Origin: Candidatus Poseidoniales archaeon
GTDB taxonomy: Archaea; Thermoplasmatota; Poseidoniia; Poseidoniales; Thalassarchaeaceae
Assembly: GCA_028283505.1 (NCBI GenBank)
Contig: JAPOFX010000008.1
Location: 1 to 64,000, forward strand
Direction: 5' to 3'
Length of the DNA stretch: 64,000 nt
Shown: positions 1 through 64,000 of the stretch, one piece after another
Layout: each line of letters starts with the position of its first letter
How positions within the stretch are numbered: position 1 is the stretch's first letter
Program-made: the position numbers and the translations under genes
The notes under the pieces: model-generated
What the model was told of the DNA's origin: nothing
What the model saw: the letters and a program-made list of their open reading frames with translations, nothing else
Database searches by the model: none

Positions 1-187
1 GATAACTCATCAAAAATACTAGAAATAACAAAAGTAATGTTAGAGCGCATAAATCGTTAGAGAAATCGTCGGCATTTCGCCTAAGCCAGAATTCAATCCA
101 TGCCCATGCGAAGACCACCAGTAGAGCAGATGCCAAGTCTCTGCGATTCACCATTGGGCGTCGATGGGGGGGGCCTTCTTTACTCAT
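1..187 (-). CDS. Membrane protein, C-terminally truncated by the window start
   Basis: Not in the ORF track because it has no stop inside the window. Minus-strand reading from ATG at 187: MSKEGPPHRRPMVNRRDLASALLVVFAWAWIEFWLRRNADDFSNDLCALTLLLLFLVFLMSY..., open to base 1, with two hydrophobic segments. Confidence 0.55.
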   Translation of the reverse strand, partial: MSKEGPPHRRPMVNRRDLASALLVVFAWAWIEFWLRRNADDFSNDLCALTLLLLFLVFLMSY

Positions 188-265
188 TCGTGAAGCACCC
201 TACCGATCATGATGTGCCGGAAGAAAAAATAAAGTCCGACGCTGACCCCAATAGATTACTCGAGT

Positions 266-2290
266 GTGATAGGAATGCAGGAGGGAAAGGAAACATTCCC
301 AGGCAACACTATCTCTGGTGGTGTCTTTAAGATGGCGGCATTCTCACTAGTGTTCTTATCTTTTGTATTGATTACTGAGGGGGAATTCTCAGGTGCAGAG
401 TTTTTCGGGATCAATGGTTCATATTTTGTTCTGGTTGCGCTAGGGATGGTTGCGACTTTGTCATACCAGCACAAGGCCGTATTCACGAAGAAAGCAGGTG
501 AGAACAAAGTCCATTTTTGGAAACAATTCACACCCTATTTCATATATGCGAGAAGGGAGATTGACGTCAAGGATTTATCCTACTGGGTAAAAAAAACCAC
601 TACTACTGATTCTGAAACTGGCTCTCGCGATTCGAGTTACAGGACATACGTGTACGAGGGCAAGAAGACGATCTTCGTCTATAACGATAGTACTGACTAC
701 TTTCGTGAAATACTCGGGAAGGGCCCCAGACGGAAAAATGACGAGATGGATTTGGGCATGAAGATTTTCTTGCTAATCCTATTTGTGGTCGGCGTTGGGC
801 TCCTCGTCATCGGCGTAGATGAGCTGTACAGTGCTCTAACCGGTTCCGGGTCGGATGTTGGTTTGTTTTTGTCTTGGGTCCGTCCATCACTCTACACTCT
901 CATCGGGGCCTTCCTTATCATATTCCCGTGCGCACTCGCATGGGCGGAATTCTCGAAGCGGCGCCTCCTCGCCGCGGACCCCGTCACGCCTGACACCCCC
1001 CTCCATGACGCGGAGGAATGGTGGGACCCGAAGTCGCGGTTGAGGCGGGAGGAGGTCGACCTGGTGATCAAGAACGCCTCTGCGGGAGAGATGCGAGCGA
1101 CGGTGCTCTTGCTCGGGGCGTTCGCGATGGTTGGCTTGCCCGTGGTACTGGGAGGCGTTCTTCTCTTGGCCGCAGGCTCTTTGGGTTTGTCCGCCATTAT
1201 TGTGGTGGTAAACGGACCAATCAGTTTCCAGATGGCTGTCCTGAGCCTCTTCTTCCTCACCACCCTCCTAGGAACTTTCCTCTTCGCGTTTTATCAGAGC
1301 TTCAAGACTGTGCTCACCCCTGTGGTCAAGTGGGTGCTCGCAAGCCGGGGGGGCGCTATGGAAATCCACTACGTGAGCTGGAGGGGGCTCGTGGACATAG
1401 TCCATCTTGAGACGACCGAGATCACGGCCATCCACCAGACGACCCACCCATCATGGGCCGGCCCCCCTACGGACGCGTACATCATCGCTGGATGGAAGAT
1501 ATTCCGGGTGCCGTTGCACGATGATGCATCACGGCTCTGCGAGGTGCTCGGGATCGAGCTGGATAGGACCGAACCGAATCTGGCTGACCTCTATGTGAAG
1601 CAGGGCGAGATGTCCGGGAACAGGCCCAGGGGAGTCTCTGGGGACGCCGAGTTTGAAGGCTATCGTGACAGGCAGAGGCCGTTTGGGATGTGGTTCCTCA
1701 GCGGGTTCGTGTGGGCCTTCCTTCTCTTCCTCTCTTTTTTTCTTGTTGGCAGCTCTATCGATGAGGGCCCTCTGCTGGTCACCGGACTCGGTCTGTGGGT
1801 GACGTGGAAGATGTTCTCATTTGCCTTCAAGCGCCAGGTTCTGAGGGTCATGAACACCGAGGATCGGCTCTTGGTCGTCGACCAGTACATCGTACGCAGG
1901 AGGCAAGTTGAGGAGTGGCCGATAACGGAGGCGTCCCACATCGTCGCAAAGGGGAAGAGTAGGCCCGATCAGACCAACGAGGGGTGGTTCACACTAGTGG
2001 GGGTGAACACGGAGGGAGGCAAATGGGGGCCAGCATGGGAACACGATCTCGGTTACCTTCTGCCCCGGACAAAATCCGGCGATGTCGTTGAGGAGGCATC
2101 TGTGGCGATGGGAATCGTGGGGGGAATCTCGGACATCATCGGGATACCCATCGTGACCAGACCATACGAGGAAATGAAGGTCCAGCAGCTGAAGGAGGAG
2201 GCTCGAGGCCGGGGCCTCGAGGTCGGAGGCAGGAAAGCGGATCTGGTCTCTAGGCTCTATGAGAGCGATGCCATGGCCCGACAAGATTGA
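266..2290 (+). CDS. Multi-pass membrane protein with C-terminal SAP-like domain
   Basis: 674-aa ORF; several hydrophobic segments; C-terminus EEMKVQQLKEEARGRGLEVGGRKADLVSRLYE fits the SAP pattern. Confidence 0.7.
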   Translation: MIGMQEGKETFPGNTISGGVFKMAAFSLVFLSFVLITEGEFSGAEFFGINGSYFVLVALGMVATLSYQHKAVFTKKAGENKVHFWKQFTPYFIYARREIDVKDLSYWVKKTTTTDSETGSRDSSYRTYVYEGKKTIFVYNDSTDYFREILGKGPRRKNDEMDLGMKIFLLILFVVGVGLLVIGVDELYSALTGSGSDVGLFLSWVRPSLYTLIGAFLIIFPCALAWAEFSKRRLLAADPVTPDTPLHDAEEWWDPKSRLRREEVDLVIKNASAGEMRATVLLLGAFAMVGLPVVLGGVLLLAAGSLGLSAIIVVVNGPISFQMAVLSLFFLTTLLGTFLFAFYQSFKTVLTPVVKWVLASRGGAMEIHYVSWRGLVDIVHLETTEITAIHQTTHPSWAGPPTDAYIIAGWKIFRVPLHDDASRLCEVLGIELDRTEPNLADLYVKQGEMSGNRPRGVSGDAEFEGYRDRQRPFGMWFLSGFVWAFLLFLSFFLVGSSIDEGPLLVTGLGLWVTWKMFSFAFKRQVLRVMNTEDRLLVVDQYIVRRRQVEEWPITEASHIVAKGKSRPDQTNEGWFTLVGVNTEGGKWGPAWEHDLGYLLPRTKSGDVVEEASVAMGIVGGISDIIGIPIVTRPYEEMKVQQLKEEARGRGLEVGGRKADLVSRLYESDAMARQD

Positions 2291-2436
2291 ACAACGAGTG
2301 GGAGGCATGGGCAAGTGCATCATCCTACCGGGGGAATATTTGGTTTAGGCGAATAACGCACACTCATAGAGGGGTCCCCCCATCGGTAGTCAAGGCTAGG
2401 CGTTTGTCTGATAGTCGTGGAGAAGTGGGAAGGAGT

Positions 2437-3159
2437 ATGTTTTCTGAGGACTTTCAATCGTTTGTTTCATCTCGGTATTCCACGAGGTCCTTCCTTTCAA
2501 CCCCGGTCCCAGATGAGGTGATAGAGCAAATCATCGCAGATGGTCTGGCTGCACCTAGCTGGAGCAACACCAGGCCCATCCGGGTTGCCGTCGCCAAGGG
2601 GGACGTGCGTGACAGGCTTTCCAATGACTTTCTTACTAGGTGGGAGGCGATAAAGGGGGCCCGAAATGGAATATTAGGTAAGATCAAAGCAGTTCTGAAA
2701 AGACGGGGACTACCTACGAGCAACTGGATAATAACCAGGCCATATCACAAAGATCTGATCGATAGGTCCAAAAATCAAGGTAAAAATTTCTCCGAACATA
2801 TGGGTATAGACAGAGAAGATAAGGATGCCCGTGACGAGGCGTGGGCCAGGAATTACGATTTCTTTGGGGCTCCTGTGGAGTTGTTCATTTTCACACACAA
2901 ATCACTTGGCAAGTATTCTGCGTCTGATGCTGGACTATTCATGCAGAATCTCATTCTATCAGCGCATTCCAAGGGTTTGGGAACATGCCCACAAGGTGCA
3001 GTGGCAGTCTGGGAAGATGCCGTACGAAAGGAGTTTGAGGTCAGCAAAAATTATTCACTACTCTGTGGAATTTGCCTTGGGTACCCTAGTGACGACAGGG
3101 TAAATTCCTTCAAAGCAGATCGACCTAGTCCAGCGGAAATAATCCTACTGAATAAGTAG
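2437..3159 (+). CDS. Nitroreductase family protein
   Basis: SSRYSTRSFLSTPVPDEVIEQIIADGLAAPSWSNTRP... AGLFMQNLILSAHSKGLGTCPQGA...GICLGYP is typical of nitroreductases. Likely start is ATG 2437; the longer ORF begins at 2287. Confidence 0.9.
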   Translation: MFSEDFQSFVSSRYSTRSFLSTPVPDEVIEQIIADGLAAPSWSNTRPIRVAVAKGDVRDRLSNDFLTRWEAIKGARNGILGKIKAVLKRRGLPTSNWIITRPYHKDLIDRSKNQGKNFSEHMGIDREDKDARDEAWARNYDFFGAPVELFIFTHKSLGKYSASDAGLFMQNLILSAHSKGLGTCPQGAVAVWEDAVRKEFEVSKNYSLLCGICLGYPSDDRVNSFKADRPSPAEIILLNK

Positions 3160-3221
3160 ATTCTGATTCTCTGGCCATTTAGGAATCGAAGGTTTGGGGG
3201 GCTGGGGGTGATAACGGATGA

Positions 3222-3983
3222 TCACGGCTCGGAAATATCGAAAGAATCAGCGGCTTGAGATATGACTCCCAATAACCTGTGAATCTCATCGTTCTTGGGG
3301 AGTCCTCTCATTATGACTCGGATGATAGTCTCCTCTATGCCCTGTTTTTTGTGTTCCTTAGTGGGCATGTTCCGCACCAATCTGCTGACTTCGGACCTTA
3401 GAACCCTCCTGAGTTCGGGATCTAGTAGCCTAGATTCTTGGGTTTCAGCATGGTCCTTGTCCGAATTGATTGAGTACCAAGAATAGCATATTATCGACAC
3501 TGCATGACTCAGGTTCAATATTGGATAGCCTTCCCATGTGGGTATTGTCAACAACAGGTCGCACTCATGTAGCTGATCGTTTGTCAACCCGATATCCTCT
3601 GGGCCAAATACAAATGCAACCTTACCTTCAACCCTCTGGAGGCGTTTAGGGAGCTCCTCGGGCGTGACGAAATGCCTGAAGGATATCTTGTCCCCTATTT
3701 CCCTCTTACCAGATGTACCTATGACTAATGAGCAGTCCTCCACCGCTTGATTGATGCTCTCAAAATGCATGCAATTTTCCAATATTTGCTGAGCGTGTTT
3801 CGCCCTGTTTCTAGCCTCGTCGGACCAGTTTCCATCTCTACCTACGACTCTCAATTCCTTGATTCCGAAATTCAGTATAGTTCGCGCTACTGCGCCTATG
3901 TTCCCGTCGTATTTCGGATCAATTAAGACTATTGTGACTTTTTCGCTTTCGGCAGGGGTGTCGATTTCCAATCTGCCTCCCAT
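3222..3983 (-). CDS. trmJ: SpoU/TrmJ-type tRNA/rRNA methyltransferase
   Basis: VTIVLIDPKYDGNIGAVARTILNFGIKELRVVG ... VAFVFGPEDIGLTNDQL ... LNLSHAVSIICYSWY: SPOUT class motifs. Confidence 0.85.
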   Translation of the reverse strand: MGGRLEIDTPAESEKVTIVLIDPKYDGNIGAVARTILNFGIKELRVVGRDGNWSDEARNRAKHAQQILENCMHFESINQAVEDCSLVIGTSGKREIGDKISFRHFVTPEELPKRLQRVEGKVAFVFGPEDIGLTNDQLHECDLLLTIPTWEGYPILNLSHAVSIICYSWYSINSDKDHAETQESRLLDPELRRVLRSEVSRLVRNMPTKEHKKQGIEETIIRVIMRGLPKNDEIHRLLGVISQAADSFDISEP

Positions 3984-4020
3984 GAGAACTCGAAGAGAGC
4001 TCCGTTCATCAGCTATGCGC

Positions 4021-4212
4021 TCAGTCGACGCGCCTTTGCTTGTATCTTGTGATGTAACCAGCTATCCAGTTTCTCATTCTTTTATTCCCAACATCGGAAA
4101 ATTCGCTTACGAGTTGTTTATTGTTGTCAAAGTCATCAGTAAACTGGTCTGGGTATAGCTCAAGAAGCCTTATTGCTCTTATTTTGATGAAAGAAGGCCT
4201 GATATTTCCCAT
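4021..4212 (-). CDS. rps17e: Ribosomal protein S17e
   Basis: [63 protein letters not shown]; 63 aa; internal start of the 4021..4332 ORF. Confidence 0.9.
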
Positions 4213-4213
4213 T

Positions 4214-4480
4214 TTATTCCTCCAGTAATTTGACCTCAAGGGGGAATCCCTCTTCTCTGGTGCAGACGATCTTGATTTTTCTCGGAGGCTTCTGCATTCC
4301 TCTGGACCAGATGTAATGGTTGACGGCCTCATCTATCCAGATATCTTCATCTTCCCTCTTCTTCATGTGCCTGGCAACGTGGTTTTTGATTTCTGTGATG
4401 GCTCTATTTGCCCTCCTTGTCCTAGGAACGTTCCATGCCGCCCTTAGAGGTATTGTCATCTCCTTAATCTCCGCCATCAT
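4214..4480 (-). CDS. rpl31e: Ribosomal protein L31e
   Basis: [63 protein letters not shown]. Confidence 0.93.
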
Positions 4481-4481
4481 C

Positions 4482-4637
4482 TCACCTCTGAAGCTTACTT
4501 CTTCTCCACATGTGCCTCTTTGGGTGTGTGGTAGTATTGCGGTTTGTCCTCAGCATTACCCAGACTGGGACCCTTCTGTTCTGTTTTGTGACCTTCATCA
4601 ACCGCCTCTTTTTTGCGTGGGGCTTGTTTCTTGCCAT
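4482..4637 (-). CDS. rpl39e: Ribosomal protein L39e
   Basis: [51 protein letters not shown], 51 aa. Confidence 0.95.
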
Positions 4638-4647
4638 GTTATCACAC

Positions 4648-5118
4648 CTAATAATTCGAAAGTCCAGGGTGCCTCTCAATGGCTTGGTCCCTAACGTCAT
4701 GAGCAATTGAGTCTAGAAGGGATTGGCCTGCTGGAGTCAGCACTTTTCCATGATTTACGTTCCCTGCCGCATTCATCTTACTCTCTATGAGGCCGGCGTT
4801 GGACAGCTGTTGCATTACAGTCCTAGAGATATTTCGCGATCCTGCGACGGCTCTGTTGGGTTTGACGCCTCTGTCCTTGGGGCCACCGAAATGTTGTGCC
4901 ATGTGATTTGCCCCTATAGGCCCTAGCTTGCCAACTTTCCTGAGGATTGCCGCTGACCTGATGAACCACCAGTTGTCTTGTGTTGGGGGCCTTTCCCTGT
5001 GAGTACCGGTTTTGACGATTGTAGACCATTCAGGCGGACTAATCGCCTCCATTTCAGCCAAACGAGCTGAAAGCTCACCTATCAATAGGTCAGCCGGAAC
5101 ATCGTGGTACGTAGTCAT
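4648..5118 (-). CDS. rps19e: Ribosomal protein S19e
   Basis: [19 protein letters not shown]...[36 protein letters not shown]...[20 protein letters not shown]. Confidence 0.93.
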
Positions 5119-5200
5119 AGCCTCACCGAGCAACCGCGCGTCTAACAGTCCCTATTTAACCGTGATGACAAGTGAGTCGCGATACAGGGCCCCCTGAGGT

Positions 5201-6058
5201 TTGTTGGGCACTACAAGGATTGAAATTAGTATCGCCGCACGCATGCGCATGAAAAAGACGATGTCTCAGAATCCTAACATGCTTAGGACCATGATTGGGA
5301 TCGGCCTGACTTTGATATTCGTACTGGGATACGCTGTTTATTCTAACACGGTTGAGTCGGAGTATTATGGATACAACACCTCGAATGAGATTGAGGCCTT
5401 AACTCTAAATCAAGATGATTCCGGGACCTCTGAGTGGTATGTATCCACCAACTCTCCAATTACTTGGATCAATGTTTCTGTCACTGGTGCACCAATAGAC
5501 TCTGTCCTAAAGGTCCAGGCCGATGGCGTCTCATGGTTTCACTCCCCACTTCTCGGAGAGAACAAAGATTACCCATTTAATTGCGAGGGTGACGGTGATT
5601 TCAGTGAATTAGTAGATACGTGTGCCTACTCTAGTAGCCACGAGTTGCCTGTACCTGATTCCGGGGATGTTGTGATCAGAGGGATAGTTTCCTCCGTACT
5701 TCCAATTGAAGGGCTCGGCTACCTACAGGCAGATGACATAAATGAGGCAGAGGACCTTGCTAGCGATCTCGTATATGGAGAAAGTGGTGTTGTGACATGG
5801 AGGATTGGAATCTACGACTCAGAAGGCAACACGACTTCAAGTCAGGATGTTTTCATTACAGCTGATGTCACAGTTCATGATTTAGTAGATGTCAAGGAGT
5901 TCGAAATCGATCCGATCGAGGAGTCTGTGTACAGCTTGGCCACCTTGATTGGTTGCTTCACTATGATGCTAATTGTTCCCCTGATAATCTACTTCTCAGC
6001 CATTTACAAGGCGAAGAAGGACGAAAGCGTGAGATTAGATGCGCCATCTCTTGACTAG
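5201..6058 (+). CDS. Membrane-anchored extracytoplasmic protein of unknown function
   Basis: N-terminal TM (MLRTMIGIGLTLIFVLGYAVYS), hydrophilic N-glycosylation-sequon-containing domain, C-terminal TM. True start may be 5249. Confidence 0.7.
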   Translation: MLGTTRIEISIAARMRMKKTMSQNPNMLRTMIGIGLTLIFVLGYAVYSNTVESEYYGYNTSNEIEALTLNQDDSGTSEWYVSTNSPITWINVSVTGAPIDSVLKVQADGVSWFHSPLLGENKDYPFNCEGDGDFSELVDTCAYSSSHELPVPDSGDVVIRGIVSSVLPIEGLGYLQADDINEAEDLASDLVYGESGVVTWRIGIYDSEGNTTSSQDVFITADVTVHDLVDVKEFEIDPIEESVYSLATLIGCFTMMLIVPLIIYFSAIYKAKKDESVRLDAPSLD

Positions 6059-6429
6059 GTCTTTAGAATTACCAAGTTAAGCTTGAGGAACCGATTTACC
6101 GAAGAAGAGCACCGTTCGTGGGCCGGAACTATTTCCTCATTGTAGCATTCTTCCATAATATCGATGATCTCTCCGAATGACCTGTTTCCGTCCATCAGCT
6201 CCCATAGAGCAGAGTTCAGCTTGTCCAAGGGCCTCCTGAGATATTTCGGGGCTCTCAGAATTCTAGCAAGCATGCCCTCTATGAACGAGAAATCCTTCTC
6301 AATCACAATCACTACCTGTCTATTGGATATCCCGTATGGTTGAGTAATGATGGTGTCGTCACCGAAACTTTCGCCCAACGTCCATTCGCATGGAAGCCTG
6401 ACCGGTATACTGTTGACTGGGACTGCCAT
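6055..6429 (-). CDS. Stand-alone PqqD-like (RiPP recognition element fold) protein
   Basis: LRAPKYLRRPLDKLNSALWELMDGNRSFGEIIDIMEECYNEE...ERCSSSVNRFLKLNLVILKT resembles PqqD family wHTH. Confidence 0.65.
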   Translation of the reverse strand: MAVPVNSIPVRLPCEWTLGESFGDDTIITQPYGISNRQVVIVIEKDFSFIEGMLARILRAPKYLRRPLDKLNSALWELMDGNRSFGEIIDIMEECYNEEIVPAHERCSSSVNRFLKLNLVILKT

Positions 6430-6604
6430 AGGTCACCCCAGTATCACCCATATCATCAGACTTACCATGCAACAGGTGCCTGAGATCGCGAAGGACCTAG
6501 TTAGATTCTCTGAGCGTAAGACGTTTTTAGACACCCAGGTCAGAACTCCTAGGGTCGCGGATAAGAATAGAAGAACCTCGCTTCCGGGAGGTAAAGTTTC
6601 CAAA

Positions 6605-7150
6605 TCATCTCCTCAGTTTGATCGTACTTTCGACTACGGAAGAGGAGATTGAGGATACACGCTTGATTAGGGAGTCATCTTTCAAATTTCCATTCTCATC
6701 AAATGCGCTCTTGATGTTAGGAATAGCCGCCTGTTCGGGTATTACCCATCCGTGAATCCATCTTGCTGCAATCCTCATATGATTCAGGGTGTTATTGCTC
6801 GACTGGCCACCCAATGTCGATACCAAGCCAAAGACCTTCCCTGAAGTGTGCTTTGAATATAGCCAGTCGAGGCTGTTTTTCATCACCCCACTCATGGTAC
6901 CATGGTACTCTGGACTGGAGAGTATAAATGCGTCTGCGTTGGTGGCCAACTCTTGGAACTCCTTGACGTTGGGATCATCCCAGCAACCCTCCGCTCCTAC
7001 AAGAGGGAGGGGTTTTGAACCATGATCCCAAATCACAGTTTTTGCCCCTAGACTAGAACACTCCTCCAAGATAATCTCAAGCATTCTGCCATTTGCGGAG
7101 TCTAGGTCGTACGTTCCGCAAATCCCCATGACCAGAATCTCATCTTCCAT
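6605..7150 (-). CDS. NADPH-dependent FMN reductase (flavodoxin-like)
   Basis: ILVMGICGTYDLDSANGRMLEIILEECSSLGAKT...DAFILSSPEYHGTMSGVMKNSLDWLYSKHTSGKVFGLVSTLGG. Confidence 0.88.
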   Translation of the reverse strand: MEDEILVMGICGTYDLDSANGRMLEIILEECSSLGAKTVIWDHGSKPLPLVGAEGCWDDPNVKEFQELATNADAFILSSPEYHGTMSGVMKNSLDWLYSKHTSGKVFGLVSTLGGQSSNNTLNHMRIAARWIHGWVIPEQAAIPNIKSAFDENGNLKDDSLIKRVSSISSSVVESTIKLRR

Positions 7151-7191
7151 GGGTACGGATACAGGAACCCGTAATCAAAATATGGGTATGC

Positions 7192-8934
7192 TTGAGTTAT
7201 ATGGGTCCAAGGTTAGACAATGCTTATTTTTCACTCGTACATCGAAGAGACATGGATGGGGACAGGATAGCTCAAGTCTTGAGAGATGCTAGATCCCACG
7301 CAGACTCTGGAGACATGTTGATATCGAGCAAGCTGTATACGGAAGCGACAGAATTAGACCCAGATAGTGATGCGGCTTGGTACGGCCTGGGCGTGGTTCA
7401 GACTACAAGGGGTATGCCGGAAGAAGCCATAATTGCATTCGAGAATTCCTACAGGATAAATCCCAATCATGGTCCGACTATCGCTAATTTGGCTGTTCTA
7501 CTTGAGAATTTGAATCCCAAAAGAGCGGCGAAACTAGCCACAGAGGCCATCGTTATACTGGGGGAGATACCTCAATTGATAGAGATCGCTGGGAGTTTTG
7601 AAGCGGGAATTTCCAGTTTTTCGACGGAGCCAGGAGAGACAGATGATGAGGAGCTTATCATTCTTGAAAGTAGAGAAGTGGTAGAACATGAGATAATTCT
7701 GGAGTCAAGACCTGTAGAGTCAATTCAAGACGTGATTGACAATTCTAGGTCGATGATTGAAGATAACAGACCTGGCGAAGCACTCGAAAAAATAAGGTCA
7801 AAATTGGAAGATGACGGGGCTGAAAGTTTCGAATTATGGGCTTTGTGTGCAACTTGCCTATCAATCGTAGGGCACACAAATGAAGCTCTCGAATCAATAG
7901 AGTATGCAATAACCCTAGGGGATGACCGGGCTAAAACACACTTCAATCATTCACAAATTCTCAGGGGGTTGGGGAGAAATAATGATGCTATGAAGTCTTT
8001 AGCCAACGCACTATTGTCTAATCCAGAGCATTTTAGGAGTCTAGTATCATTAGGTGAAATGAGAGCTGAATTGGGAAAACCAGAGGAGGCCATAGAAATA
8101 TGGGAGAAGGCGCTAGAAATCGAGGCAAATGAGGAAGTCATCGCTAAGATAAGCGAGACGAAACTACAGTTAGTGAGCGAAGACGAAGAGAATATTCAGT
8201 TAGAAATCAGCACTGTTGAAGATAAAATATTGCTCGCCAAAGAAATGACCGAGGCAGGGGACCATGTTAATTCCGTGAGAGTTTGGAAAGAGCTTCTAGA
8301 CGATAACAAAGAAGATTCGATTATCTGGGAAGGTATGGCCGATTCTTTGGCAGCGGCAGGACATATAGATAGGGCTCTGCAGTGCAGACAAAGGGCAAGG
8401 TCATTGCAGGAAGCAGAACATCTCGAGGAAGATGATATTGAAGAGGAGCCTGACCTAATAGCAGCAGGAAAAGAGGCTAAAGAGATTCTAGAAAATCAGG
8501 ATCAGCACCAGGAGGAGGATCCAAATATTTCGATTGAGTGGTATAACAAAGGCATAAATCTACTCGCCGAAGAAAGGAGCGCAGAGGCTCTAAGTGCATT
8601 CGAAAAGGCGATCGGAGGGGCACCCAGAGAAGAGCTTGAGTTGAGAGTAAAGGCTCAGTCTGGCCGAGGGCATGCATTGTATCAAATGGGAAATTATGCA
8701 GACAGTATCAGATCATATCATAGTGCCATATCGATGAATCCAGAGGGAGTTGGGGGGAAGCTTCTCTACAACATGGGGTCTTCATACGCATCATTGGAGC
8801 TCTTTTCAGATGCAGTAAAGTGTTTCATTCAAGCCTTGGACAGGGGTCTAGATCAGCGGGACAGGGACCTCTGTAAAAAGCAACTTAGCAGGTGCAAGAT
8901 ACTCGCAAAGGAACAGGCTAAGAGGTCTAACTAA
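7192..8934 (+). CDS. Tetratricopeptide repeat protein
   Basis: Repeated TPR motifs (AAWYGLGVVQTTRGMPEEAIIAFENSYRINPNHGPT; GRGHALYQMGNYADSIRSYHSAISMNPEG). Start could be 7252. Confidence 0.85.
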   Translation: MSYMGPRLDNAYFSLVHRRDMDGDRIAQVLRDARSHADSGDMLISSKLYTEATELDPDSDAAWYGLGVVQTTRGMPEEAIIAFENSYRINPNHGPTIANLAVLLENLNPKRAAKLATEAIVILGEIPQLIEIAGSFEAGISSFSTEPGETDDEELIILESREVVEHEIILESRPVESIQDVIDNSRSMIEDNRPGEALEKIRSKLEDDGAESFELWALCATCLSIVGHTNEALESIEYAITLGDDRAKTHFNHSQILRGLGRNNDAMKSLANALLSNPEHFRSLVSLGEMRAELGKPEEAIEIWEKALEIEANEEVIAKISETKLQLVSEDEENIQLEISTVEDKILLAKEMTEAGDHVNSVRVWKELLDDNKEDSIIWEGMADSLAAAGHIDRALQCRQRARSLQEAEHLEEDDIEEEPDLIAAGKEAKEILENQDQHQEEDPNISIEWYNKGINLLAEERSAEALSAFEKAIGGAPREELELRVKAQSGRGHALYQMGNYADSIRSYHSAISMNPEGVGGKLLYNMGSSYASLELFSDAVKCFIQALDRGLDQRDRDLCKKQLSRCKILAKEQAKRSN

Positions 8935-9730
8935 CGGAGACTCTTCCGGGAGAGCTGTAAACAGATATATTGTCTCCCCTGACAAAGCCAACTAGCGTCA
9001 TAGCGTGCTCTGTTGCCATTTCTATGGCCAAAGAGCTCGGAGCCCCGACTGCTACCATCAACGGAAATCCGAACCTTATAGATTTCAATACTAGCTCAAA
9101 TGAGGCCCTACCAGAAACAACTAGGAAGCACTCGCCGGGGTGTCTAATTCCCTCAGAAAGACATTTGCCAATTAGCTTGTCAACTGCATTATGCCTTCCA
9201 ACGTCTTCAGCAATTAGGCGGAGATTGCCACATGAATCAATCAACCCAGCGGCATGAGAACCGCCGGTAATAGAGAAAATATTCTGTGATGATCGGAGGG
9301 TGTTAACAGATTGAGTTATGACCTCTTGGGCGTATTTGCATGTTGTATTGATCTGCTTGCCTTCAATGTGAAGGAGATTCGAAATTGAGTCACGCCCACA
9401 CAAGCCACAGGACGATGATATGGATGTCTTTCTTACGTGCTCTATCGGGTCAAATAGAGAGTCCTCCGATAGTTTTACGTGACAGCAATCTTCCTTTATT
9501 TCCAAATTGATCACGTGATCAATCTTGGAAATTATACCCTCTCCGTACAGAAAACCAATCACCAGTTGAACATCTTCACCTGGGGTTCTCATCAGAACCC
9601 CTACAGAAAACATCTCTTCTCTGAACACCAGGTTTATGGAAAGTGGAGATTCAACGGCCACAGAATCGTTATCATAGCTCTTTGAGACCATCGAAATTCT
9701 CTGAATGTCTACATCCCTGACAGAATCCAT
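8927..9730 (-). CDS. fdhD: Formate dehydrogenase accessory sulfurtransferase FdhD
   Basis: VAVESPLSINLVFREEMFSVGVLMRTPGEDVQLVIGFLYGEGII ... SSSCGLCGRDSI ... TGGSHAAGLIDSCGNLRLIAEDVGRHNAVDKLIG ... SGRASFELVLKSIRFGFPLMVAVGAPSSLAIEMA. Confidence 0.93.
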   Translation of the reverse strand: MDSVRDVDIQRISMVSKSYDNDSVAVESPLSINLVFREEMFSVGVLMRTPGEDVQLVIGFLYGEGIISKIDHVINLEIKEDCCHVKLSEDSLFDPIEHVRKTSISSSCGLCGRDSISNLLHIEGKQINTTCKYAQEVITQSVNTLRSSQNIFSITGGSHAAGLIDSCGNLRLIAEDVGRHNAVDKLIGKCLSEGIRHPGECFLVVSGRASFELVLKSIRFGFPLMVAVGAPSSLAIEMATEHAMTLVGFVRGDNISVYSSPGRVSVS

Positions 9731-9760
9731 GAAACCTCAGCACCCTCTAAGTATTCATAG

Positions 9761-10198
9761 ATGACGATAAGATTCACAACTGTTCAAATACGTTGGGCAC
9801 TATCGCGTTGCATGGGAATACTAGGTGGAGGAGGTTTCACACTTCCCGTTGTCTCAGAGGTTGAGGTCGTGGATGTTTCCATAGATATGACGGATGCCGC
9901 TAGATCCGCACTATCGGCCTCCATGGGCGGTGATGAGGACACCCATGTCTTACTGATCAGCGCTCAATCTGGCGGGTGCTCGGGTTACATGTATGACATG
10001 GCTATAGTAGAGGCACCAGAAACCTCAGGCTTCCAAATTATTGAAATCGATAAAATCAGGGTATTCATACACAACAAAGATAGTGTCATGCTCAATGGGA
10101 TAAGGGTCGACTACAAAGACTCCCTAATGGGGGGCGGCTTTCAGATAGAGAATCCGAATGCCTCCAAATCTTGTGGATGCGGACAATCATTCAGTTGA
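9761..10198 (+). CDS. A-type Fe-S carrier (HesB/IscA/ErpA family)
   Basis: SGGCSGYMYDM ... GIRVDYKDSLMGGGFQIENPNASKSCGCGQSFS; conserved C-x(n)-CGCG. Start may be downstream (9812). Confidence 0.88.
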   Translation: MTIRFTTVQIRWALSRCMGILGGGGFTLPVVSEVEVVDVSIDMTDAARSALSASMGGDEDTHVLLISAQSGGCSGYMYDMAIVEAPETSGFQIIEIDKIRVFIHNKDSVMLNGIRVDYKDSLMGGGFQIENPNASKSCGCGQSFS

Positions 10199-10202
10199 TA
10201 AC

Positions 10203-11099
10203 ATGATTAAGGCCAATATTCCGAAGGCATCGATTTACGAACTTAGATCAAGTATATCCGTACTCAGCGGAGATGGATCTACCGATCACTTGAACAATAT
10301 TTTGACCGCCGATGTGAGTAAATTAAACAATGGCGAGCGTGTAGATGCATTGGTGTGCGACTCTAATGGAAGGGTGAAGGACGTTTTGAGTTGTTTTGGC
10401 ATAGATGGTGAGATAATTATCCTGGGGATCTATGAAAACATGGAAGATACAAGATCCTTGATAACTGCAGGAATTCCCTGGAACAAGAATCTAGTTTTGT
10501 ACGACGCTAAGGATGCATTGAGGCACTGCGTTATTCATGGAGAAGATGCGTTAGAGTTGGTCAGATTGCTTTATCCTGAAGTTAGCGATGTTCCGGATCA
10601 AACGTTTGTTTCAATTGGCGACGTGATAGTTTCAAAAAATAGCGCGTCTGATATTGGACATATCGATATACTTTACAGGGCTGATGATGATTCTATTGAG
10701 CGGAGGATTCTGGAGAAATCCATCGGCGTAGGGACTAGCGATGAATGGGAAGCAGTGAGAATACGTTCCAGGCTCCCATCTGCAAAAGAAGTAGATGGCA
10801 CGCGTCTCCCATCTGATATTGGCTTGGGAAAGCTGGTCTCATTGAACAAGGGATGCTATCCTGGGCAGGAGATACACGCACGTTTGGATAGCAGGGGGTC
10901 TGAAAAAAAACATATGATAACAATCACGTCACACCAGCCCATTGTCCTCGGGAAGACCAAGCTTGAAGGAGGACTAACCATGGAAGTAACGTCCGCAACG
11001 GAGTATGACGGGGGTCATGTCGCCTTGGCCGTGGCACCCAAAGAAATTAACAAAGGGGCTGTATTTACTCTCACAGGGCTAGAATATAAGATAGGCTAA
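10203..11099 (+). CDS. ygfZ: YgfZ/GcvT-like folate-binding Fe-S assembly protein
   Basis: GLGKLVSLNKGCYPGQEIHARLDSRG: KGCYxGQE signature of the YgfZ family. Likely start ATG 10203 of the ORF 10158..11099. Confidence 0.85.
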   Translation: MIKANIPKASIYELRSSISVLSGDGSTDHLNNILTADVSKLNNGERVDALVCDSNGRVKDVLSCFGIDGEIIILGIYENMEDTRSLITAGIPWNKNLVLYDAKDALRHCVIHGEDALELVRLLYPEVSDVPDQTFVSIGDVIVSKNSASDIGHIDILYRADDDSIERRILEKSIGVGTSDEWEAVRIRSRLPSAKEVDGTRLPSDIGLGKLVSLNKGCYPGQEIHARLDSRGSEKKHMITITSHQPIVLGKTKLEGGLTMEVTSATEYDGGHVALAVAPKEINKGAVFTLTGLEYKIG

Positions 11100-11102
11100 T
11101 CA

Positions 11103-11924
11103 TCAATCATCCTTCTCATCGTCGAGATCGACTCTTGACTCGGCGTACTCTGCCATGGATTCGAGCCTCTTCATGAATTTCGACTGAGATCCTTCGGAGG
11201 CGGAGCTTGTGGCCCTTACTAGCCAGATGCCTCCAAAAGCAACTTCCCATAGTCCCAAAGAATCGCTCCTAGTTCTCTTGAATATGTAGTCCAAAAGCGG
11301 TATCATTATTGCGGCCAGGCAAATAACGATGAAGGCATTCATGAAGTCCCCACCCTCGATGCCAGAACTGTCGCCCAGCATTGATATTCCGAAGAAAACT
11401 CCTAGTAAAAATACGAAGTAAGAAGCTATTGTCGTGTTCTTGAGTGAATGATAGATGAAATTCGCATTATTCCCTCTTGAGTTAACAAATTGTGTTCTTG
11501 ATATTACATTTCCCATCGAATGGTTGAATCTAATCGGCATAATTACCATATTGAACACTGAAAGGATGATTGCGATAATAAGGGGGAGAGTTGTTGGAGT
11601 CTCAAGTATCGCAAAACCGACAAAGATCGCTATGATGAAACCAAAATTTACCGCAAAATCGATGAAGACCCTCAGTGTTCCTCTCGCCTTCCCAGCTTCC
11701 TCATAACCGTCTGGCATCACCTTGGGTTCGGATTTGGCCCGTTTTTTCCTGGGGGCCTTTGGTGCCTTTGGCTCTGACTTCTTAGATTTCCTAGATGCTC
11801 TCTTCTTGGATTTCTTAGGCTTGGGAGCAACTGGCTCCGGCTCCACTTTTGCTACTGGCGCTGCAGGCTTCTCCTCTTTTTTCTCATCTTCTGAAATTTT
11901 TCCTGCCTTCTCTAGTAGTCCCAT
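11103..11924 (-). CDS. Membrane protein with Lys/Pro/Ala-rich N-terminal tail
   Basis: Low-complexity PKPKKSKKRASRKSKKSEPKAPKAPRKKRAK followed by four or more hydrophobic segments. Confidence 0.7.
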   Translation of the reverse strand: MGLLEKAGKISEDEKKEEKPAAPVAKVEPEPVAPKPKKSKKRASRKSKKSEPKAPKAPRKKRAKSEPKVMPDGYEEAGKARGTLRVFIDFAVNFGFIIAIFVGFAILETPTTLPLIIAIILSVFNMVIMPIRFNHSMGNVISRTQFVNSRGNNANFIYHSLKNTTIASYFVFLLGVFFGISMLGDSSGIEGGDFMNAFIVICLAAIMIPLLDYIFKRTRSDSLGLWEVAFGGIWLVRATSSASEGSQSKFMKRLESMAEYAESRVDLDDEKDD

Positions 11925-11938
11925 TATTACACCTCAAC

Positions 11939-12676
11939 TTACGAGTACAAATCACCCATTTTCTGATACACCTCAAAACCTGGTGATGATATGAAATTCT
12001 CGATCTTGTCCTCTGGAAGCTCGCCAAGGACACGATTGATCATCGAGAAGAACTCAGCTCGCGTTTCCTCGTCACAATCAGAGGGGGACTCCCCCACGCT
12101 CTGAAATAGTGGGAAGTCTTCTGATGATACAAAGGAGTCAATAAATTCCTCTTCCATATCTCCTAGAAGATTGTTGACAACATCAAAGAATTCTGAGAAG
12201 AGCAAATTGTCTCCGGCTTCTTCGGTGGTTTCTTGGGAGTCTTCTTCCTCGGACTCAGGGGCGGAAATAAGCTCCACAGTCGGTTTAATTGCTAGAAGAT
12301 CCTGTTGCTGTTTCTTTCGCAATACGATGATTTCCCTATCTAGCTCCGAGCCGAACCTGTCAGAAAATCTGTCCATAAGCGAGCCCACTTGTTCCGAGGA
12401 TAGCCTGTCTATGTGCCCGTACATGCTCTCTCTACTCTCAACCGACGGAGTGTTCCCATCGGTCTTTCTCTTTTCCCAGTGACTATGAAAATCAGTCGGT
12501 ACGCCAGGATCCGATTCGTCAATCACAGGTTCAGAGGAAGAAGGCTCGATGGCTTCTTCCTGAGGCATTGGAGGAGGCGGGGGGAGGGGAGGAGGGGGTG
12601 GGAAATTGATGCCAGGCGGGGGAGGGGGCATTGGCAATCCATCGGGGCCCTTGCCCTCTTCCTCCTCGTCCGGCAT
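11939..12676 (-). CDS. Acidic polyproline-rich protein with C-terminal duplicated motif
   Basis: N-terminus MPPPPPGINFPPPPPLPPPPPMPQ; two similar C-terminal ~40-aa units (FFDVVNNLLGDMEEEFIDSFVSSEDFPLFQSVG / FFSMINRVLGELPEDKIENFISSPGFEVYQKMG). Confidence 0.65.
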   Translation of the reverse strand: MPDEEEEGKGPDGLPMPPPPPGINFPPPPPLPPPPPMPQEEAIEPSSSEPVIDESDPGVPTDFHSHWEKRKTDGNTPSVESRESMYGHIDRLSSEQVGSLMDRFSDRFGSELDREIIVLRKKQQQDLLAIKPTVELISAPESEEEDSQETTEEAGDNLLFSEFFDVVNNLLGDMEEEFIDSFVSSEDFPLFQSVGESPSDCDEETRAEFFSMINRVLGELPEDKIENFISSPGFEVYQKMGDLYS

Positions 12677-12749
12677 GCTCGTCTCGGCTCAATTCCAGAA
12701 CTCTACACTATTCAACATTCTGTGATTAAGCATACATATCAGTGCGCAT

Positions 12750-13964
12750 TTAGTGTATGATAGCCCATCCCTTGAGGGCAAGAAAGGTTGCCATTGACTC
12801 ATGAACATTGAAGAAATCCCCAGAAGAACCAGATACCTCCTGACCAGAAATTCTAGTAGTGACATCATCTTTAACCAGCTCAACCTTGTACATATTCTGA
12901 GTACTAAACACCGAGGATTCCTCCATGGCATCGAAGGGTTTCTTCCCATCAGGATTGAGTCTCTCCAGCGGGAATTCCGTAACCCTCAAGCCGGACTTTC
13001 CGTGGAGGCTTCCAACCCACCTAATCACCCTTTTGATATCTACAGTGACATTCTCATCTGTTTCCCCTACTGCCAGAGGTGCACCTTTCACTAGTTCCCA
13101 AAAGGCTTCGTTCAATTTTTTCGATGTAAAAACTGTCCTGCTTTTATCCTCTCTTAATCTAGTAATCCTGTCACCAGTTGTAGACTCTGAGGCTAATTTC
13201 TTGATGAGTTCCTTTGAGCATGAAAAATTCCTAAATTTTAGATTAGAATGAAGATCATTAACCAATTGTGAATTTTTCTCATTCGAGGAAATAGCTGACA
13301 AAGTATCGATGACATCTTCAAAGCCAATATCTATTCTCTCGGACCAACCGATATTTGGACCTGACATCACAGATTGGACGTCTATCCCGATACCAGTGAT
13401 GTAATTGACTATCTCACGCCTAGCATTTGAGTCGAGATGCAACAGCGAGGGGTCTCTAACGTGGATGTGGAATCCCCTGTGCCCTGAGAAGGTTGTTTGA
13501 ACGTACTTTTGTTTAAATCCGAATTCAGGCTCAAGAAAGTCTGACCATAAGCTCCAAGCCTGTTCCTGAATCTTATCCATCATCCCAGGAAAATCATTAT
13601 CGGAGACTCCTGGGAGATGATCTCCATCGAGGTCAAAGATCAAATCTGCACCAAGCCACCCTTTGTCATTCATCTTTCTCTGGCTAGGATCTTTATAGTA
13701 TGCAGTACTATGAAAACAAGAGTGTGGGGTCCTAGTCTGCAGGTATGAAAGAAGGTCTTCCTTTGTTGGCAGAGCTCTGTGCCGGTCTGGTGGTTTTGAA
13801 CCCCAGGGTATGAACATCCATTCTCTGGAGCGGAGCCTCGGAGGGGCCCAGATATCATCTGTGGTCAATGATCTGTAATAATCCCCAAATCTAAGGGCAT
13901 ACCTGCTCCATCCCGTAGCCACGAGGACAAGAGGGGTGTATGACACATGAAGGTGCGCATTCAA
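12750..13964 (-). CDS. priS: DNA primase small (catalytic) subunit
   Basis: REWMFIPWGSKPPDRHRAL ... GADLIFDLDGDHLPG ... FGFKQKYVQTTFSGHRGFHIHVRDPS ... IKRVIRWVGSLHGKSGLRVTEF. Confidence 0.93.
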   Translation of the reverse strand: MNAHLHVSYTPLVLVATGWSRYALRFGDYYRSLTTDDIWAPPRLRSREWMFIPWGSKPPDRHRALPTKEDLLSYLQTRTPHSCFHSTAYYKDPSQRKMNDKGWLGADLIFDLDGDHLPGVSDNDFPGMMDKIQEQAWSLWSDFLEPEFGFKQKYVQTTFSGHRGFHIHVRDPSLLHLDSNARREIVNYITGIGIDVQSVMSGPNIGWSERIDIGFEDVIDTLSAISSNEKNSQLVNDLHSNLKFRNFSCSKELIKKLASESTTGDRITRLREDKSRTVFTSKKLNEAFWELVKGAPLAVGETDENVTVDIKRVIRWVGSLHGKSGLRVTEFPLERLNPDGKKPFDAMEESSVFSTQNMYKVELVKDDVTTRISGQEVSGSSGDFFNVHESMATFLALKGWAIIH

Positions 13965-14158
13965 TCCATCAGGAGTTTGTCCGGAACTTCACGCGAGTCA
14001 GTAGCTGAGTTGTTTCCCATTATCTCAACATATGCCTCGTAGCATACGTACTGGTCATCAACGACTATCGCCTCAGAGAATGTGATCGGTTTGCCTGTAA
14101 TAGAACAAATTGGGCCCAATTGCCCGGTCGCAGTAGAGAGCTTGTTAGCTTCGGGCAT
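13961..14158 (-). CDS. Small conserved-looking protein upstream of priS
   Basis: 65 aa, overlaps the priS start by 4 nt (translational coupling style); ICSITGKPITFSEAIVVDDQYVCYEAY. Confidence 0.5.
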   Translation of the reverse strand: MPEANKLSTATGQLGPICSITGKPITFSEAIVVDDQYVCYEAYVEIMGNNSATDSREVPDKLLMD

Positions 14159-14246
14159 GAACAGCCGCTGTAGCTTACACTATTCACTCTTACTACGGAG
14201 ATTTTTCACACGGAGGAATTTTCAACCAAATTGTGCTCGGGTGTTC

Positions 14247-15104
14247 ATGAGTGAATACCAATCCTACAGAGTAGGGCACTCGCCGGACCCTGATGATGCC
14301 TTCATGTTCCACGCAATGACCACAGGAGCCATAGATACAGGCTCAAGGAAATACGAGCATGTTCTTTTGGACATTGAGACTCTTAACAAACACGCTACGA
14401 ATGGGGACTACGAGGTGTCGGCTGTTAGTATCCATTCATTTCCCGAGATATCCGATAAATATCACCTCATGAATTGTGGTGCTTCGATGGGGGAGGGCTA
14501 CGGACCGATGATAATTTCAAGCAGGGACATAAACTTAGAAGAGGCAAAAAATCTCGTCTTTGCCATACCTGGAGTGGGCACCAGTGCCTATCTTGCACTT
14601 AGATTGGCCTTGGGGGATGTGAAGTTTGAAGTAGTTCCTTTCGATGAGATAATGCCATCAGTTCAGAGAGGCGAATATGACGTAGGTGTGATTATTCACG
14701 AAGGTCAATTGACATGGAAAGATGAGGGGGTCTGTTTGATTCTTGACTTGGGGATATGGTGGAATGAGAGGACCGGTCTGCCTCTCCCACTCGGGGGAAA
14801 TGTAGTCAGAAAGGACCTCGGAATGGAGTTGTGCAGTGAAATCACAAATGACGTAAGGAATAGTATTGAACACTCTCTCGACAACCCAGATGAAGCACTG
14901 AAATTCGCAAAGAAATGGGGACGAGGGATAGATGATTCCACAAATGAAAAGTTTGTTAGCATGTACGTTAACAGTAGGACTCTGGATTATGGTGAAGAAG
15001 GAAGAGAGGCGATAAGGCTCTTCCTAAAGGAAGGTCAAGCAATTGGAATGGTAAGAGAAGATCTTGATGTAGATTCAATAGTGTTTGTAGGATCGGGTGA
15101 GTGA
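14247..15104 (+). CDS. mqnD: 1,4-dihydroxy-6-naphthoate synthase-like (MqnD, futalosine pathway)
   Basis: YRVGHSPDPDDAFMFHAMTTGAID ... VSAVSIHSFPEISDKYHLMNCGASMGEGYGPMIIS ... LPLPLGGNVVRKDLG. ATG at 14247 within the ORF 14082..15104. Confidence 0.9.
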   Translation: MSEYQSYRVGHSPDPDDAFMFHAMTTGAIDTGSRKYEHVLLDIETLNKHATNGDYEVSAVSIHSFPEISDKYHLMNCGASMGEGYGPMIISSRDINLEEAKNLVFAIPGVGTSAYLALRLALGDVKFEVVPFDEIMPSVQRGEYDVGVIIHEGQLTWKDEGVCLILDLGIWWNERTGLPLPLGGNVVRKDLGMELCSEITNDVRNSIEHSLDNPDEALKFAKKWGRGIDDSTNEKFVSMYVNSRTLDYGEEGREAIRLFLKEGQAIGMVREDLDVDSIVFVGSGE

Positions 15105-15584
15105 ATGAGTGGCGGAAAACCTGAGGTTAGTGAGTTTGATTCCGTAGATCCGGCGCCACCTAGTGATGACAGGAATGTAGCTAGACTCAGAGTAACGATA
15201 TGCAACGAAGAGGAGAAGATGTTCCAGAGGATGCGTGCGCTGTTCGCATTGAGAAACATTGGTGGGAAGGATTCAGTTGAGGCTCTGGCGGCAGCCTTCT
15301 CATCGTCCTCAGCCTTATTGAAACATGAGATTGCATATGTCATGGGTCAAATGCAGGATTCTTCTGCTGTGCCTTTTTTGATAGAAAGGCTCGAAGATTT
15401 TGATGAAGATGTCATGGTAAGACATGAGGCTGCAGAGGCATTGGGAGCAATAGGGGACAGAACCGCATTGGGGGTTCTGGAGAGATTCAAGGATGATCGG
15501 GATACCGTAGTGGCAGAGTCGTGTGAGGTTGCTTTGGACCTACTGGACTGGGTGGCTAGTAAGAGACTGGACTACTCTGAGTGA
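15105..15584 (+). CDS. HEAT-repeat protein resembling the C-terminal half of deoxyhypusine hydroxylase
   Basis: FDSVDPAPPSDDRNVARLR...RALFALRNIGG...SALLKHEIAYVMGQMQDSSAVPFL...MVRHEAAEALGAIGD...VAESCEVALDLLDW. HE motifs at aa 74-75 and 107-108. Confidence 0.8.
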   Translation: MSGGKPEVSEFDSVDPAPPSDDRNVARLRVTICNEEEKMFQRMRALFALRNIGGKDSVEALAAAFSSSSALLKHEIAYVMGQMQDSSAVPFLIERLEDFDEDVMVRHEAAEALGAIGDRTALGVLERFKDDRDTVVAESCEVALDLLDWVASKRLDYSE

Positions 15585-16375
15585 ATATCCAGCCAAACTG
15601 GCTCATTTTCCATGCCGCATCCATCCTTTAGAAATCTCATCAATCCCTGAATGTCTTCATCTGACATTTTGTTTCTTACCTCGGTTTCAAAGTACTCCTC
15701 GACCCTTTCCTCGGGGAATCCCATCTTCTTGGAAGTTCTGTGAATAACTTCCTTCCTCCAATTATGATCGCTGTCGAAAGTCTCTACCTGCTCGATCATT
15801 TGAGAGTGCGCCTCGAGTAAAACCTCCCTTGGTGAATCTCTCCTTGCTACAAAGACACCGAAAACCATCGGCAGTCCAGTTACTCGGGTCCACTCTTCGC
15901 CTAAGTCCATTCTTACAAGCTCAGGACTGGATATTGACGCGAGTATGGCCCTGTCACCAATCAGCAAAGCTCCATCGCACTTCTCAAGCATGGAGTTGAT
16001 ATCCGGCCCTAACTCCACAAATTTAGGATCCAATCCGCGATTCTTTACTATCCAACTGAGCAAGACTTTCGATGTGGATGAGTCGGTTGGAAGTGCTATA
16101 TCCCTCATGCTCTCAATGGGGCGGTTCCCAAATAGTAAAACCGAGCCTACATTTCCATTGCTGACAATCCCTATTTCTGGCAGGAGCATCAATTCTTCAT
16201 TATTTAATGCATAGTCCGCAGAGGGAATAGGCGCCGCGATGCAATCCCTGCGCATCACGTGCCCGGTAAGCCAAGCAGGAGGGGCAGATAGGATAGTCCA
16301 CTCAGGATCTAAGCCGTCGAAAATTGGGTCGCAATTTGAGAATGAGACACGTCCGATGACTTTTTTCCAACTCAT
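15572..16375 (-). CDS. mqnA: Chorismate dehydratase-like (MqnA, futalosine pathway)
   Basis: IGRVSFSNCDPIFDGLDPEWTILSAPPAWLTGHVMRRDCIAAPIPSADYALNNEELMLLPEIGIVSNGNVGSVLLFGNRP. Confidence 0.87.
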   Translation of the reverse strand: MSWKKVIGRVSFSNCDPIFDGLDPEWTILSAPPAWLTGHVMRRDCIAAPIPSADYALNNEELMLLPEIGIVSNGNVGSVLLFGNRPIESMRDIALPTDSSTSKVLLSWIVKNRGLDPKFVELGPDINSMLEKCDGALLIGDRAILASISSPELVRMDLGEEWTRVTGLPMVFGVFVARRDSPREVLLEAHSQMIEQVETFDSDHNWRKEVIHRTSKKMGFPEERVEEYFETEVRNKMSDEDIQGLMRFLKDGCGMENEPVWLDIHSE

Positions 16376-16376
16376 A

Positions 16377-17588
16377 TCATCCCTCCAATGCAACTACTGG
16401 AAGTGATTTTGACGCCTTGACCTGCGTAAGACTGATTGTTTCGAATTTGGAGTATGAGGAGTTCCTCTTTACGGGGACGGAGCCTGCCGTCTCGATCATT
16501 CTTGCAAGTTCCTCAGAGCTTGTTGTAAGACTTGTTTTACTGCCAGCCTCGTGCATAATTTCCTCATGACCAACAGTTCCATCCAAATCGTCGGCACCGC
16601 AGTTAATGGCAAAGGAGGCAAGCTTGTCCCCAATATTCATCCTGTAAGCTTTGATGTGTGGAATGTTATCCAGCATTAACCTAGACACTGAAATCATCCT
16701 TATTGTCTCAAGCCCGGATGAGAGCTGAGCCTCCGGAAGTCTCGTCTTGTCAGGGAGAAATGGGTATGGGACAAAGCACTGGAATCCTCCTGACAAATCT
16801 TGTTGCTCTCTTAACCTTAAGAGGTGAGTGATCCTGTCCTCAATGGTCTCTATCGTTCCAAAGAGCATAGTACAGTTTGTCGGCATTCCGAGTGAGTGTG
16901 CGACTCCATGGATGTCAAGATATTCGTCTGAGGACTCCTTTCCCATACAGATCCTATCTCTAACACTGTCTACTAAAATTTCAGCTCCACCTCCCGGGAG
17001 GGAGTCAAGTCCTGACTTGGAAAGTACAGAAAGGGTATCTCTGATGGAAAGGGATGACCTTGTTGAAAGATGCTTTATCTCGACTGCGGTTAAAGCCTTG
17101 ATGTGGATTTCCGGGAACTCTTCCTTAACTGACGAAAAGAGCTGGCAGTATTCTTTTACCGTCCAAGTAGGGTGTAGGCCCCCGACTGTATGGACTTCGT
17201 CGATACTATCTGAGTGCGGCCGTATTCTATCCAGGTATTGTTCGGGGGTCAAGGTGTACGCATCGGGATGACGCGGGCCTTTTCTGAATGCACAAAACCT
17301 ACAAGCCAGGACACAAATATTGGTTGAGTTTACATGCAAATTTTCATTGAAAAATACGTGTTTTGAGAACCTTGATTTTTTTACCATGTTGGCAAGAGAA
17401 GTTACCGATGAAATCTCTTTCTCTTTCATCAAATCGACACCTTGGGAGAATGATAGTCTACCTTTAGAAACTAGAGTTTCTAGACAATTGAGGGCGATTT
17501 TACTGGAGCTCACTGCTATTGGAACCTCCATTAATGACAGCGCCTCCCTCCAATTGGGATTAGAGTATATCATCGTCTCGTCTGACAT
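16377..17588 (-). CDS. mqnE: Aminofutalosine synthase-like radical SAM enzyme (MqnE; MqnC possible)
   Basis: HVNSTNICVLACRFCAFRKGP (CxxxCxxC) ... EVHTVGGLHPTWTVKEY ... HIKALTAVEIKHLS ... GLDSLPGGGAEILVDSVRDRIC. Confidence 0.85.
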   Translation of the reverse strand: MSDETMIYSNPNWREALSLMEVPIAVSSSKIALNCLETLVSKGRLSFSQGVDLMKEKEISSVTSLANMVKKSRFSKHVFFNENLHVNSTNICVLACRFCAFRKGPRHPDAYTLTPEQYLDRIRPHSDSIDEVHTVGGLHPTWTVKEYCQLFSSVKEEFPEIHIKALTAVEIKHLSTRSSLSIRDTLSVLSKSGLDSLPGGGAEILVDSVRDRICMGKESSDEYLDIHGVAHSLGMPTNCTMLFGTIETIEDRITHLLRLREQQDLSGGFQCFVPYPFLPDKTRLPEAQLSSGLETIRMISVSRLMLDNIPHIKAYRMNIGDKLASFAINCGADDLDGTVGHEEIMHEAGSKTSLTTSSEELARMIETAGSVPVKRNSSYSKFETISLTQVKASKSLPVVALEG

Positions 17589-17688
17589 GCTGATGTTTAG
17601 TGGTCTAGCGTCGCCGTCATAAGAATTCGTCTAATGTCATGTTACAAGTCCCCGGAAAGCATCATTAGTTAGATTTTCTAGCAAGGCC

Positions 17689-18525
17689 ATGAATTCAGCA
17701 GACCGGGCATCTGATATGACAACATCACAGCTACGTGAGCTGGCTTTGAGATGTCGAAGGCACATAGTGAAAATGATTCATGCCGCTGGTGCCGGCCATC
17801 CCGGGGGATCATTGTCCGCCATCGATATCATTGCCGCCCTTTATGGTAATCAACTAAGGTTCGATGCCAATAACCCAGGGTGGGAAGATAGGGATCGATT
17901 CATAATGAGTAAAGGGCATGCAAGCCCCGCAGTCTACTCAATTCTATTTGAAATGGGCTTCATCACTGAAGAGGACATGATGTCTTTCCGTAAGTTGGGT
18001 TCAGTTTGTCAGGGGCATGTGGATATGAAATGGACAAACGGCGTAGATTTTTCCGCGGGGAGCTTGGGTATGGGACTTTCTTTTGGTCTTGGATGTGCAT
18101 TAGCCGCAAGGATGGATTCCAGTAATCGTGATATCTGGGTAATGGTAGGTGATGGAGAAATACAAGAGGGTCAGTTTTGGGAGGCTGCAATGGCGGCTGA
18201 TTTTCATTCCGTAGGAAAACTGAATCTTATTGTCGATAGGAATCGAATCCAGAACGATGATTTTGTAGAGGTCCAAATGGAGGTCGGGGACGTCGGGGCT
18301 AAGCTTTCCTCGTTCGGCTGGGATGTGATGGAAATCGACGGGCATGATATGGAGCAGGTATCTCAGGCAATTCAATGGTCTTCGTCAAAGACCGATTCTC
18401 CGACGGCGATCGTAGCTCATACGATTAAGGGGAAGGGCGTTTCTTTCATGGAAGATAATCCTTCATTCCATGGTAAAGCTCCTAACAATGGCGAGCTGGA
18501 AATAGCATTGGAGGAGTTGTCATGA
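17689..18525 (+). CDS. Transketolase, N-terminal subunit
   Basis: HAAGAGHPGGSLSAIDIIAALYG ... DRFIMSKGHASPAVYSIL ... GSLGMGLSFGLGCALAARM ... VMVGDGEIQEGQFWEAAM. Confidence 0.94.
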   Translation: MNSADRASDMTTSQLRELALRCRRHIVKMIHAAGAGHPGGSLSAIDIIAALYGNQLRFDANNPGWEDRDRFIMSKGHASPAVYSILFEMGFITEEDMMSFRKLGSVCQGHVDMKWTNGVDFSAGSLGMGLSFGLGCALAARMDSSNRDIWVMVGDGEIQEGQFWEAAMAADFHSVGKLNLIVDRNRIQNDDFVEVQMEVGDVGAKLSSFGWDVMEIDGHDMEQVSQAIQWSSSKTDSPTAIVAHTIKGKGVSFMEDNPSFHGKAPNNGELEIALEELS

Positions 18526-19463
18526 GTGCTCCCTCAGCGGGTGGTGCCTCGAGAGACGGATACGGCTCCGCATTACTGCGCTTAGCAAGTGACCCGCGTG
18601 TCGTGGTACTGGAGGCGGATCTTGGAAAATCAACAAAATCTTGTCTTTTTAGAGAAGCTAATCCGGAAAGAACAGTGTCTCTCGGCATTGCAGAACAGAA
18701 TATGATCTTGGTGGCCGCCGGAATGGCGTCATCAGGGAAGATTCCATTTGCGAGTACATTTGCAATTTTTACAGAGAGGGGATTTGAACAAGTTAGGAAT
18801 GGTGTTGCCAGACCAGGCTTGGTAGTGCACCTTTGTGGTAGTCATGGAGGCATCCATACTGGAACTGACGGAAGTAGCGCTCAGTCTATAGAGGATCTGG
18901 CATTGTATAGGACAATACCCGGAATGACAGTTATCCACCCATGTGACGACCTCTCATCGGAGGAGTTGACTATTCAGTTACTTGATCATGATAAGCCTTC
19001 ATACACTAGAACAGCGAGAAATAAGACACCAAGAATGTACGATGAGGAAAGCTGCAAGAAGCTGAAAATTGGCAAGGGGTCGAAACTTCGTGAAGGATCT
19101 GACGTCGCAATAATCGCTTGCGGAGTGATGGTCTCCGAGGCCATCAGGGCAGCTGAGGAGCTGTCAAAAGATGGAATCGGAGCTACAGTTGTCGACATGC
19201 ATACAATCAAACCGCTCGATACAGAATTGATTGATGAGCTAGTCAGAGAATGCAAGGGAATTGTCACGGCAGAAGATCATTCGGTGATCGGTGGACTAGG
19301 TAGTGCGGTCTCCGAGCATGTTTCGTATACCGGAGGGGTTCCGATAAGGATGGTCGGGGTTACTGACAGATTCGGGGAAAGTGGCGAGCCGGGAGAGCTA
19401 ATGGACCTCATGGGGATAACTTACAGGGATATCTTGGATTCATGCAATTCTTTACTGTCTTGA
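18522..19463 (+). CDS. Transketolase, C-terminal subunit
   Basis: VVVLEADLGKSTKSCLF...RTVSLGIAEQNMILVAAGMASSGKIPFASTFAIF...GSHGGIHTGTDGSSAQSIEDLALYRTIPGM; overlaps the N subunit by 4 nt. Confidence 0.94.
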   Translation: MSAPSAGGASRDGYGSALLRLASDPRVVVLEADLGKSTKSCLFREANPERTVSLGIAEQNMILVAAGMASSGKIPFASTFAIFTERGFEQVRNGVARPGLVVHLCGSHGGIHTGTDGSSAQSIEDLALYRTIPGMTVIHPCDDLSSEELTIQLLDHDKPSYTRTARNKTPRMYDEESCKKLKIGKGSKLREGSDVAIIACGVMVSEAIRAAEELSKDGIGATVVDMHTIKPLDTELIDELVRECKGIVTAEDHSVIGGLGSAVSEHVSYTGGVPIRMVGVTDRFGESGEPGELMDLMGITYRDILDSCNSLLS

Positions 19464-19499
19464 ATCGAACATTTTCATCTTGGGATTGGGGTTTCATTC

Positions 19500-20369
19500 A
19501 TGAAGTACCCAAACGGCCGAAGAGCCATGGAGGGCTCTGACAAGATAAAGGGAGTCCTTGATGGGTCGATCGACCCACAGGAGATTAGTGGAGATAAAAA
19601 ACTCTATTCCATGGCTGAGAGGATATATGGAAGAGATGCTTTGGAAGAGATGGGGGTTGAGCCTCCAGTCAAACCACCTGAGAGCGGCATTAAAGCAATT
19701 AATGGAAATGGCGGAGTAGAGATACCAATCAAAGAAGCCAGGACTGCGATAAGTCTTGACTCCCCAGAGAAACCTCGCAGAAGAGTTGTCTTGCCTATCA
19801 TTATGTTCGCACTACTGATAATTACTGGGTTCAACGTCGTAGTCGGGGTAGGTACTGTTCTGCCATTTTGTGAAGATGAGCCTCCAGAACAGGAGCTAGA
19901 ATTCAGCTCTAGTGCGCAGTTGCAGAATAACACTCTCTTCGTTGTCTGGAAGATGACTGGATTAAATAACGGCTCATCCTACACTTTAGAGTGGCAAGTT
20001 TTTCAGAATGGATCGAGCGATATAATAGACATTGGCAATTCAAGTTGGGTATCAGATAATGATCCAGTTAGGTTCGATAATAGAAATTGGTATATCGAGA
20101 CCCCTCCTTACTCGTATTTATCGACGCTTTACGAGGATGATTTGGTGGTTGCGTTCTCTAATGGGTCGGGAGATTCCATCACAACTCTTTCCGATGGAAT
20201 AAATCCGGTTTCTTATTGTGAGTCGAACACCCGGTTAATTTGGACCGAATATCAGGATTTTAGGAGTAGTGGCGCATGGGGAGAACCCGGCACTGGTGGA
20301 ATCGCAGATGGTGCATTGATGATGTTATTTGCATTGATGATGGTTGTGACTGCGAGGAAGAGAAGCTAG
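19500..20369 (+). CDS. Membrane-anchored protein, TM at each end of the extracytoplasmic part
   Basis: VVLPIIMFALLIITGFNVVVGV TM; sequon-rich domain; C-terminal ADGALMMLFALMMVVTARKRS. Confidence 0.65.
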   Translation: MKYPNGRRAMEGSDKIKGVLDGSIDPQEISGDKKLYSMAERIYGRDALEEMGVEPPVKPPESGIKAINGNGGVEIPIKEARTAISLDSPEKPRRRVVLPIIMFALLIITGFNVVVGVGTVLPFCEDEPPEQELEFSSSAQLQNNTLFVVWKMTGLNNGSSYTLEWQVFQNGSSDIIDIGNSSWVSDNDPVRFDNRNWYIETPPYSYLSTLYEDDLVVAFSNGSGDSITTLSDGINPVSYCESNTRLIWTEYQDFRSSGAWGEPGTGGIADGALMMLFALMMVVTARKRS

Positions 20370-21886
20370 TACATCCTGGCCAGATGTTGCTTTTTTGTTG
20401 TCTCCTTTCCCGTGATTACGCATTTCCTGGGTTTTTCATATTCATCCACACATTCTCCAAGCATGGTGAGTCCTGAAAGCCTCTCTAGAATTTCTGCATC
20501 GGAATCAGTTCCACAGAATGGGAATGAATACACCATTCCATCTATTATCGGAGATGAGAATTGATGTCCATCCCCCTCATTTGAAATCTCGGGCAGTTCT
20601 GATACGAGATCGGAGAAATGGCTACTAGCCCTAACTCTAAGCTCGTCTGCAACAGATATCAACGCTGAATTTACGGAGTTGACGATGTCGCTTATCGGAC
20701 TCTCGTATTTCCTACCTATTCTCTCGGATATAATACAAGTTCCCGAATCAATATCCCTCGGCCCCAGCTCGAGCCTTATTGGTACTCCTTTGATTTCCCA
20801 GTCATAGTGCTTAACACCGGGCCTAACGTCCCTATCATCCACGAATGTCCTCAATCCAGCATCATTGAGAGTATCTCTGATCTTATGAATTTCAGGTATT
20901 ACATCATCCCTGACGTGGGAGGCAATGGGTAGTAGGACTACTTGGTAAGGTGCGACTGCTGGAGGCATTATCAGTCCCTTATCATCCCCATGCATTCCGA
21001 CCAATGACCCGAGCAGCCTCTCGGACATACCAAATGTGGTCTGATGGCAAAACTGATTCTCCCCGTTTTGGTCCTCGTACTTGAGATCGAAGGCCCTAGC
21101 CCATTGATCCCTGTAATGGTGATAAGTTGCGACCTGAAGAGTCCTCCCATTTGGCATTACGACATCGGCAGCCATTGTGTACCACGCACCGGGAAATGTA
21201 TCCCACACAGGTCTCTTGGATACAAGGCTCGGAAGACATAGGTCGTGCAGAATCCTTTGAACCATGGTCGCATCCTCGGAGATTTGCTCTGTGGCCCCTT
21301 TCTCATCCTTATGGACCGTGTGCGCCTCAAAAAAGTGGATCTCTCTCACTCTGATGAATGACCTGGTTTGTTTGGTCTCATACCTGAAGGTATTGACTAT
21401 TTGGAATGTTTTCAGGGGAAGGTCAGAATGACTTCTGACCCAAAGCGAGAACATGGTATACATAGGCGTCTCAGATGTGGGTCTGAGAAACATGGGCGAT
21501 TCCAACTCATTCTCGCCCCCATGAGTTACCCAATATACTTCTTTTTTGAATCCTGAATCCTCTTCCTCCATCCTGAGTTCAGAGGGGTCAACCCCTGCTT
21601 CTCTTGCGGCCTTCAGCCTCGAGACTAGCTTGTTCTCCTTATCCAGAAGATTCTCAGGGACTAACAATGGGAATCTATGTTCATGGTGGCCTGTAAGTGC
21701 CATCTGTTTCCTAGTCAAACCATCGATAAGAGACATCGCCTTGAGGCCATAGGGCTTCCACACATCCATTCCCTTAATCGGATACCTTTTATCCACCAAA
21801 TCAGCAATCTCAACAATTGAAGGGTACCAGGAGTTGAAATCTGATTTTGGAGGGATTCCCCTCTTGGCCTTTCCCGGAGCGCCCAT
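20366..21886 (-). CDS. proS: Prolyl-tRNA synthetase (archaeal/eukaryotic type)
   Basis: DFNSWYPSIVEIADLVDKRYPIKGMDVWKPYGLKAM ... LRPTSETPMYTMFSLWVRSHSDLPLKTFQIVNTFRYETKQTRSFIRVREI. Confidence 0.96.
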   Translation of the reverse strand: MGAPGKAKRGIPPKSDFNSWYPSIVEIADLVDKRYPIKGMDVWKPYGLKAMSLIDGLTRKQMALTGHHEHRFPLLVPENLLDKENKLVSRLKAAREAGVDPSELRMEEEDSGFKKEVYWVTHGGENELESPMFLRPTSETPMYTMFSLWVRSHSDLPLKTFQIVNTFRYETKQTRSFIRVREIHFFEAHTVHKDEKGATEQISEDATMVQRILHDLCLPSLVSKRPVWDTFPGAWYTMAADVVMPNGRTLQVATYHHYRDQWARAFDLKYEDQNGENQFCHQTTFGMSERLLGSLVGMHGDDKGLIMPPAVAPYQVVLLPIASHVRDDVIPEIHKIRDTLNDAGLRTFVDDRDVRPGVKHYDWEIKGVPIRLELGPRDIDSGTCIISERIGRKYESPISDIVNSVNSALISVADELRVRASSHFSDLVSELPEISNEGDGHQFSSPIIDGMVYSFPFCGTDSDAEILERLSGLTMLGECVDEYEKPRKCVITGKETTKKQHLARMY

Positions 21887-21934
21887 GTAACGCCGAGTAC
21901 GAGGTCGGTTTGAATAATTCGTATATTTACGGCT

Positions 21935-23122
21935 CTAACTGGAGATATATTCCTCTATTTTCGAGCACAGGGACTGCAAGCTGGCAATCTCGGTTGTACT
22001 TCCATTAGAATCGACAAGCCAACACCTGGGAGCATCAGGGTCATCTAAATCCTGTAGTCGATTAGCAACGACCGAATCAAGTGAATACCTGTCCATTTGC
22101 AACCTTGCCTTATCGATTAGTTCGGGATAACCAATATTACTTTCAAGCTTGAACCCGATGGAAATGCATCCTTCTGTGTTAGTAAGAATCTCTGGAATAT
22201 GCTTTTTTGTAGGTACTAGGCTTATTGAAATATTCGTGTCTCCACTGGGAATTTTTCCAGCAATTACTTCAGGGACATAATCCAATACTGCGGCAGAGAA
22301 TATCCAAACATCTGGCGATTCTTCCATAGACACTTTCTTTGCTTCGTTCAACATTTCTTCTGGAGAGGCACAGTGTCTAACATCGGGAAGTTTGAACCCA
22401 GGAGTTGCCGAAGTATTTCCAGCAATACAAATCACATCATGACCCATTCTGTATAAATATTCTGAAATTGACCACCCTGTATTTCCCGAGGACCTATTCA
22501 CAATGCTACGAATGTCATCAATTGGAGAGGAGTTAGCACCTAGTGTTAAAGCGATTTTTTTTCTTTTCGGAAGAGATGAGTTAACGATGTGGCATAGCCG
22601 TGAAACTATCTCGTTTGGATCTGATTGTTTCCTTTTACCCTCACTTTCCTCGTCCACTATGATGTGGGAGCCTTCTTGCTCAAGTGAGTCCAGCAAATCT
22701 CCAGTTACAGGATCATCAAAAAGATCAGAATGCATCGAAGGAACGAATATCAGTGGTGTTCCGTTCCCTCGAGCAGCAGAAAGAGCCATCATTACAGGAG
22801 AGTCCATTATCCCATTAAGATGCTTGGCGATTGAGTTCCTGGTAGCCGGAGCTACCACGATGGCGTCATAAGTTCCAAGTTGCGACATTGAAGAGTCCCA
22901 GTCAGAGATAACTTCGGATCCACTGCCCCAAGAGATGGCCAAGGGAGTTATCACCTTAGTCGCCTCTTTGGTCATGAGGGGTTGAACTGTTGCGCCATGT
23001 CTCCTAATTTCCCTTGATAATTTAACCGACTCTACCGCAGCGATCCCACCAGTTATTGCCAATAGTATGTTCTTATTGGCCAGAGATTCGCCATTGAGAC
23101 TCACCCCGGTGTCCGAGACCAT
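21935..23122 (-). CDS. coaBC: Bifunctional phosphopantothenoylcysteine decarboxylase / phosphopantothenate-cysteine ligase
   Basis: KNILLAITGGIAAVESVKLSREIRRHGATVQPLMTKEATK... APATRNSIAKHLNGIMDSPVMMAL ... ALTLGANSSPIDDIRSIVNRSSGNTGWSISEYLYRMGHDV. Confidence 0.9.
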   Translation of the reverse strand: MVSDTGVSLNGESLANKNILLAITGGIAAVESVKLSREIRRHGATVQPLMTKEATKVITPLAISWGSGSEVISDWDSSMSQLGTYDAIVVAPATRNSIAKHLNGIMDSPVMMALSAARGNGTPLIFVPSMHSDLFDDPVTGDLLDSLEQEGSHIIVDEESEGKRKQSDPNEIVSRLCHIVNSSLPKRKKIALTLGANSSPIDDIRSIVNRSSGNTGWSISEYLYRMGHDVICIAGNTSATPGFKLPDVRHCASPEEMLNEAKKVSMEESPDVWIFSAAVLDYVPEVIAGKIPSGDTNISISLVPTKKHIPEILTNTEGCISIGFKLESNIGYPELIDKARLQMDRYSLDSVVANRLQDLDDPDAPRCWLVDSNGSTTEIASLQSLCSKIEEYISS

Positions 23123-23169
23123 GCCTTCGCATTGCCGAGTGATTCATGAGTGCGTCGCTCCTGTGAGGC

Positions 23170-23700
23170 TTGAAAGACATGAGCCGGGGCATGGAATCTA
23201 TAGTCAGACATGTGTCATTTCTGATTATCGTACTATCCTTAGTGCAGATATTAGCGATTTTCGGTCTTCCTTATCAGAATTCAATTTTCTTCATATTCCC
23301 CTTGGTCCTCGGAATGGTTTCCGTACCGATTTCTTTACTGGCCTCGGTCCTCTTGAGATTACGCAGGGGAGCCGGGATTTTCGTCAGTACAATTTCATTG
23401 GGATGCTTGGGGATTTGCTTCATCACTGAAGGATTCTTGATTATCTTCACGGGGCCCTCTGTCATAGTCGGAGGGTTATACGTGCTTCTGGGAATAACGT
23501 CATTGAGAAGGATCTCAACGATAAACAACCCCTCATTCGTTTCATGGTTTGGAGGAGGAAATGAGTTCGGGATATCCCCAGTAGGTGAGAAGGAGGTTGT
23601 TGCATCTTGCCCCCATTGTTCAAGCATCCTGGCTGTAATACCTTCTCTACTCTCAGAAACAGACAGGTGCCCGGAATGTGACGGCCTGTTGGTTGTCTAG
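23170..23700 (+). CDS. Membrane protein with C-terminal zinc ribbon
   Basis: Four hydrophobic segments followed by SCPHCSSILAVIPSLLSETDRCPECDGLLVV. Confidence 0.65.
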   Translation: MKDMSRGMESIVRHVSFLIIVLSLVQILAIFGLPYQNSIFFIFPLVLGMVSVPISLLASVLLRLRRGAGIFVSTISLGCLGICFITEGFLIIFTGPSVIVGGLYVLLGITSLRRISTINNPSFVSWFGGGNEFGISPVGEKEVVASCPHCSSILAVIPSLLSETDRCPECDGLLVV

Positions 23701-24842
23701 ATTCTCTCGAGTGAAACTGAGATACCCATCCCGCCTCCAATGCACATTGTTGCGATGGCCTTGCTCGATCCTGTCCTTTTGAGTAAAGAGGCCGCCTTTC
23801 CAACTATCCTGGCTCCAGAAGCTCCTAGTGGGTGGCCTATTGAGATCGCTCCACCGTCGATGTTAACTTTACTTTGATCAATAGATAGTTCGTCAATCAC
23901 TGCGAGGCTTTGAGACGAAAATGCCTCATTGATCTCGAAAATATCCACATCCCCAATTTCCCAGCCTGACCTCTGAAGAACTAGTTTAGTTGAGGATATA
24001 GGACCTATTCCCATCAAATCTGGAGGGCACCCTGTAACTGCACTGGAAACGATTCTGGCCAAGGGCCTCATACCCTTCCTTTCGGCAAACTCCTCACTGC
24101 ATATCAACATGCAAACAGCCCCGTCAGTCAACGGAGAAGATGTTGCTGCTGTAACAGTACCATCTTCGGCGAAAACCGGACTAAGTTTAGACATTGATGC
24201 CAAATTAGTATCCCTAATGCAACCATCCGTGTCTATGATTCCAATATCGTTTTCAATGGGGCAGATTTCTTCGTCAAAATACCCATTATCCCGTGCGTAG
24301 ATAGCCTTGGAGTGAGAATCAAGAGCAAACTCCTCCTGAGAGAGTCTGGATATTTCCCATGATTCCGCGACATTTTCAGCTGTAATTCCCATGTTTATGT
24401 AAGCTTCTGGAAACACTTCTTCCAGTGAAGGATGGGGGCTCCAGTTGAATCCCCTTCTTTTCACCCTACTCATGGATTCTACGCCGGCGCACAGGAAGCA
24501 TTCCCCCCATCCTGACTCAATGTTAGAAGCGGCGACCATGATTGCTTGCATGGATGACCCACACAATCTGTTTATTGTCATACCTGGGACGCTTACGGGT
24601 ATTTCTCCCAAGAATGTAGCTAATCTTCCGATGTTGTAACCTTGCTCGCCCTCCGGATAAGCACAACCAACAATGATATCGTCAATCTCACTGGTGTCGA
24701 ATACGTTTCTCTCAAGGAGACATTTTGTAACTTGCGATAGCATTTCATCGGGTCTTGTTTCCGACAATCCCCCCTTGTGTGCACGATGGAAAGGACTCCG
24801 CATCCAATCGACAATTACTGCTCCCACGTGCTCCGGGGGCAC
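23697..24842 (-). CDS. Acetyl-CoA acyltransferase (thiolase)
   Basis: MTINRLCGSSMQAIMVAASNIESG ... EINEAFSSQSLAVIDEL ... GGAISIGHPLGASGARIV ... AIATMCIGGGMGISVSLERI. Confidence 0.95.
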   Translation of the reverse strand: MPPEHVGAVIVDWMRSPFHRAHKGGLSETRPDEMLSQVTKCLLERNVFDTSEIDDIIVGCAYPEGEQGYNIGRLATFLGEIPVSVPGMTINRLCGSSMQAIMVAASNIESGWGECFLCAGVESMSRVKRRGFNWSPHPSLEEVFPEAYINMGITAENVAESWEISRLSQEEFALDSHSKAIYARDNGYFDEEICPIENDIGIIDTDGCIRDTNLASMSKLSPVFAEDGTVTAATSSPLTDGAVCMLICSEEFAERKGMRPLARIVSSAVTGCPPDLMGIGPISSTKLVLQRSGWEIGDVDIFEINEAFSSQSLAVIDELSIDQSKVNIDGGAISIGHPLGASGARIVGKAASLLKRTGSSKAIATMCIGGGMGISVSLERI

Positions 24843-24932
24843 TAGGGGGAAAATAACCCTTGGTAGCTAGATTGGCTGTAGGCGAATGACCGAGAGGTTC
24901 TTGAGAAGGCTTCAAGTGGGAGGGATGATAAA

Positions 24933-25622
24933 ATGATTAGAGAGTGTACAACACATGGTTATTTCTCGGACGACGATCTTTGCCCCGCCTGTAATTCAGA
25001 GGGCAAGTTCATCATGAGGGGAAATGAACGGGACTCAATAGCTAGAAGACTAGCTTTGGTTCTCAGGCACGCCCCGGAAAAGTTTGACCTAGAGATGGAT
25101 ATCAATGGATGGATAGATATCAAGGACATCATTAGGCAATTCAAAAAGTCCAATGAAAGGAGATATCACTGGCTAAGGCCACACCACTTTAGGGCAATAT
25201 CCGAAACAGATGCAAAGGGTAGATACGAAGTAAGGGGGAACATGATCAGGGCAACCTATGGGCATAGTGTGGAGATAGAGCTAGATCTTCCGACAGACAA
25301 CATCCCACCCTCCCTCTTCTATCCATGCTCCCCGGATGAGGCTGAGAATCTGCTCGAGGTCGGAATATCTCCGAGCGGTAGATCACACGTCCATCTTTCA
25401 GCTACAGTCAGGTCGGCCGCTGAAGCCGGTAAGGTCCATCACAATAGCCCTTCAATCTTGGAAGTTGACACTGCTTCTATGGTGGCTTCGGGCGAAACAG
25501 TATGGCATGCAGGAGTCACTGTATACTTGGCGGACTCAGTCGCTGGTGAATATCTCAGCATTCTACCCTCTGATGACCCAGAGTTCCAGCTAGCTAGAGC
25601 CAAGTGGGGCGAAGAAGAGTAG
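24933..25622 (+). CDS. kptA: RNA 2'-phosphotransferase (Tpt1/KptA) with N-terminal zinc-binding motif
   Basis: SIARRLALVLRHAPEKFDLEMDINGWIDIKDII ... YHWLRPHHFRAISETDAKGRYEVRGNMIRATYGHS; N-terminal C-x-H...CPAC. Confidence 0.92.
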   Translation: MIRECTTHGYFSDDDLCPACNSEGKFIMRGNERDSIARRLALVLRHAPEKFDLEMDINGWIDIKDIIRQFKKSNERRYHWLRPHHFRAISETDAKGRYEVRGNMIRATYGHSVEIELDLPTDNIPPSLFYPCSPDEAENLLEVGISPSGRSHVHLSATVRSAAEAGKVHHNSPSILEVDTASMVASGETVWHAGVTVYLADSVAGEYLSILPSDDPEFQLARAKWGEEE

Positions 25623-25970
25623 CTAAATCTCTTCTCCGCAAACAGGACAAAAATCAATATCTGCCAGTAACAAGGACGAACACTTAGGACATACATTAGA
25701 ATCATTGCTTGCTATCACTTCACCTCTATTTTCAGTAGACCTGACCGCTGAATCCCTTTCAATGAATGGCGATGGCGATTCTAGAGATTCAAGTTTCTGC
25801 AAGGAGTCCCTAAAAGATATGGTCTCTGAGATAGCGGATTCGATGTGAGTTCTTCTCCTCTGCCTCTCATCAGGGTCCTCGATGTGGTCTGTAGCTGCAA
25901 GCTTGGCTTGAAGCCACCTTTGGAAGATTTCGACGTCGCCGGGCTCGCTCATATTTGCCCCAACAAGCAC
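25623..25970 (-). CDS. Small zinc-ribbon protein
   Basis: C-terminus NVCPKCSSLLLADIDFCPVCGEEI. Confidence 0.65.
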   Translation of the reverse strand: MLVGANMSEPGDVEIFQRWLQAKLAATDHIEDPDERQRRRTHIESAISETISFRDSLQKLESLESPSPFIERDSAVRSTENRGEVIASNDSNVCPKCSSLLLADIDFCPVCGEEI

Positions 25971-26035
25971 CTAGAAATGAACCTTTCAATAATCCGATAG
26001 GAGAACCCAAATCTGATTAGTGTGTCAGGGACACC

Positions 26036-26830
26036 ATGGCGGCCAAGGTCATAGTTAAATTGGGAGGTGGCCTAATTACGGACAAGTCGTCTATTAAGAC
26101 GCCTAAATTGGACATTATAGACTCAATTTGTGACGAAATATCGAACCTGGTTTCCTCGGGAAATTCAGTGATTATCGTACATGGAGCTGGTTCATACGGA
26201 CATTTGTTAGCTAGAAAATGGTCATTGTCGCATGGCCTGAAGAAAAATATTTCAGAACAGCAACGCAAAGCAGTTGAGATTGTAAGGAATGATATGAAGG
26301 AGCTTAGTGGTCTGGTGTCAAAGTCACTCAGTGATAGAGGAATTGAGACGACTACCTTCCCTCCTTCAGAATGGGCAAAAAACACAGGAGACTCGTTTAA
26401 AGGAGACGTTTCAGTTTTCGATTCTTTCCCGGATAACGTCGTACCTATTACCTATGGAGATGTGGTAAATGTTGATGGAAAACCAGAATTTGGAATCTTA
26501 TCTGGTGATGACTTGATGGCCAGAATTTCTATTGAGATTCCCTCGGTAACACATTGTGTGTTTCTACTGGGGGATGCCGATGGTATGATGGACAGACCCC
26601 CTAATCTAGAGGGATCCAAGTTGATAGAATTGTGGAAATCTGGAGAGTTCGTGCAGACAGAACATGACAGTGAGCATGATGTAACTGGAGGGATCGAGCT
26701 CAAGGCAGAAAGGGCCTCCCTTATATCTGAAAAAGTCGAAGAGGTTTGGTTCATCAATGGAAATTTTCCAGAGAGACTTTCTGAGCTACTTTCAAGCGGC
26801 ACCACCATTGGTACGAAAATAGTTAGTTGA
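26036..26830 (+). CDS. Isopentenyl phosphate kinase
   Basis: VIVKLGGGLITDKSSIKTPKLDII ... VIIVHGAGSYGHLLARKWSLSHGLK: amino acid kinase fold with IPK-type catalytic His motif. Confidence 0.9.
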   Translation: MAAKVIVKLGGGLITDKSSIKTPKLDIIDSICDEISNLVSSGNSVIIVHGAGSYGHLLARKWSLSHGLKKNISEQQRKAVEIVRNDMKELSGLVSKSLSDRGIETTTFPPSEWAKNTGDSFKGDVSVFDSFPDNVVPITYGDVVNVDGKPEFGILSGDDLMARISIEIPSVTHCVFLLGDADGMMDRPPNLEGSKLIELWKSGEFVQTEHDSEHDVTGGIELKAERASLISEKVEEVWFINGNFPERLSELLSSGTTIGTKIVS

Positions 26831-28557
26831 TTGGATTCTGTTATATGCCGTTGGTTTGTCCCGATGTCATGGCAGATGCTAAGGGCGCCCTATCGGGACA
26901 TGATGGCATACAGGCCGAGATGATGGACGAACGATGCATTCTTGTGGATAGCGATGACTCGGTATTGGGAAGCGAGAGTAAGCTGACCTGCCATTACAGG
27001 GAGGGTTTGTTGCACAGGGCCTTTAGTGTCCTCATCTTTGACTCCGAAGATAGGCTGCTGATTCAACAAAGGTCCACTGAAAAAATCACATTTCCGGGTA
27101 TGTGGGCTAATTCTTGTTGTAGCCACCCGTTAGATATTGATGGGGAAAACGGAGACCCTGCTCAAGGGTGTATCAATGCCGCCATCAGGAAACTCCCTCA
27201 AGAATTGGGAATCAGCCAAGAGGTTGCGAGTTCGATAGACTTCAAACATATCGGATCTTTCCAGTATGAGTGTAGATGGGATGATGAATGGTTAGAAAAT
27301 GAAGTCGACCACGTCCTAGTGGCCAGAGTGCAAAGTTTAGAGCTCTCTCCGAATAGTAATGAGATATCAGACTACATGTGGGTGGATGCAAATGAGATTG
27401 TCGAAATCATTGATGGTACGGGAAGATGGGAGTCAGAATTAGTCGCACCATGGTTTAGACTCCTTTGGAGGGAGTTCCTTGCTGAAGGGTATCCAAATGT
27501 CATGGAAATTGAAGAAAGGAGCGGGGTTGTAAAATTCGGAAGAGTCGATATCCATGCTACCTCAACCCCTCCTGGGACCTCTCTGATGAATGCTCTGAAG
27601 AGTCACAGAGATGATGTAGAGTCTGAGATAATGAGAAGCTTGTCAAAAATAAAACAGGAAAGGTTGCACGGAGCAATGAAGCACCTCTTTACAGGGGGTG
27701 GAAAGAGACTTAGGGCAATATTGCCGAAGCTCGTGGGCGATGCAGTTGGGAGCTCTAATCCGGGTCACAATACTCTTGGTGCGTCCATTGAGATTATCCA
27801 TAATTTCACATTAGTGCATGATGACATTATGGATCAGGATCCGATAAGAAGAGGGCTTGATGCAGTACATGTAGCATACGATGATGCGACCGCGATTAAC
27901 GCTGGAGACGCAATGCTAGCTGTCGCATTCGAGATCCTTGCTGAATCAGAGGATATCGAGGCTGATGTTCTTGTTTTCCTTGTGAAGTCCATCGGAGAAA
28001 TGGTCAGAAGAGTAGCAGAGGGGCAGATGATTGATATGGAATTTGAGAAAAGAGACAAGGTCTCTGAAGATGAGTACATTGAGATGATTGCAGGAAAAAC
28101 ATCTGCCATGTTCGAAACCTGTGCGATGACTGGCGCAAAGTTGTCCGGTGCGAGTGATAAAGTGGTCAAGTCGATGGCTGAATGGGGTCTGAATATGGGA
28201 CTTTGTTTCCAATTGATGGACGATCTGATAGATATTACAGGGGATACGGAAACTCTCGGAAAACCAGCAGGCTCAGACATACTACAGGGAAAGAGAACTC
28301 TAATCGCAATCCATGCCCTGGAATCAGGTAACGAACTACCATCATTCAAGAAGGCATATGGTTCAGGAGAATGTGATTCTGACCTCCTTGCCGATGCTGT
28401 GCAGGAACTCTATGACAACGGCTCTATAGAATACGCAAGGGATAGGGCGATGTTCCACCACTCAAAAGCACATTCATGCCTCGACATCCTCGGAGAATCA
28501 CATTCTGTGAAAATACTCAGGGAGATGACAGATTACCAATTGGTCAGGATAAATTAA
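26827..28557 (+). CDS. Fusion protein: type-1 isopentenyl-diphosphate isomerase + polyprenyl (GGPP-type) diphosphate synthase
   Basis: IDI-1: HRAFSVLIFDSEDRLLIQQRSTEKITFPGMWANSCCSHPL, ENEVDHVLVARV. Prenyltransferase: GGGKRLRAILP, VHDDIMDQDPIRRG (DDxxD), QLMDDLIDITGD (DDxxD). One uninterrupted 576-aa frame; start may be 26869. Confidence 0.9.
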   Translation: MIGFCYMPLVCPDVMADAKGALSGHDGIQAEMMDERCILVDSDDSVLGSESKLTCHYREGLLHRAFSVLIFDSEDRLLIQQRSTEKITFPGMWANSCCSHPLDIDGENGDPAQGCINAAIRKLPQELGISQEVASSIDFKHIGSFQYECRWDDEWLENEVDHVLVARVQSLELSPNSNEISDYMWVDANEIVEIIDGTGRWESELVAPWFRLLWREFLAEGYPNVMEIEERSGVVKFGRVDIHATSTPPGTSLMNALKSHRDDVESEIMRSLSKIKQERLHGAMKHLFTGGGKRLRAILPKLVGDAVGSSNPGHNTLGASIEIIHNFTLVHDDIMDQDPIRRGLDAVHVAYDDATAINAGDAMLAVAFEILAESEDIEADVLVFLVKSIGEMVRRVAEGQMIDMEFEKRDKVSEDEYIEMIAGKTSAMFETCAMTGAKLSGASDKVVKSMAEWGLNMGLCFQLMDDLIDITGDTETLGKPAGSDILQGKRTLIAIHALESGNELPSFKKAYGSGECDSDLLADAVQELYDNGSIEYARDRAMFHHSKAHSCLDILGESHSVKILREMTDYQLVRIN

Positions 28558-30765
28558 TCAGTCCTGGTAATGTGATTCGCCAGGAATTTCTGCCTTGAGA
28601 CCCTTTCTTTCCCTGATCTCGCCGGTTACTTTCTCATACAGATTTGGTGGCAAGTGTACGAAGCCGGCGTTTTCCATATTCCAAATGGCCCTACCTTGGC
28701 TAGCAGCACGGATATCGTTTGAGAAACCAAATGTCTCTGCAACTGGAATAGTGCCAATAACCTTGGTCACACCGTCTTCCACAGGCATGTCCTCGATTAT
28801 GCCTCTCCTGGTTGATACCTCTCTGGTTACGCCCCCAATAACGTCATTCGGAGAATCAATCTGAATTTTTTGAATTGGTTCAAAGATAACTGGCCTTGAT
28901 CTCATGAATGCGCCCTTGACGGCATTCCTGACAGCAGGGATGGTCTGGGCCGGACCTCTGTGAATAGCATCCTCGTGAAGCTTGGCATCTACGAGTCGGA
29001 CCAATACGCCCATTAGAGGCTCGTCTGCAACTGGCCCCTTCTTACAAACATCATTGAATCCGTCAATGATAAGTTCTCTCGTCTCATGTAGATTCTGAAT
29101 CCCCTTGGTATCGTTGACAAGTACGTTGGTGCCATTAATTGCGTAAATCTTGCGCATCATGTCCTTGTCCATTCCTAATTCGGCAAACTGATCCCCGACC
29201 TCCTTTGCATCTTTTGATCGTACCGCCCCATCCCTGAACTCTCCTGCTCTGAGCTTTTCGACAACTATGTCTGGCAGTGGCTCGGTCTCTATGTAGAATC
29301 TGTTGTGTCTGTTGGGGGATTTGCCTTCGAATGGTCTACCTTTGTTGTCATTCTGAACTGATTCCCTGTAAACAACGATTGGCTCACTAACCTTCACTTT
29401 GATTCCTTGCTCTTCTTCCAGCCTGTACACAGTTATCTCGAGGTGAAGTTCTCCCATTCCAGCCAAAAGAGCTTCCCCCGTTTCCTGATTGGTGGAGACA
29501 TCAAGAGATGCATCGGCCTTGGCAAGGCCCCTAAGTGCATCTATGAATTTAGGTAGGTCTTTCATGGATTTTGGCTCAACCGCGACAGTGACGACTGGCT
29601 CTGATATGTGCCTTATTGCTTCGAAGGGAGGTGCGTCCTTTTCCCTGGCTATAGTTACACCAGCGGCTGCACTTCTGATTCCAGTGATTGCAGCAATATT
29701 CCCTGAGGTGACTTCAGATGTAGCAATCCGATCCCCTCCAACCATCATGCCCACCTGTTGCACTCTCTCAGCTTTTGCCGCGCCGATGGCCCAAACTGAC
29801 TCTCCATGTTTGATTCTTCCAGAATATACCCTTCCAACAGCTACTTCTCCAGCATGTGGATCCATCCAAATTTTCGTGATCATGAGTGAGAGTGGTCCGT
29901 CTGGGTCACACTCCATCATAGCCTTCCCAACGCCGGAATCCAGATCCCCTTGCCAGATATTAGGGATTCTATATTTCTGGGCGACTACTGGGGAAGGGTG
30001 CTTTTCAACTGTCATGTCCAGTAGGACAGTATGGACTGGTGCAAGTTTAGCTAGCTCCTTCTGATTATCATTGTGACAGTACTCGAAGATCTGTTTGAAG
30101 TTGATATTGCTCTTCTGCATGTAGGGAATTGACATTCCCCAGTTATAGTAAGCAGAGCCAAAGGCCACGGTACCTTTCTGAACCGATACTTGCCATTCCT
30201 TCCTCAAATCCTCTGGGGCGTAGGTGGAAATCAGTTTGTTTACTTTTGTAATAATCTTCTCGAACCTACTCATCATTTCTTGACCATCGATCTGGAGCTC
30301 ATTGATTAGTCGGTCGACCTTGTTGATAAAAAGAACCGGTCTGACTTTTTCTTTCAGTGCCTGTCGAACAACTGTTTCTGTTTGTGGCATTGTTCCCTCA
30401 ACCGCACACGCTAGAATTATGCATCCATCTACAGCTCTCATGGCCCTGGTAACGTCCCCTCCAAAATCTACGTGACCAGGCGTATCTATGAGATTTATGA
30501 GGTAGTCTTGACCATCCACGACGTGGACCATAGAAGCGCTAGCGGCGTTGATAGTAATTCCTCTTGCGCTCTCCTGTTCATCAAAATCAAGCACTCTCGA
30601 CTTACCTGCCAAATCCTCAGACATCATTCCTGCTCCCGCAATTAGATTGTCCGATAGTGTAGTCTTTCCATGGTCAATGTGTGCAGCGATCGCAATGTTT
30701 CTGATATGCTCTCTATCGTGCATTATCTCTGTAGCTCGCTTGATGTTGTCTTCCTTACGACCCAT
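28558..30765 (-). CDS. fusA: Translation elongation factor 2
   Basis: NIAIAAHIDHGKTTLSDNLIAGAGM, DTPGHVDFGGDVTRAMRAVDG, and diphthamide-site motif LHEDAIHRGPAQ. Confidence 0.97.
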   Translation of the reverse strand: MGRKEDNIKRATEIMHDREHIRNIAIAAHIDHGKTTLSDNLIAGAGMMSEDLAGKSRVLDFDEQESARGITINAASASMVHVVDGQDYLINLIDTPGHVDFGGDVTRAMRAVDGCIILACAVEGTMPQTETVVRQALKEKVRPVLFINKVDRLINELQIDGQEMMSRFEKIITKVNKLISTYAPEDLRKEWQVSVQKGTVAFGSAYYNWGMSIPYMQKSNINFKQIFEYCHNDNQKELAKLAPVHTVLLDMTVEKHPSPVVAQKYRIPNIWQGDLDSGVGKAMMECDPDGPLSLMITKIWMDPHAGEVAVGRVYSGRIKHGESVWAIGAAKAERVQQVGMMVGGDRIATSEVTSGNIAAITGIRSAAAGVTIAREKDAPPFEAIRHISEPVVTVAVEPKSMKDLPKFIDALRGLAKADASLDVSTNQETGEALLAGMGELHLEITVYRLEEEQGIKVKVSEPIVVYRESVQNDNKGRPFEGKSPNRHNRFYIETEPLPDIVVEKLRAGEFRDGAVRSKDAKEVGDQFAELGMDKDMMRKIYAINGTNVLVNDTKGIQNLHETRELIIDGFNDVCKKGPVADEPLMGVLVRLVDAKLHEDAIHRGPAQTIPAVRNAVKGAFMRSRPVIFEPIQKIQIDSPNDVIGGVTREVSTRRGIIEDMPVEDGVTKVIGTIPVAETFGFSNDIRAASQGRAIWNMENAGFVHLPPNLYEKVTGEIRERKGLKAEIPGESHYQD

Positions 30766-30867
30766 ATCAATTCCTCTATTGGTGCGACGACCTGACTTTG
30801 GTTCATAAATCCGATTGTGGAGAGAAGTAAAACTTGACTAGTAGAGGCACTACTATTCTAATTGGGA

Positions 30868-31485
30868 TTACCTTGCAGAAGCCGCTATACGCTCAATTTC
30901 CTCTCTCTTGCCTATCGAGAAAGCGGCTACGTCGCCCTCAGCGGCCTTAGATATCTCACTGACAATCCCTTGGACGAGGGTCCTCTTACTTCCTGCCGTA
31001 GCAGCTGTGCATCCTATTGCTAAATTCCTCAGTGCAATGTCCAATCTTCTACTCGGTGATGAGTCTACTGCTTTTGGGGTACTTACTGCTCCCTGCTTGA
31101 TTCTTGTTATTTCTTCGCATGGAGCTGCCTCCACTATTGCGTCGATAAAGGATTGAAGAGGGTTTTCGCCGGTCCTTTCATTGATAGAATCCAATGCTGC
31201 CTCGTAGGCCTTAGCGCAGTGCTGCTTCTTGCCTGAGAACTTTCCTGTCCTCATCAGATTGTTGATGAATCTTTCAACTACTGAAAGCTTTGCCTTACCA
31301 AACCATGCGTTTGCATGCCTTCCCCCACTGTGGGGTGTTCCTATGGTTGTGAGGTTAATGTATGGAGCTAGGCCCGGGTCGGAACAGGTAACCTCTGTTG
31401 CGTCCCACTTGCCAAAAACCATGGTGCCAATGCCGGCAATGGGGGCATCGGACTTCTTTTCTTGTTGACTTACCTGATCCGTCAT
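30868..31485 (-). CDS. rps7: Ribosomal protein S7
   Basis: FGKAKLSVVERFINNLMRTGKFSGKKQHCAKAYEAALDSINERTGENPLQSFIDAIVEAAPCEEITRIKQGAVSTPKAVDSSPSRRLDIALRNLAIG. Confidence 0.95.
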   Translation of the reverse strand: MTDQVSQQEKKSDAPIAGIGTMVFGKWDATEVTCSDPGLAPYINLTTIGTPHSGGRHANAWFGKAKLSVVERFINNLMRTGKFSGKKQHCAKAYEAALDSINERTGENPLQSFIDAIVEAAPCEEITRIKQGAVSTPKAVDSSPSRRLDIALRNLAIGCTAATAGSKRTLVQGIVSEISKAAEGDVAAFSIGKREEIERIAASAR

Positions 31486-31494
31486 GAAGGCACC

Positions 31495-31935
31495 TTACCT
31501 GATTGGCTTCTCCTTTCGTCCCCTGACCATCTCGTCGAGAGAAACGCCGTTGACCTTTATGACCTTGAATCGGACACCCGGGAGGTCACCGTATGATCGT
31601 CCCTTGCTACCACCGATGCCTTCGACAAGAACCTCGTCGTGCTCGTCAATGAATGATATTGCCCCATCTCCAGGAGCAAAGGCTGTAAGTTGGTTGCCAG
31701 TTTTTATTAGGCTAATCTTGACAGCCTTCCTGATTCCAGAGTTTGGCTGTTTGGCCTCGAATCCCACCTTTTCAACTACGATTCCCTTTGCCTGAGTACT
31801 TCCCATAAGAGGGTCATGCTTCAGTACGCCACCTCTCTGCTGCTTGAATTGGCGATCTCTGAATTTGCGTTCCTTCCAGCGATATTTCTTCCTATCGGTC
31901 TTCATCTTTTGCCCGGAGAATAGACCTCTACCCAA
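31495..31935 (-). CDS. rps12: Ribosomal protein S12
   Basis: [94 protein letters not shown]. Confidence 0.97.
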
Positions 31936-32047
31936 AGTGACACCTCAGAATGACGCCTCGCCGAACCTCATGGGGTATAAGAGCGTGACGGGGCGGTCCC
32001 CGCTAATAGGGTACTAGAGGGGGATAACCTCACTAACATTCAAGCAT

Positions 32048-33340
32048 ATGTTGACCCCGGCCACCGATATGGCCTTCCGTGACATGCTTGCAGGCGTCCA
32101 AAACGTCGATGAGGCGACAAGCGTCATCCACGGCATGATTGATACCTCGAATGAACTTGGAGACATACCCTTGCTGTTTAACAAAATCATCGAGGCTCCC
32201 GGACACAGGGCGGCATTGAACGTTTTAGAGAAATCTAGACTATGTGAGATGTTTGACATATCCCCTGGAGAGCTGATAGATGTCTTGTCATGGGCAATGG
32301 AAAATCCAACCGATCCGGAAATAGTAGAGGCTTCCGATGCGCCTGTTATGGAGTCGGGACAAAAAGTGGTAGACCTGACAAAAATTCCAATTCCGTGGCA
32401 CTTTAGGGAAGACGGTGGGAGATACCAGTCCGCATCAATCATCATAGCTCAGTATTCTGGAATTAGAAATGTCTCCTTTCATCGTCAGCTTCTAAGGGAC
32501 AGTAACCACACTGTTGCCAGATTGGTCCCGAGACATCTTAGAACTATCAGCTCTCAAGCTGCTGATGCTGGAGATGACGTACCTGTTGCTGTAGTGAATG
32601 GGGCCGATCCAACTGTTCTTCTCGCGGCTGCAATGTCATTCTCCGATCACATTGATGAGTTGACCGTGGCATCCTCCTTGCACATGAAGCTTCATGGGAC
32701 TCCTCTGAAGGTGGTAATTTTGCCTAACGGGGTGATGGTACCAGCGGATGCAGAATATGCGATGGAAGCAAGAATTACACCAGAAAGGGACGATGAAGGT
32801 CCATATGTGGACATAACTGGGACCGTGGACGACATCAGGCAGGAACATGTGATAGAGTATGACAACGTATTCCACCGTGACAATCCCGTTTTTCACGCCA
32901 TAATACCAACTGGTATTGAGCACAGGACGCTTATGGGAATGCCCAGGGCCCCAACAATAAAGAATGCAGTTTCCAAAGAGGTGGAGTGCATAGACGTCCA
33001 CATGACTGACGGAGGTTGTGGCTGGCTTTCGTCCGTCATACAGATAGTACCCAAGAACAAAGGAGACGGTATGCTAGCTATTGACGCTGCTTTCAGGGGC
33101 CACCCTTCTATGAAACAGGTAGTCGTGGTTGATGCGGACGTAGATATCTCTGATCCCAGAAGAGTGGAATGGGCACTTATGACTAGGTGGCAACCAGACA
33201 AAGATACTGTCGTCCTAGAGGGACAGAGGGGCTCTAGCCTGGACCCCAGTCGTTCAGAAGACGGGATAACGAGTAAGATAGGTATGGACGCCACTTTGGA
33301 TCCTGGAATCGATAGGGCTCCATATGAGTCAGTTTTGTGA
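32048..33340 (+). CDS. UbiD-family (prenyl-FMN-dependent) decarboxylase
   Basis: DLTKIPIPWHFREDGGRYQSASIIIAQYSGIRNVSFHRQLLRDSNHTVARLVPRHL ... VPADAEYAMEARITPERDDEGPYVDITGTVDDIRQEHVIEYDNVFHRDNPVFHAI: UbiD motifs. Confidence 0.9.
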   Translation: MLTPATDMAFRDMLAGVQNVDEATSVIHGMIDTSNELGDIPLLFNKIIEAPGHRAALNVLEKSRLCEMFDISPGELIDVLSWAMENPTDPEIVEASDAPVMESGQKVVDLTKIPIPWHFREDGGRYQSASIIIAQYSGIRNVSFHRQLLRDSNHTVARLVPRHLRTISSQAADAGDDVPVAVVNGADPTVLLAAAMSFSDHIDELTVASSLHMKLHGTPLKVVILPNGVMVPADAEYAMEARITPERDDEGPYVDITGTVDDIRQEHVIEYDNVFHRDNPVFHAIIPTGIEHRTLMGMPRAPTIKNAVSKEVECIDVHMTDGGCGWLSSVIQIVPKNKGDGMLAIDAAFRGHPSMKQVVVVDADVDISDPRRVEWALMTRWQPDKDTVVLEGQRGSSLDPSRSEDGITSKIGMDATLDPGIDRAPYESVL

Positions 33341-33347
33341 GGCGCTC

Positions 33348-34349
33348 ATGACAAAAACAGATATTGCAGCAGCTTTGCAACATCCGAGAAGAAGTCTAGG
33401 AGATAGGCACAGGAGTCAATCAGAAAAATATGTCTCACTTGCTTTAGACGAGAGAGGCGAAGTTATTGCTGATCGAGCAGTAAATCTTGAGTGGGGGGAA
33501 CAGAGTGCGAGGCAGGCCGTTTTGTATGACTTCACAAATCCGGATAACTGGTTCGCCTTAGTGAGAGTGAAGACCTTGCTTGGTGACTCAACTGGTATCA
33601 GGTCCGTATTGGAGGACCTTTTTGCTGTTCTTGGCCGAAAACCAGAACATATTGCTCAACTGGAGAATGTGGATTTCCTATCGAATGGAATCATTCTTCT
33701 GGAAGCCTCTCTGGAGGCTGATCCTCTAGATGTCGATAAATGGTGGCAGATGATATCTCAATCCGATGGCATGTTGGAAGATTTTTCTGAGAGAGTGGAG
33801 ACACTGGATTTAAGGGACCGAAGAGCAAATGTTCTTTTCTCCAGGAGGATAGAAAGGGTAAGAGAATCTGGGCATGAAGAGGAGTTCATGACGCTTTCAA
33901 GGCTGATTCTATCACAAAGGCCATCGAACCATGAGGCATGGACTTCGCTCGGGAGGATGCATGAAAGAAGGGGCGAGTACAGTGATGCTTGGCTTTGTTA
34001 CGACCAGGCACAGAGTTTTTTCCCGGGTAAACCAGTTAGGGACGAATTCAGAACCCGTATGGAAAAAGAGATCGACGGTTCGGAAAAGACGGCCTGGAAT
34101 CCCCCCGGTATCAGTCAAAGAATGGATTTCCTCAGAAAGATGGAGGAAATGGCATCATTGGAAAGTGAGGAAATAATTCGAGGAGTCGATGATATGGAGA
34201 GTTCGGGCCCTCTCGAGATTGTACATCGGCTAATTGCGGAAGAAAGGATTTCTGAAGCCTTTTTTAAGTCGAGGAGGCTAGCTGCAGAAGGTGTCGAAGG
34301 AGCGATGGAAGTGTACGATGAGTTGAGAGAAATGATGGGGGAAGGTTAG
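33348..34349 (+). CDS. TPR-like helical repeat protein
   Basis: LSQRPSNHEAWTSLGRMHERRGEYSDAWLCYDQAQSFFP resembles a TPR; start ATG 33348 chosen within the ORF 33324..34349. Confidence 0.6.
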   Translation: MTKTDIAAALQHPRRSLGDRHRSQSEKYVSLALDERGEVIADRAVNLEWGEQSARQAVLYDFTNPDNWFALVRVKTLLGDSTGIRSVLEDLFAVLGRKPEHIAQLENVDFLSNGIILLEASLEADPLDVDKWWQMISQSDGMLEDFSERVETLDLRDRRANVLFSRRIERVRESGHEEEFMTLSRLILSQRPSNHEAWTSLGRMHERRGEYSDAWLCYDQAQSFFPGKPVRDEFRTRMEKEIDGSEKTAWNPPGISQRMDFLRKMEEMASLESEEIIRGVDDMESSGPLEIVHRLIAEERISEAFFKSRRLAAEGVEGAMEVYDELREMMGEG

Positions 34350-34741
34350 TGTTTGTTGTGTGTTTGGTATACTCCAAAAACACCAAGGATGACGAGAAAC
34401 CATGGATTATGGTCCTCAACAAGGATAGGGGTTGGGAGCTTCCCGGTGGCCAGATTACTGAAAATGAGGATTTTGATGTAGCCGCCTTGAGGGAGCTTTA
34501 CGAGGAAACAGGGTTGCTTGGTACCGCAGTAGGATATGACGAAAATATCATTGAAGGGGGTGTTGTGGTCTTAATTGAAGTCGAAAGCACCCCCAGCCCT
34601 GAGCCATGGGACTCACCCGACCCTTCGATACTAGAGGTTGGTTGGTGCCTAGAAGCGCCTACTAGACTGGCATGGGAAGAAAAGGAGCTTGAGAAAATTA
34701 GAGATCACGACTGGAGTTCTTCTAAGACCCTGGGGTCCTGA
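34349..34741 (+). CDS. NUDIX hydrolase
   Basis: WELPGGQITENEDFDVAALRELYEETGLLG NUDIX box. Confidence 0.88.
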   Translation: MFVVCLVYSKNTKDDEKPWIMVLNKDRGWELPGGQITENEDFDVAALRELYEETGLLGTAVGYDENIIEGGVVVLIEVESTPSPEPWDSPDPSILEVGWCLEAPTRLAWEEKELEKIRDHDWSSSKTLGS

Positions 34742-35541
34742 ATTTCTTCCTCTCTAGCTCTCAGCGCATTTTTCCAAATCGGCCTATCTAATTTTTCAGA
34801 AGCCTCCAGAATTAGGCCCAAGTCAATTCTGGAATGTCCGGAGAGGTCGTTGCAAAGTAGCGGGAAAAGATATTCAACTACATCTGTAATATCACTCGGA
34901 TTAGATGGATTTTGGGTGTTTCCTGGTCCCTCCCTCGGTCTCGCATTCTCCAGTAATGCAGACATCGTAGGAGAGTTCTCATCTATTTTGTCTAGGGCCA
35001 AGTCTAGCCATTCAAGAGACGCGGCAATAGCCTCAGGAACCATCTCCGACTCTATGAAACCAGACCTGGCCGACCATAGATGTCTCTTTGCTGGAGCGTA
35101 GTCACCCATAGTTGATAGAATTCTTCCGACCTCGATTCTTGATAATGATTTGATATCAAGGGGATGACCATTATTCAGGGAGATCTCTGAATGAGTGGCG
35201 AGGGACATCATCAACTCTCCCCTGTTGGCATGCCATGTAGCCAGATTTAGTAAAGCGAGACCGTGTAATGAGGAACCCCTTGAAATGGCGTTTAGCCTAT
35301 CGACGCACCACCTCAATTCACTCCCTATGTTATCTGTAGGGACTAGTCCTATCAATGCTCTTTCCAGCCTTACCCTGGCCTCTATCAGGTGGTCGCGGTC
35401 AGGACCGGATCTGGACCTATTGAGGATTTCTTCCGAAATGAGCTTGGCCTCTTCTGTATCACCATCTGCCAGGAGGGAGAGCATGGAATCCAAAAGGGCC
35501 TCAAGTTGACCAGGATTTTCTTCGTTTGGCATGCTTCTCAC
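34705..35541 (-). CDS. Helical-repeat (TPR-like) protein
   Basis: ORF 278 aa; alternating helical repeats; overlaps the downstream pfdB start by 4 nt. Confidence 0.5.
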   Translation of the reverse strand: MRSMPNEENPGQLEALLDSMLSLLADGDTEEAKLISEEILNRSRSGPDRDHLIEARVRLERALIGLVPTDNIGSELRWCVDRLNAISRGSSLHGLALLNLATWHANRGELMMSLATHSEISLNNGHPLDIKSLSRIEVGRILSTMGDYAPAKRHLWSARSGFIESEMVPEAIAASLEWLDLALDKIDENSPTMSALLENARPREGPGNTQNPSNPSDITDVVEYLFPLLCNDLSGHSRIDLGLILEASEKLDRPIWKNALRAREEEIQDPRVLEELQS

Positions 35542-35870
35542 TGTTTTTCGTAAGCTGTTACAAGCTCGTCATACTTCTTACGTAGGTCATTTTCCCTGGA
35601 AGAAAGCCTATCCATGTGTTCTTGAAGTGCTATCATTGATCCCTCTAAATCATCCTTTACTGAGTTTCTGTCCTCAACTTCCAGAAGTAGACTTCCAATT
35701 GCCCTGTAAACTGGCTTTTCTGGATCTTGTTTTGAAAGAGCGTCCAAAGTTATAGATATCTCACTTAGCTGAGTTGTGACACCTTGTATCTGGGCTAGTG
35801 TTGACTGCAAATCCTGAGCAACTGACTTCAGAGCCTCAGCAACTTCATTGTTCGAATTCATATTAATCAC
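35538..35870 (-). CDS. pfdB: Prefoldin beta subunit
   Basis: LQSTLAQIQGVTTQLSEISITLDALSKQDPEKPVYRAIGSLLLEVEDRNSVKDDLEGSMIALQEHMDRLSSREN. Confidence 0.88.
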   Translation of the reverse strand: MINMNSNNEVAEALKSVAQDLQSTLAQIQGVTTQLSEISITLDALSKQDPEKPVYRAIGSLLLEVEDRNSVKDDLEGSMIALQEHMDRLSSRENDLRKKYDELVTAYEKQ

Positions 35871-36112
35871 CCTGTCCAGTTATTGCATTCAAAGCTTGCT
35901 CCGATGCGATCACGCCCCTCATTGTGGAGTTCCAAATAGCTCTAAGATCGGAGAATGTTCCTGCCGTGAGAGTAATCGAAATTCTACCTCCCGTCTGAGT
36001 AAAGTCTGATTCTGTCCTAAGACCACTTGCAATGTGCTCCGCGTGAGGGTGTGAGAAGTTCAATGACAGGGAGAAACTTCCCTCATTCTTCCTCTGAGTC
36101 GGCAACTTCTTC
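35863..36112 (-). CDS. KEOPS subunit Pcc1-like protein
   Basis: SLSLNFSHPHAEHIASGLRTESDFTQTGGRISITLTAGTFSDLRAIWNSTMRGVIASEQAL; lies between pfdB and rpl37Ae. Start uncertain (no good ATG; TTG within the end of rpl37Ae plausible), so the upstream coordinate is approximate. Confidence 0.7.
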
Positions 36113-36451
36113 TGCCTCCACGATTTTTCTCTCAAATTCCAATGCAGCTTGCTGGGCAATCACGGCCATGTCAGTTGCAGTGGCTCCTTCCATGGATCTC
36201 CTGACTACCCTATTGTTGGCATCGGATGCTCTTGTGAAGGGTTCCCATACCCCTCCAGTGAATGTGTGCCCACACTTCCTACACTCCCAGATTCCCGCAG
36301 CCTTTCTTCTTACCTTCTGGTATTGGCATGATGGGCATGTATATTCCTTGGACTTCTTTCTTAACGCTGATCCAGCCCTTCTTCTTACGCTGACGCCGTA
36401 CCTAGAGCCGAATCTTGCTGTAAGTCCTGCCTTCTGAGTTCTTTTTGCCAT
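36083..36451 (-). CDS. rpl37ae: Ribosomal protein L37Ae
   Basis: MAKRTQKAGLTARFGSRYGVSVRRRAGSALRKKSKEYTCPSCQYQKVRRKAAGIWECRKCGHTFTGGVWEP. Confidence 0.94.
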   Translation of the reverse strand: MAKRTQKAGLTARFGSRYGVSVRRRAGSALRKKSKEYTCPSCQYQKVRRKAAGIWECRKCGHTFTGGVWEPFTRASDANNRVVRRSMEGATATDMAVIAQQAALEFERKIVEAEEVADSEEE

Positions 36452-36461
36452 AAAATCACCT

Positions 36462-37235
36462 CTAGTCCATCAATTCTCTTAATTCGGCACATCTCTTCTT
36501 GGCGTGCTCCATTATGCTGGCAAACTCGTCCGCCGTGAAGATTCCCTTTAGACCCTTTTGGAGAGAGTGCACATGATCATCATCGCCGAGGGTGATGTGA
36601 ATCCTTTCGTCTCCACCTAATTCTTCTTTGTATGATGCATCATAGACGAACCTTCCGCCCACCTTGTGGTACGAGCACATTATGGGCTTTTTTGAGACCT
36701 TCAGAGGGGAGTCTTCGCCTACCTCGAACTTCTCAGCTGGGATGATTGCAGACCTAAGGGCTGCTATACCAGCCAACGCAAAGGCATCGAAGAGATTGCC
36801 ATCGTCAGAGATTGCATGCAAGTCCAGAATTACCTGCCATGCCTTTTCTCCTGGTATGATGCACAAATCGTCCACATCGATACATCCAGATTCCCTGATT
36901 CCCCTGTCTACAACTCTCCCAAGTTCGATTGACTCAGGGCTTGGTGGCCCTGCCTCCCAATGTCTACCAGCGATTGGTCTAACTTCGCAAGAACACATCA
37001 AACCTCCTTGATTTGGTCTATCGGGATATGGGGTCATTAGCTGGAATTTCACCCCTGCTAATACTATGGTGTTGCCCATGGTGACTCTGGCGGATCCTTC
37101 GGCCCTTGGCAGAATTCCCGTTTCGAGATTTATCTCACGGCCCTCGTATTGGCCTCTTCCATCTAACCGGGCGTCATTCATGGCTAAATCAGATAGATGA
37201 TCCCTGAGCAGATTGGGGACTGTTGGCGCACTCAT
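36462..37235 (-). CDS. rrp42: Exosome complex subunit Rrp42
   Basis: LDGRGQYEGREINLETGILPRAEGSARVTMGNTIVLAGVKFQL; follows rrp41. Confidence 0.92.
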   Translation of the reverse strand: MSAPTVPNLLRDHLSDLAMNDARLDGRGQYEGREINLETGILPRAEGSARVTMGNTIVLAGVKFQLMTPYPDRPNQGGLMCSCEVRPIAGRHWEAGPPSPESIELGRVVDRGIRESGCIDVDDLCIIPGEKAWQVILDLHAISDDGNLFDAFALAGIAALRSAIIPAEKFEVGEDSPLKVSKKPIMCSYHKVGGRFVYDASYKEELGGDERIHITLGDDDHVHSLQKGLKGIFTADEFASIMEHAKKRCAELRELMD

Positions 37236-37951
37236 TGTTTCGCACCTCCCTTCAGGGCCTCGACCATGAGTTTGTGTACCTGCAAAGCGGCCTCCACATT
37301 GTAATCCCAAGCCTGTTTGAATTCCTCTGGTGATAAATCGCCGTCCATCTGAAGGAAAACTAATTCCCCGGTGTTGGGCAGTATACCCATTGGTAAATCA
37401 GCTTCTCCGTAATTATCCTCTTCTTTGTTGAGATCACAGACTACCACATCATTGACCTTTCCGCTAGCCACACTTACCACCAAATCTGTCATTGGTATCC
37501 CTGCATCGGCAAGTGCTACGGATGCAGCGGTGAGGCCCACGCACCTTGTTCCCGCCTCAGCAGATATGATCTCTATGCTAACTCTGATTTTTGATCTGGG
37601 ATAGAGCTCCAATAAAACGACGCTTTCCAAAGCATCTTGCGTGACTTTACTGATTTCTCTACTCCTTCTGTTGAATCCCGGCCTAATTCTGTCGGTTGTT
37701 GAGAAAGGGGCCATGTTGTAGGCAACATCAATTACTGCTCTGTCTTGCTTCTGGATCTTCCTCGGGTGGGCTTCCATTGGCCCGTAAACTGCAACTATGG
37801 CCTCGTTTGTCCCCCAGACCATCCTGCATGAGCCGTCTGCTACCGGTACGACGCCTGTCTCAATCGTGATTGGCCTGACATCACCTGGCTTTCTTCCATC
37901 CATCCTAAGGCCATTCTCGTCTATCATCTGTACATCGCCATATCCGCCCAT
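37232..37951 (-). CDS. rrp41: Exosome complex catalytic subunit Rrp41
   Basis: LRMDGRKPGDVRPITIETGVVPVADGSCRMVWGTNEAIVAVYGPMEAHPRK ... RRSREISKVTQDALESVVLLELYPRSKI. Confidence 0.94.
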   Translation of the reverse strand: MGGYGDVQMIDENGLRMDGRKPGDVRPITIETGVVPVADGSCRMVWGTNEAIVAVYGPMEAHPRKIQKQDRAVIDVAYNMAPFSTTDRIRPGFNRRSREISKVTQDALESVVLLELYPRSKIRVSIEIISAEAGTRCVGLTAASVALADAGIPMTDLVVSVASGKVNDVVVCDLNKEEDNYGEADLPMGILPNTGELVFLQMDGDLSPEEFKQAWDYNVEAALQVHKLMVEALKGGAKQ

Positions 37952-38670
37952 TATGCACCAACTCCTGCAATCATGGCCTCGGAGGATATTTTTTCAATCC
38001 TCTTTCTGACTTCTAATATGTTCTCTAAATCTCCATCTATCCAAAGGCGCCCATTGTCCGTTACGACTATTCTGCAATCAGTCTCCATCTTCATGGCCCT
38101 CAGGAAAGAGCCACCCTTACCAATGAGGTGACCTAGTAGATGAGGGTCCAACTCATCAAGGGCCCCCGAGCGAATCTTCCTGAGGCCCATGCCCTTCATT
38201 GTAACTACGCTTTGGTGAGTTTCCTCAACCTCTTGTACCCTACAAAGTATTGAGTCACCGATGTCCAGAACCTTCCTTGTTCCTCCAAATTCTACTTTCG
38301 CAGGACCTAGGCTCATCGGGAGTATTGAATTGAATGGCGCGCCTATGTCGACGAACCAGATGTTGTTCGTGCAGCCTTCTATATGGCCGATCACCAAATC
38401 GCCAGGCCTAGGCATGTATCTTGTGTGAAGAGGGCTAACTGATATTGTGTTGCCCTTCCTATTCATTCTTCCTTGTTTCGTTGATTTGACTCTGTCACCG
38501 ACGACTAAAACGCCGTGCCCAGCTTCAATCCCCTCTGACGATCCCAGGTCTTCTCCTGGCACGACGATGAGGGATCGTCGTGAGTCTTGCGGTCCGTCCG
38601 CGTTGCTCTCATTACTCATGTTATCGAACTGCCCGACCGGCCTACTATTCATAACCGTTGATGTTGACAC
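37951..38670 (-). CDS. rrp4: Exosome complex RNA-binding subunit Rrp4
   Basis: YMPRPGDLVIGHIEGCTNNIWFVDIGAPFNSILPMS (S1) ... LLGHLIGKGGSFLRAMKMETDCRIVVTDNGRLWIDG (KH). Confidence 0.92.
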   Translation of the reverse strand: MSTSTVMNSRPVGQFDNMSNESNADGPQDSRRSLIVVPGEDLGSSEGIEAGHGVLVVGDRVKSTKQGRMNRKGNTISVSPLHTRYMPRPGDLVIGHIEGCTNNIWFVDIGAPFNSILPMSLGPAKVEFGGTRKVLDIGDSILCRVQEVEETHQSVVTMKGMGLRKIRSGALDELDPHLLGHLIGKGGSFLRAMKMETDCRIVVTDNGRLWIDGDLENILEVRKRIEKISSEAMIAGVGA

Positions 38671-38683
38671 CTACGGTGAGATA

Positions 38684-39397
38684 TCAGTCAAGCTCCTTCA
38701 CCTCAGCCTCGGAGGCCCTTCCAGAAACCTTGCTTATGAGCTCGTTCTTCATACCTCCGGGAACCTCGACAATACAGGCCCATGTGCCGTCTGAAAGCCA
38801 TTCCTGCCTCGTTATCACGTCTCTCAGAATCTGATTTACCGCACCATATGAAGACCCGGGTATTTTGAATGCCAACCTCACCGTAATAAATTGCAGAGGT
38901 ATGAGGGGTTTCAGAACCTTCACTGCGTCGGAAACCTGGCTTTCCACTGATTTGAACGGATCTACGGAAAATCTCGCCTCCTCCAGGGCATTTTCAATTC
39001 TGGTTCTTGGGTGGGGCATCCTGGTTTTTGGATCCGTGGCAGTGGTTGCAATTTCGTTAATGATCTGAAGCTTTTTTTCACTCACCATTTTCTTTCTTTG
39101 TGCGGTCGTTAGTTGTATGGACCCTCGTCTCAGTATGGTTTCTACGCAGTGTTGGATATCGGTGGTTCCGAAAACCTTCTCCAATGCCTCAGAGGTAGGC
39201 CTCTCTCCGTTTCTGGAATCCGTCCAAACCTCACTTACTGCCAATAAATCGTCAATATCTACCGAAGTATGATCCTCTTTCCATGCATCGACCAGGTCTG
39301 GATCTACCAGAATCTCATATCTTGATCCGCCCTTCTCGAGTCTGGCAATAACTGCATCATCTAAGCTGACCATGTACTTCCTATGTGCCAAAGGCAT
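38684..39397 (-). CDS. SBDS/Sdo1 ribosome maturation protein
   Basis: VIARLEKGGSRYEILVDPDLVDAWKED ... AEVWTDSRNGERPTSEALEKVFGTTDIQHCVETILRRGSIQLTTAQRKKM (read as SEVWTDSR...). Confidence 0.93.
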   Translation of the reverse strand: MPLAHRKYMVSLDDAVIARLEKGGSRYEILVDPDLVDAWKEDHTSVDIDDLLAVSEVWTDSRNGERPTSEALEKVFGTTDIQHCVETILRRGSIQLTTAQRKKMVSEKKLQIINEIATTATDPKTRMPHPRTRIENALEEARFSVDPFKSVESQVSDAVKVLKPLIPLQFITVRLAFKIPGSSYGAVNQILRDVITRQEWLSDGTWACIVEVPGGMKNELISKVSGRASEAEVKELD

Positions 39398-39422
39398 AAG
39401 GAGATATGGCTAATAATAGTCT

Positions 39423-40130
39423 TCAGAGCTTAGATATGTGCTTTTTCAGGTCTTCAGGGCCCAGCTCCCTGTATCCTGAATTATCAATTATGCATATCTC
39501 TACTGATTCATCAGTTAGGCCATCATCGAATGTCTGGGATAATGCTTCAAGGCCGATTTTGACAGCGGCATTTTCTGTCATACCTGGCTTCCATTTGTCT
39601 TCGAAGTAGCTTATAACTTCGCTTCTTCCGCTTCCTATTGCTCCCGCGTGGTAGGACCCATAGGCGCCAGAGGGATCCGTTTCGTAGAGATGTGCGCCTT
39701 CAGAGTCGACTCCTGCGATCAACAATGCAGTGCCGAAGGGACGAGCCCCTCCATATTGAGTGAAGGATTGCTTGTAATCACACATCTTCTTCACTAGTGT
39801 TGTCACGTCAATGGAGTCGCCGTAAGTCATTTTGTTAATCTGGCACTGTACCCTTGCCCTGTCGACAAGTTGCCTGGCATCTGCGACTAATCCCGATGTT
39901 GTAATTCCAATATGATCGTCTATTTTGTACATCTTTTCGATGGATTCCGGAATTACAAGCTTGCTTGGAATCCTTTTTGCAACAATCAGGATTACCCCAT
40001 CGCGAAATTTTACTCCGACGGTCGTGGATCCTCTCTTTACCGATTCACGAGCATATTCGACCTGGTGCAGTCGCCCGTCTGGTGAGAAAGTACCTACTGA
40101 AGAATCGTATCCGCGTCCGCTCGGTTGCAT
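39423..40130 (-). CDS. psmA: 20S proteasome alpha subunit
   Basis: GYDSSVGTFSPDGRLHQVEYARESVKRGSTTVGVKFRDGVILIVAKR. Confidence 0.96.
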   Translation of the reverse strand: MQPSGRGYDSSVGTFSPDGRLHQVEYARESVKRGSTTVGVKFRDGVILIVAKRIPSKLVIPESIEKMYKIDDHIGITTSGLVADARQLVDRARVQCQINKMTYGDSIDVTTLVKKMCDYKQSFTQYGGARPFGTALLIAGVDSEGAHLYETDPSGAYGSYHAGAIGSGRSEVISYFEDKWKPGMTENAAVKIGLEALSQTFDDGLTDESVEICIIDNSGYRELGPEDLKKHISKL

Positions 40131-40230
40131 CGTAATCGGCTCTATTGCGACATCGGCCTCTTATCAAGGTTGGTCGGAAAGCGGGTCTTGCTTCGTTGCA
40201 TTCAAGCGGTATGTTCGTTTCGGTTGATGT

Positions 40231-40983
40231 GTGAGGGTAGCAGTATTGTGCTCGGGGGGCAAGGACTCAACATACGCAACATGGTGGTCGTTGATGAGGG
40301 GTTGGGATGTGAAAGCCTTGGTGACCTTGTGTGTGTCTGGTGATGATTCCATGATGTTCCAAATGGATGGAGTTTGCGTTGCAGGCCTCCAATCGGCCTC
40401 ATGTGGCATTCCATGGCTTCCTATTGCCACACGAGGAAGTCCCGAGGAGGAGGTGAATGATCTGAAGAGGGGGTTGGAAGGGAGGACTGACCCCAAGGCG
40501 GATTTTGATAGATTCTGGCCCGAAAAGTGGCAAAAATCTGAAATTATCCTTCACGATGGAGAGCTGGAAATTGACGCATTAGTTACCGGAGCGCTTAGGT
40601 CTGACTACCAAAGAACTAGATTGGACAGAATGTGTTCCAGTCTGGGCATCAGGTCATTCTCGCCCTTGTGGCACCATGGCCCCCATGAGCATATTAGGCG
40701 CTTCCCGTCGCAAGGTTTCGACGTAAGACTATCATCCATCTCAGCAGATGGTCTTGGTGAGGAATGGATAGGTAGAAAACTCAGTAAGAAAGCTGTAGAA
40801 GAGCTAATTCGAACATCAAAGAGGTTCAGATTTAATGCTGATGGAGAGGGTGGTGAGTATGAAACCCTGGTAGTTAAGGCGCCGCATATGGAGAATTCCA
40901 TTAATCTCGAAGGGGAAAAACACTGGGGAAAGGGCAGGGGGTCCTGGAAATTATTGTCAGGAAGCCTATCTGGTAATCGCTAG
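40231..40983 (+). CDS. dph6: Diphthine--ammonia ligase-like ATP pyrophosphatase (Dph6/DUF71)
   Basis: MRVAVLCSGGKDSTYATWWSLMRGWDVKALVTL (SGGKDS PP-loop) ... LVTGALRSDYQRTRLDRMCSSLGIRSFSPLWH ... ADGEGGEYETLVVKAP. Confidence 0.88.
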   Translation: MRVAVLCSGGKDSTYATWWSLMRGWDVKALVTLCVSGDDSMMFQMDGVCVAGLQSASCGIPWLPIATRGSPEEEVNDLKRGLEGRTDPKADFDRFWPEKWQKSEIILHDGELEIDALVTGALRSDYQRTRLDRMCSSLGIRSFSPLWHHGPHEHIRRFPSQGFDVRLSSISADGLGEEWIGRKLSKKAVEELIRTSKRFRFNADGEGGEYETLVVKAPHMENSINLEGEKHWGKGRGSWKLLSGSLSGNR

Positions 40984-41022
40984 TCTCAAACAGGAAGGGC
41001 GTCTCGGAGGGTCGGTGACATA

Positions 41023-42378
41023 GTGTCGGTTTCCCCATTGGACTACAGGTACGGAAGAGATGAGGCAAAAGCGATTTGGTCAAGAGAAGGTAGGCACTCT
41101 AGGCAACTCGAGGTCGAAAGGGCCTTGGTTTGGGCTCATTGCAAGATGGGCAGAGTCACCGCGGAGCATTACGATATGGTCGCTGATATATCTGATCCGG
41201 GGATAGTTACGGCCGATCGTGTAGATGAGATCGAAGCTGAAACCAAACATGACATAATGGCCCTGACTAAAGCAATGGCTGAGGCTGCTGGAGAAGCTGG
41301 ATGGTGCATACACCTGGGGGCAACAAGCAATGACATCGTTGATTCTGCGGTAGCACTCCAAATCAAAGACAGTCTGGAAATTCAAATCGTTTCCATTAAG
41401 TCGCTAATAGGAACTCTCTGTGATATTGCAGAGAGGGAAAGGGATACGATAATGATTGGGAGAACTCATGGTCAAGCTGCCGTTCCAATAACATTTGGAT
41501 TGAAGGTAGCTGTGTGGGTTGACGAATTCAGGAGGCATCTCGAGAGGCTGGTTTCAATGAGGCCTAGGATAACAGCGGGAAAATTCCTGGGAGCCGTCGG
41601 AACAGGGGCCGCTCAAGGTGAAGACGCGCTGGAGCTGCAGAGCCTCATTCTCCAAGAACTAGGTCTAGAGGTTCCCGTGGCTACTACGCAGGTCGTTGGA
41701 AGAGACCGCTACATAGAGTGGGTAGGTTGGATGGCAAATGTTTCAACCAGTATCGAAAAGGTGCTACAAGAAGTGAGAAATCTACAAAGAAGCGAGATCG
41801 CGGAGGTTGCAGAGGCTTTCGATGTGGAGAAGCAGGTTGGTTCCTCCACCATGGCTCACAAAAGGAATCCGATAACCGCTGAGAACGCCTGCGGACTAGC
41901 CAGAATAGTAAGATCGATGATTATACCATCTTACGAAAATGCCTTACTTTGGCATGAGAGGGATTTGGCCAACTCCTCTTCCGAGAGATTCACCCTATCG
42001 CACTCAATGATACTACTTGATGACATAATTACAAAATGTGATCGTGTGATGTCTAGACTTGTTGTCGATAGAGAACGGATGATGAAAAATATTGAGTCCC
42101 AAAATGGCCTTGTAATGGCCGAGAAGATCATGTTGGCCCTTGTGGATAGCGGCATGCCCAGAGACGAGGCTCACGAAGTTCTACGGAGTTCATCCATGAG
42201 GGCGCTTGAAACTGGAATGAACCTAAAGGATGTTTGTTCCGAGGACACCAGGATCAACGATGTTTTTGATGAGGACGAGTTGTGTGATTTGTTCTTACCT
42301 TCCAGCCATCTCGGAGTATCTGGGGAAATTGTTGACAATGCAGTCTCAATAGCAAGAAGGGCAGTTGCCGATTCATGA
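41023..42378 (+). CDS. purB: Adenylosuccinate lyase
   Basis: LGATSNDIVDSAVALQIKD, MIGRTHGQAAVPITFGLK, QVGSSTMAHKRNPITAENACGLAR. Confidence 0.95.
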   Translation: MSVSPLDYRYGRDEAKAIWSREGRHSRQLEVERALVWAHCKMGRVTAEHYDMVADISDPGIVTADRVDEIEAETKHDIMALTKAMAEAAGEAGWCIHLGATSNDIVDSAVALQIKDSLEIQIVSIKSLIGTLCDIAERERDTIMIGRTHGQAAVPITFGLKVAVWVDEFRRHLERLVSMRPRITAGKFLGAVGTGAAQGEDALELQSLILQELGLEVPVATTQVVGRDRYIEWVGWMANVSTSIEKVLQEVRNLQRSEIAEVAEAFDVEKQVGSSTMAHKRNPITAENACGLARIVRSMIIPSYENALLWHERDLANSSSERFTLSHSMILLDDIITKCDRVMSRLVVDRERMMKNIESQNGLVMAEKIMLALVDSGMPRDEAHEVLRSSSMRALETGMNLKDVCSEDTRINDVFDEDELCDLFLPSSHLGVSGEIVDNAVSIARRAVADS

Positions 42379-42480
42379 TTGTGAAACAATCTGTTGAGTA
42401 GAGGATTCTCCTTAGTAACCCTGGTCTTTCCTCAAATGAGATTTGCGTTATCAGAGAGATGGTAGCTCCGGCTGATAGTG

Positions 42481-42681
42481 TCAAAATAACATTGCAATAG
42501 ATAACAAGAGGCCTGTCAAGGTCGAGACGAGTCCAAGCAAGAGGATCATTGCATGGGGTCCGTATTGATTGGCATCGTCGAGCGCGACTCTTAGGAAACC
42601 ATCATCCAAAATTGACGCAATCATGCCCTCGTCAGAATCCCGAAATTCCGGTGCCTGCCTCCTGGGGATTCTGTCGGCCAT
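42481..42681 (-). CDS. Small single-TM protein
   Basis: 66 aa ending in YGPHAMILLLGLVSTLTGLLLSIAMLF. Confidence 0.45.
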   Translation of the reverse strand: MADRIPRRQAPEFRDSDEGMIASILDDGFLRVALDDANQYGPHAMILLLGLVSTLTGLLLSIAMLF

Positions 42682-42776
42682 GGTATCTCCGTATTGCGGA
42701 TTAGGTAATACCTAGATTATATTTCTCTGATAAAAATTGTAGGAATGCTCTTTCACCTACTCTCTTACGAAACGAC

Positions 42777-43361
42777 ATGATAGGATACCACGATGGACCC
42801 GTTCATGTTTCAGCGAGTCCCGGTTCGGGTAAGACGGCATTGTGCCTTGGCATAATACCGGGGATTATATCAGCTGGTGGGAAGGTGATTTGGTCATGCA
42901 GGAAGATGCCCGACCCGGATAGGAGTAGAGAGATTCTTGCCGGACTATCTGAGGTGGATTATGAGAATATTTCTATAATTCATTTTTCGAACGAGCTCCC
43001 AAAATATACGAATGCTATAATATCGATGAGTAGGGATTTCAGTAAGACAGATATCGTTATCCTAGACGATTGGTGCGGGAGCTATGGTAGGGCAAGAAAG
43101 GAAGAAGTTGAATCGGTTATGAGGATTTCAAAAAGTTGTGAGGCCACTAATGTTGTAATTACATCTAGCTCATATGAGGATGCGTCTGGGGCTCCTGGAG
43201 AAAACTGGATCTCAAGAGGTGGGAGGACTGTTAATGAGGCCTTTAAGACGGTTTTTCTTCAAAAACATCCGATTAAACAAGGGGTCCGCATATTTCGTTC
43301 GAACGGAGTCGAAAAGCTCCTGCTGATGACAAAACGAGGCCTTGAAGAGATATCTAGTTGA
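42777..43361 (+). CDS. P-loop (RecA/RadB-like) ATPase
   Basis: VHVSASPGSGKTALCLGIIPGIISAGGKVIWSC (Walker A), TDIVILDDW (Walker B). Confidence 0.65.
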   Translation: MIGYHDGPVHVSASPGSGKTALCLGIIPGIISAGGKVIWSCRKMPDPDRSREILAGLSEVDYENISIIHFSNELPKYTNAIISMSRDFSKTDIVILDDWCGSYGRARKEEVESVMRISKSCEATNVVITSSSYEDASGAPGENWISRGGRTVNEAFKTVFLQKHPIKQGVRIFRSNGVEKLLLMTKRGLEEISS

Positions 43362-43554
43362 GCTTGGCTATCAGAGATTCCATTTCTGAGATTGCTTCTT
43401 CAGTGGGCTCGTACAATTCCTCTGGGGACCTTGCCACTCCAGAGTATTCTTCCTCAACAGAGTTTGGAGACCCTGTGAACTTCCCAATGATGAAAAAGAT
43501 CATAAGAAAAGCTGTGAGAATCAGAATAGCCTGTAATATCTGTTCTGTATCCAC
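43354..43554 (-). CDS. Small single-TM protein
   Basis: MDTEQILQAILILTAFLMIFFIIGKFTG + acidic tail; 66 aa. Confidence 0.45.
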   Translation of the reverse strand: MDTEQILQAILILTAFLMIFFIIGKFTGSPNSVEEEYSGVARSPEELYEPTEEAISEMESLIAKLN

Positions 43555-43584
43555 GGCTGCCTGAGGCGTCTTTGAGATAAAAAC

Positions 43585-44844
43585 CTACATTGGAATTCCG
43601 TGTTCAAGAGGCAATGAAAGGTGCCTTCTGTTCGAGGGAGAAGGTTGTGACCACCCTTCAACTAGGTCTAGCCCGCTAGGAGACCATTGATCAAATATCC
43701 AATATTTATCGGCTTTCATTTTGCATCTATCACAGTAAAGTTCCTGTCCCCTCCCTTTACTCCGCATGGAGCTCCCGCAACAGTCGGGGCGAGAAAGGTT
43801 CCGAGGGCTGGCAGAGGTTAATTTGAGTCTCTCAAGGTGTATAGAGCCGTCTGGCGACCTCAGCCCCATCCATGAGATCCTGTCTCCAGGCATTAGTTGC
43901 CTCAGTAGCTTATTCACGTCGCCGCCTTCACTAAATGCGACCAAATTCTCTCCCTTATGATCAGAAATCACTTTGACGATTGCATGGGCTCCTTTCTTTA
44001 CCTCGGGCTTTGAGATGACCGTTCCACAGCAAGTACCCTGCAAGTGATCATCGGATAATTGATTGGTAATATGTGATGCCCACTTGAAGCATCTCTCATT
44101 TCCTTCTACCCCTTGAATCCATGAATGGGCGGACTCTACTGCAGACTTGGTCGCTCCTCTGATTCCGTAAAGGACCGGACAGGGAGTTCTAGGAGAAATA
44201 ATTCCCTTATCAAAAGTGGGATCTCTGTTCATGAATGTATCAGCGAAAAGACTAGACATTTCAAGAATTGATTTCTTCGAGATTCTCCTTTCTGTACCTA
44301 TTTTTTCATCTTCTCTCCACCCGATTAGCTCCCATGAATGGTTCCCTTTTGGTACCCATGAGATTGCGGCGCTAGCGCCAATGACTCCCCATTTATCTTC
44401 GTGGGAGAGCATGAATATATCCGAGTCGATTACTTGTTTGACTCTTTTATGGAGATTTACCTCGCCCCTGACAGCTTCCCAATACCAATCAGAAGGAGTT
44501 GCATCAAAGGAGACGAGGAGTGCTGGGGAGGGGTTATTCTCGGCAACTGGATAGTCGGCAATTTCTGACAATAGACCGTCGAACCACGATTTGCAATTAA
44601 CAAGTAGATTTTCTTTGGAATTTGACGGGATTTCAATTACTGCGGAAAGAGCACCGTTCCCCCTAGTCCTTCTTGATGCATAGGGCCACAAACGAACTAG
44701 CCTCCTTTCAATTATCTTAAGGCCTCGCATTTGATTCAAAGAACTCATGAGTCCATCGAATGAGTAAGTAGTACATCCAAAATCTGGGTGATCTGTGTCA
44801 TCCAATCCAATCCTGACAGTCAGGGTACCTTTTTTCATGGTCAA
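43585..44844 (-). CDS. tiaS: tRNA(Ile2) 2-agmatinylcytidine synthetase
   Basis: RIGLDDTDHPDFGCTTYSFDGLMSSL, GNGALSAVIEI, C-terminal zinc-binding CCGSSMRSKGRGQELYCDRC. Confidence 0.9.
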   Translation of the reverse strand: MTMKKGTLTVRIGLDDTDHPDFGCTTYSFDGLMSSLNQMRGLKIIERRLVRLWPYASRRTRGNGALSAVIEIPSNSKENLLVNCKSWFDGLLSEIADYPVAENNPSPALLVSFDATPSDWYWEAVRGEVNLHKRVKQVIDSDIFMLSHEDKWGVIGASAAISWVPKGNHSWELIGWREDEKIGTERRISKKSILEMSSLFADTFMNRDPTFDKGIISPRTPCPVLYGIRGATKSAVESAHSWIQGVEGNERCFKWASHITNQLSDDHLQGTCCGTVISKPEVKKGAHAIVKVISDHKGENLVAFSEGGDVNKLLRQLMPGDRISWMGLRSPDGSIHLERLKLTSASPRNLSRPDCCGSSMRSKGRGQELYCDRCKMKADKYWIFDQWSPSGLDLVEGWSQPSPSNRRHLSLPLEHGIPM

Positions 44845-45476
44845 TTCTCCAAAATTTTGGAGATTACCTCGCTGATACCTACATCAGGGTTACATCTGAA
44901 TGATCTCACGCCGTGTGCACTAGCCGCCATGATATCCACGTTTCTATCTCCAACCATCACTGAATCTAACTCCGAAGGTCGATCTTTCCAATTATCGCCA
45001 AATTTGATATCTGTCTCTCTCAGAGACTTCCCAGCATCCGCGGCATCTAGAATCTGTCTACCTGCCTCAAGCATTCCAGGATTCGGTTTTCTGGCCCATG
45101 AATTATGCCATGGGGCGTACGGACTATGGAGAGTCAGGTCGAGGATTGCGTCTGGGTCCGAAAGAAGTAACTCTTCCCTCATCTTGTCGTGAATCAGTGC
45201 TAAGTTTTCTCTAGACCAGAGCCCTCTACCAATGGGGGATTGGTTAGTGACGATGCAAATTCTGAATCCATTCCTCCTCAGTTCTCCTATGGAATTAGCA
45301 GCATTTTCCAAAACAAAAACTTCTGAGGTATCATTCACATAGCTCTCAAATCCCCTGATTATGACACCGTCTCTATCTAAGTATGCAATCTTACCTTCCC
45401 ATGGCCCTTCACAGGGAAGTGGTTCCAGATGCAATGGAGAATGGAGGCTCTCCCTATCCCTCATTGGCGGGAACAT
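44841..45476 (-). CDS. HAD-superfamily heptose-bisphosphatase-like (GmhB) / histidinol-phosphatase-like
   Basis: IAYLDRDGVIIRGFESYVNDTSEVFVLENAANSIGELRRNGFRICIVTNQSPIGRGLWS ... LHSPYAPWHNSWARKPNPGMLEAG ... SVMVGDRNVDIMAASAHGVRSF. Confidence 0.82.
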   Translation of the reverse strand: MFPPMRDRESLHSPLHLEPLPCEGPWEGKIAYLDRDGVIIRGFESYVNDTSEVFVLENAANSIGELRRNGFRICIVTNQSPIGRGLWSRENLALIHDKMREELLLSDPDAILDLTLHSPYAPWHNSWARKPNPGMLEAGRQILDAADAGKSLRETDIKFGDNWKDRPSELDSVMVGDRNVDIMAASAHGVRSFRCNPDVGISEVISKILEN

Positions 45477-45480
45477 AGTA

Positions 45481-46050
45481 TCACAGCTCTTTTTCTGATT
45501 TTACCGCTTCTTTGATGATGTGGTTGATTATCAGCTGGATATCCTCTATCCTTTCCATCGAGGTACTGGGCACGATTATGGATAAATCGGCAATTTTTGC
45601 TAGTTTTCCTCCTCCCATCCCGTTGTAATTCCCAGTAATTCCTACCGTGCTACATCCGATGCTTTTCGCAAATTTAATTCCGTTAATGACGTTGTCTGAG
45701 TTTCCAGAACCAGAATAAGCAATGACTAGATCACCTTCAGACGCAAACGTGGATAGCTGTCCAACAAAAACGTGGGAATAGCCTTCATCATTGGCCCATG
45801 CTGAGAAGGAAGAAATGTTGTCTGAATGTGATATAGTCTTGAGTCCAAGCTCTTTGGACCAATCCCCAGCGCTGTGTGATGGGGTTGCGGCACTTCCTCC
45901 GTTCCCAATGAAGTGAACGGTTGAGTCCTTGGAGGCGACCTGTAGGACCTTGGAATACAGGGTTTGCAAATCGCCCATTGGTAGCTCGTCGATAGTTCTC
46001 TTGAGGTCGACTAGGTAGCTATTTGCGAGGTCTAAGAAGTCGGAAGTCAC
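45481..46050 (-). CDS. Phosphoheptose isomerase-like SIS-domain protein (GmhA)
   Basis: VHFIGNGGSAATPSHSAGDWSKELGL ... VFVGQLSTFASEGDLVIAYSGSGNSDNVINGIKFAKSIGCSTVGITGNYNGMGG. Confidence 0.85.
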   Translation of the reverse strand: MTSDFLDLANSYLVDLKRTIDELPMGDLQTLYSKVLQVASKDSTVHFIGNGGSAATPSHSAGDWSKELGLKTISHSDNISSFSAWANDEGYSHVFVGQLSTFASEGDLVIAYSGSGNSDNVINGIKFAKSIGCSTVGITGNYNGMGGGKLAKIADLSIIVPSTSMERIEDIQLIINHIIKEAVKSEKEL

Positions 46051-46110
46051 GTATTCACCCGGCTATCCGTTGAGGGCATCATATTTACGGGTTGATGGCT
46101 CGTTAGCACC

Positions 46111-47103
46111 ATGGAGGACCCAATCGAGGCTTTGGTATCCTCTTTTGCCGACGCTATCGGGGTGCCTGAATTCTCGCTCTGGCTCTCATTCTGCTGGTTT
46201 GGCGCTTTGTCATTAGCATTCTCTTTTCATCGTGGAGAATCTGCATTTGCTTCATACTCTGCAGCAATTGGGTGGTCACTGCTAGGGCTATTTTTCTACA
46301 TGCAGTCAGCTCACTTTGTTGAAATTGGAGATCCGTTGCTTGTCATCATGACAGCCGGTGCTCTCCCAGCGGGCATAGTACTGGGGATTTGGGAGATAAG
46401 GAACTGGGAAATGAAGGACGAGTCTATGGTCTGGCTAAGGGGCGCTGTGGCTTGGTCAGTCATACCATATTACGTAGTCTACAGCATACCATTCCTAAAT
46501 ATGGAGTTTGTTGAAATGACAGCTCGTAGCACGGAGTGGTTGCTAGAGTTTGCTGGCCTTGGCTCCTTTGAAGTTGGGGAGATGATGGTTGACCTCCCGG
46601 AAGGAGCGATCGCGGTTTCACAGTGGGAAGGAAGTCGATATTTCCTTACTGAACCTCTTGGGGAAAGTGGCTTCTTTATTCCCTTCAACCATTCAGATGG
46701 CACTCCAGTTAGTGTCAGCTTCATACTAGCTTGCTCAGCCCTGCAATCGATGATAATTTTTGTCGGTGCGATAGTAGCATTGAGTTCAGTCTCCTGGAAG
46801 AGAAGAGCCAGAGGGCTATTGATTGCTATACCTACAATTCATGTTCTTAATGTATTCAGAAATGCGGGAATAGTGTGGCTGAGTGATACGTACCCCAACT
46901 GGAGGCTTTATTCTGGTTCTGAGATTGATATGTTCGACTTCACCCATAGCTATGCAGCGAAGGTGGCAAGCCTATTTGCGATGTTCCTCATGGCCACCGC
47001 ACTATTCGATCTTCTTCCAGAGTTACACAGACACATAATCAGGATTACCAAGCCTTTGACCAACTTGTTTACTAAAAGTAAGACTGAATCAGCGGGATCT
47101 TAG
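46111..47103 (+). CDS. Archaeosortase (ArtA-like transpeptidase), polytopic membrane
   Basis: Conserved ACSALQSM (Cys), HVLNVFRNAGIVW (Arg), DFTHSYAAKVASL (His) arranged among TM segments as in exosortase/archaeosortase families. Confidence 0.85.
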   Translation: MEDPIEALVSSFADAIGVPEFSLWLSFCWFGALSLAFSFHRGESAFASYSAAIGWSLLGLFFYMQSAHFVEIGDPLLVIMTAGALPAGIVLGIWEIRNWEMKDESMVWLRGAVAWSVIPYYVVYSIPFLNMEFVEMTARSTEWLLEFAGLGSFEVGEMMVDLPEGAIAVSQWEGSRYFLTEPLGESGFFIPFNHSDGTPVSVSFILACSALQSMIIFVGAIVALSSVSWKRRARGLLIAIPTIHVLNVFRNAGIVWLSDTYPNWRLYSGSEIDMFDFTHSYAAKVASLFAMFLMATALFDLLPELHRHIIRITKPLTNLFTKSKTESAGS

Positions 47104-50100
47104 TTTCTCGTAAAGTTCTCCAGTGAGGGGCATCTGGTGCTCCCATGCGAACTCTTTCATCACCCTTAGAGCCTCTTTTTCCAATTCGGAATCACCGACA
47201 AAGTCTGTGACCTCAATCGTTGCGTTCCTGGTATTCGCCTTAAATGCGGCAATCGGCTCTTCCTTGTGGAATACTAGATAGGCGGAGCCAAACCCGAACC
47301 TCTCCCTCAGCAGACTTCCAAAGTAGTGAATCAGTGGGTCGGAAGGGGGAATTACTAGATCACGGGTCCTAGGGATCCCCTCAGACTCCAATAACCCCTT
47401 CCTTCCCCAGCTGATATCGTGCTGATCGTCGACGAGGAATCCTTTGATTAGGGTGCCATCTTCCTCAAACTCATGGAGTACATCACTAATTTCCTCAGGA
47501 GAAAAAGGTGTTCCAGCCAGCCTTTCGAACTGTTTCATCGAAATTACCGGATAGTCTTCAACAAGTTCTCTAAGGTACTGTCTCTTTATACTCCATAAAT
47601 CATCGCCCCTCATAGGTTCTACCGTCTTGAATCCGCCTCTGTAATCCTGAACCAGGTGCCCACTTCTGACCAAAGGAGAAATTAGTTTCCTGAACTCCGC
47701 TCTCCTCATTGCTAATCGCTCCATAAACACGGATGGGTCGTTGTGGCTTCTGAAGAAATCCAATATTCCGAAATCATCATCCTCTGGAGGGGCGTTTCTG
47801 ATAGCAAGCAATCTCTGGAAATGTGGGAGTCTGGCCCAGACCTGGTGGCCTCTGAGGTTGGTTCCCTGATGCAGTTGTTCTGTGGCTGCCATCGACTGAA
47901 GATCAACCCTGAACATCTCACATCGGCCTCTGAGGGCGAAATCGTCTCTTAGCTCATCAATTTCCTTGAGTGCGTATGTCTCGTTCTCCCACCTACTAGT
48001 TTGGTGGATGTTGTGAGTATGAAATAAGAGTCTGTTGATGTCCTTTCTGGGCCTAGGTTCCACTATCCCTCCCCTGATGTACCTCTCGCCATCTCCCATT
48101 GAGACGAATCCAAGATCAGAGAGGATCGCCTGGATGTTGTCATCACAATCATGAACCGGGACGCCGTTGAAGGAGTGCATCACCGAGACATCTACCAGCC
48201 TGTCTCTGTAGTTTTCAAGAAGATCACTGAAGGTGTCTTTGAACTCATCGAGATAGGAATGCGGAATATTGACGTCCTTGATCTCCAGATAGTCATTGAC
48301 CACGAACATCAGTATTCTGCCTATTGGGTCAACGCCCTTGAAGACAGGATGATACCAACCTTGCTTCAAGATCATTCTGACTTCTTGTATGAAACGACTA
48401 CAGAAGGGATCTGATTGTGCGAGAATGCGCATGTTCCTATCCTCGGGCATCGGGGAGAGTAGCCTCTCAGCATCTTCATGGGATGAATAGTAATCTGTTG
48501 GGTCAGGTTGTAAGGCTACTACTCTGCAGATCTTTCCATCGTTCTCCAGATTTCTCAACACTTCAGCTAGCTCTTCAACGGGCCTACTAACAAAGAACCT
48601 CAGTGTGTGAAGCCTTACTGGTCCGATTTTCGAAATCAACGTGGTTAGGGCCTCTGGGAAATCCAAAGGCTTCACTATTCCGTGAATTCTCCTAAAGAGG
48701 GCTATTGATCTCTTCCTGTTCGGGACATCGAGATACTGCTTAGCAACGATGAGTTGCCTCTCCAGGTTAGAAAGGGCTCGCTTTACACTCTTCTGGATAT
48801 GTTGGTTCTCCTTTCCTCTGGGGTATTCCGCTAGGAGTTCTGCTCTTGTTACCCCTTCCTCGGGAATTTTTTCGAGGAGCTCCTCCTCTAAAGAGCCGAT
48901 CCAAGGATCTGAGCGTAGCCCCAGAAGCATTGGAATCTGATCCAGGGTGGTGTATCCTACTCTATTGTGCAAAAGTCTACCATTGTATACATCCTTATCG
49001 TGCTTGAAATCTTTCCAATCTCTGAATCTAAAATTCTCCACCCTGTGTATGAGCTCGTCCCTTCTCTGTATCAAAGCTAAGGACCTTATCGCTTCGGAAG
49101 GCTCAGAAAACTTGGTGAATGATTTCTGTAGCAGTAATGTCTGTAGAGTTCTATAGTCGACAACCTCAACGCTACCCCCAGTTATCCTATATTCGTCCAC
49201 CCGAAGTATGAATTCTCCCTCGTCAGTCTGGGTAAAGAACCCTATTGATACTAAATTTCTCATTTCGAGTTCTTGTAGAATGGCCTCTACCTGCCCCAGA
49301 GGGAACGGTAGCCTCTCGCTTAGTGACTCGAGTGTTTGGGGACCTTCTGACCCTAGCATATCAAGGAGCTTGAGCCTGAGACAGTCCAGGGGATCGGACA
49401 AGGTTGAGGACGCCCACCTAGAGGGAGTGGCTCCGCTGAATTCTTCAGCGATCTCATAGGTCAGTCCTCCGGTATATAATTCCCTCAAATCTTCCATCTC
49501 AGAAGCGCCTGCAACTGCGAGACATCCCAGTGTACCGTGGACCCCAGCCATCCTCATTGAGAACCATTTGTCATCAATCTGTTCGTGATTAGTACTGCGA
49601 ACCTTGGTTATCAGACCTCTCTCGGCCAGCTCGTGTACCCACTCCCTGATAGTGGATATTTCTATCCCACTGAGCTTTGAATTGTAAAGAGGATTGGTTA
49701 GACCACGTTCTAAACCGCCTCCCATATCCATTAATCTCAACAGGTCCATTGCATTCTTCGGTACTGCTACTTTGGATTGATAGTAGTCCGTGATTGTATC
49801 CTTATCCAGGTCTGTTGCGAGAGACCTAGCCCCCAGCAACCGTCTGAGGATCTCTGGATCGACGTCTTTGATCAGATATGCTCTCGTTCTGAGGCTTAGT
49901 AAATCCTCGAATGCTGACATGAATAATGTCATCCCAAGTGGGGATGGCATTTTCACGTGTCTGTGGACTATCCTAACGTCCTCACTATCCATCCTTGAAA
50001 TGAATCTTCTAAGTTGCTCCATGTCCAAGTCACCGGTCAGAATCTCACTCATTGCTTCTCGGATGATTACTGACCCGTCCATTTGCCTATGCTTTGTCAT

Positions 50101-52389
50101 TATGGCCTCTGCTTTCTGTTGGAATTGCTTTGGACTTACTTCTTCAGCCCCTATTCTTCTGGGGTTCAGCATGCTCCTTGAGGAGACCTCCCTGAACCTC
50201 TTGGAGAAAAGTTGGGAGTCCATCATGTACCTTTGGAGAATGTCTTCACTGGTATCATTTCTGAATACTTCAGGAATTTTAGAGATCTCGACTTCATGAC
50301 TGAGTTTGGCCAAGAACCCATTTTCATCAAAAGAAAGCTCATGAATAATTATGTTCTCCTTGGATGCGATTCCTGCAAAAAGGTAGCCGAGAGCCAGATT
50401 GAAAGCCCTACCTCTGCAGGTCGTTACCACATAGGTCGGTAGAGGGGAGTCGACCTGCTCGATCAGTATTCTGTCATTGGAAGGGACCTGGAATGTTGTT
50501 GCAGCGTGTTCGTCTAGGAACTGCTTCAATGCCATGGCTACTGGTTTGTTAAGCTGGAGGGCCTCGCTTAGAATAGGCTCGTAGTCCGTTCCCATTCGGG
50601 CCCCCACGGAGACTTGCCCTAGTAATCTCAAGACTGCTTGGCTAAGCTCGTGTGTTCGACTATTGGCCTCTCCCGTCCATGAGGGAATCGTAGGCCTGTA
50701 CCCTGTAGCAGGGGTTACATTTACTCTAGTTCCCCTAACACTGGCAACCCTGTACGTAGATCCTCCCAGAAGGAAAACATCCCCGTTTCTCAGGCTGGAG
50801 ACGAAGGAGGACGATAGCTGTCCCACTAGCGTCCCGTCTCCGGTGAACACAAGATAGCTGTTATCAGGAGCAATGGTGCCGATGTTGGTGTAATAGATCA
50901 TCTGGGCGAAACCGCGCTTGCCAAATCTGTTATCTTCCCAATCTAGCCAGACTCTCCTCTCTTCGTCGAGCATGTCTAGAACTTCGATATAATCATCGTA
51001 AGGAAGGGATCTGTACGGCCATGATGAGGTAACCAACTCGTATGCATCATCTATATCCCACTCTTTGATGATTGTAAGGCCGATTAGGAATTGTGCGAGT
51101 ACGTCGAGAGAATTCTCAGGGAATTTCAGTAAGTCCATTTCGCCTTCTAGAATAGCCATCTGAAGTGCTACGAGCTCTACCAGATCATGGGGAGATGTTG
51201 GGAGGAATCTGGCTCTGGGCAGTCCTCCGACTTGGTGTCCAGCCCTTCCGATTCTTTGTAGTGCCGTGGCGATTGACCCAGGAGATCCAACTTGTATCAC
51301 TAAATCCACTGAACCAATATCTATTCCCATTTCCAAGCTTGAAGAGGATACCACGCATCTGAGTAAGCCGTTTTTCAATTTACTTTCAACGTCAAGTCTG
51401 ATTGCCTTGTCCATCGAACCGTGGTGACCCTCGACGCCCTCCATTCCTGCAATTTTCAATCTCTGAACCACTGTTTCCGTCATATTCCTCGTGTTGACGA
51501 AGACCAGAGTGGTGGTGTGCGCTTCGGCAAGTTCCTTTATTCTGTCAACATTGTGGTCCAGAATTTCTTTGACGGGGATCGAGCTAAATCGAGGCGTTGG
51601 CAGAATTATGTCTAAGTCCAGCTCCCTGTCTCCAGATATCTTTGCAATGGCTACCTTCTGGGGATCTATATCAGATTCCCGTGAATCACTAGCGACTAGG
51701 AATTCTGCAACCGCATCCAAAGGCTCCATGGTGGCACTAATGCCAATCCTCTGCACGTCAGAGGAAACGACTGAGTCCATCAGTGCCATACTGAGTGACA
51801 GGTGCGTGCCTCTTTTGGTTGGGACGAGGGAGTGCATTTCATCTATAATGAACCATTTCATCTGGTCTAAGATGGGCCTGAATCTCTTGGAAGCTAGGCC
51901 CAATCCCATAGATTCAGGAGTAGTGATTAGAATATGAGGTGGCTTTCTTAGCATCTTCTCTCTTTCACTTTGAGGGGTGTCACCAGTTCTGAGGCCAACT
52001 TTGATGTCCTTAGCCCTGCTTGGGAGATACCTCTCCTTTATTTCCCCGAGAGGTCCCAATAGGTTCTTCTCGATGTCGTTGGCTAGCGCCTTGATCGGGG
52101 AAATGTAAACGCACTGTACGGCATCTGGGAGAGATCCGTCCAATGATCTCCTTACCAAGTCGTCGATAATGGTGAGAAATGCTGTCAGGGTCTTCCCAGA
52201 ACCTGTCGGTGAGCACAATAGGAGATGCTCTCCATTGAGGATTCTCGGAATAGCGACCTTCTGGGGCTCTGTAAAGTCTGGAAACTTGTCCTTAAACCAG
52301 TTCCTCACAGGGGGGCAGAGCCTTTCCAGTAGCTCTTCGGACTCCATCCTATCTTCTACATACTCGATTTCAGGCATTTTTCTCGGCAC
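47089..52389 (-). CDS. Lhr-family DEAD/DEAH helicase with very long C-terminal extension
   Basis: LLCSPTGSGKTLTAFL, IDEMHSLVPTKRGTHLSLSMALM, GISATMEPLDAVAEFL, VVSSSSLEMGIDIGSVDLVIQVGSPGSIATALQRIGRAGHQVGG; 1766 aa. Confidence 0.93.
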   Translation of the reverse strand: MPRKMPEIEYVEDRMESEELLERLCPPVRNWFKDKFPDFTEPQKVAIPRILNGEHLLLCSPTGSGKTLTAFLTIIDDLVRRSLDGSLPDAVQCVYISPIKALANDIEKNLLGPLGEIKERYLPSRAKDIKVGLRTGDTPQSEREKMLRKPPHILITTPESMGLGLASKRFRPILDQMKWFIIDEMHSLVPTKRGTHLSLSMALMDSVVSSDVQRIGISATMEPLDAVAEFLVASDSRESDIDPQKVAIAKISGDRELDLDIILPTPRFSSIPVKEILDHNVDRIKELAEAHTTTLVFVNTRNMTETVVQRLKIAGMEGVEGHHGSMDKAIRLDVESKLKNGLLRCVVSSSSLEMGIDIGSVDLVIQVGSPGSIATALQRIGRAGHQVGGLPRARFLPTSPHDLVELVALQMAILEGEMDLLKFPENSLDVLAQFLIGLTIIKEWDIDDAYELVTSSWPYRSLPYDDYIEVLDMLDEERRVWLDWEDNRFGKRGFAQMIYYTNIGTIAPDNSYLVFTGDGTLVGQLSSSFVSSLRNGDVFLLGGSTYRVASVRGTRVNVTPATGYRPTIPSWTGEANSRTHELSQAVLRLLGQVSVGARMGTDYEPILSEALQLNKPVAMALKQFLDEHAATTFQVPSNDRILIEQVDSPLPTYVVTTCRGRAFNLALGYLFAGIASKENIIIHELSFDENGFLAKLSHEVEISKIPEVFRNDTSEDILQRYMMDSQLFSKRFREVSSRSMLNPRRIGAEEVSPKQFQQKAEAIMTKHRQMDGSVIIREAMSEILTGDLDMEQLRRFISRMDSEDVRIVHRHVKMPSPLGMTLFMSAFEDLLSLRTRAYLIKDVDPEILRRLLGARSLATDLDKDTITDYYQSKVAVPKNAMDLLRLMDMGGGLERGLTNPLYNSKLSGIEISTIREWVHELAERGLITKVRSTNHEQIDDKWFSMRMAGVHGTLGCLAVAGASEMEDLRELYTGGLTYEIAEEFSGATPSRWASSTLSDPLDCLRLKLLDMLGSEGPQTLESLSERLPFPLGQVEAILQELEMRNLVSIGFFTQTDEGEFILRVDEYRITGGSVEVVDYRTLQTLLLQKSFTKFSEPSEAIRSLALIQRRDELIHRVENFRFRDWKDFKHDKDVYNGRLLHNRVGYTTLDQIPMLLGLRSDPWIGSLEEELLEKIPEEGVTRAELLAEYPRGKENQHIQKSVKRALSNLERQLIVAKQYLDVPNRKRSIALFRRIHGIVKPLDFPEALTTLISKIGPVRLHTLRFFVSRPVEELAEVLRNLENDGKICRVVALQPDPTDYYSSHEDAERLLSPMPEDRNMRILAQSDPFCSRFIQEVRMILKQGWYHPVFKGVDPIGRILMFVVNDYLEIKDVNIPHSYLDEFKDTFSDLLENYRDRLVDVSVMHSFNGVPVHDCDDNIQAILSDLGFVSMGDGERYIRGGIVEPRPRKDINRLLFHTHNIHQTSRWENETYALKEIDELRDDFALRGRCEMFRVDLQSMAATEQLHQGTNLRGHQVWARLPHFQRLLAIRNAPPEDDDFGILDFFRSHNDPSVFMERLAMRRAEFRKLISPLVRSGHLVQDYRGGFKTVEPMRGDDLWSIKRQYLRELVEDYPVISMKQFERLAGTPFSPEEISDVLHEFEEDGTLIKGFLVDDQHDISWGRKGLLESEGIPRTRDLVIPPSDPLIHYFGSLLRERFGFGSAYLVFHKEEPIAAFKANTRNATIEVTDFVGDSELEKEALRVMKEFAWEHQMPLTGELYEKLRSR

Positions 52390-52542
52390 CTATCGGGGGC
52401 TCGGGCTTTCTATGAGTACATCAATGCTTCTCTACTAGCCACGTTTCAATCGGTTCGGAAAGTTGCATAACCCGAAAGTCGGGGGGATAAGCCCCATTTC
52501 ACGAGGATGGCTTGAAAGACAGGTAGTGGAGTCGGGAGTACA

Positions 52543-54261
52543 ATGGCCGATTCCAGGAGGCTGGACCGACTCGTATCGATGATGCGTAGGCGTGGCATAG
52601 TTCTACCTTCGTTTGAGATCTATGGAGGAGTTGCCGGACTGATAGATTATGGCCCTGTCGGGGCTAGAATTAAGAGAAAGGTGATTGATTCCTGGATTAA
52701 TCATTGGACCTCTGGCGGAGACGTAGTGGAGATCGACTCCCCCACGATAACCCCTCGTTCTGTCTTGGTCGCCAGCGGGCACGTGGGCGAGTTCAATGAC
52801 TACATGTCAGAGTGTGTTTCGTGCAAGGCTGTTTTCCGGAGTGACCATTTAATCGAGGGTATGCATCCAAATCCAGATACACTGAATGGTACCGATTTGG
52901 ACTCGATAATCCTATCAAACAATGTAAAATGCCCTAATTGTGGTGAGTTTGGCTGGGCAGATGCACGACCAATGAATCTAATGTTCCCTACCTCCATAGG
53001 GGCCATGAGCAATGGTAGGGAGGCCTACATGAGGCCGGAGACTGCTCAAGGAATGTTCATGCTCTTTCCTTCTCTTTATCGGCATTTCAAGCAGAAGCTT
53101 CCCTTTGGTGCCGTTCAAACAGGCAGGGGATATAGGAATGAGATTAGTCCTCGCCAAGGAATGATTAGGCTCCGGGAATTCAATATGGCAGAGCTAGAGT
53201 ATTTCATTGACCCTCTAGACCCGCCAGCAGGTGATTTAGAGAGAAATACCGATGAAGTGCTCATGATACCAGACCCTGATGGGAGCTTCTCTGGAGAAGT
53301 CCATATGAAATTCAGTGATGCCTATGGTCATGGAATAATCAAGCACTGTACGGTTGCATGGTTCATGCTTAGGACCTATGAGTTCCTGACTGGCATTGGG
53401 ATTGATTCCAAGAGGATTAGGTTTAGACAGCATGCAGGAACAGAAATGGCTCACTATGCCTCAGACTGCTGGGACTGTGAAATATTCGGAGAGTATGGAT
53501 GGATAGAGTGCGTAGGCATCGCTAACAGGACCTGTCACGATTTGGAGTCACATGAGTCCCATTCCGGGACAAACCTACTGAGATCTTGGAGGCAATTCGC
53601 CACCCCCAAGAAGATTACAGGGGAGAGGCTTTCGCCGGTTGGGTCGGTAATTGGCCCCGTTTTCAGACAAAGGGCAGGGGAAGTGTCTTCTGCATTGTCC
53701 GAACTGGAGGAAATTCCCCCGTCATTCCCATTCTTACTGATGTTAAAAGATGGCTCGGAAGTGGAGATAACTAGCGATATGGCAACGATCACCAAGGAAG
53801 ACAGGAATGTCCATGGAGAGTGGTTCACTCCTCACGTGATCGAGCCCGCTTTCGGAATAGACCGAATAATCTGGCACCTTCTTGATCATTCATTCGTCGA
53901 AGACGGCAAGGACGAGGAGGACTATGTTACCCTGAGGCTTGATGCTTCCGTCTCACCCTACGACTTGTCCATAATGCCACTCTTCGACAAGGAAGGGATG
54001 GTTGAATTCGCTAAGGAGCTATTTGACAAGCTTGTTTCACTAAGGGGGGTCCAGATTGACTTAGATACTTCGGGCTCTATTGGTAAACGATATGCAAGAG
54101 CCGATGAGATTGGCATTCCATGGGCAGTCACGATTGATCATACCACCCTGGAGGATGGAACCGTAACGATAAGGAGAAGGGATGACCAGGTACAGGTCAG
54201 GGTTTCTTCCGGTGATCTGCACGGACACATCTCAAATTCAACTATTGGATCATTGTTCTGA
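52543..54261 (+). CDS. glyS: Glycyl-tRNA synthetase (archaeal/eukaryotic type)
   Basis: RRGIVLPSFEIYGGVAGLIDYGPVGARIKRKVIDSWI ... RPETAQGMFMLFPSLYRHFKQKLPFGAVQTGRGYRNEISPRQGMIRLREFNMAELEYF. Confidence 0.96.
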   Translation: MADSRRLDRLVSMMRRRGIVLPSFEIYGGVAGLIDYGPVGARIKRKVIDSWINHWTSGGDVVEIDSPTITPRSVLVASGHVGEFNDYMSECVSCKAVFRSDHLIEGMHPNPDTLNGTDLDSIILSNNVKCPNCGEFGWADARPMNLMFPTSIGAMSNGREAYMRPETAQGMFMLFPSLYRHFKQKLPFGAVQTGRGYRNEISPRQGMIRLREFNMAELEYFIDPLDPPAGDLERNTDEVLMIPDPDGSFSGEVHMKFSDAYGHGIIKHCTVAWFMLRTYEFLTGIGIDSKRIRFRQHAGTEMAHYASDCWDCEIFGEYGWIECVGIANRTCHDLESHESHSGTNLLRSWRQFATPKKITGERLSPVGSVIGPVFRQRAGEVSSALSELEEIPPSFPFLLMLKDGSEVEITSDMATITKEDRNVHGEWFTPHVIEPAFGIDRIIWHLLDHSFVEDGKDEEDYVTLRLDASVSPYDLSIMPLFDKEGMVEFAKELFDKLVSLRGVQIDLDTSGSIGKRYARADEIGIPWAVTIDHTTLEDGTVTIRRRDDQVQVRVSSGDLHGHISNSTIGSLF

Positions 54262-54299
54262 CTCCCAATCTTCATGGGGTCCCGACTCCACGGTGTGCT

Positions 54300-55814
54300 G
54301 TGTCCGAGATGGGTGACGATGAGGACTGGACAGAGAAATACCGTCCGACTACGATTAGGGAGATGGAGGGCAATACCCCACAGGTAAGGTCGATAAGGCA
54401 GTGGTTGGAAGGCTGGGCAGGAAATGGATTACCAAAAAAGAGGGGTATACTCCTCTCGGGCCCGCCTGGTGTAGGCAAAACAACCGTCGCTAAAGCTGTC
54501 GCTTCTGAAAGGGGGTGGGCGATTATAGAGCTGAATGCTTCTGAGGAGAGGAATGCGGCATCGATAAGAAGAGCCGCGACAAGGGGGTCTCAGCATATTT
54601 CCTTAGATCTATTCGCTGGTGGCTCGGTTCCAGATGGAAAAACCATAATCCTGCTAGATGAGGTCGACCACCTAGCAGGGGGATTCACGAAGATTTCAGA
54701 GGAGCGGATCGGTAAGTCCCTTTCCCCTGACGAAGACGCCACCTCAATATCCGGGGATTCCGGCGGAAAGGCGGAGCTGATGAATCTTCTCGAAGTTTCA
54801 AAGCAACCGGTCATAATGACCTGCAATGATCCAATGAGGCTCTGGGGAGGAGGAAGGTCTTGGAGGATGAACAGGGATAGGGTACTAAGGTTAGCTGATA
54901 TGGTTCAGTTCAAGAGGGCCAGTGCTAACGACATGAGAAAGATTGCATACAGGATACTAGATGAAGAAGGGGTCAAAATTGATCCCGGGGCACTTGAGGA
55001 GATAATCTCTGGGAATCCCGGGGACCTACGTGCTTTGGTCAGAGATATTCAAGCTGCGTCGACTTTGGCTGCGGGATTCATCACTGTAGACGAGGTAAAG
55101 GGGCTAAGCTCCGTCTCAATCAGGGACTCCCAGATAGACGTTTTCAGAGCAATGAAAGAAATCTATGCCAGCAGAAGTGGATCTGAGGCTTCTGAGATTC
55201 TCAGAAACAGTGACAAAGACCCTGATCAAATGCTAGCCTGGTTTTCATGGAATAATTTGTCTGTATTCAATGCGAGGGGACTCTCGGCCATTAGCGAAGC
55301 CATGGAAATGGCAGACAAATCGCTGGCTACTAAATTTACCAATAGAGCCTTTAGGTCTTGGTATTGGGGCTCTGCCCTCACTTCTCAGGCAGCTGTGTCT
55401 CAGAAGCCCATAACAACTGACCCCTATCTTGGATACCCAGACTTCCTTCGCAGAGGAGGTGAGTCGTGGAGGACGATAAACGTGGTCACCACTATGGCAG
55501 AGAGTCTGTCCACTAGTCGCTCATCCTTCAGGGAGGAGCTGTGGCCCCTAATTCTAGCAGTGCATGATGGGGCTCTGGGAGGGGACCCTCTTGATTTCAG
55601 TCTGGCAATAAAGATGGGGCTGGGCGTGGAAGAGCACCTGTCCCTTCACGGCATCGCCAAGAGCAGTAGGCAAGGCAAGGACGTAATCAAGAAATTTGAG
55701 GAGTTAGAGAATCAAGATAGGATACCTGAACTGGTTGTTGAGGATAGCGTTACTATCCCGTCTACTGATGAGCCGGAAATTAAAGGAAGGCAATTCACGC
55801 TTGACTCGTTCTAG
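54300..55814 (+). CDS. rfcL: Replication factor C large subunit
   Basis: DWTEKYRPTTIREMEGN ... GILLSGPPGVGKTTVAKAVASERGWAIIELNASEERNAASIRR ... IILLDEVDHL. Confidence 0.94.
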   Translation: MSEMGDDEDWTEKYRPTTIREMEGNTPQVRSIRQWLEGWAGNGLPKKRGILLSGPPGVGKTTVAKAVASERGWAIIELNASEERNAASIRRAATRGSQHISLDLFAGGSVPDGKTIILLDEVDHLAGGFTKISEERIGKSLSPDEDATSISGDSGGKAELMNLLEVSKQPVIMTCNDPMRLWGGGRSWRMNRDRVLRLADMVQFKRASANDMRKIAYRILDEEGVKIDPGALEEIISGNPGDLRALVRDIQAASTLAAGFITVDEVKGLSSVSIRDSQIDVFRAMKEIYASRSGSEASEILRNSDKDPDQMLAWFSWNNLSVFNARGLSAISEAMEMADKSLATKFTNRAFRSWYWGSALTSQAAVSQKPITTDPYLGYPDFLRRGGESWRTINVVTTMAESLSTSRSSFREELWPLILAVHDGALGGDPLDFSLAIKMGLGVEEHLSLHGIAKSSRQGKDVIKKFEELENQDRIPELVVEDSVTIPSTDEPEIKGRQFTLDSF

Positions 55815-57379
55815 ACGTCGCTTCTCCATGTCTTGGGATGCAACAGTACCAGAACAGTCAGAAGCTCCAGACGTCCAAGCCACATCAATAGAGACGCAAT
55901 TATCAATGAGGGCTCCCCGAGGGATGCCCACGTGGCAGTAGGGCCGAATGCCCCCAGTGCCGGACCGGTGTTTCCTAGTAGTGAGAGGGACACAGAAAGA
56001 ACGTCTGTCATGTTCAATGAAGGCTCTAGAAGTGAAAATGCGAGTATAGACGCGGTGACGAGAACTGTCCAGGAGCTCAGCATTCCGAGTACCGTCCAGA
56101 TTCTTTTCTCGTCGATTACCTCGTCGTTGAATCTAATGGCGACAACTTTCTTGGGTTGTATGATCTTCAGAATTTCCCTCTTTGAAAGCTCGAATGCGAT
56201 CCTAATTCTGAGTACCTTAAGACCACCACCGGTGGACCCGGCTGTGGCCCCGATTATCATTAGTAGCAAGAGCACGAATTGGCTGAATAGTGGCCATGTA
56301 GCGAAATCGGCTGATGAATATCCAGTACTGGATATGGATATCGCCTGGAACATAGAGTGTCTCACAGTATCCAGAAAGCCTAGGTCTTGCGATCCTGACT
56401 GGAATATGTTGAATGCCATTGCTAACCAAGCTATGGTAAGTATGAACAGGTAGCTCCTAACCTCTCCATCCTTGAATGCCTCTTTGGATCTACCTGCGAG
56501 AATGAGGTGAAGTAAACTAAAGTTAATGCACGTGAGGACCATGAATACCATCAGGATTACTTCTATCCTGGCTGAATCGAAAGCCATAATCCCACTATCG
56601 GAAGTTCCGAATCCTCCTGAGGAGAGTGTGGTCAATGCATAGTTGACCGAATCAAATAGTCCCATCTCACCCACGAATCTTAGAAGTATCATCTCAATCA
56701 GAGTCAGGACGATGTATATTGTCCATAGCCTTCTGGCAGTCCATTGCAGGGATGGTCCCAATCTAGAGAGAGAAGGACCTGTTAGTTCTGCTCTTGCCAA
56801 TGACATCCCGCCGCCCAGAGCCTGCGACAGAATCAGTAGACCCAGCATGATTACTCCCATGCCACCGAGCCATTGTGTAAGGGACCTCCATAGAATCAAG
56901 CTCTGGGGCTGGGAGCTTATGCAGTCACTTCCCTCATTGCATCGTGGGCTGGTTGCATGATCGATCACTGTCGAACCGGTTGTCGTGAATCCAGACATAG
57001 ATTCGAACCATGAGTGAATCGCCCCCGACATGACGTCAGTTACTGCCACTGAATCCATCGAGAGCTCTGCAGGGCCATAGAAAACTCCTCCTAACCAGTA
57101 GGGGAGTGCGCCCAGCAAAACCACGGGAATCCATCCTAGGGCGACGGAAGCGAAGGCTTCCCGATCCCTCAATCTGGAGGCGATGTCTGCGCCCCTAGCT
57201 AGTGAGACGAGACTCTGGCCGACCACCGCGGCTAGAATTAGCGGAATCAGATAGGCCCTAATAGCGAAGTCATAACCTTCTGCTTCCAGGTAGCAACTAT
57301 ACGCCGCAACTAGTGCTAGTGGGAGGGCGACCAGCCTAATCGTCCAACCGAGAATGAAGCCTACGACGTCCCAGCGCAT
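55811..57379 (-). CDS. trkH: TrkH-type K+ transporter membrane subunit
   Basis: SMSGFTTTGSTVIDHATSPRC ... WRSLTQWLGGMGVIMLGLLIL ... TLSSGGFGTSDSGI ... GATAGSTGGGLKVLRIRI. Confidence 0.94.
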   Translation of the reverse strand: MRWDVVGFILGWTIRLVALPLALVAAYSCYLEAEGYDFAIRAYLIPLILAAVVGQSLVSLARGADIASRLRDREAFASVALGWIPVVLLGALPYWLGGVFYGPAELSMDSVAVTDVMSGAIHSWFESMSGFTTTGSTVIDHATSPRCNEGSDCISSQPQSLILWRSLTQWLGGMGVIMLGLLILSQALGGGMSLARAELTGPSLSRLGPSLQWTARRLWTIYIVLTLIEMILLRFVGEMGLFDSVNYALTTLSSGGFGTSDSGIMAFDSARIEVILMVFMVLTCINFSLLHLILAGRSKEAFKDGEVRSYLFILTIAWLAMAFNIFQSGSQDLGFLDTVRHSMFQAISISSTGYSSADFATWPLFSQFVLLLLMIIGATAGSTGGGLKVLRIRIAFELSKREILKIIQPKKVVAIRFNDEVIDEKRIWTVLGMLSSWTVLVTASILAFSLLEPSLNMTDVLSVSLSLLGNTGPALGAFGPTATWASLGEPSLIIASLLMWLGRLELLTVLVLLHPKTWRSDV

Positions 57380-57381
57380 GG

Positions 57382-58800
57382 TTAACTCCCGAGGCTCTTC
57401 TCTAGCTTCTTCAGGTGTTCCTTGAGCAGGAGGATATACAGCCTATCGCCCAGGAGGATGGTCTCTACATCGTTGGGGTCAAGGACTGATATTGCACCAT
57501 CAAAGTCCTGCCTATCTATCATTGCTACTCTTGCTCCCAATTTAGACTCAACCTTTGAAACCGACCAGCCCTCCATTCCCTGTTCTTCTTTGACCTCTGC
57601 GGATATTGAGATTACCTCGGGCACGTTTGGAATCACTTGGAATGTGCCTGGTACATTCATGTGAATAGATTTCAGTATTCCCGTTACTACGACTTGGCGC
57701 CTGCTTACGGGGTTGATCGAGCCGATTCTATGCACTGCGTCTACCAGTGCCCTGTCCCTCAGAACAAGGCCTGTTCTTTGTACGCCTTTGTCTTTGGCTC
57801 TCATCGAAATAGCGATATTGAGGTTGTCGTCTTCCAGAGCGGCAACGGCGATGTCGTGGTTATGAATATCCAGCTCCCTCAGCAAATCTTCATCTTGCGG
57901 ATCCCCATGTATGACATCCAACCTCTTACTATTTCCCACGCTAGAGCCTACAAGCTCGTTCGCGAGATCTAATTCAGGCTCGATCACAACCACGCTGTGA
58001 CCGTTTCTGAGATAGTGGTCAGAGAGTCGGACCCCGAACTGACTGGCACCAAAGACTGCAACTTGGGCTTTCTCTTTTAATTCAGGGTCTGACTTTCCCA
58101 CACTTCTTGTGATTTGAGAAAACTGGTCTGTTGAGTTTGAGACGAAAACCAGGATATCACCGGGTTCAATGATTTCATCGCCTTTGCACAACGTTCCTTT
58201 CTCCTCGGCTTTCTTGATTGCGTATATAGATGGCATGCCAGCGAATATTCCGCCCACCTCCCCCGTTGTCGTTCCAATCAACGCGGAGGAGGTTGTTACC
58301 TCCGTTGATGCTATCCACGAGGACCCGCCCAAAGGCAAGATCTCATCAATAGAGGGTGCCAACAAGCTTGCTGCGAGCTGGTCAACGATTTCGTCAACAG
58401 CGGTTACAATGTGGTCGGCCCTAGTCCAGTTACTTAGGGGACCAGCCCCCCTTGATGGGTGATCCAAGGATGGGTCGCTAATATTCGCTATAGTTCGGAG
58501 CCCGGAAGCGTTCCTTTCACCAACAAGCTCGCTGTACACCTTCTTGGCGAAGGAGCACCCAAGAAGGTTGATCATATCATCATTAGTAGCCATTATGAAT
58601 ATCTCAGCATCACTGATTCCCGCTCTCATAAGAGAGTCTCTAGAGAGAGCGCTTCCTGTGATTAGCAGGCAGTCGAGGTACTGGGATTCGTTAATTGCCG
58701 AAGGGTCCGGGTCGATTAGCGCCACGCTTCTTTTTTCTTGGCGTAGAGCAGAGGCAACCCCCCTGCCTACCTCTCCCGCTCCCGCTATTATGACCCTCAT
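57382..58800 (-). CDS. trkA: TrkA K+ transporter regulatory NAD-binding subunit
   Basis: MRVIIAGAGEVGRGVASALRQEKRSVALIDPDPSAINE ... VAVFGASQFGVRLSDHYLRNGHSVVVIEPE; two RCK units. Confidence 0.92.
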   Translation of the reverse strand: MRVIIAGAGEVGRGVASALRQEKRSVALIDPDPSAINESQYLDCLLITGSALSRDSLMRAGISDAEIFIMATNDDMINLLGCSFAKKVYSELVGERNASGLRTIANISDPSLDHPSRGAGPLSNWTRADHIVTAVDEIVDQLAASLLAPSIDEILPLGGSSWIASTEVTTSSALIGTTTGEVGGIFAGMPSIYAIKKAEEKGTLCKGDEIIEPGDILVFVSNSTDQFSQITRSVGKSDPELKEKAQVAVFGASQFGVRLSDHYLRNGHSVVVIEPELDLANELVGSSVGNSKRLDVIHGDPQDEDLLRELDIHNHDIAVAALEDDNLNIAISMRAKDKGVQRTGLVLRDRALVDAVHRIGSINPVSRRQVVVTGILKSIHMNVPGTFQVIPNVPEVISISAEVKEEQGMEGWSVSKVESKLGARVAMIDRQDFDGAISVLDPNDVETILLGDRLYILLLKEHLKKLEKSLGS

Positions 58801-58880
58801 TGTATACTACTCCATACCTGATGGCTATAATCATGCGCATGACGCATGCCTGATAAATCACCCAAATTGGGGTTTTTGGA

Positions 58881-59711
58881 CTATTCCTCCTCTGGAACAG
58901 GAGTCCCCCTTTTCCTATTTTTTGAGGCCTCTTTATGTCTGTCTGACTGCCTAGTTGTTCTCCTGAAAGCCTGCCTAGCAGCAGGAGTAAGGCCAGACGG
59001 AAGCCATCTCTCCTGGGAAGGTGCCCATGCGGCAACAATACCCGTTAAAGGCGCTATGATAATTATTGGAGTATACACGGAGAGAATCAGCGATAGTATG
59101 AGTGCCGCCCTAAGTATAGATGTGGAGAAAAATGGGCCCAGTCTCCTTGGTTCCAGTATCATCGCGCCTTGGTATGTTGAGAGTACCGCGTGACCCGTAC
59201 ACGCAGTAATTGAAATTACTAATGCGATTAAAATTGAGTAGGGAGTGAATCCTGAGAATGTTGAGTTGAGCTCTTCATCGAAGAGTCTGAACGCAAGGAC
59301 TGATGCTTGCATCGCACCAATTCCCAGGCCTAGGGTCCATCCGAACGGAGGAGATGCCCTGAGTGCTACATTTCTCGGCCTTCCCAGTAGGAACAGGACG
59401 AATGCAGACTCTGCGATTGCGATCAACAAGGCGTATGATGCAGCAGTAATGATGTTGACTTGCTCCGTTATGATGCCAGCTAGTATCATCGTGTCGGCCG
59501 CTGATGCGAGAAGCATGCCAGAAACAATACCGAAAAGAAGGTACTTCACGGATCCAGATAGATCAAAAAAACCGGTCATCCTAGCTATTGAACCACGCCA
59601 GCCAACGAAAACTCCGATTATCCCTATGGCGAAAGCAAGCTGCGTTTGCCACAACCCCGTCGCCATGTCCTGCCATGGCACCGGGCATTTGAGTGCATCT
59701 GCCTCGGACAA
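58881..59711 (-). CDS. Polytopic membrane protein of unknown function with basic C-terminal tail
   Basis: Multiple hydrophobic segments; tail RRTTRQSDRHKEASKNRKRG. Confidence 0.7.
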   Translation of the reverse strand: MSEADALKCPVPWQDMATGLWQTQLAFAIGIIGVFVGWRGSIARMTGFFDLSGSVKYLLFGIVSGMLLASAADTMILAGIITEQVNIITAASYALLIAIAESAFVLFLLGRPRNVALRASPPFGWTLGLGIGAMQASVLAFRLFDEELNSTFSGFTPYSILIALVISITACTGHAVLSTYQGAMILEPRRLGPFFSTSILRAALILSLILSVYTPIIIIAPLTGIVAAWAPSQERWLPSGLTPAARQAFRRTTRQSDRHKEASKNRKRGTPVPEEE

Positions 59712-59742
59712 TGTTCAAACCACCCTATCGGGACCCGATGTT

Positions 59743-61101
59743 ATGGCGCTGGACGGTTTGAAGAGGAAAATCCTCGGTTCGGCTGGCCTACTTAGGGGAA
59801 AGAGAGAGGTTGATGAGGAGACCCTGAGAGAGCTTAGTAAGTCGCTGAGGAGGGCTTTACTTGAGGCTGACTTCAATGTAAGGCAAACCAAAGAGTTGAC
59901 TGAGAAAGTGGAAAGGAGAGTGATGGAGGAGGAGCCTCGCCCCGGAACTAAGCTGGAAACGCACGCGATGAACATAATCTACACGGAACTCGTGAGGCTT
60001 CTCGGTCCCCCTAGGGACATCAGGCCTCACAATGAGACCATTTTGATGGTGGGACTTTACGGACAGGGTAAGACAACTACAACTGCCAAAGTCGCCGATT
60101 GGTGGAGGAGGAGGCATGGAGTCAGGGTTTCGGTTATTGAAGCTGATACCCACAGGCCTGGGGCTTACGAACAGCTCTGCCAATTGTTGGAAGGTACAGG
60201 AGTCCAGGTACACGGGGAGCCGGGAGAGGAAGACGCATCGAAGATAGTAAGGAATGGACTCAGGAAATTCAAAAATTCTGACGTTGTGATCATCGACACT
60301 GCAGGAAGGGACAGTCTGGATGACTCCTTGAGAGAAGAGCTGGTATCAATAGCCGAGATTGCCAATGCCACAGAACGGTTCCTTGTTATCGATGCGCAAG
60401 TAGGTCAAGCAGCGGGGCCTGTTGCTGAGACCTTTCACGACCTAGTAGGCGTGACTGGGACCATAGTTACCAAGCTTGACGGGACAGCAAGAGGTGGTGG
60501 CGCATTGAGCGCAGTTTCTGCTACAGGGGCGCCGATAGTCTTCGTGGGAGAAGGCGAAAGAATACAAGATCTTGAGAAATTCGAATCGGATCGTTTCATC
60601 TCAAGATTGCTCGGAATGGGTGACATCAAGGGGCTTATTGACCTCACCCCAGAGGATTTGGACCAAGACGAGGCCATGAGGATAACTCAAAGAATGATGT
60701 CAGGGAGGTTCACTTTGACTGATATGTACTCACAAATGGAGATGATGAGCAAGATTGGAACTATGGACAAATTACTTTCTCATCTGCCAGACAGCATGTT
60801 CGGAGGAATGGGTAATCTGAGCAGGGGCCAGAAGAAGCAGATGCAAAGTAACCTAGAGAAGTTCAGGATCATCATGGACTCTATGACTCAGCATGAGAAG
60901 GATGAGCCATTGGTCCTCAAATCAAGCAGGATCAGGAGAATAGCAAGGGGCTCCGGTGTCACGGAAAAAGATGTGAAAGAGTTGCTCGCACAATACAACA
61001 GGAGCAGGAAGATGATGCGTGGCATGAAGGGTGACAGGAGATTCAGAAAGCAGATGCAATCCATGATGGACCTGGATGATGAAGACTTGGGAATGGGGTG
61101 A
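59743..61101 (+). CDS. srp54: Signal recognition particle subunit SRP54
   Basis: LMVGLYGQGKTTTTAKVADWWRRR, DTAGRDSLDDSL, KLDGTARGGGALS, Met-rich M domain. Start ATG 59743; the 59245 ORF start is upstream read-through. Confidence 0.96.
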   Translation: MALDGLKRKILGSAGLLRGKREVDEETLRELSKSLRRALLEADFNVRQTKELTEKVERRVMEEEPRPGTKLETHAMNIIYTELVRLLGPPRDIRPHNETILMVGLYGQGKTTTTAKVADWWRRRHGVRVSVIEADTHRPGAYEQLCQLLEGTGVQVHGEPGEEDASKIVRNGLRKFKNSDVVIIDTAGRDSLDDSLREELVSIAEIANATERFLVIDAQVGQAAGPVAETFHDLVGVTGTIVTKLDGTARGGGALSAVSATGAPIVFVGEGERIQDLEKFESDRFISRLLGMGDIKGLIDLTPEDLDQDEAMRITQRMMSGRFTLTDMYSQMEMMSKIGTMDKLLSHLPDSMFGGMGNLSRGQKKQMQSNLEKFRIIMDSMTQHEKDEPLVLKSSRIRRIARGSGVTEKDVKELLAQYNRSRKMMRGMKGDRRFRKQMQSMMDLDDEDLGMG

Positions 61102-61696
61102 TTCCCTGGACCGCAGGTTTGCGATAATCGCCAACAGGGCACCCAGCTCGGGAAATCTGAATCTCAACGACCTACCTGGATCTGGAGGGAGGATGGACGT
61201 CATCGCAAGGGCGATAAATTCCGCACTATTCCTCTCCCATGGCATAAGGGATGACACGCAAATTATTGTACATCTTATGGGCAATGGAATACCCAGAAGA
61301 GTGTTTCTGGATGGAGGTGACCTTAGGGGAGTGAGGCCCGATGAGAGGTCAATATCTGGCCATTTCAAGTCACTTATCAAGACCCCTGTGCCTCCGATAG
61401 GTCACTTCGAGAGCGTTTCTTCTGGCATTAGGCAATCAGGTGGAGATATCGCCCAGACGCTTTCCGAATGGCAAGATGAAGGCGTTAAGTGCTATGTTCT
61501 GGATATAGATGGGGATGACATATCGGATACCACCATAGAGGGGAAATGTGGATTCATCCTCTCAGATGACCTGCTACTTGATTTGGATAGGCAGGATATC
61601 AGGGGTGAGGTTTCGATTTCCCTCGGGAAAACGTGGCTACAGGGCCACTCTTGCATAACTATAGTACATTATCACATTGATTCTCAGATCCAGTAG
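61076..61696 (+). CDS. trmY: tRNA pseudouridine54 N1-methyltransferase TrmY
   Basis: RFAIIANRAPSSGNLNLNDLPGSGGRMDVIARAINSALFLSHGIRDDTQIIVHLMGNG... GKTWLQGHSCITIVHYHID. Confidence 0.9.
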   Translation: MMKTWEWGDSLDRRFAIIANRAPSSGNLNLNDLPGSGGRMDVIARAINSALFLSHGIRDDTQIIVHLMGNGIPRRVFLDGGDLRGVRPDERSISGHFKSLIKTPVPPIGHFESVSSGIRQSGGDIAQTLSEWQDEGVKCYVLDIDGDDISDTTIEGKCGFILSDDLLLDLDRQDIRGEVSISLGKTWLQGHSCITIVHYHIDSQIQ

Positions 61697-62661
61697 GGGA
61701 ATCCATCTGAAGACTCCAATGTTGATTGTTTGAGGGTCTCATTGTCTAATCCAAGAGGGTGGTTGCTCGGCCAACTTCCCAGGGGAGTGATAGATGTGTA
61801 ATTGTTGTTTATCGCATTACAATCCGTTCTTGGAATGTCCTCCTCGACTATAGTCGCCGCACCGACCTCGAATTCGATACCATTACTTGGGGCCTCGTCC
61901 ATGTCTGATGCGCTCCTGTACCACCTAGCCCCGAGGGACACCGTGGAGACCTTGCCGTTCCATTGCTCCGGAGTGTTCACATTGAGGAAAAGGTCCCCAT
62001 GGTGGAAGGCTGACAATATCACGTCACCAATTTCCTCCCCGTTTGGAAAGTTTGCCGTTCCGTTGGGCCTGAGGAGATTTGGGAGGGAGTCGGGAAGGGA
62101 CCCTGAGCACCTGTCGATTAGATCGACGACCACTGATAGGCTGTCATCAAACCGCCTGTGACTATATGTTGCGAGGCTGGTAGCAATTGCTGGCATGCCA
62201 TAGAGTGATGCCTCCCTGGCAGCGGAAACAGTTCCGGAGTGGAGTACGTCGACCGATAGGTTGGGACCGTGATTGATGCCGGAGATGCAAAGCATCGGAT
62301 CAATTTCGGGAGCCCAAGACTTCAGACCCCCCTCTAGAGCCACTATTACGCAATCGCATGGGCTCCCATCAAGTGAGAACATTCTGAGGGGAGGGCCGTT
62401 ATCATCGGCTATGGAATCTGCGATATCTGTCCTCTCGGTGAATTTCATGCCGCTAGAGAGTGTAAGCTTCATCCCTGTTGCAGACTGCTCCTCCTGTGGT
62501 GCAAGAACCACTATCGGGTGGCCCTCTTTGTGTAGCCTAGTGACTAGTGCGATAAGGCCATCTGCTTCTATCCCATCGTCATTGGTCACCAATAGATGCG
62601 TTTTGTTCACGGACCTGCGAGAGGCATGAGGTTCATGAATGCGTGTCTGATTCTGAATCAC
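61684..62661 (-). CDS. surE: 5'/3'-nucleotidase SurE
   Basis: HLLVTNDDGIEADGLIALVTRLHKEGHPIVVLAPQEEQSATGMKLTL ... ISGINHGPNLSVDVLHSGTVSAAREASLYGMPAIATSL. Confidence 0.95.
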   Translation of the reverse strand: MIQNQTRIHEPHASRRSVNKTHLLVTNDDGIEADGLIALVTRLHKEGHPIVVLAPQEEQSATGMKLTLSSGMKFTERTDIADSIADDNGPPLRMFSLDGSPCDCVIVALEGGLKSWAPEIDPMLCISGINHGPNLSVDVLHSGTVSAAREASLYGMPAIATSLATYSHRRFDDSLSVVVDLIDRCSGSLPDSLPNLLRPNGTANFPNGEEIGDVILSAFHHGDLFLNVNTPEQWNGKVSTVSLGARWYRSASDMDEAPSNGIEFEVGAATIVEEDIPRTDCNAINNNYTSITPLGSWPSNHPLGLDNETLKQSTLESSDGFPYWI

Positions 62662-63643
62662 CCTTTCCTTCTTCCAGTGTGACCAGAATGGCTCCGAATA
62701 CCATCAAGGGACCGCCTATTATTGTCCAGGTACCCAGGTATGCGTCGCCAGTAATGATCCATCCTATCGCTCCTCCGATTACTGGTTCGAACAGTAGAGC
62801 GACTGAGACAACTAGGGGCGAAATCCAACGTAGTACGGTATTGATTACCGTATGGCCGCACAGGCCCGGGCCAAGTGAGAGATAAGCAACCCAAGGAAGC
62901 CAGAGCAGGTCGACCCATCCAATGGCACTGGCCTCAGGCACCGAAGAGTACAATTCGGTCCCCTCCAGAGTAATTGACCCTAAGGTTAGAAAAAGACCTG
63001 CTATAAGAGTGACTGGGAATGCATAAACGAATACAGGGGTGTTCCTCTCTGACCTGAGATGCCTGCCTATCATCAGATATCCCACTACCGTAACCGCTCC
63101 GAAAAATGCGGCGGCGTCTCCGATGAGGGTGACTTCGCTGTTCCCATCCACCTCTAGAAGGGCGATCGCGGCGCCAAGAAATCCCACTGATGCTCCCAGA
63201 ACATGCTTCTTACTCACCTGAGAACCAATGATTGGCATTATTGCTACTACGACCAAGGGGTGGCTGGTAACGAATAGGAGGCTATGTACCAGACTCGTGT
63301 GGTCGAGTGACCAAATCCAACTACCGAAATGAAGTGCCAGGAAGAGCGCGGAAAGAAGAATAAGGTAACAGTCGTTCATGCTGATTGAAGCTCTATCTAT
63401 CGCGTTCAACTGGTAAAGGAATCCTGGAACTAGGACGAGGGATGTCCCATACATTCTCCAAGAAGCCTTGAGCAAAGGTGGAATTCCTTCCATCTGTTGC
63501 AGAACCGCGCCCGCGCTGGATACCGCGATAAGTGCAAGTGCGAGTAGTGCGTATGGCCCGACATTTCCTGGTTGACCGCCAGACATCTCATCACGCAAGC
63601 TCCGCATCCATAACTGGGGGTTTATTCTCAGGGGGAGTAGCAC
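62633..63643 (-). CDS. EamA/DMT-family transporter
   Basis: ~10 hydrophobic segments; FLALHFGSWIWSLDHTSLVHSLLFVTSHPLVVVAIMPIIG...PLVVSVALLFEPVIGGAIGWIITGD. Confidence 0.85.
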   Translation of the reverse strand: MLLPLRINPQLWMRSLRDEMSGGQPGNVGPYALLALALIAVSSAGAVLQQMEGIPPLLKASWRMYGTSLVLVPGFLYQLNAIDRASISMNDCYLILLSALFLALHFGSWIWSLDHTSLVHSLLFVTSHPLVVVAIMPIIGSQVSKKHVLGASVGFLGAAIALLEVDGNSEVTLIGDAAAFFGAVTVVGYLMIGRHLRSERNTPVFVYAFPVTLIAGLFLTLGSITLEGTELYSSVPEASAIGWVDLLWLPWVAYLSLGPGLCGHTVINTVLRWISPLVVSVALLFEPVIGGAIGWIITGDAYLGTWTIIGGPLMVFGAILVTLEEGKGDSESDTHS

Positions 63644-64000
63644 CTGAGCCTATGATTCCGGCTTTGCTGAACAGGATGTAGATCATCGCCCCTAATATGA
63701 CGTTCAATATGATAAAGCCAGAGAGACGGATTACTGGCCAATTGGATAAACTGGTTCCAATCTGATCATCCAAGACTGCAAGTATGGCGGCCTCGACACC
63801 ATAAAACGCCTCCCCGGTGAGTGCGCCAGCCGCAATCATGAATGTGTAAAGTAGCATTAGTGCTCTCCCTCTCTCTGCCTCCTGTGCACCCTTTTCGATT
63901 CTTATAGAGTCGACTTTCGGCTGAAGTCTCCTCCGCTCCCACCAGTCTCGAGCAGCGCCACCGAGAAGCATTGGGAATGTCGCTGGAGTAGGGAGATACA
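63591..64000 (-). CDS. OPT-family oligopeptide transporter, C-terminal part (truncated by window end)
   Basis: Frame stays open to the window edge: ...YLPTPATFPMLLGGAARDWWERR...AGALTGEAFYGVEAAILAVL; OPT-like C-terminus. Confidence 0.65.
   Translation of the reverse strand, partial: YLPTPATFPMLLGGAARDWWERRRLQPKVDSIRIEKGAQEAERGRALMLLYTFMIAAGALTGEAFYGVEAAILAVLDDQIGTSLSNWPVIRLSGFIILNVILGAMIYILFSKAGIIGSGATPPENKPPVMDAELA

Follow-up and report, generated by a model that had tools for sequence, protein, structure and literature searches.

Deoxyhypusine hydroxylase (DOHH) catalyses the last step of hypusine formation on a translation factor in animals and fungi. The eukaryotic enzyme (human 4d4z, yeast Lia1) is a fused double of about 300 aa, with 8 HEAT repeats, four His-Glu (HE) motifs per chain and a pseudo-symmetric active site. 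Mutagenesis and structure of the human enzyme have identified H56, H89, E90, H207, H240 and E241 as the residues that anchor the diiron centre, three from each half (two His, one Glu), and the deoxyhypusine chain is bound by E57, E90, E208 and E241 together with two glycines (PMC9117371). Among archaea, the aIF5A of Sulfolobus is truly hypusinated (PMC6105217), and hence an archaeal hydroxylase step must exist; no DOHH-like gene has been reported there and the hydroxylase is unidentified. Papers from 2016, 2018, 2020 and 2021 found no archaeal DOHH homologue, though chemical detection of hypusine in some archaea goes back a long time (PMC5178350, PMC6105217, PMC7773846, PMC8153317), and the open-access literature that we searched holds no later report of an archaeal DOHH, including in Asgard or Poseidoniales; subscription papers and preprints lay outside this scope. 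To our knowledge, no other DOHH with a half-size architecture has been described.

The gene considered here lies in a window, by which we mean the whole analysed stretch of 64,000 nucleotides, whose named relatives place its source among the Marine Group II archaea (Ca. Poseidoniales, Thalassarchaeaceae). It provides a concrete candidate gene for the missing archaeal hydroxylation step, in archaea that are among the most abundant of the surface ocean. The relevant features are as follows.

14082..15104, + strand: MqnD-type gene of the futalosine (menaquinone) pathway, immediately before the DOHH gene with no gap between stop and start
15105..15584, + strand: half-size DOHH homologue, 159 aa, four predicted HEAT hairpins, the only copy in the genome
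15141..15161, + strand: SVDPAPP arm, aa 13-19, counterpart of the eukaryotic DOHH inter-half linker
15324..15329, + strand: first His-Glu motif, H74-E75, aligning with human H56-E57 and H207-E208
15423..15428, + strand: second His-Glu motif, H107-E108, aligning with human H89-E90 and H240-E241
15572..16393, - strand: MqnA-type gene (PF02621, VitK2_biosynth), convergent, sharing 13 bp with the DOHH gene at their 3' ends

Like eukaryotic DOHH, the protein has the four-HEAT fold of one half, two HE motifs (aa 74-75 and aa 107-108) spaced 33 residues apart, a Gly seven residues past the first His and the SVDPAPP linker, and it co-occurs with DHS and IF5A. It is 44% identical to the human N-half and 49% to the human C-half, which are 40% identical to each other. 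In contrast to the eukaryotic enzyme, it is a single half with the linker at its N terminus, so that two chains would be needed to make a site. An initial annotation, made from sequence alone, had described the 159-aa ORF, several of its peptides, the linker plus one half and the spacing of 33, and all of these are present where it placed them. It had also stated that an mqnD gene ends right before the ATG (TGAATG), leaving no N-terminal half. This held as well: the ATG abuts the TGA of the preceding ORF (14082-15104, +), which is of the VitK2_biosynth/MqnD type (Pfam PF02621, E=4.1e-67; its real start is perhaps downstream of 14082), and a search of the whole source genome for an N-terminal DOHH half elsewhere gave one match, the 159-aa gene itself.

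Homology, fold and active site

The homology of the 159-aa protein to DOHH is secure, beyond chance or generic HEAT similarity. When all PDB chains are searched with phmmer, its top match is human DOHH (4d4z; 251 bits, E=2.5e-74), with the C-half matched end to end over aa 2-148, SVDPAPP linker included (138.9 bits), and the N-half matched less strongly over aa 25-150 (111.4 bits); the best single printed stretch of a non-DOHH chain, an artificial alphaRep, reaches 46 bits. Likewise, an HMM built from archaeal halves only (121 sequences) gives the human C-half 186 bits and the N-half 159 bits, and with the same HMM an alphaRep fragment scores 58 bits and the shuffled human C-half no more than 4.6 bits. 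Pfam and NCBIfam label the protein only with HEAT_2, HEAT_PBS and sub-threshold phycobilin-lyase families, and because neither returned a DOHH model these generic labels are uninformative. Artificial alphaRep proteins and the natural HEAT_PBS proteins and phycobilin lyases (CpcE, NblB) do share HEAT hairpins with it and rank second by fold and sequence, but their aligned stretches lack the His-Glu motifs and the DPAPP arm and score much lower.

The fold, as predicted, agrees with that of a DOHH half. An AlphaFold2 monomer model, computed from a 41-sequence alignment, has a mean pLDDT of 90.3, a pTM of 0.82 and eight helices forming four HEAT hairpins. In a Foldseek comparison of this model with the PDB, the two top places go to human DOHH chains (E 2.5e-11 and 4.4e-11; 48-50% identity; TM 0.80-0.82 when normalised by query), and the next matches are artificial HEAT proteins with E of about 1e-4.

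Within the alignment, the two HE motifs superpose column for column on human H56E57/H89E90 and H207E208/H240E241. The counterparts of the human active site are H74, H107 and E108, which make up a 2-His-1-Glu set, together with E75 and G81 (the two human glycines are written G65 and G214 in PMC9117371; the mutually equivalent residues by alignment are G63 and G214). Each of the five positions H74, E75, G81, H107 and E108 is invariant in 121/121 archaeal homologues, which represent 93 distinct sequences in three deep clades. Because each human half supplies a 2-His-1-Glu set, and all of the equivalents are present here, one archaeal half holds one whole iron site. A symmetric homodimer would then hold everything present in the active site of human DOHH, an inference made without a dimer model or iron-binding data.

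The arm is also highly conserved, with P6, S9, F11 and S13-P18 invariant in the alignment and D15-P16 found in every aligned archaeal homologue, yet the region that contains it (residues 1-20) has low pLDDT (50-65) in the monomer model. This combination fits a segment that may take on a fixed structure only once the dimer forms or substrate binds. The gene as a whole is under strong purifying selection; comparison with its two nearest relatives gives dN 0.014/dS 0.78 and dN 0.019/dS 0.96, or a dN/dS of about 0.02.

Distribution, pathway partners and oxygen

A class-wide sample places the half-size gene in 198 of 294 Poseidoniia genomes, in both Poseidoniales families, and in 0/23 genomes of a third Poseidoniia family outside Poseidoniales (f3), which we infer is probably Marine Group III. 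About one third of Poseidoniia genomes are thus without it, keeping DHS and mostly aIF5A. Beyond Poseidoniia, a phylum sample yielded nine carrier genomes from six further families, and a closer look at two other Thermoplasmatota clades found it in 5/7 genomes of one class and 4/4 of one order. Every copy among the Thermoplasmatota homologues examined is half-size and none is a fused, double-length DOHH; the half-size architecture is therefore real and general among the Thermoplasmatota carriers seen. Two apparent fused forms, long ORFs of 666 and 320 aa (L125, L127), were rejected as one DOHH half after low-complexity read-through.

The survey covered Thermoplasmatota and did not extend to other archaea or to bacterial chromosomes. 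A contig scan kept 80 loci, all from marine Poseidoniales-type archaea as far as names tell. Viral contigs contained no relative when queried with the window protein, the human N-half and a mixed alignment, and plasmid and phage collections gave no match to the half-DOHH.

The gene is often absent and in-frame stops interrupt a few copies, as would be expected if the hydroxylation refines deoxyhypusine without being essential; lia1 mutants of yeast are viable (PMC8153317). The copies with in-frame stops in some Poseidoniales genomes (G120, G255, G036, G041) and the frequent absence in several genera suggest repeated loss.

The partners expected of a DOHH are present. DHS occurs in 290/294 Poseidoniia genomes and aIF5A in 228/294, and both co-occur with the half-DOHH in nearly all carriers; one single-contig genome (G002) has all three genes. 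The source genome has two DHS-family genes, the better of which matches solved DHS (E=9e-80) and has its catalytic lysine in an SWGK motif. Two DHS matches are seen in most Poseidoniia genomes, and on contig C18 of genome G000 (19532-20425; L138:5524-6510, - strand) a further, divergent member of the DHS family (PF01916, E=4.2e-38) lies beside canonical DHS; this second gene may be homospermidine synthase-like or a regulatory subunit, which is speculative.

aIF5A was not found in the source assembly, which is 89% complete. The contig that carries the window (C22) ends at 65,426, and in a same-genus syntenic contig aIF5A lies about 0.6 kb beyond the matching point, which shows by synteny that the absence is a contig break only. 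Ten of 16 members of the source genus have aIF5A, and those that were read show a normal SKPGKHGSAKAR loop; an aIF5A with the SKPGKHG loop is found in DOHH-positive genomes of every clade examined. A coevolution signal was sought in this loop and none was found, since DOHH-positive and DOHH-negative Poseidoniales share SKPGKHGS and loop variation within Poseidoniales does not track DOHH presence. The loop, being alike in carriers and non-carriers, therefore neither supports nor contradicts the assignment of aIF5A as substrate. As a separate observation, family f3, which lacks DOHH, has SKPGKHGE in this loop (L112-L123), and elsewhere the sequence is SKPGKHG(S/A/G) (Poseidoniales: L139).

The initial annotation had named three outcomes that would refute a DOHH identity: a protein no closer to DOHH than to generic HEAT-repeat or PBS-lyase proteins, HE motifs that fail to superpose on the diiron ligands, and a genome without aIF5A or DHS. 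All three were examined and none refuted it. The protein is DOHH-like both by sequence (phmmer, archaeal HMM) and by fold (Foldseek), the motifs align with the ligands, and DHS is present, with aIF5A missing only through the break in the assembly.

It is also worth asking how the gene relates to aerobic life, as DOHH needs O2 and carriers of the half-DOHH are thus expected to respire. Outside Poseidoniia, full-length COX1 is found in 9/9 DOHH-positive and 11/71 DOHH-negative genomes (Fisher p=7e-7, uncorrected for phylogeny), and the source genome carries COX1. Of 12 tested in a further comparison, one DOHH-positive Poseidoniales MAG gave no COX1 match, and DOHH-negative Poseidoniia possess COX1 as well. 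The half-DOHH is associated with aerobic genomes, with the reservation that no phylogenetic correction was applied.

A putative homodimeric hydroxylase and rival explanations

The explanation that we favour, with a probability of roughly 0.77, is that the protein is a deoxyhypusine hydroxylase that works on aIF5A as a diiron homodimer, each subunit corresponding to one half of the eukaryotic enzyme. The homology, the fold, the five active-site positions, the coexistence with DHS and aIF5A and the aerobic association are established; the dimer, the iron, the O2 chemistry, the substrate and the activity are inferred. As we picture it, the 159-aa subunit, with its four HEAT hairpins, would carry one 2-His-1-Glu iron site (H74, H107, E108) together with E75, a Glu on the substrate side. 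A pair of identical subunits, related by a two-fold axis, would stand in for the N-half and C-half of the human enzyme and unite two irons, one per subunit, as a diiron-peroxo site. Given O2 and a supply of electrons, this site would hydroxylate the deoxyhypusine that DHS places on the lysine of the aIF5A SKPGKHG loop, yielding true hypusine, and the SVDPAPP arm would probably strap the dimer or help in substrate binding. All lineages have a single half-size copy and no fused form was seen, so keeping the diiron site would require self-assembly. The proposal in the initial annotation that a homodimer makes true hypusine thus remains plausible, its dimerisation and activity being inferred. Against this reading, the neighbouring genes belong to menaquinone biosynthesis and are not DHS or aIF5A, and the DOHH-less Poseidoniia, including all 23 f3 genomes, retain DHS and mostly aIF5A.

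The best surviving alternative, which we consider unlikely, is that the protein is a true diiron hydroxylase of the DOHH fold now working on a different substrate, such as one in a menaquinone maturation step. In its favour, the gene has a fixed place behind mqnD, which is immediately 5' of it in 104/105 testable Poseidoniales loci from both families, with stop and start abutting in the window, and the half-DOHH can be lost while DHS and aIF5A remain. However, mqnD is upstream in 0/9 loci outside Poseidoniales, and those nine homologues, without that neighbour, keep all active-site residues and the linker. Because the pairing is found only in Poseidoniales, it is a lineage-specific arrangement and as such weak evidence for a menaquinone role, yet it keeps this rival alive. 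Also against it, the equivalents of the DOHH substrate-binding residues (E57/E90/E208/E241, G63/G214) are invariant, and DHS and aIF5A accompany the half-DOHH in nearly all carriers. No extra hydroxylase is known to be needed in the futalosine pathway.

Slightly less probable again is a catalytically idle four-HEAT scaffold with a structural or regulatory iron site, or a degenerate relic of DOHH. The half length relative to the characterised enzyme could be read this way, and the sporadic loss and the few copies with in-frame stops suggest dispensability. Nonetheless, both HE motifs and G81 are fully invariant across 121 sequences and dN/dS is near 0.02, which is not the pattern of a relic, and no residue needed by the human half-sites is missing from the archaeal protein. 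Finally, a generic HEAT or PBS-lyase-like repeat protein with coincidental HE motifs, to which only the generic Pfam and NCBIfam labels point, is all but excluded, as the DOHH score per half is about three times that of the best generic stretch, the aligned artificial HEAT proteins have no HE motifs and the DOHH-specific linker is conserved in the archaeal proteins.

Evolutionary origin and gene neighbourhood

The initial annotation had also raised the possibilities of a transfer from eukaryotes and of a relic or precursor of the duplicated eukaryotic enzyme. Half-DOHH copies outside Poseidoniales are 39-57% identical to the window protein, about as distant as the human halves are, and because the archaeal copies differ among themselves as much as they differ from the human halves, a recent eukaryote-to-archaeon transfer is unlikely. 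A relic does not fit the invariance described above. Whether the archaeal half is of the unduplicated ancestor type or an early derivative of a C-half is not resolved by the tree, in which joining both human halves (AU p=0.39) and grouping them with the outer archaeal clade (AU p=0.30) are both accommodated; the tree is weak, as it includes only one eukaryote (human) and both human branches are long.

A bolder reading can be entertained, one against which we would at present lean slightly: that the archaeal protein is the original unduplicated DOHH, a C2-symmetric homodimeric diiron hydroxylase, that the fused eukaryotic enzyme arose from it by tandem duplication, and that hypusine hydroxylation began in aerobic archaea. 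Were the homodimeric hydroxylase confirmed, it would offer a symmetric model for how a pseudo-symmetric diiron oxygenase originates through duplication followed by fusion. It would also be a small and easily handled counterpart of a human enzyme of interest as a drug and disease target.

Two features of the surrounding DNA can be added. The half-DOHH gene is enclosed, over 14082-17588 of the window, by a futalosine-pathway menaquinone gene cluster of MqnD-, MqnA- and MqnE/C-type genes, in which an MqnE/MqnC-type radical SAM gene adjoins the two PF02621 genes. At 17689-18522 and 18522-19463, transketolase is split into two adjacent genes, the N-terminal half identified by NCBIfam and the C-terminal half judged from its ORF sequence.
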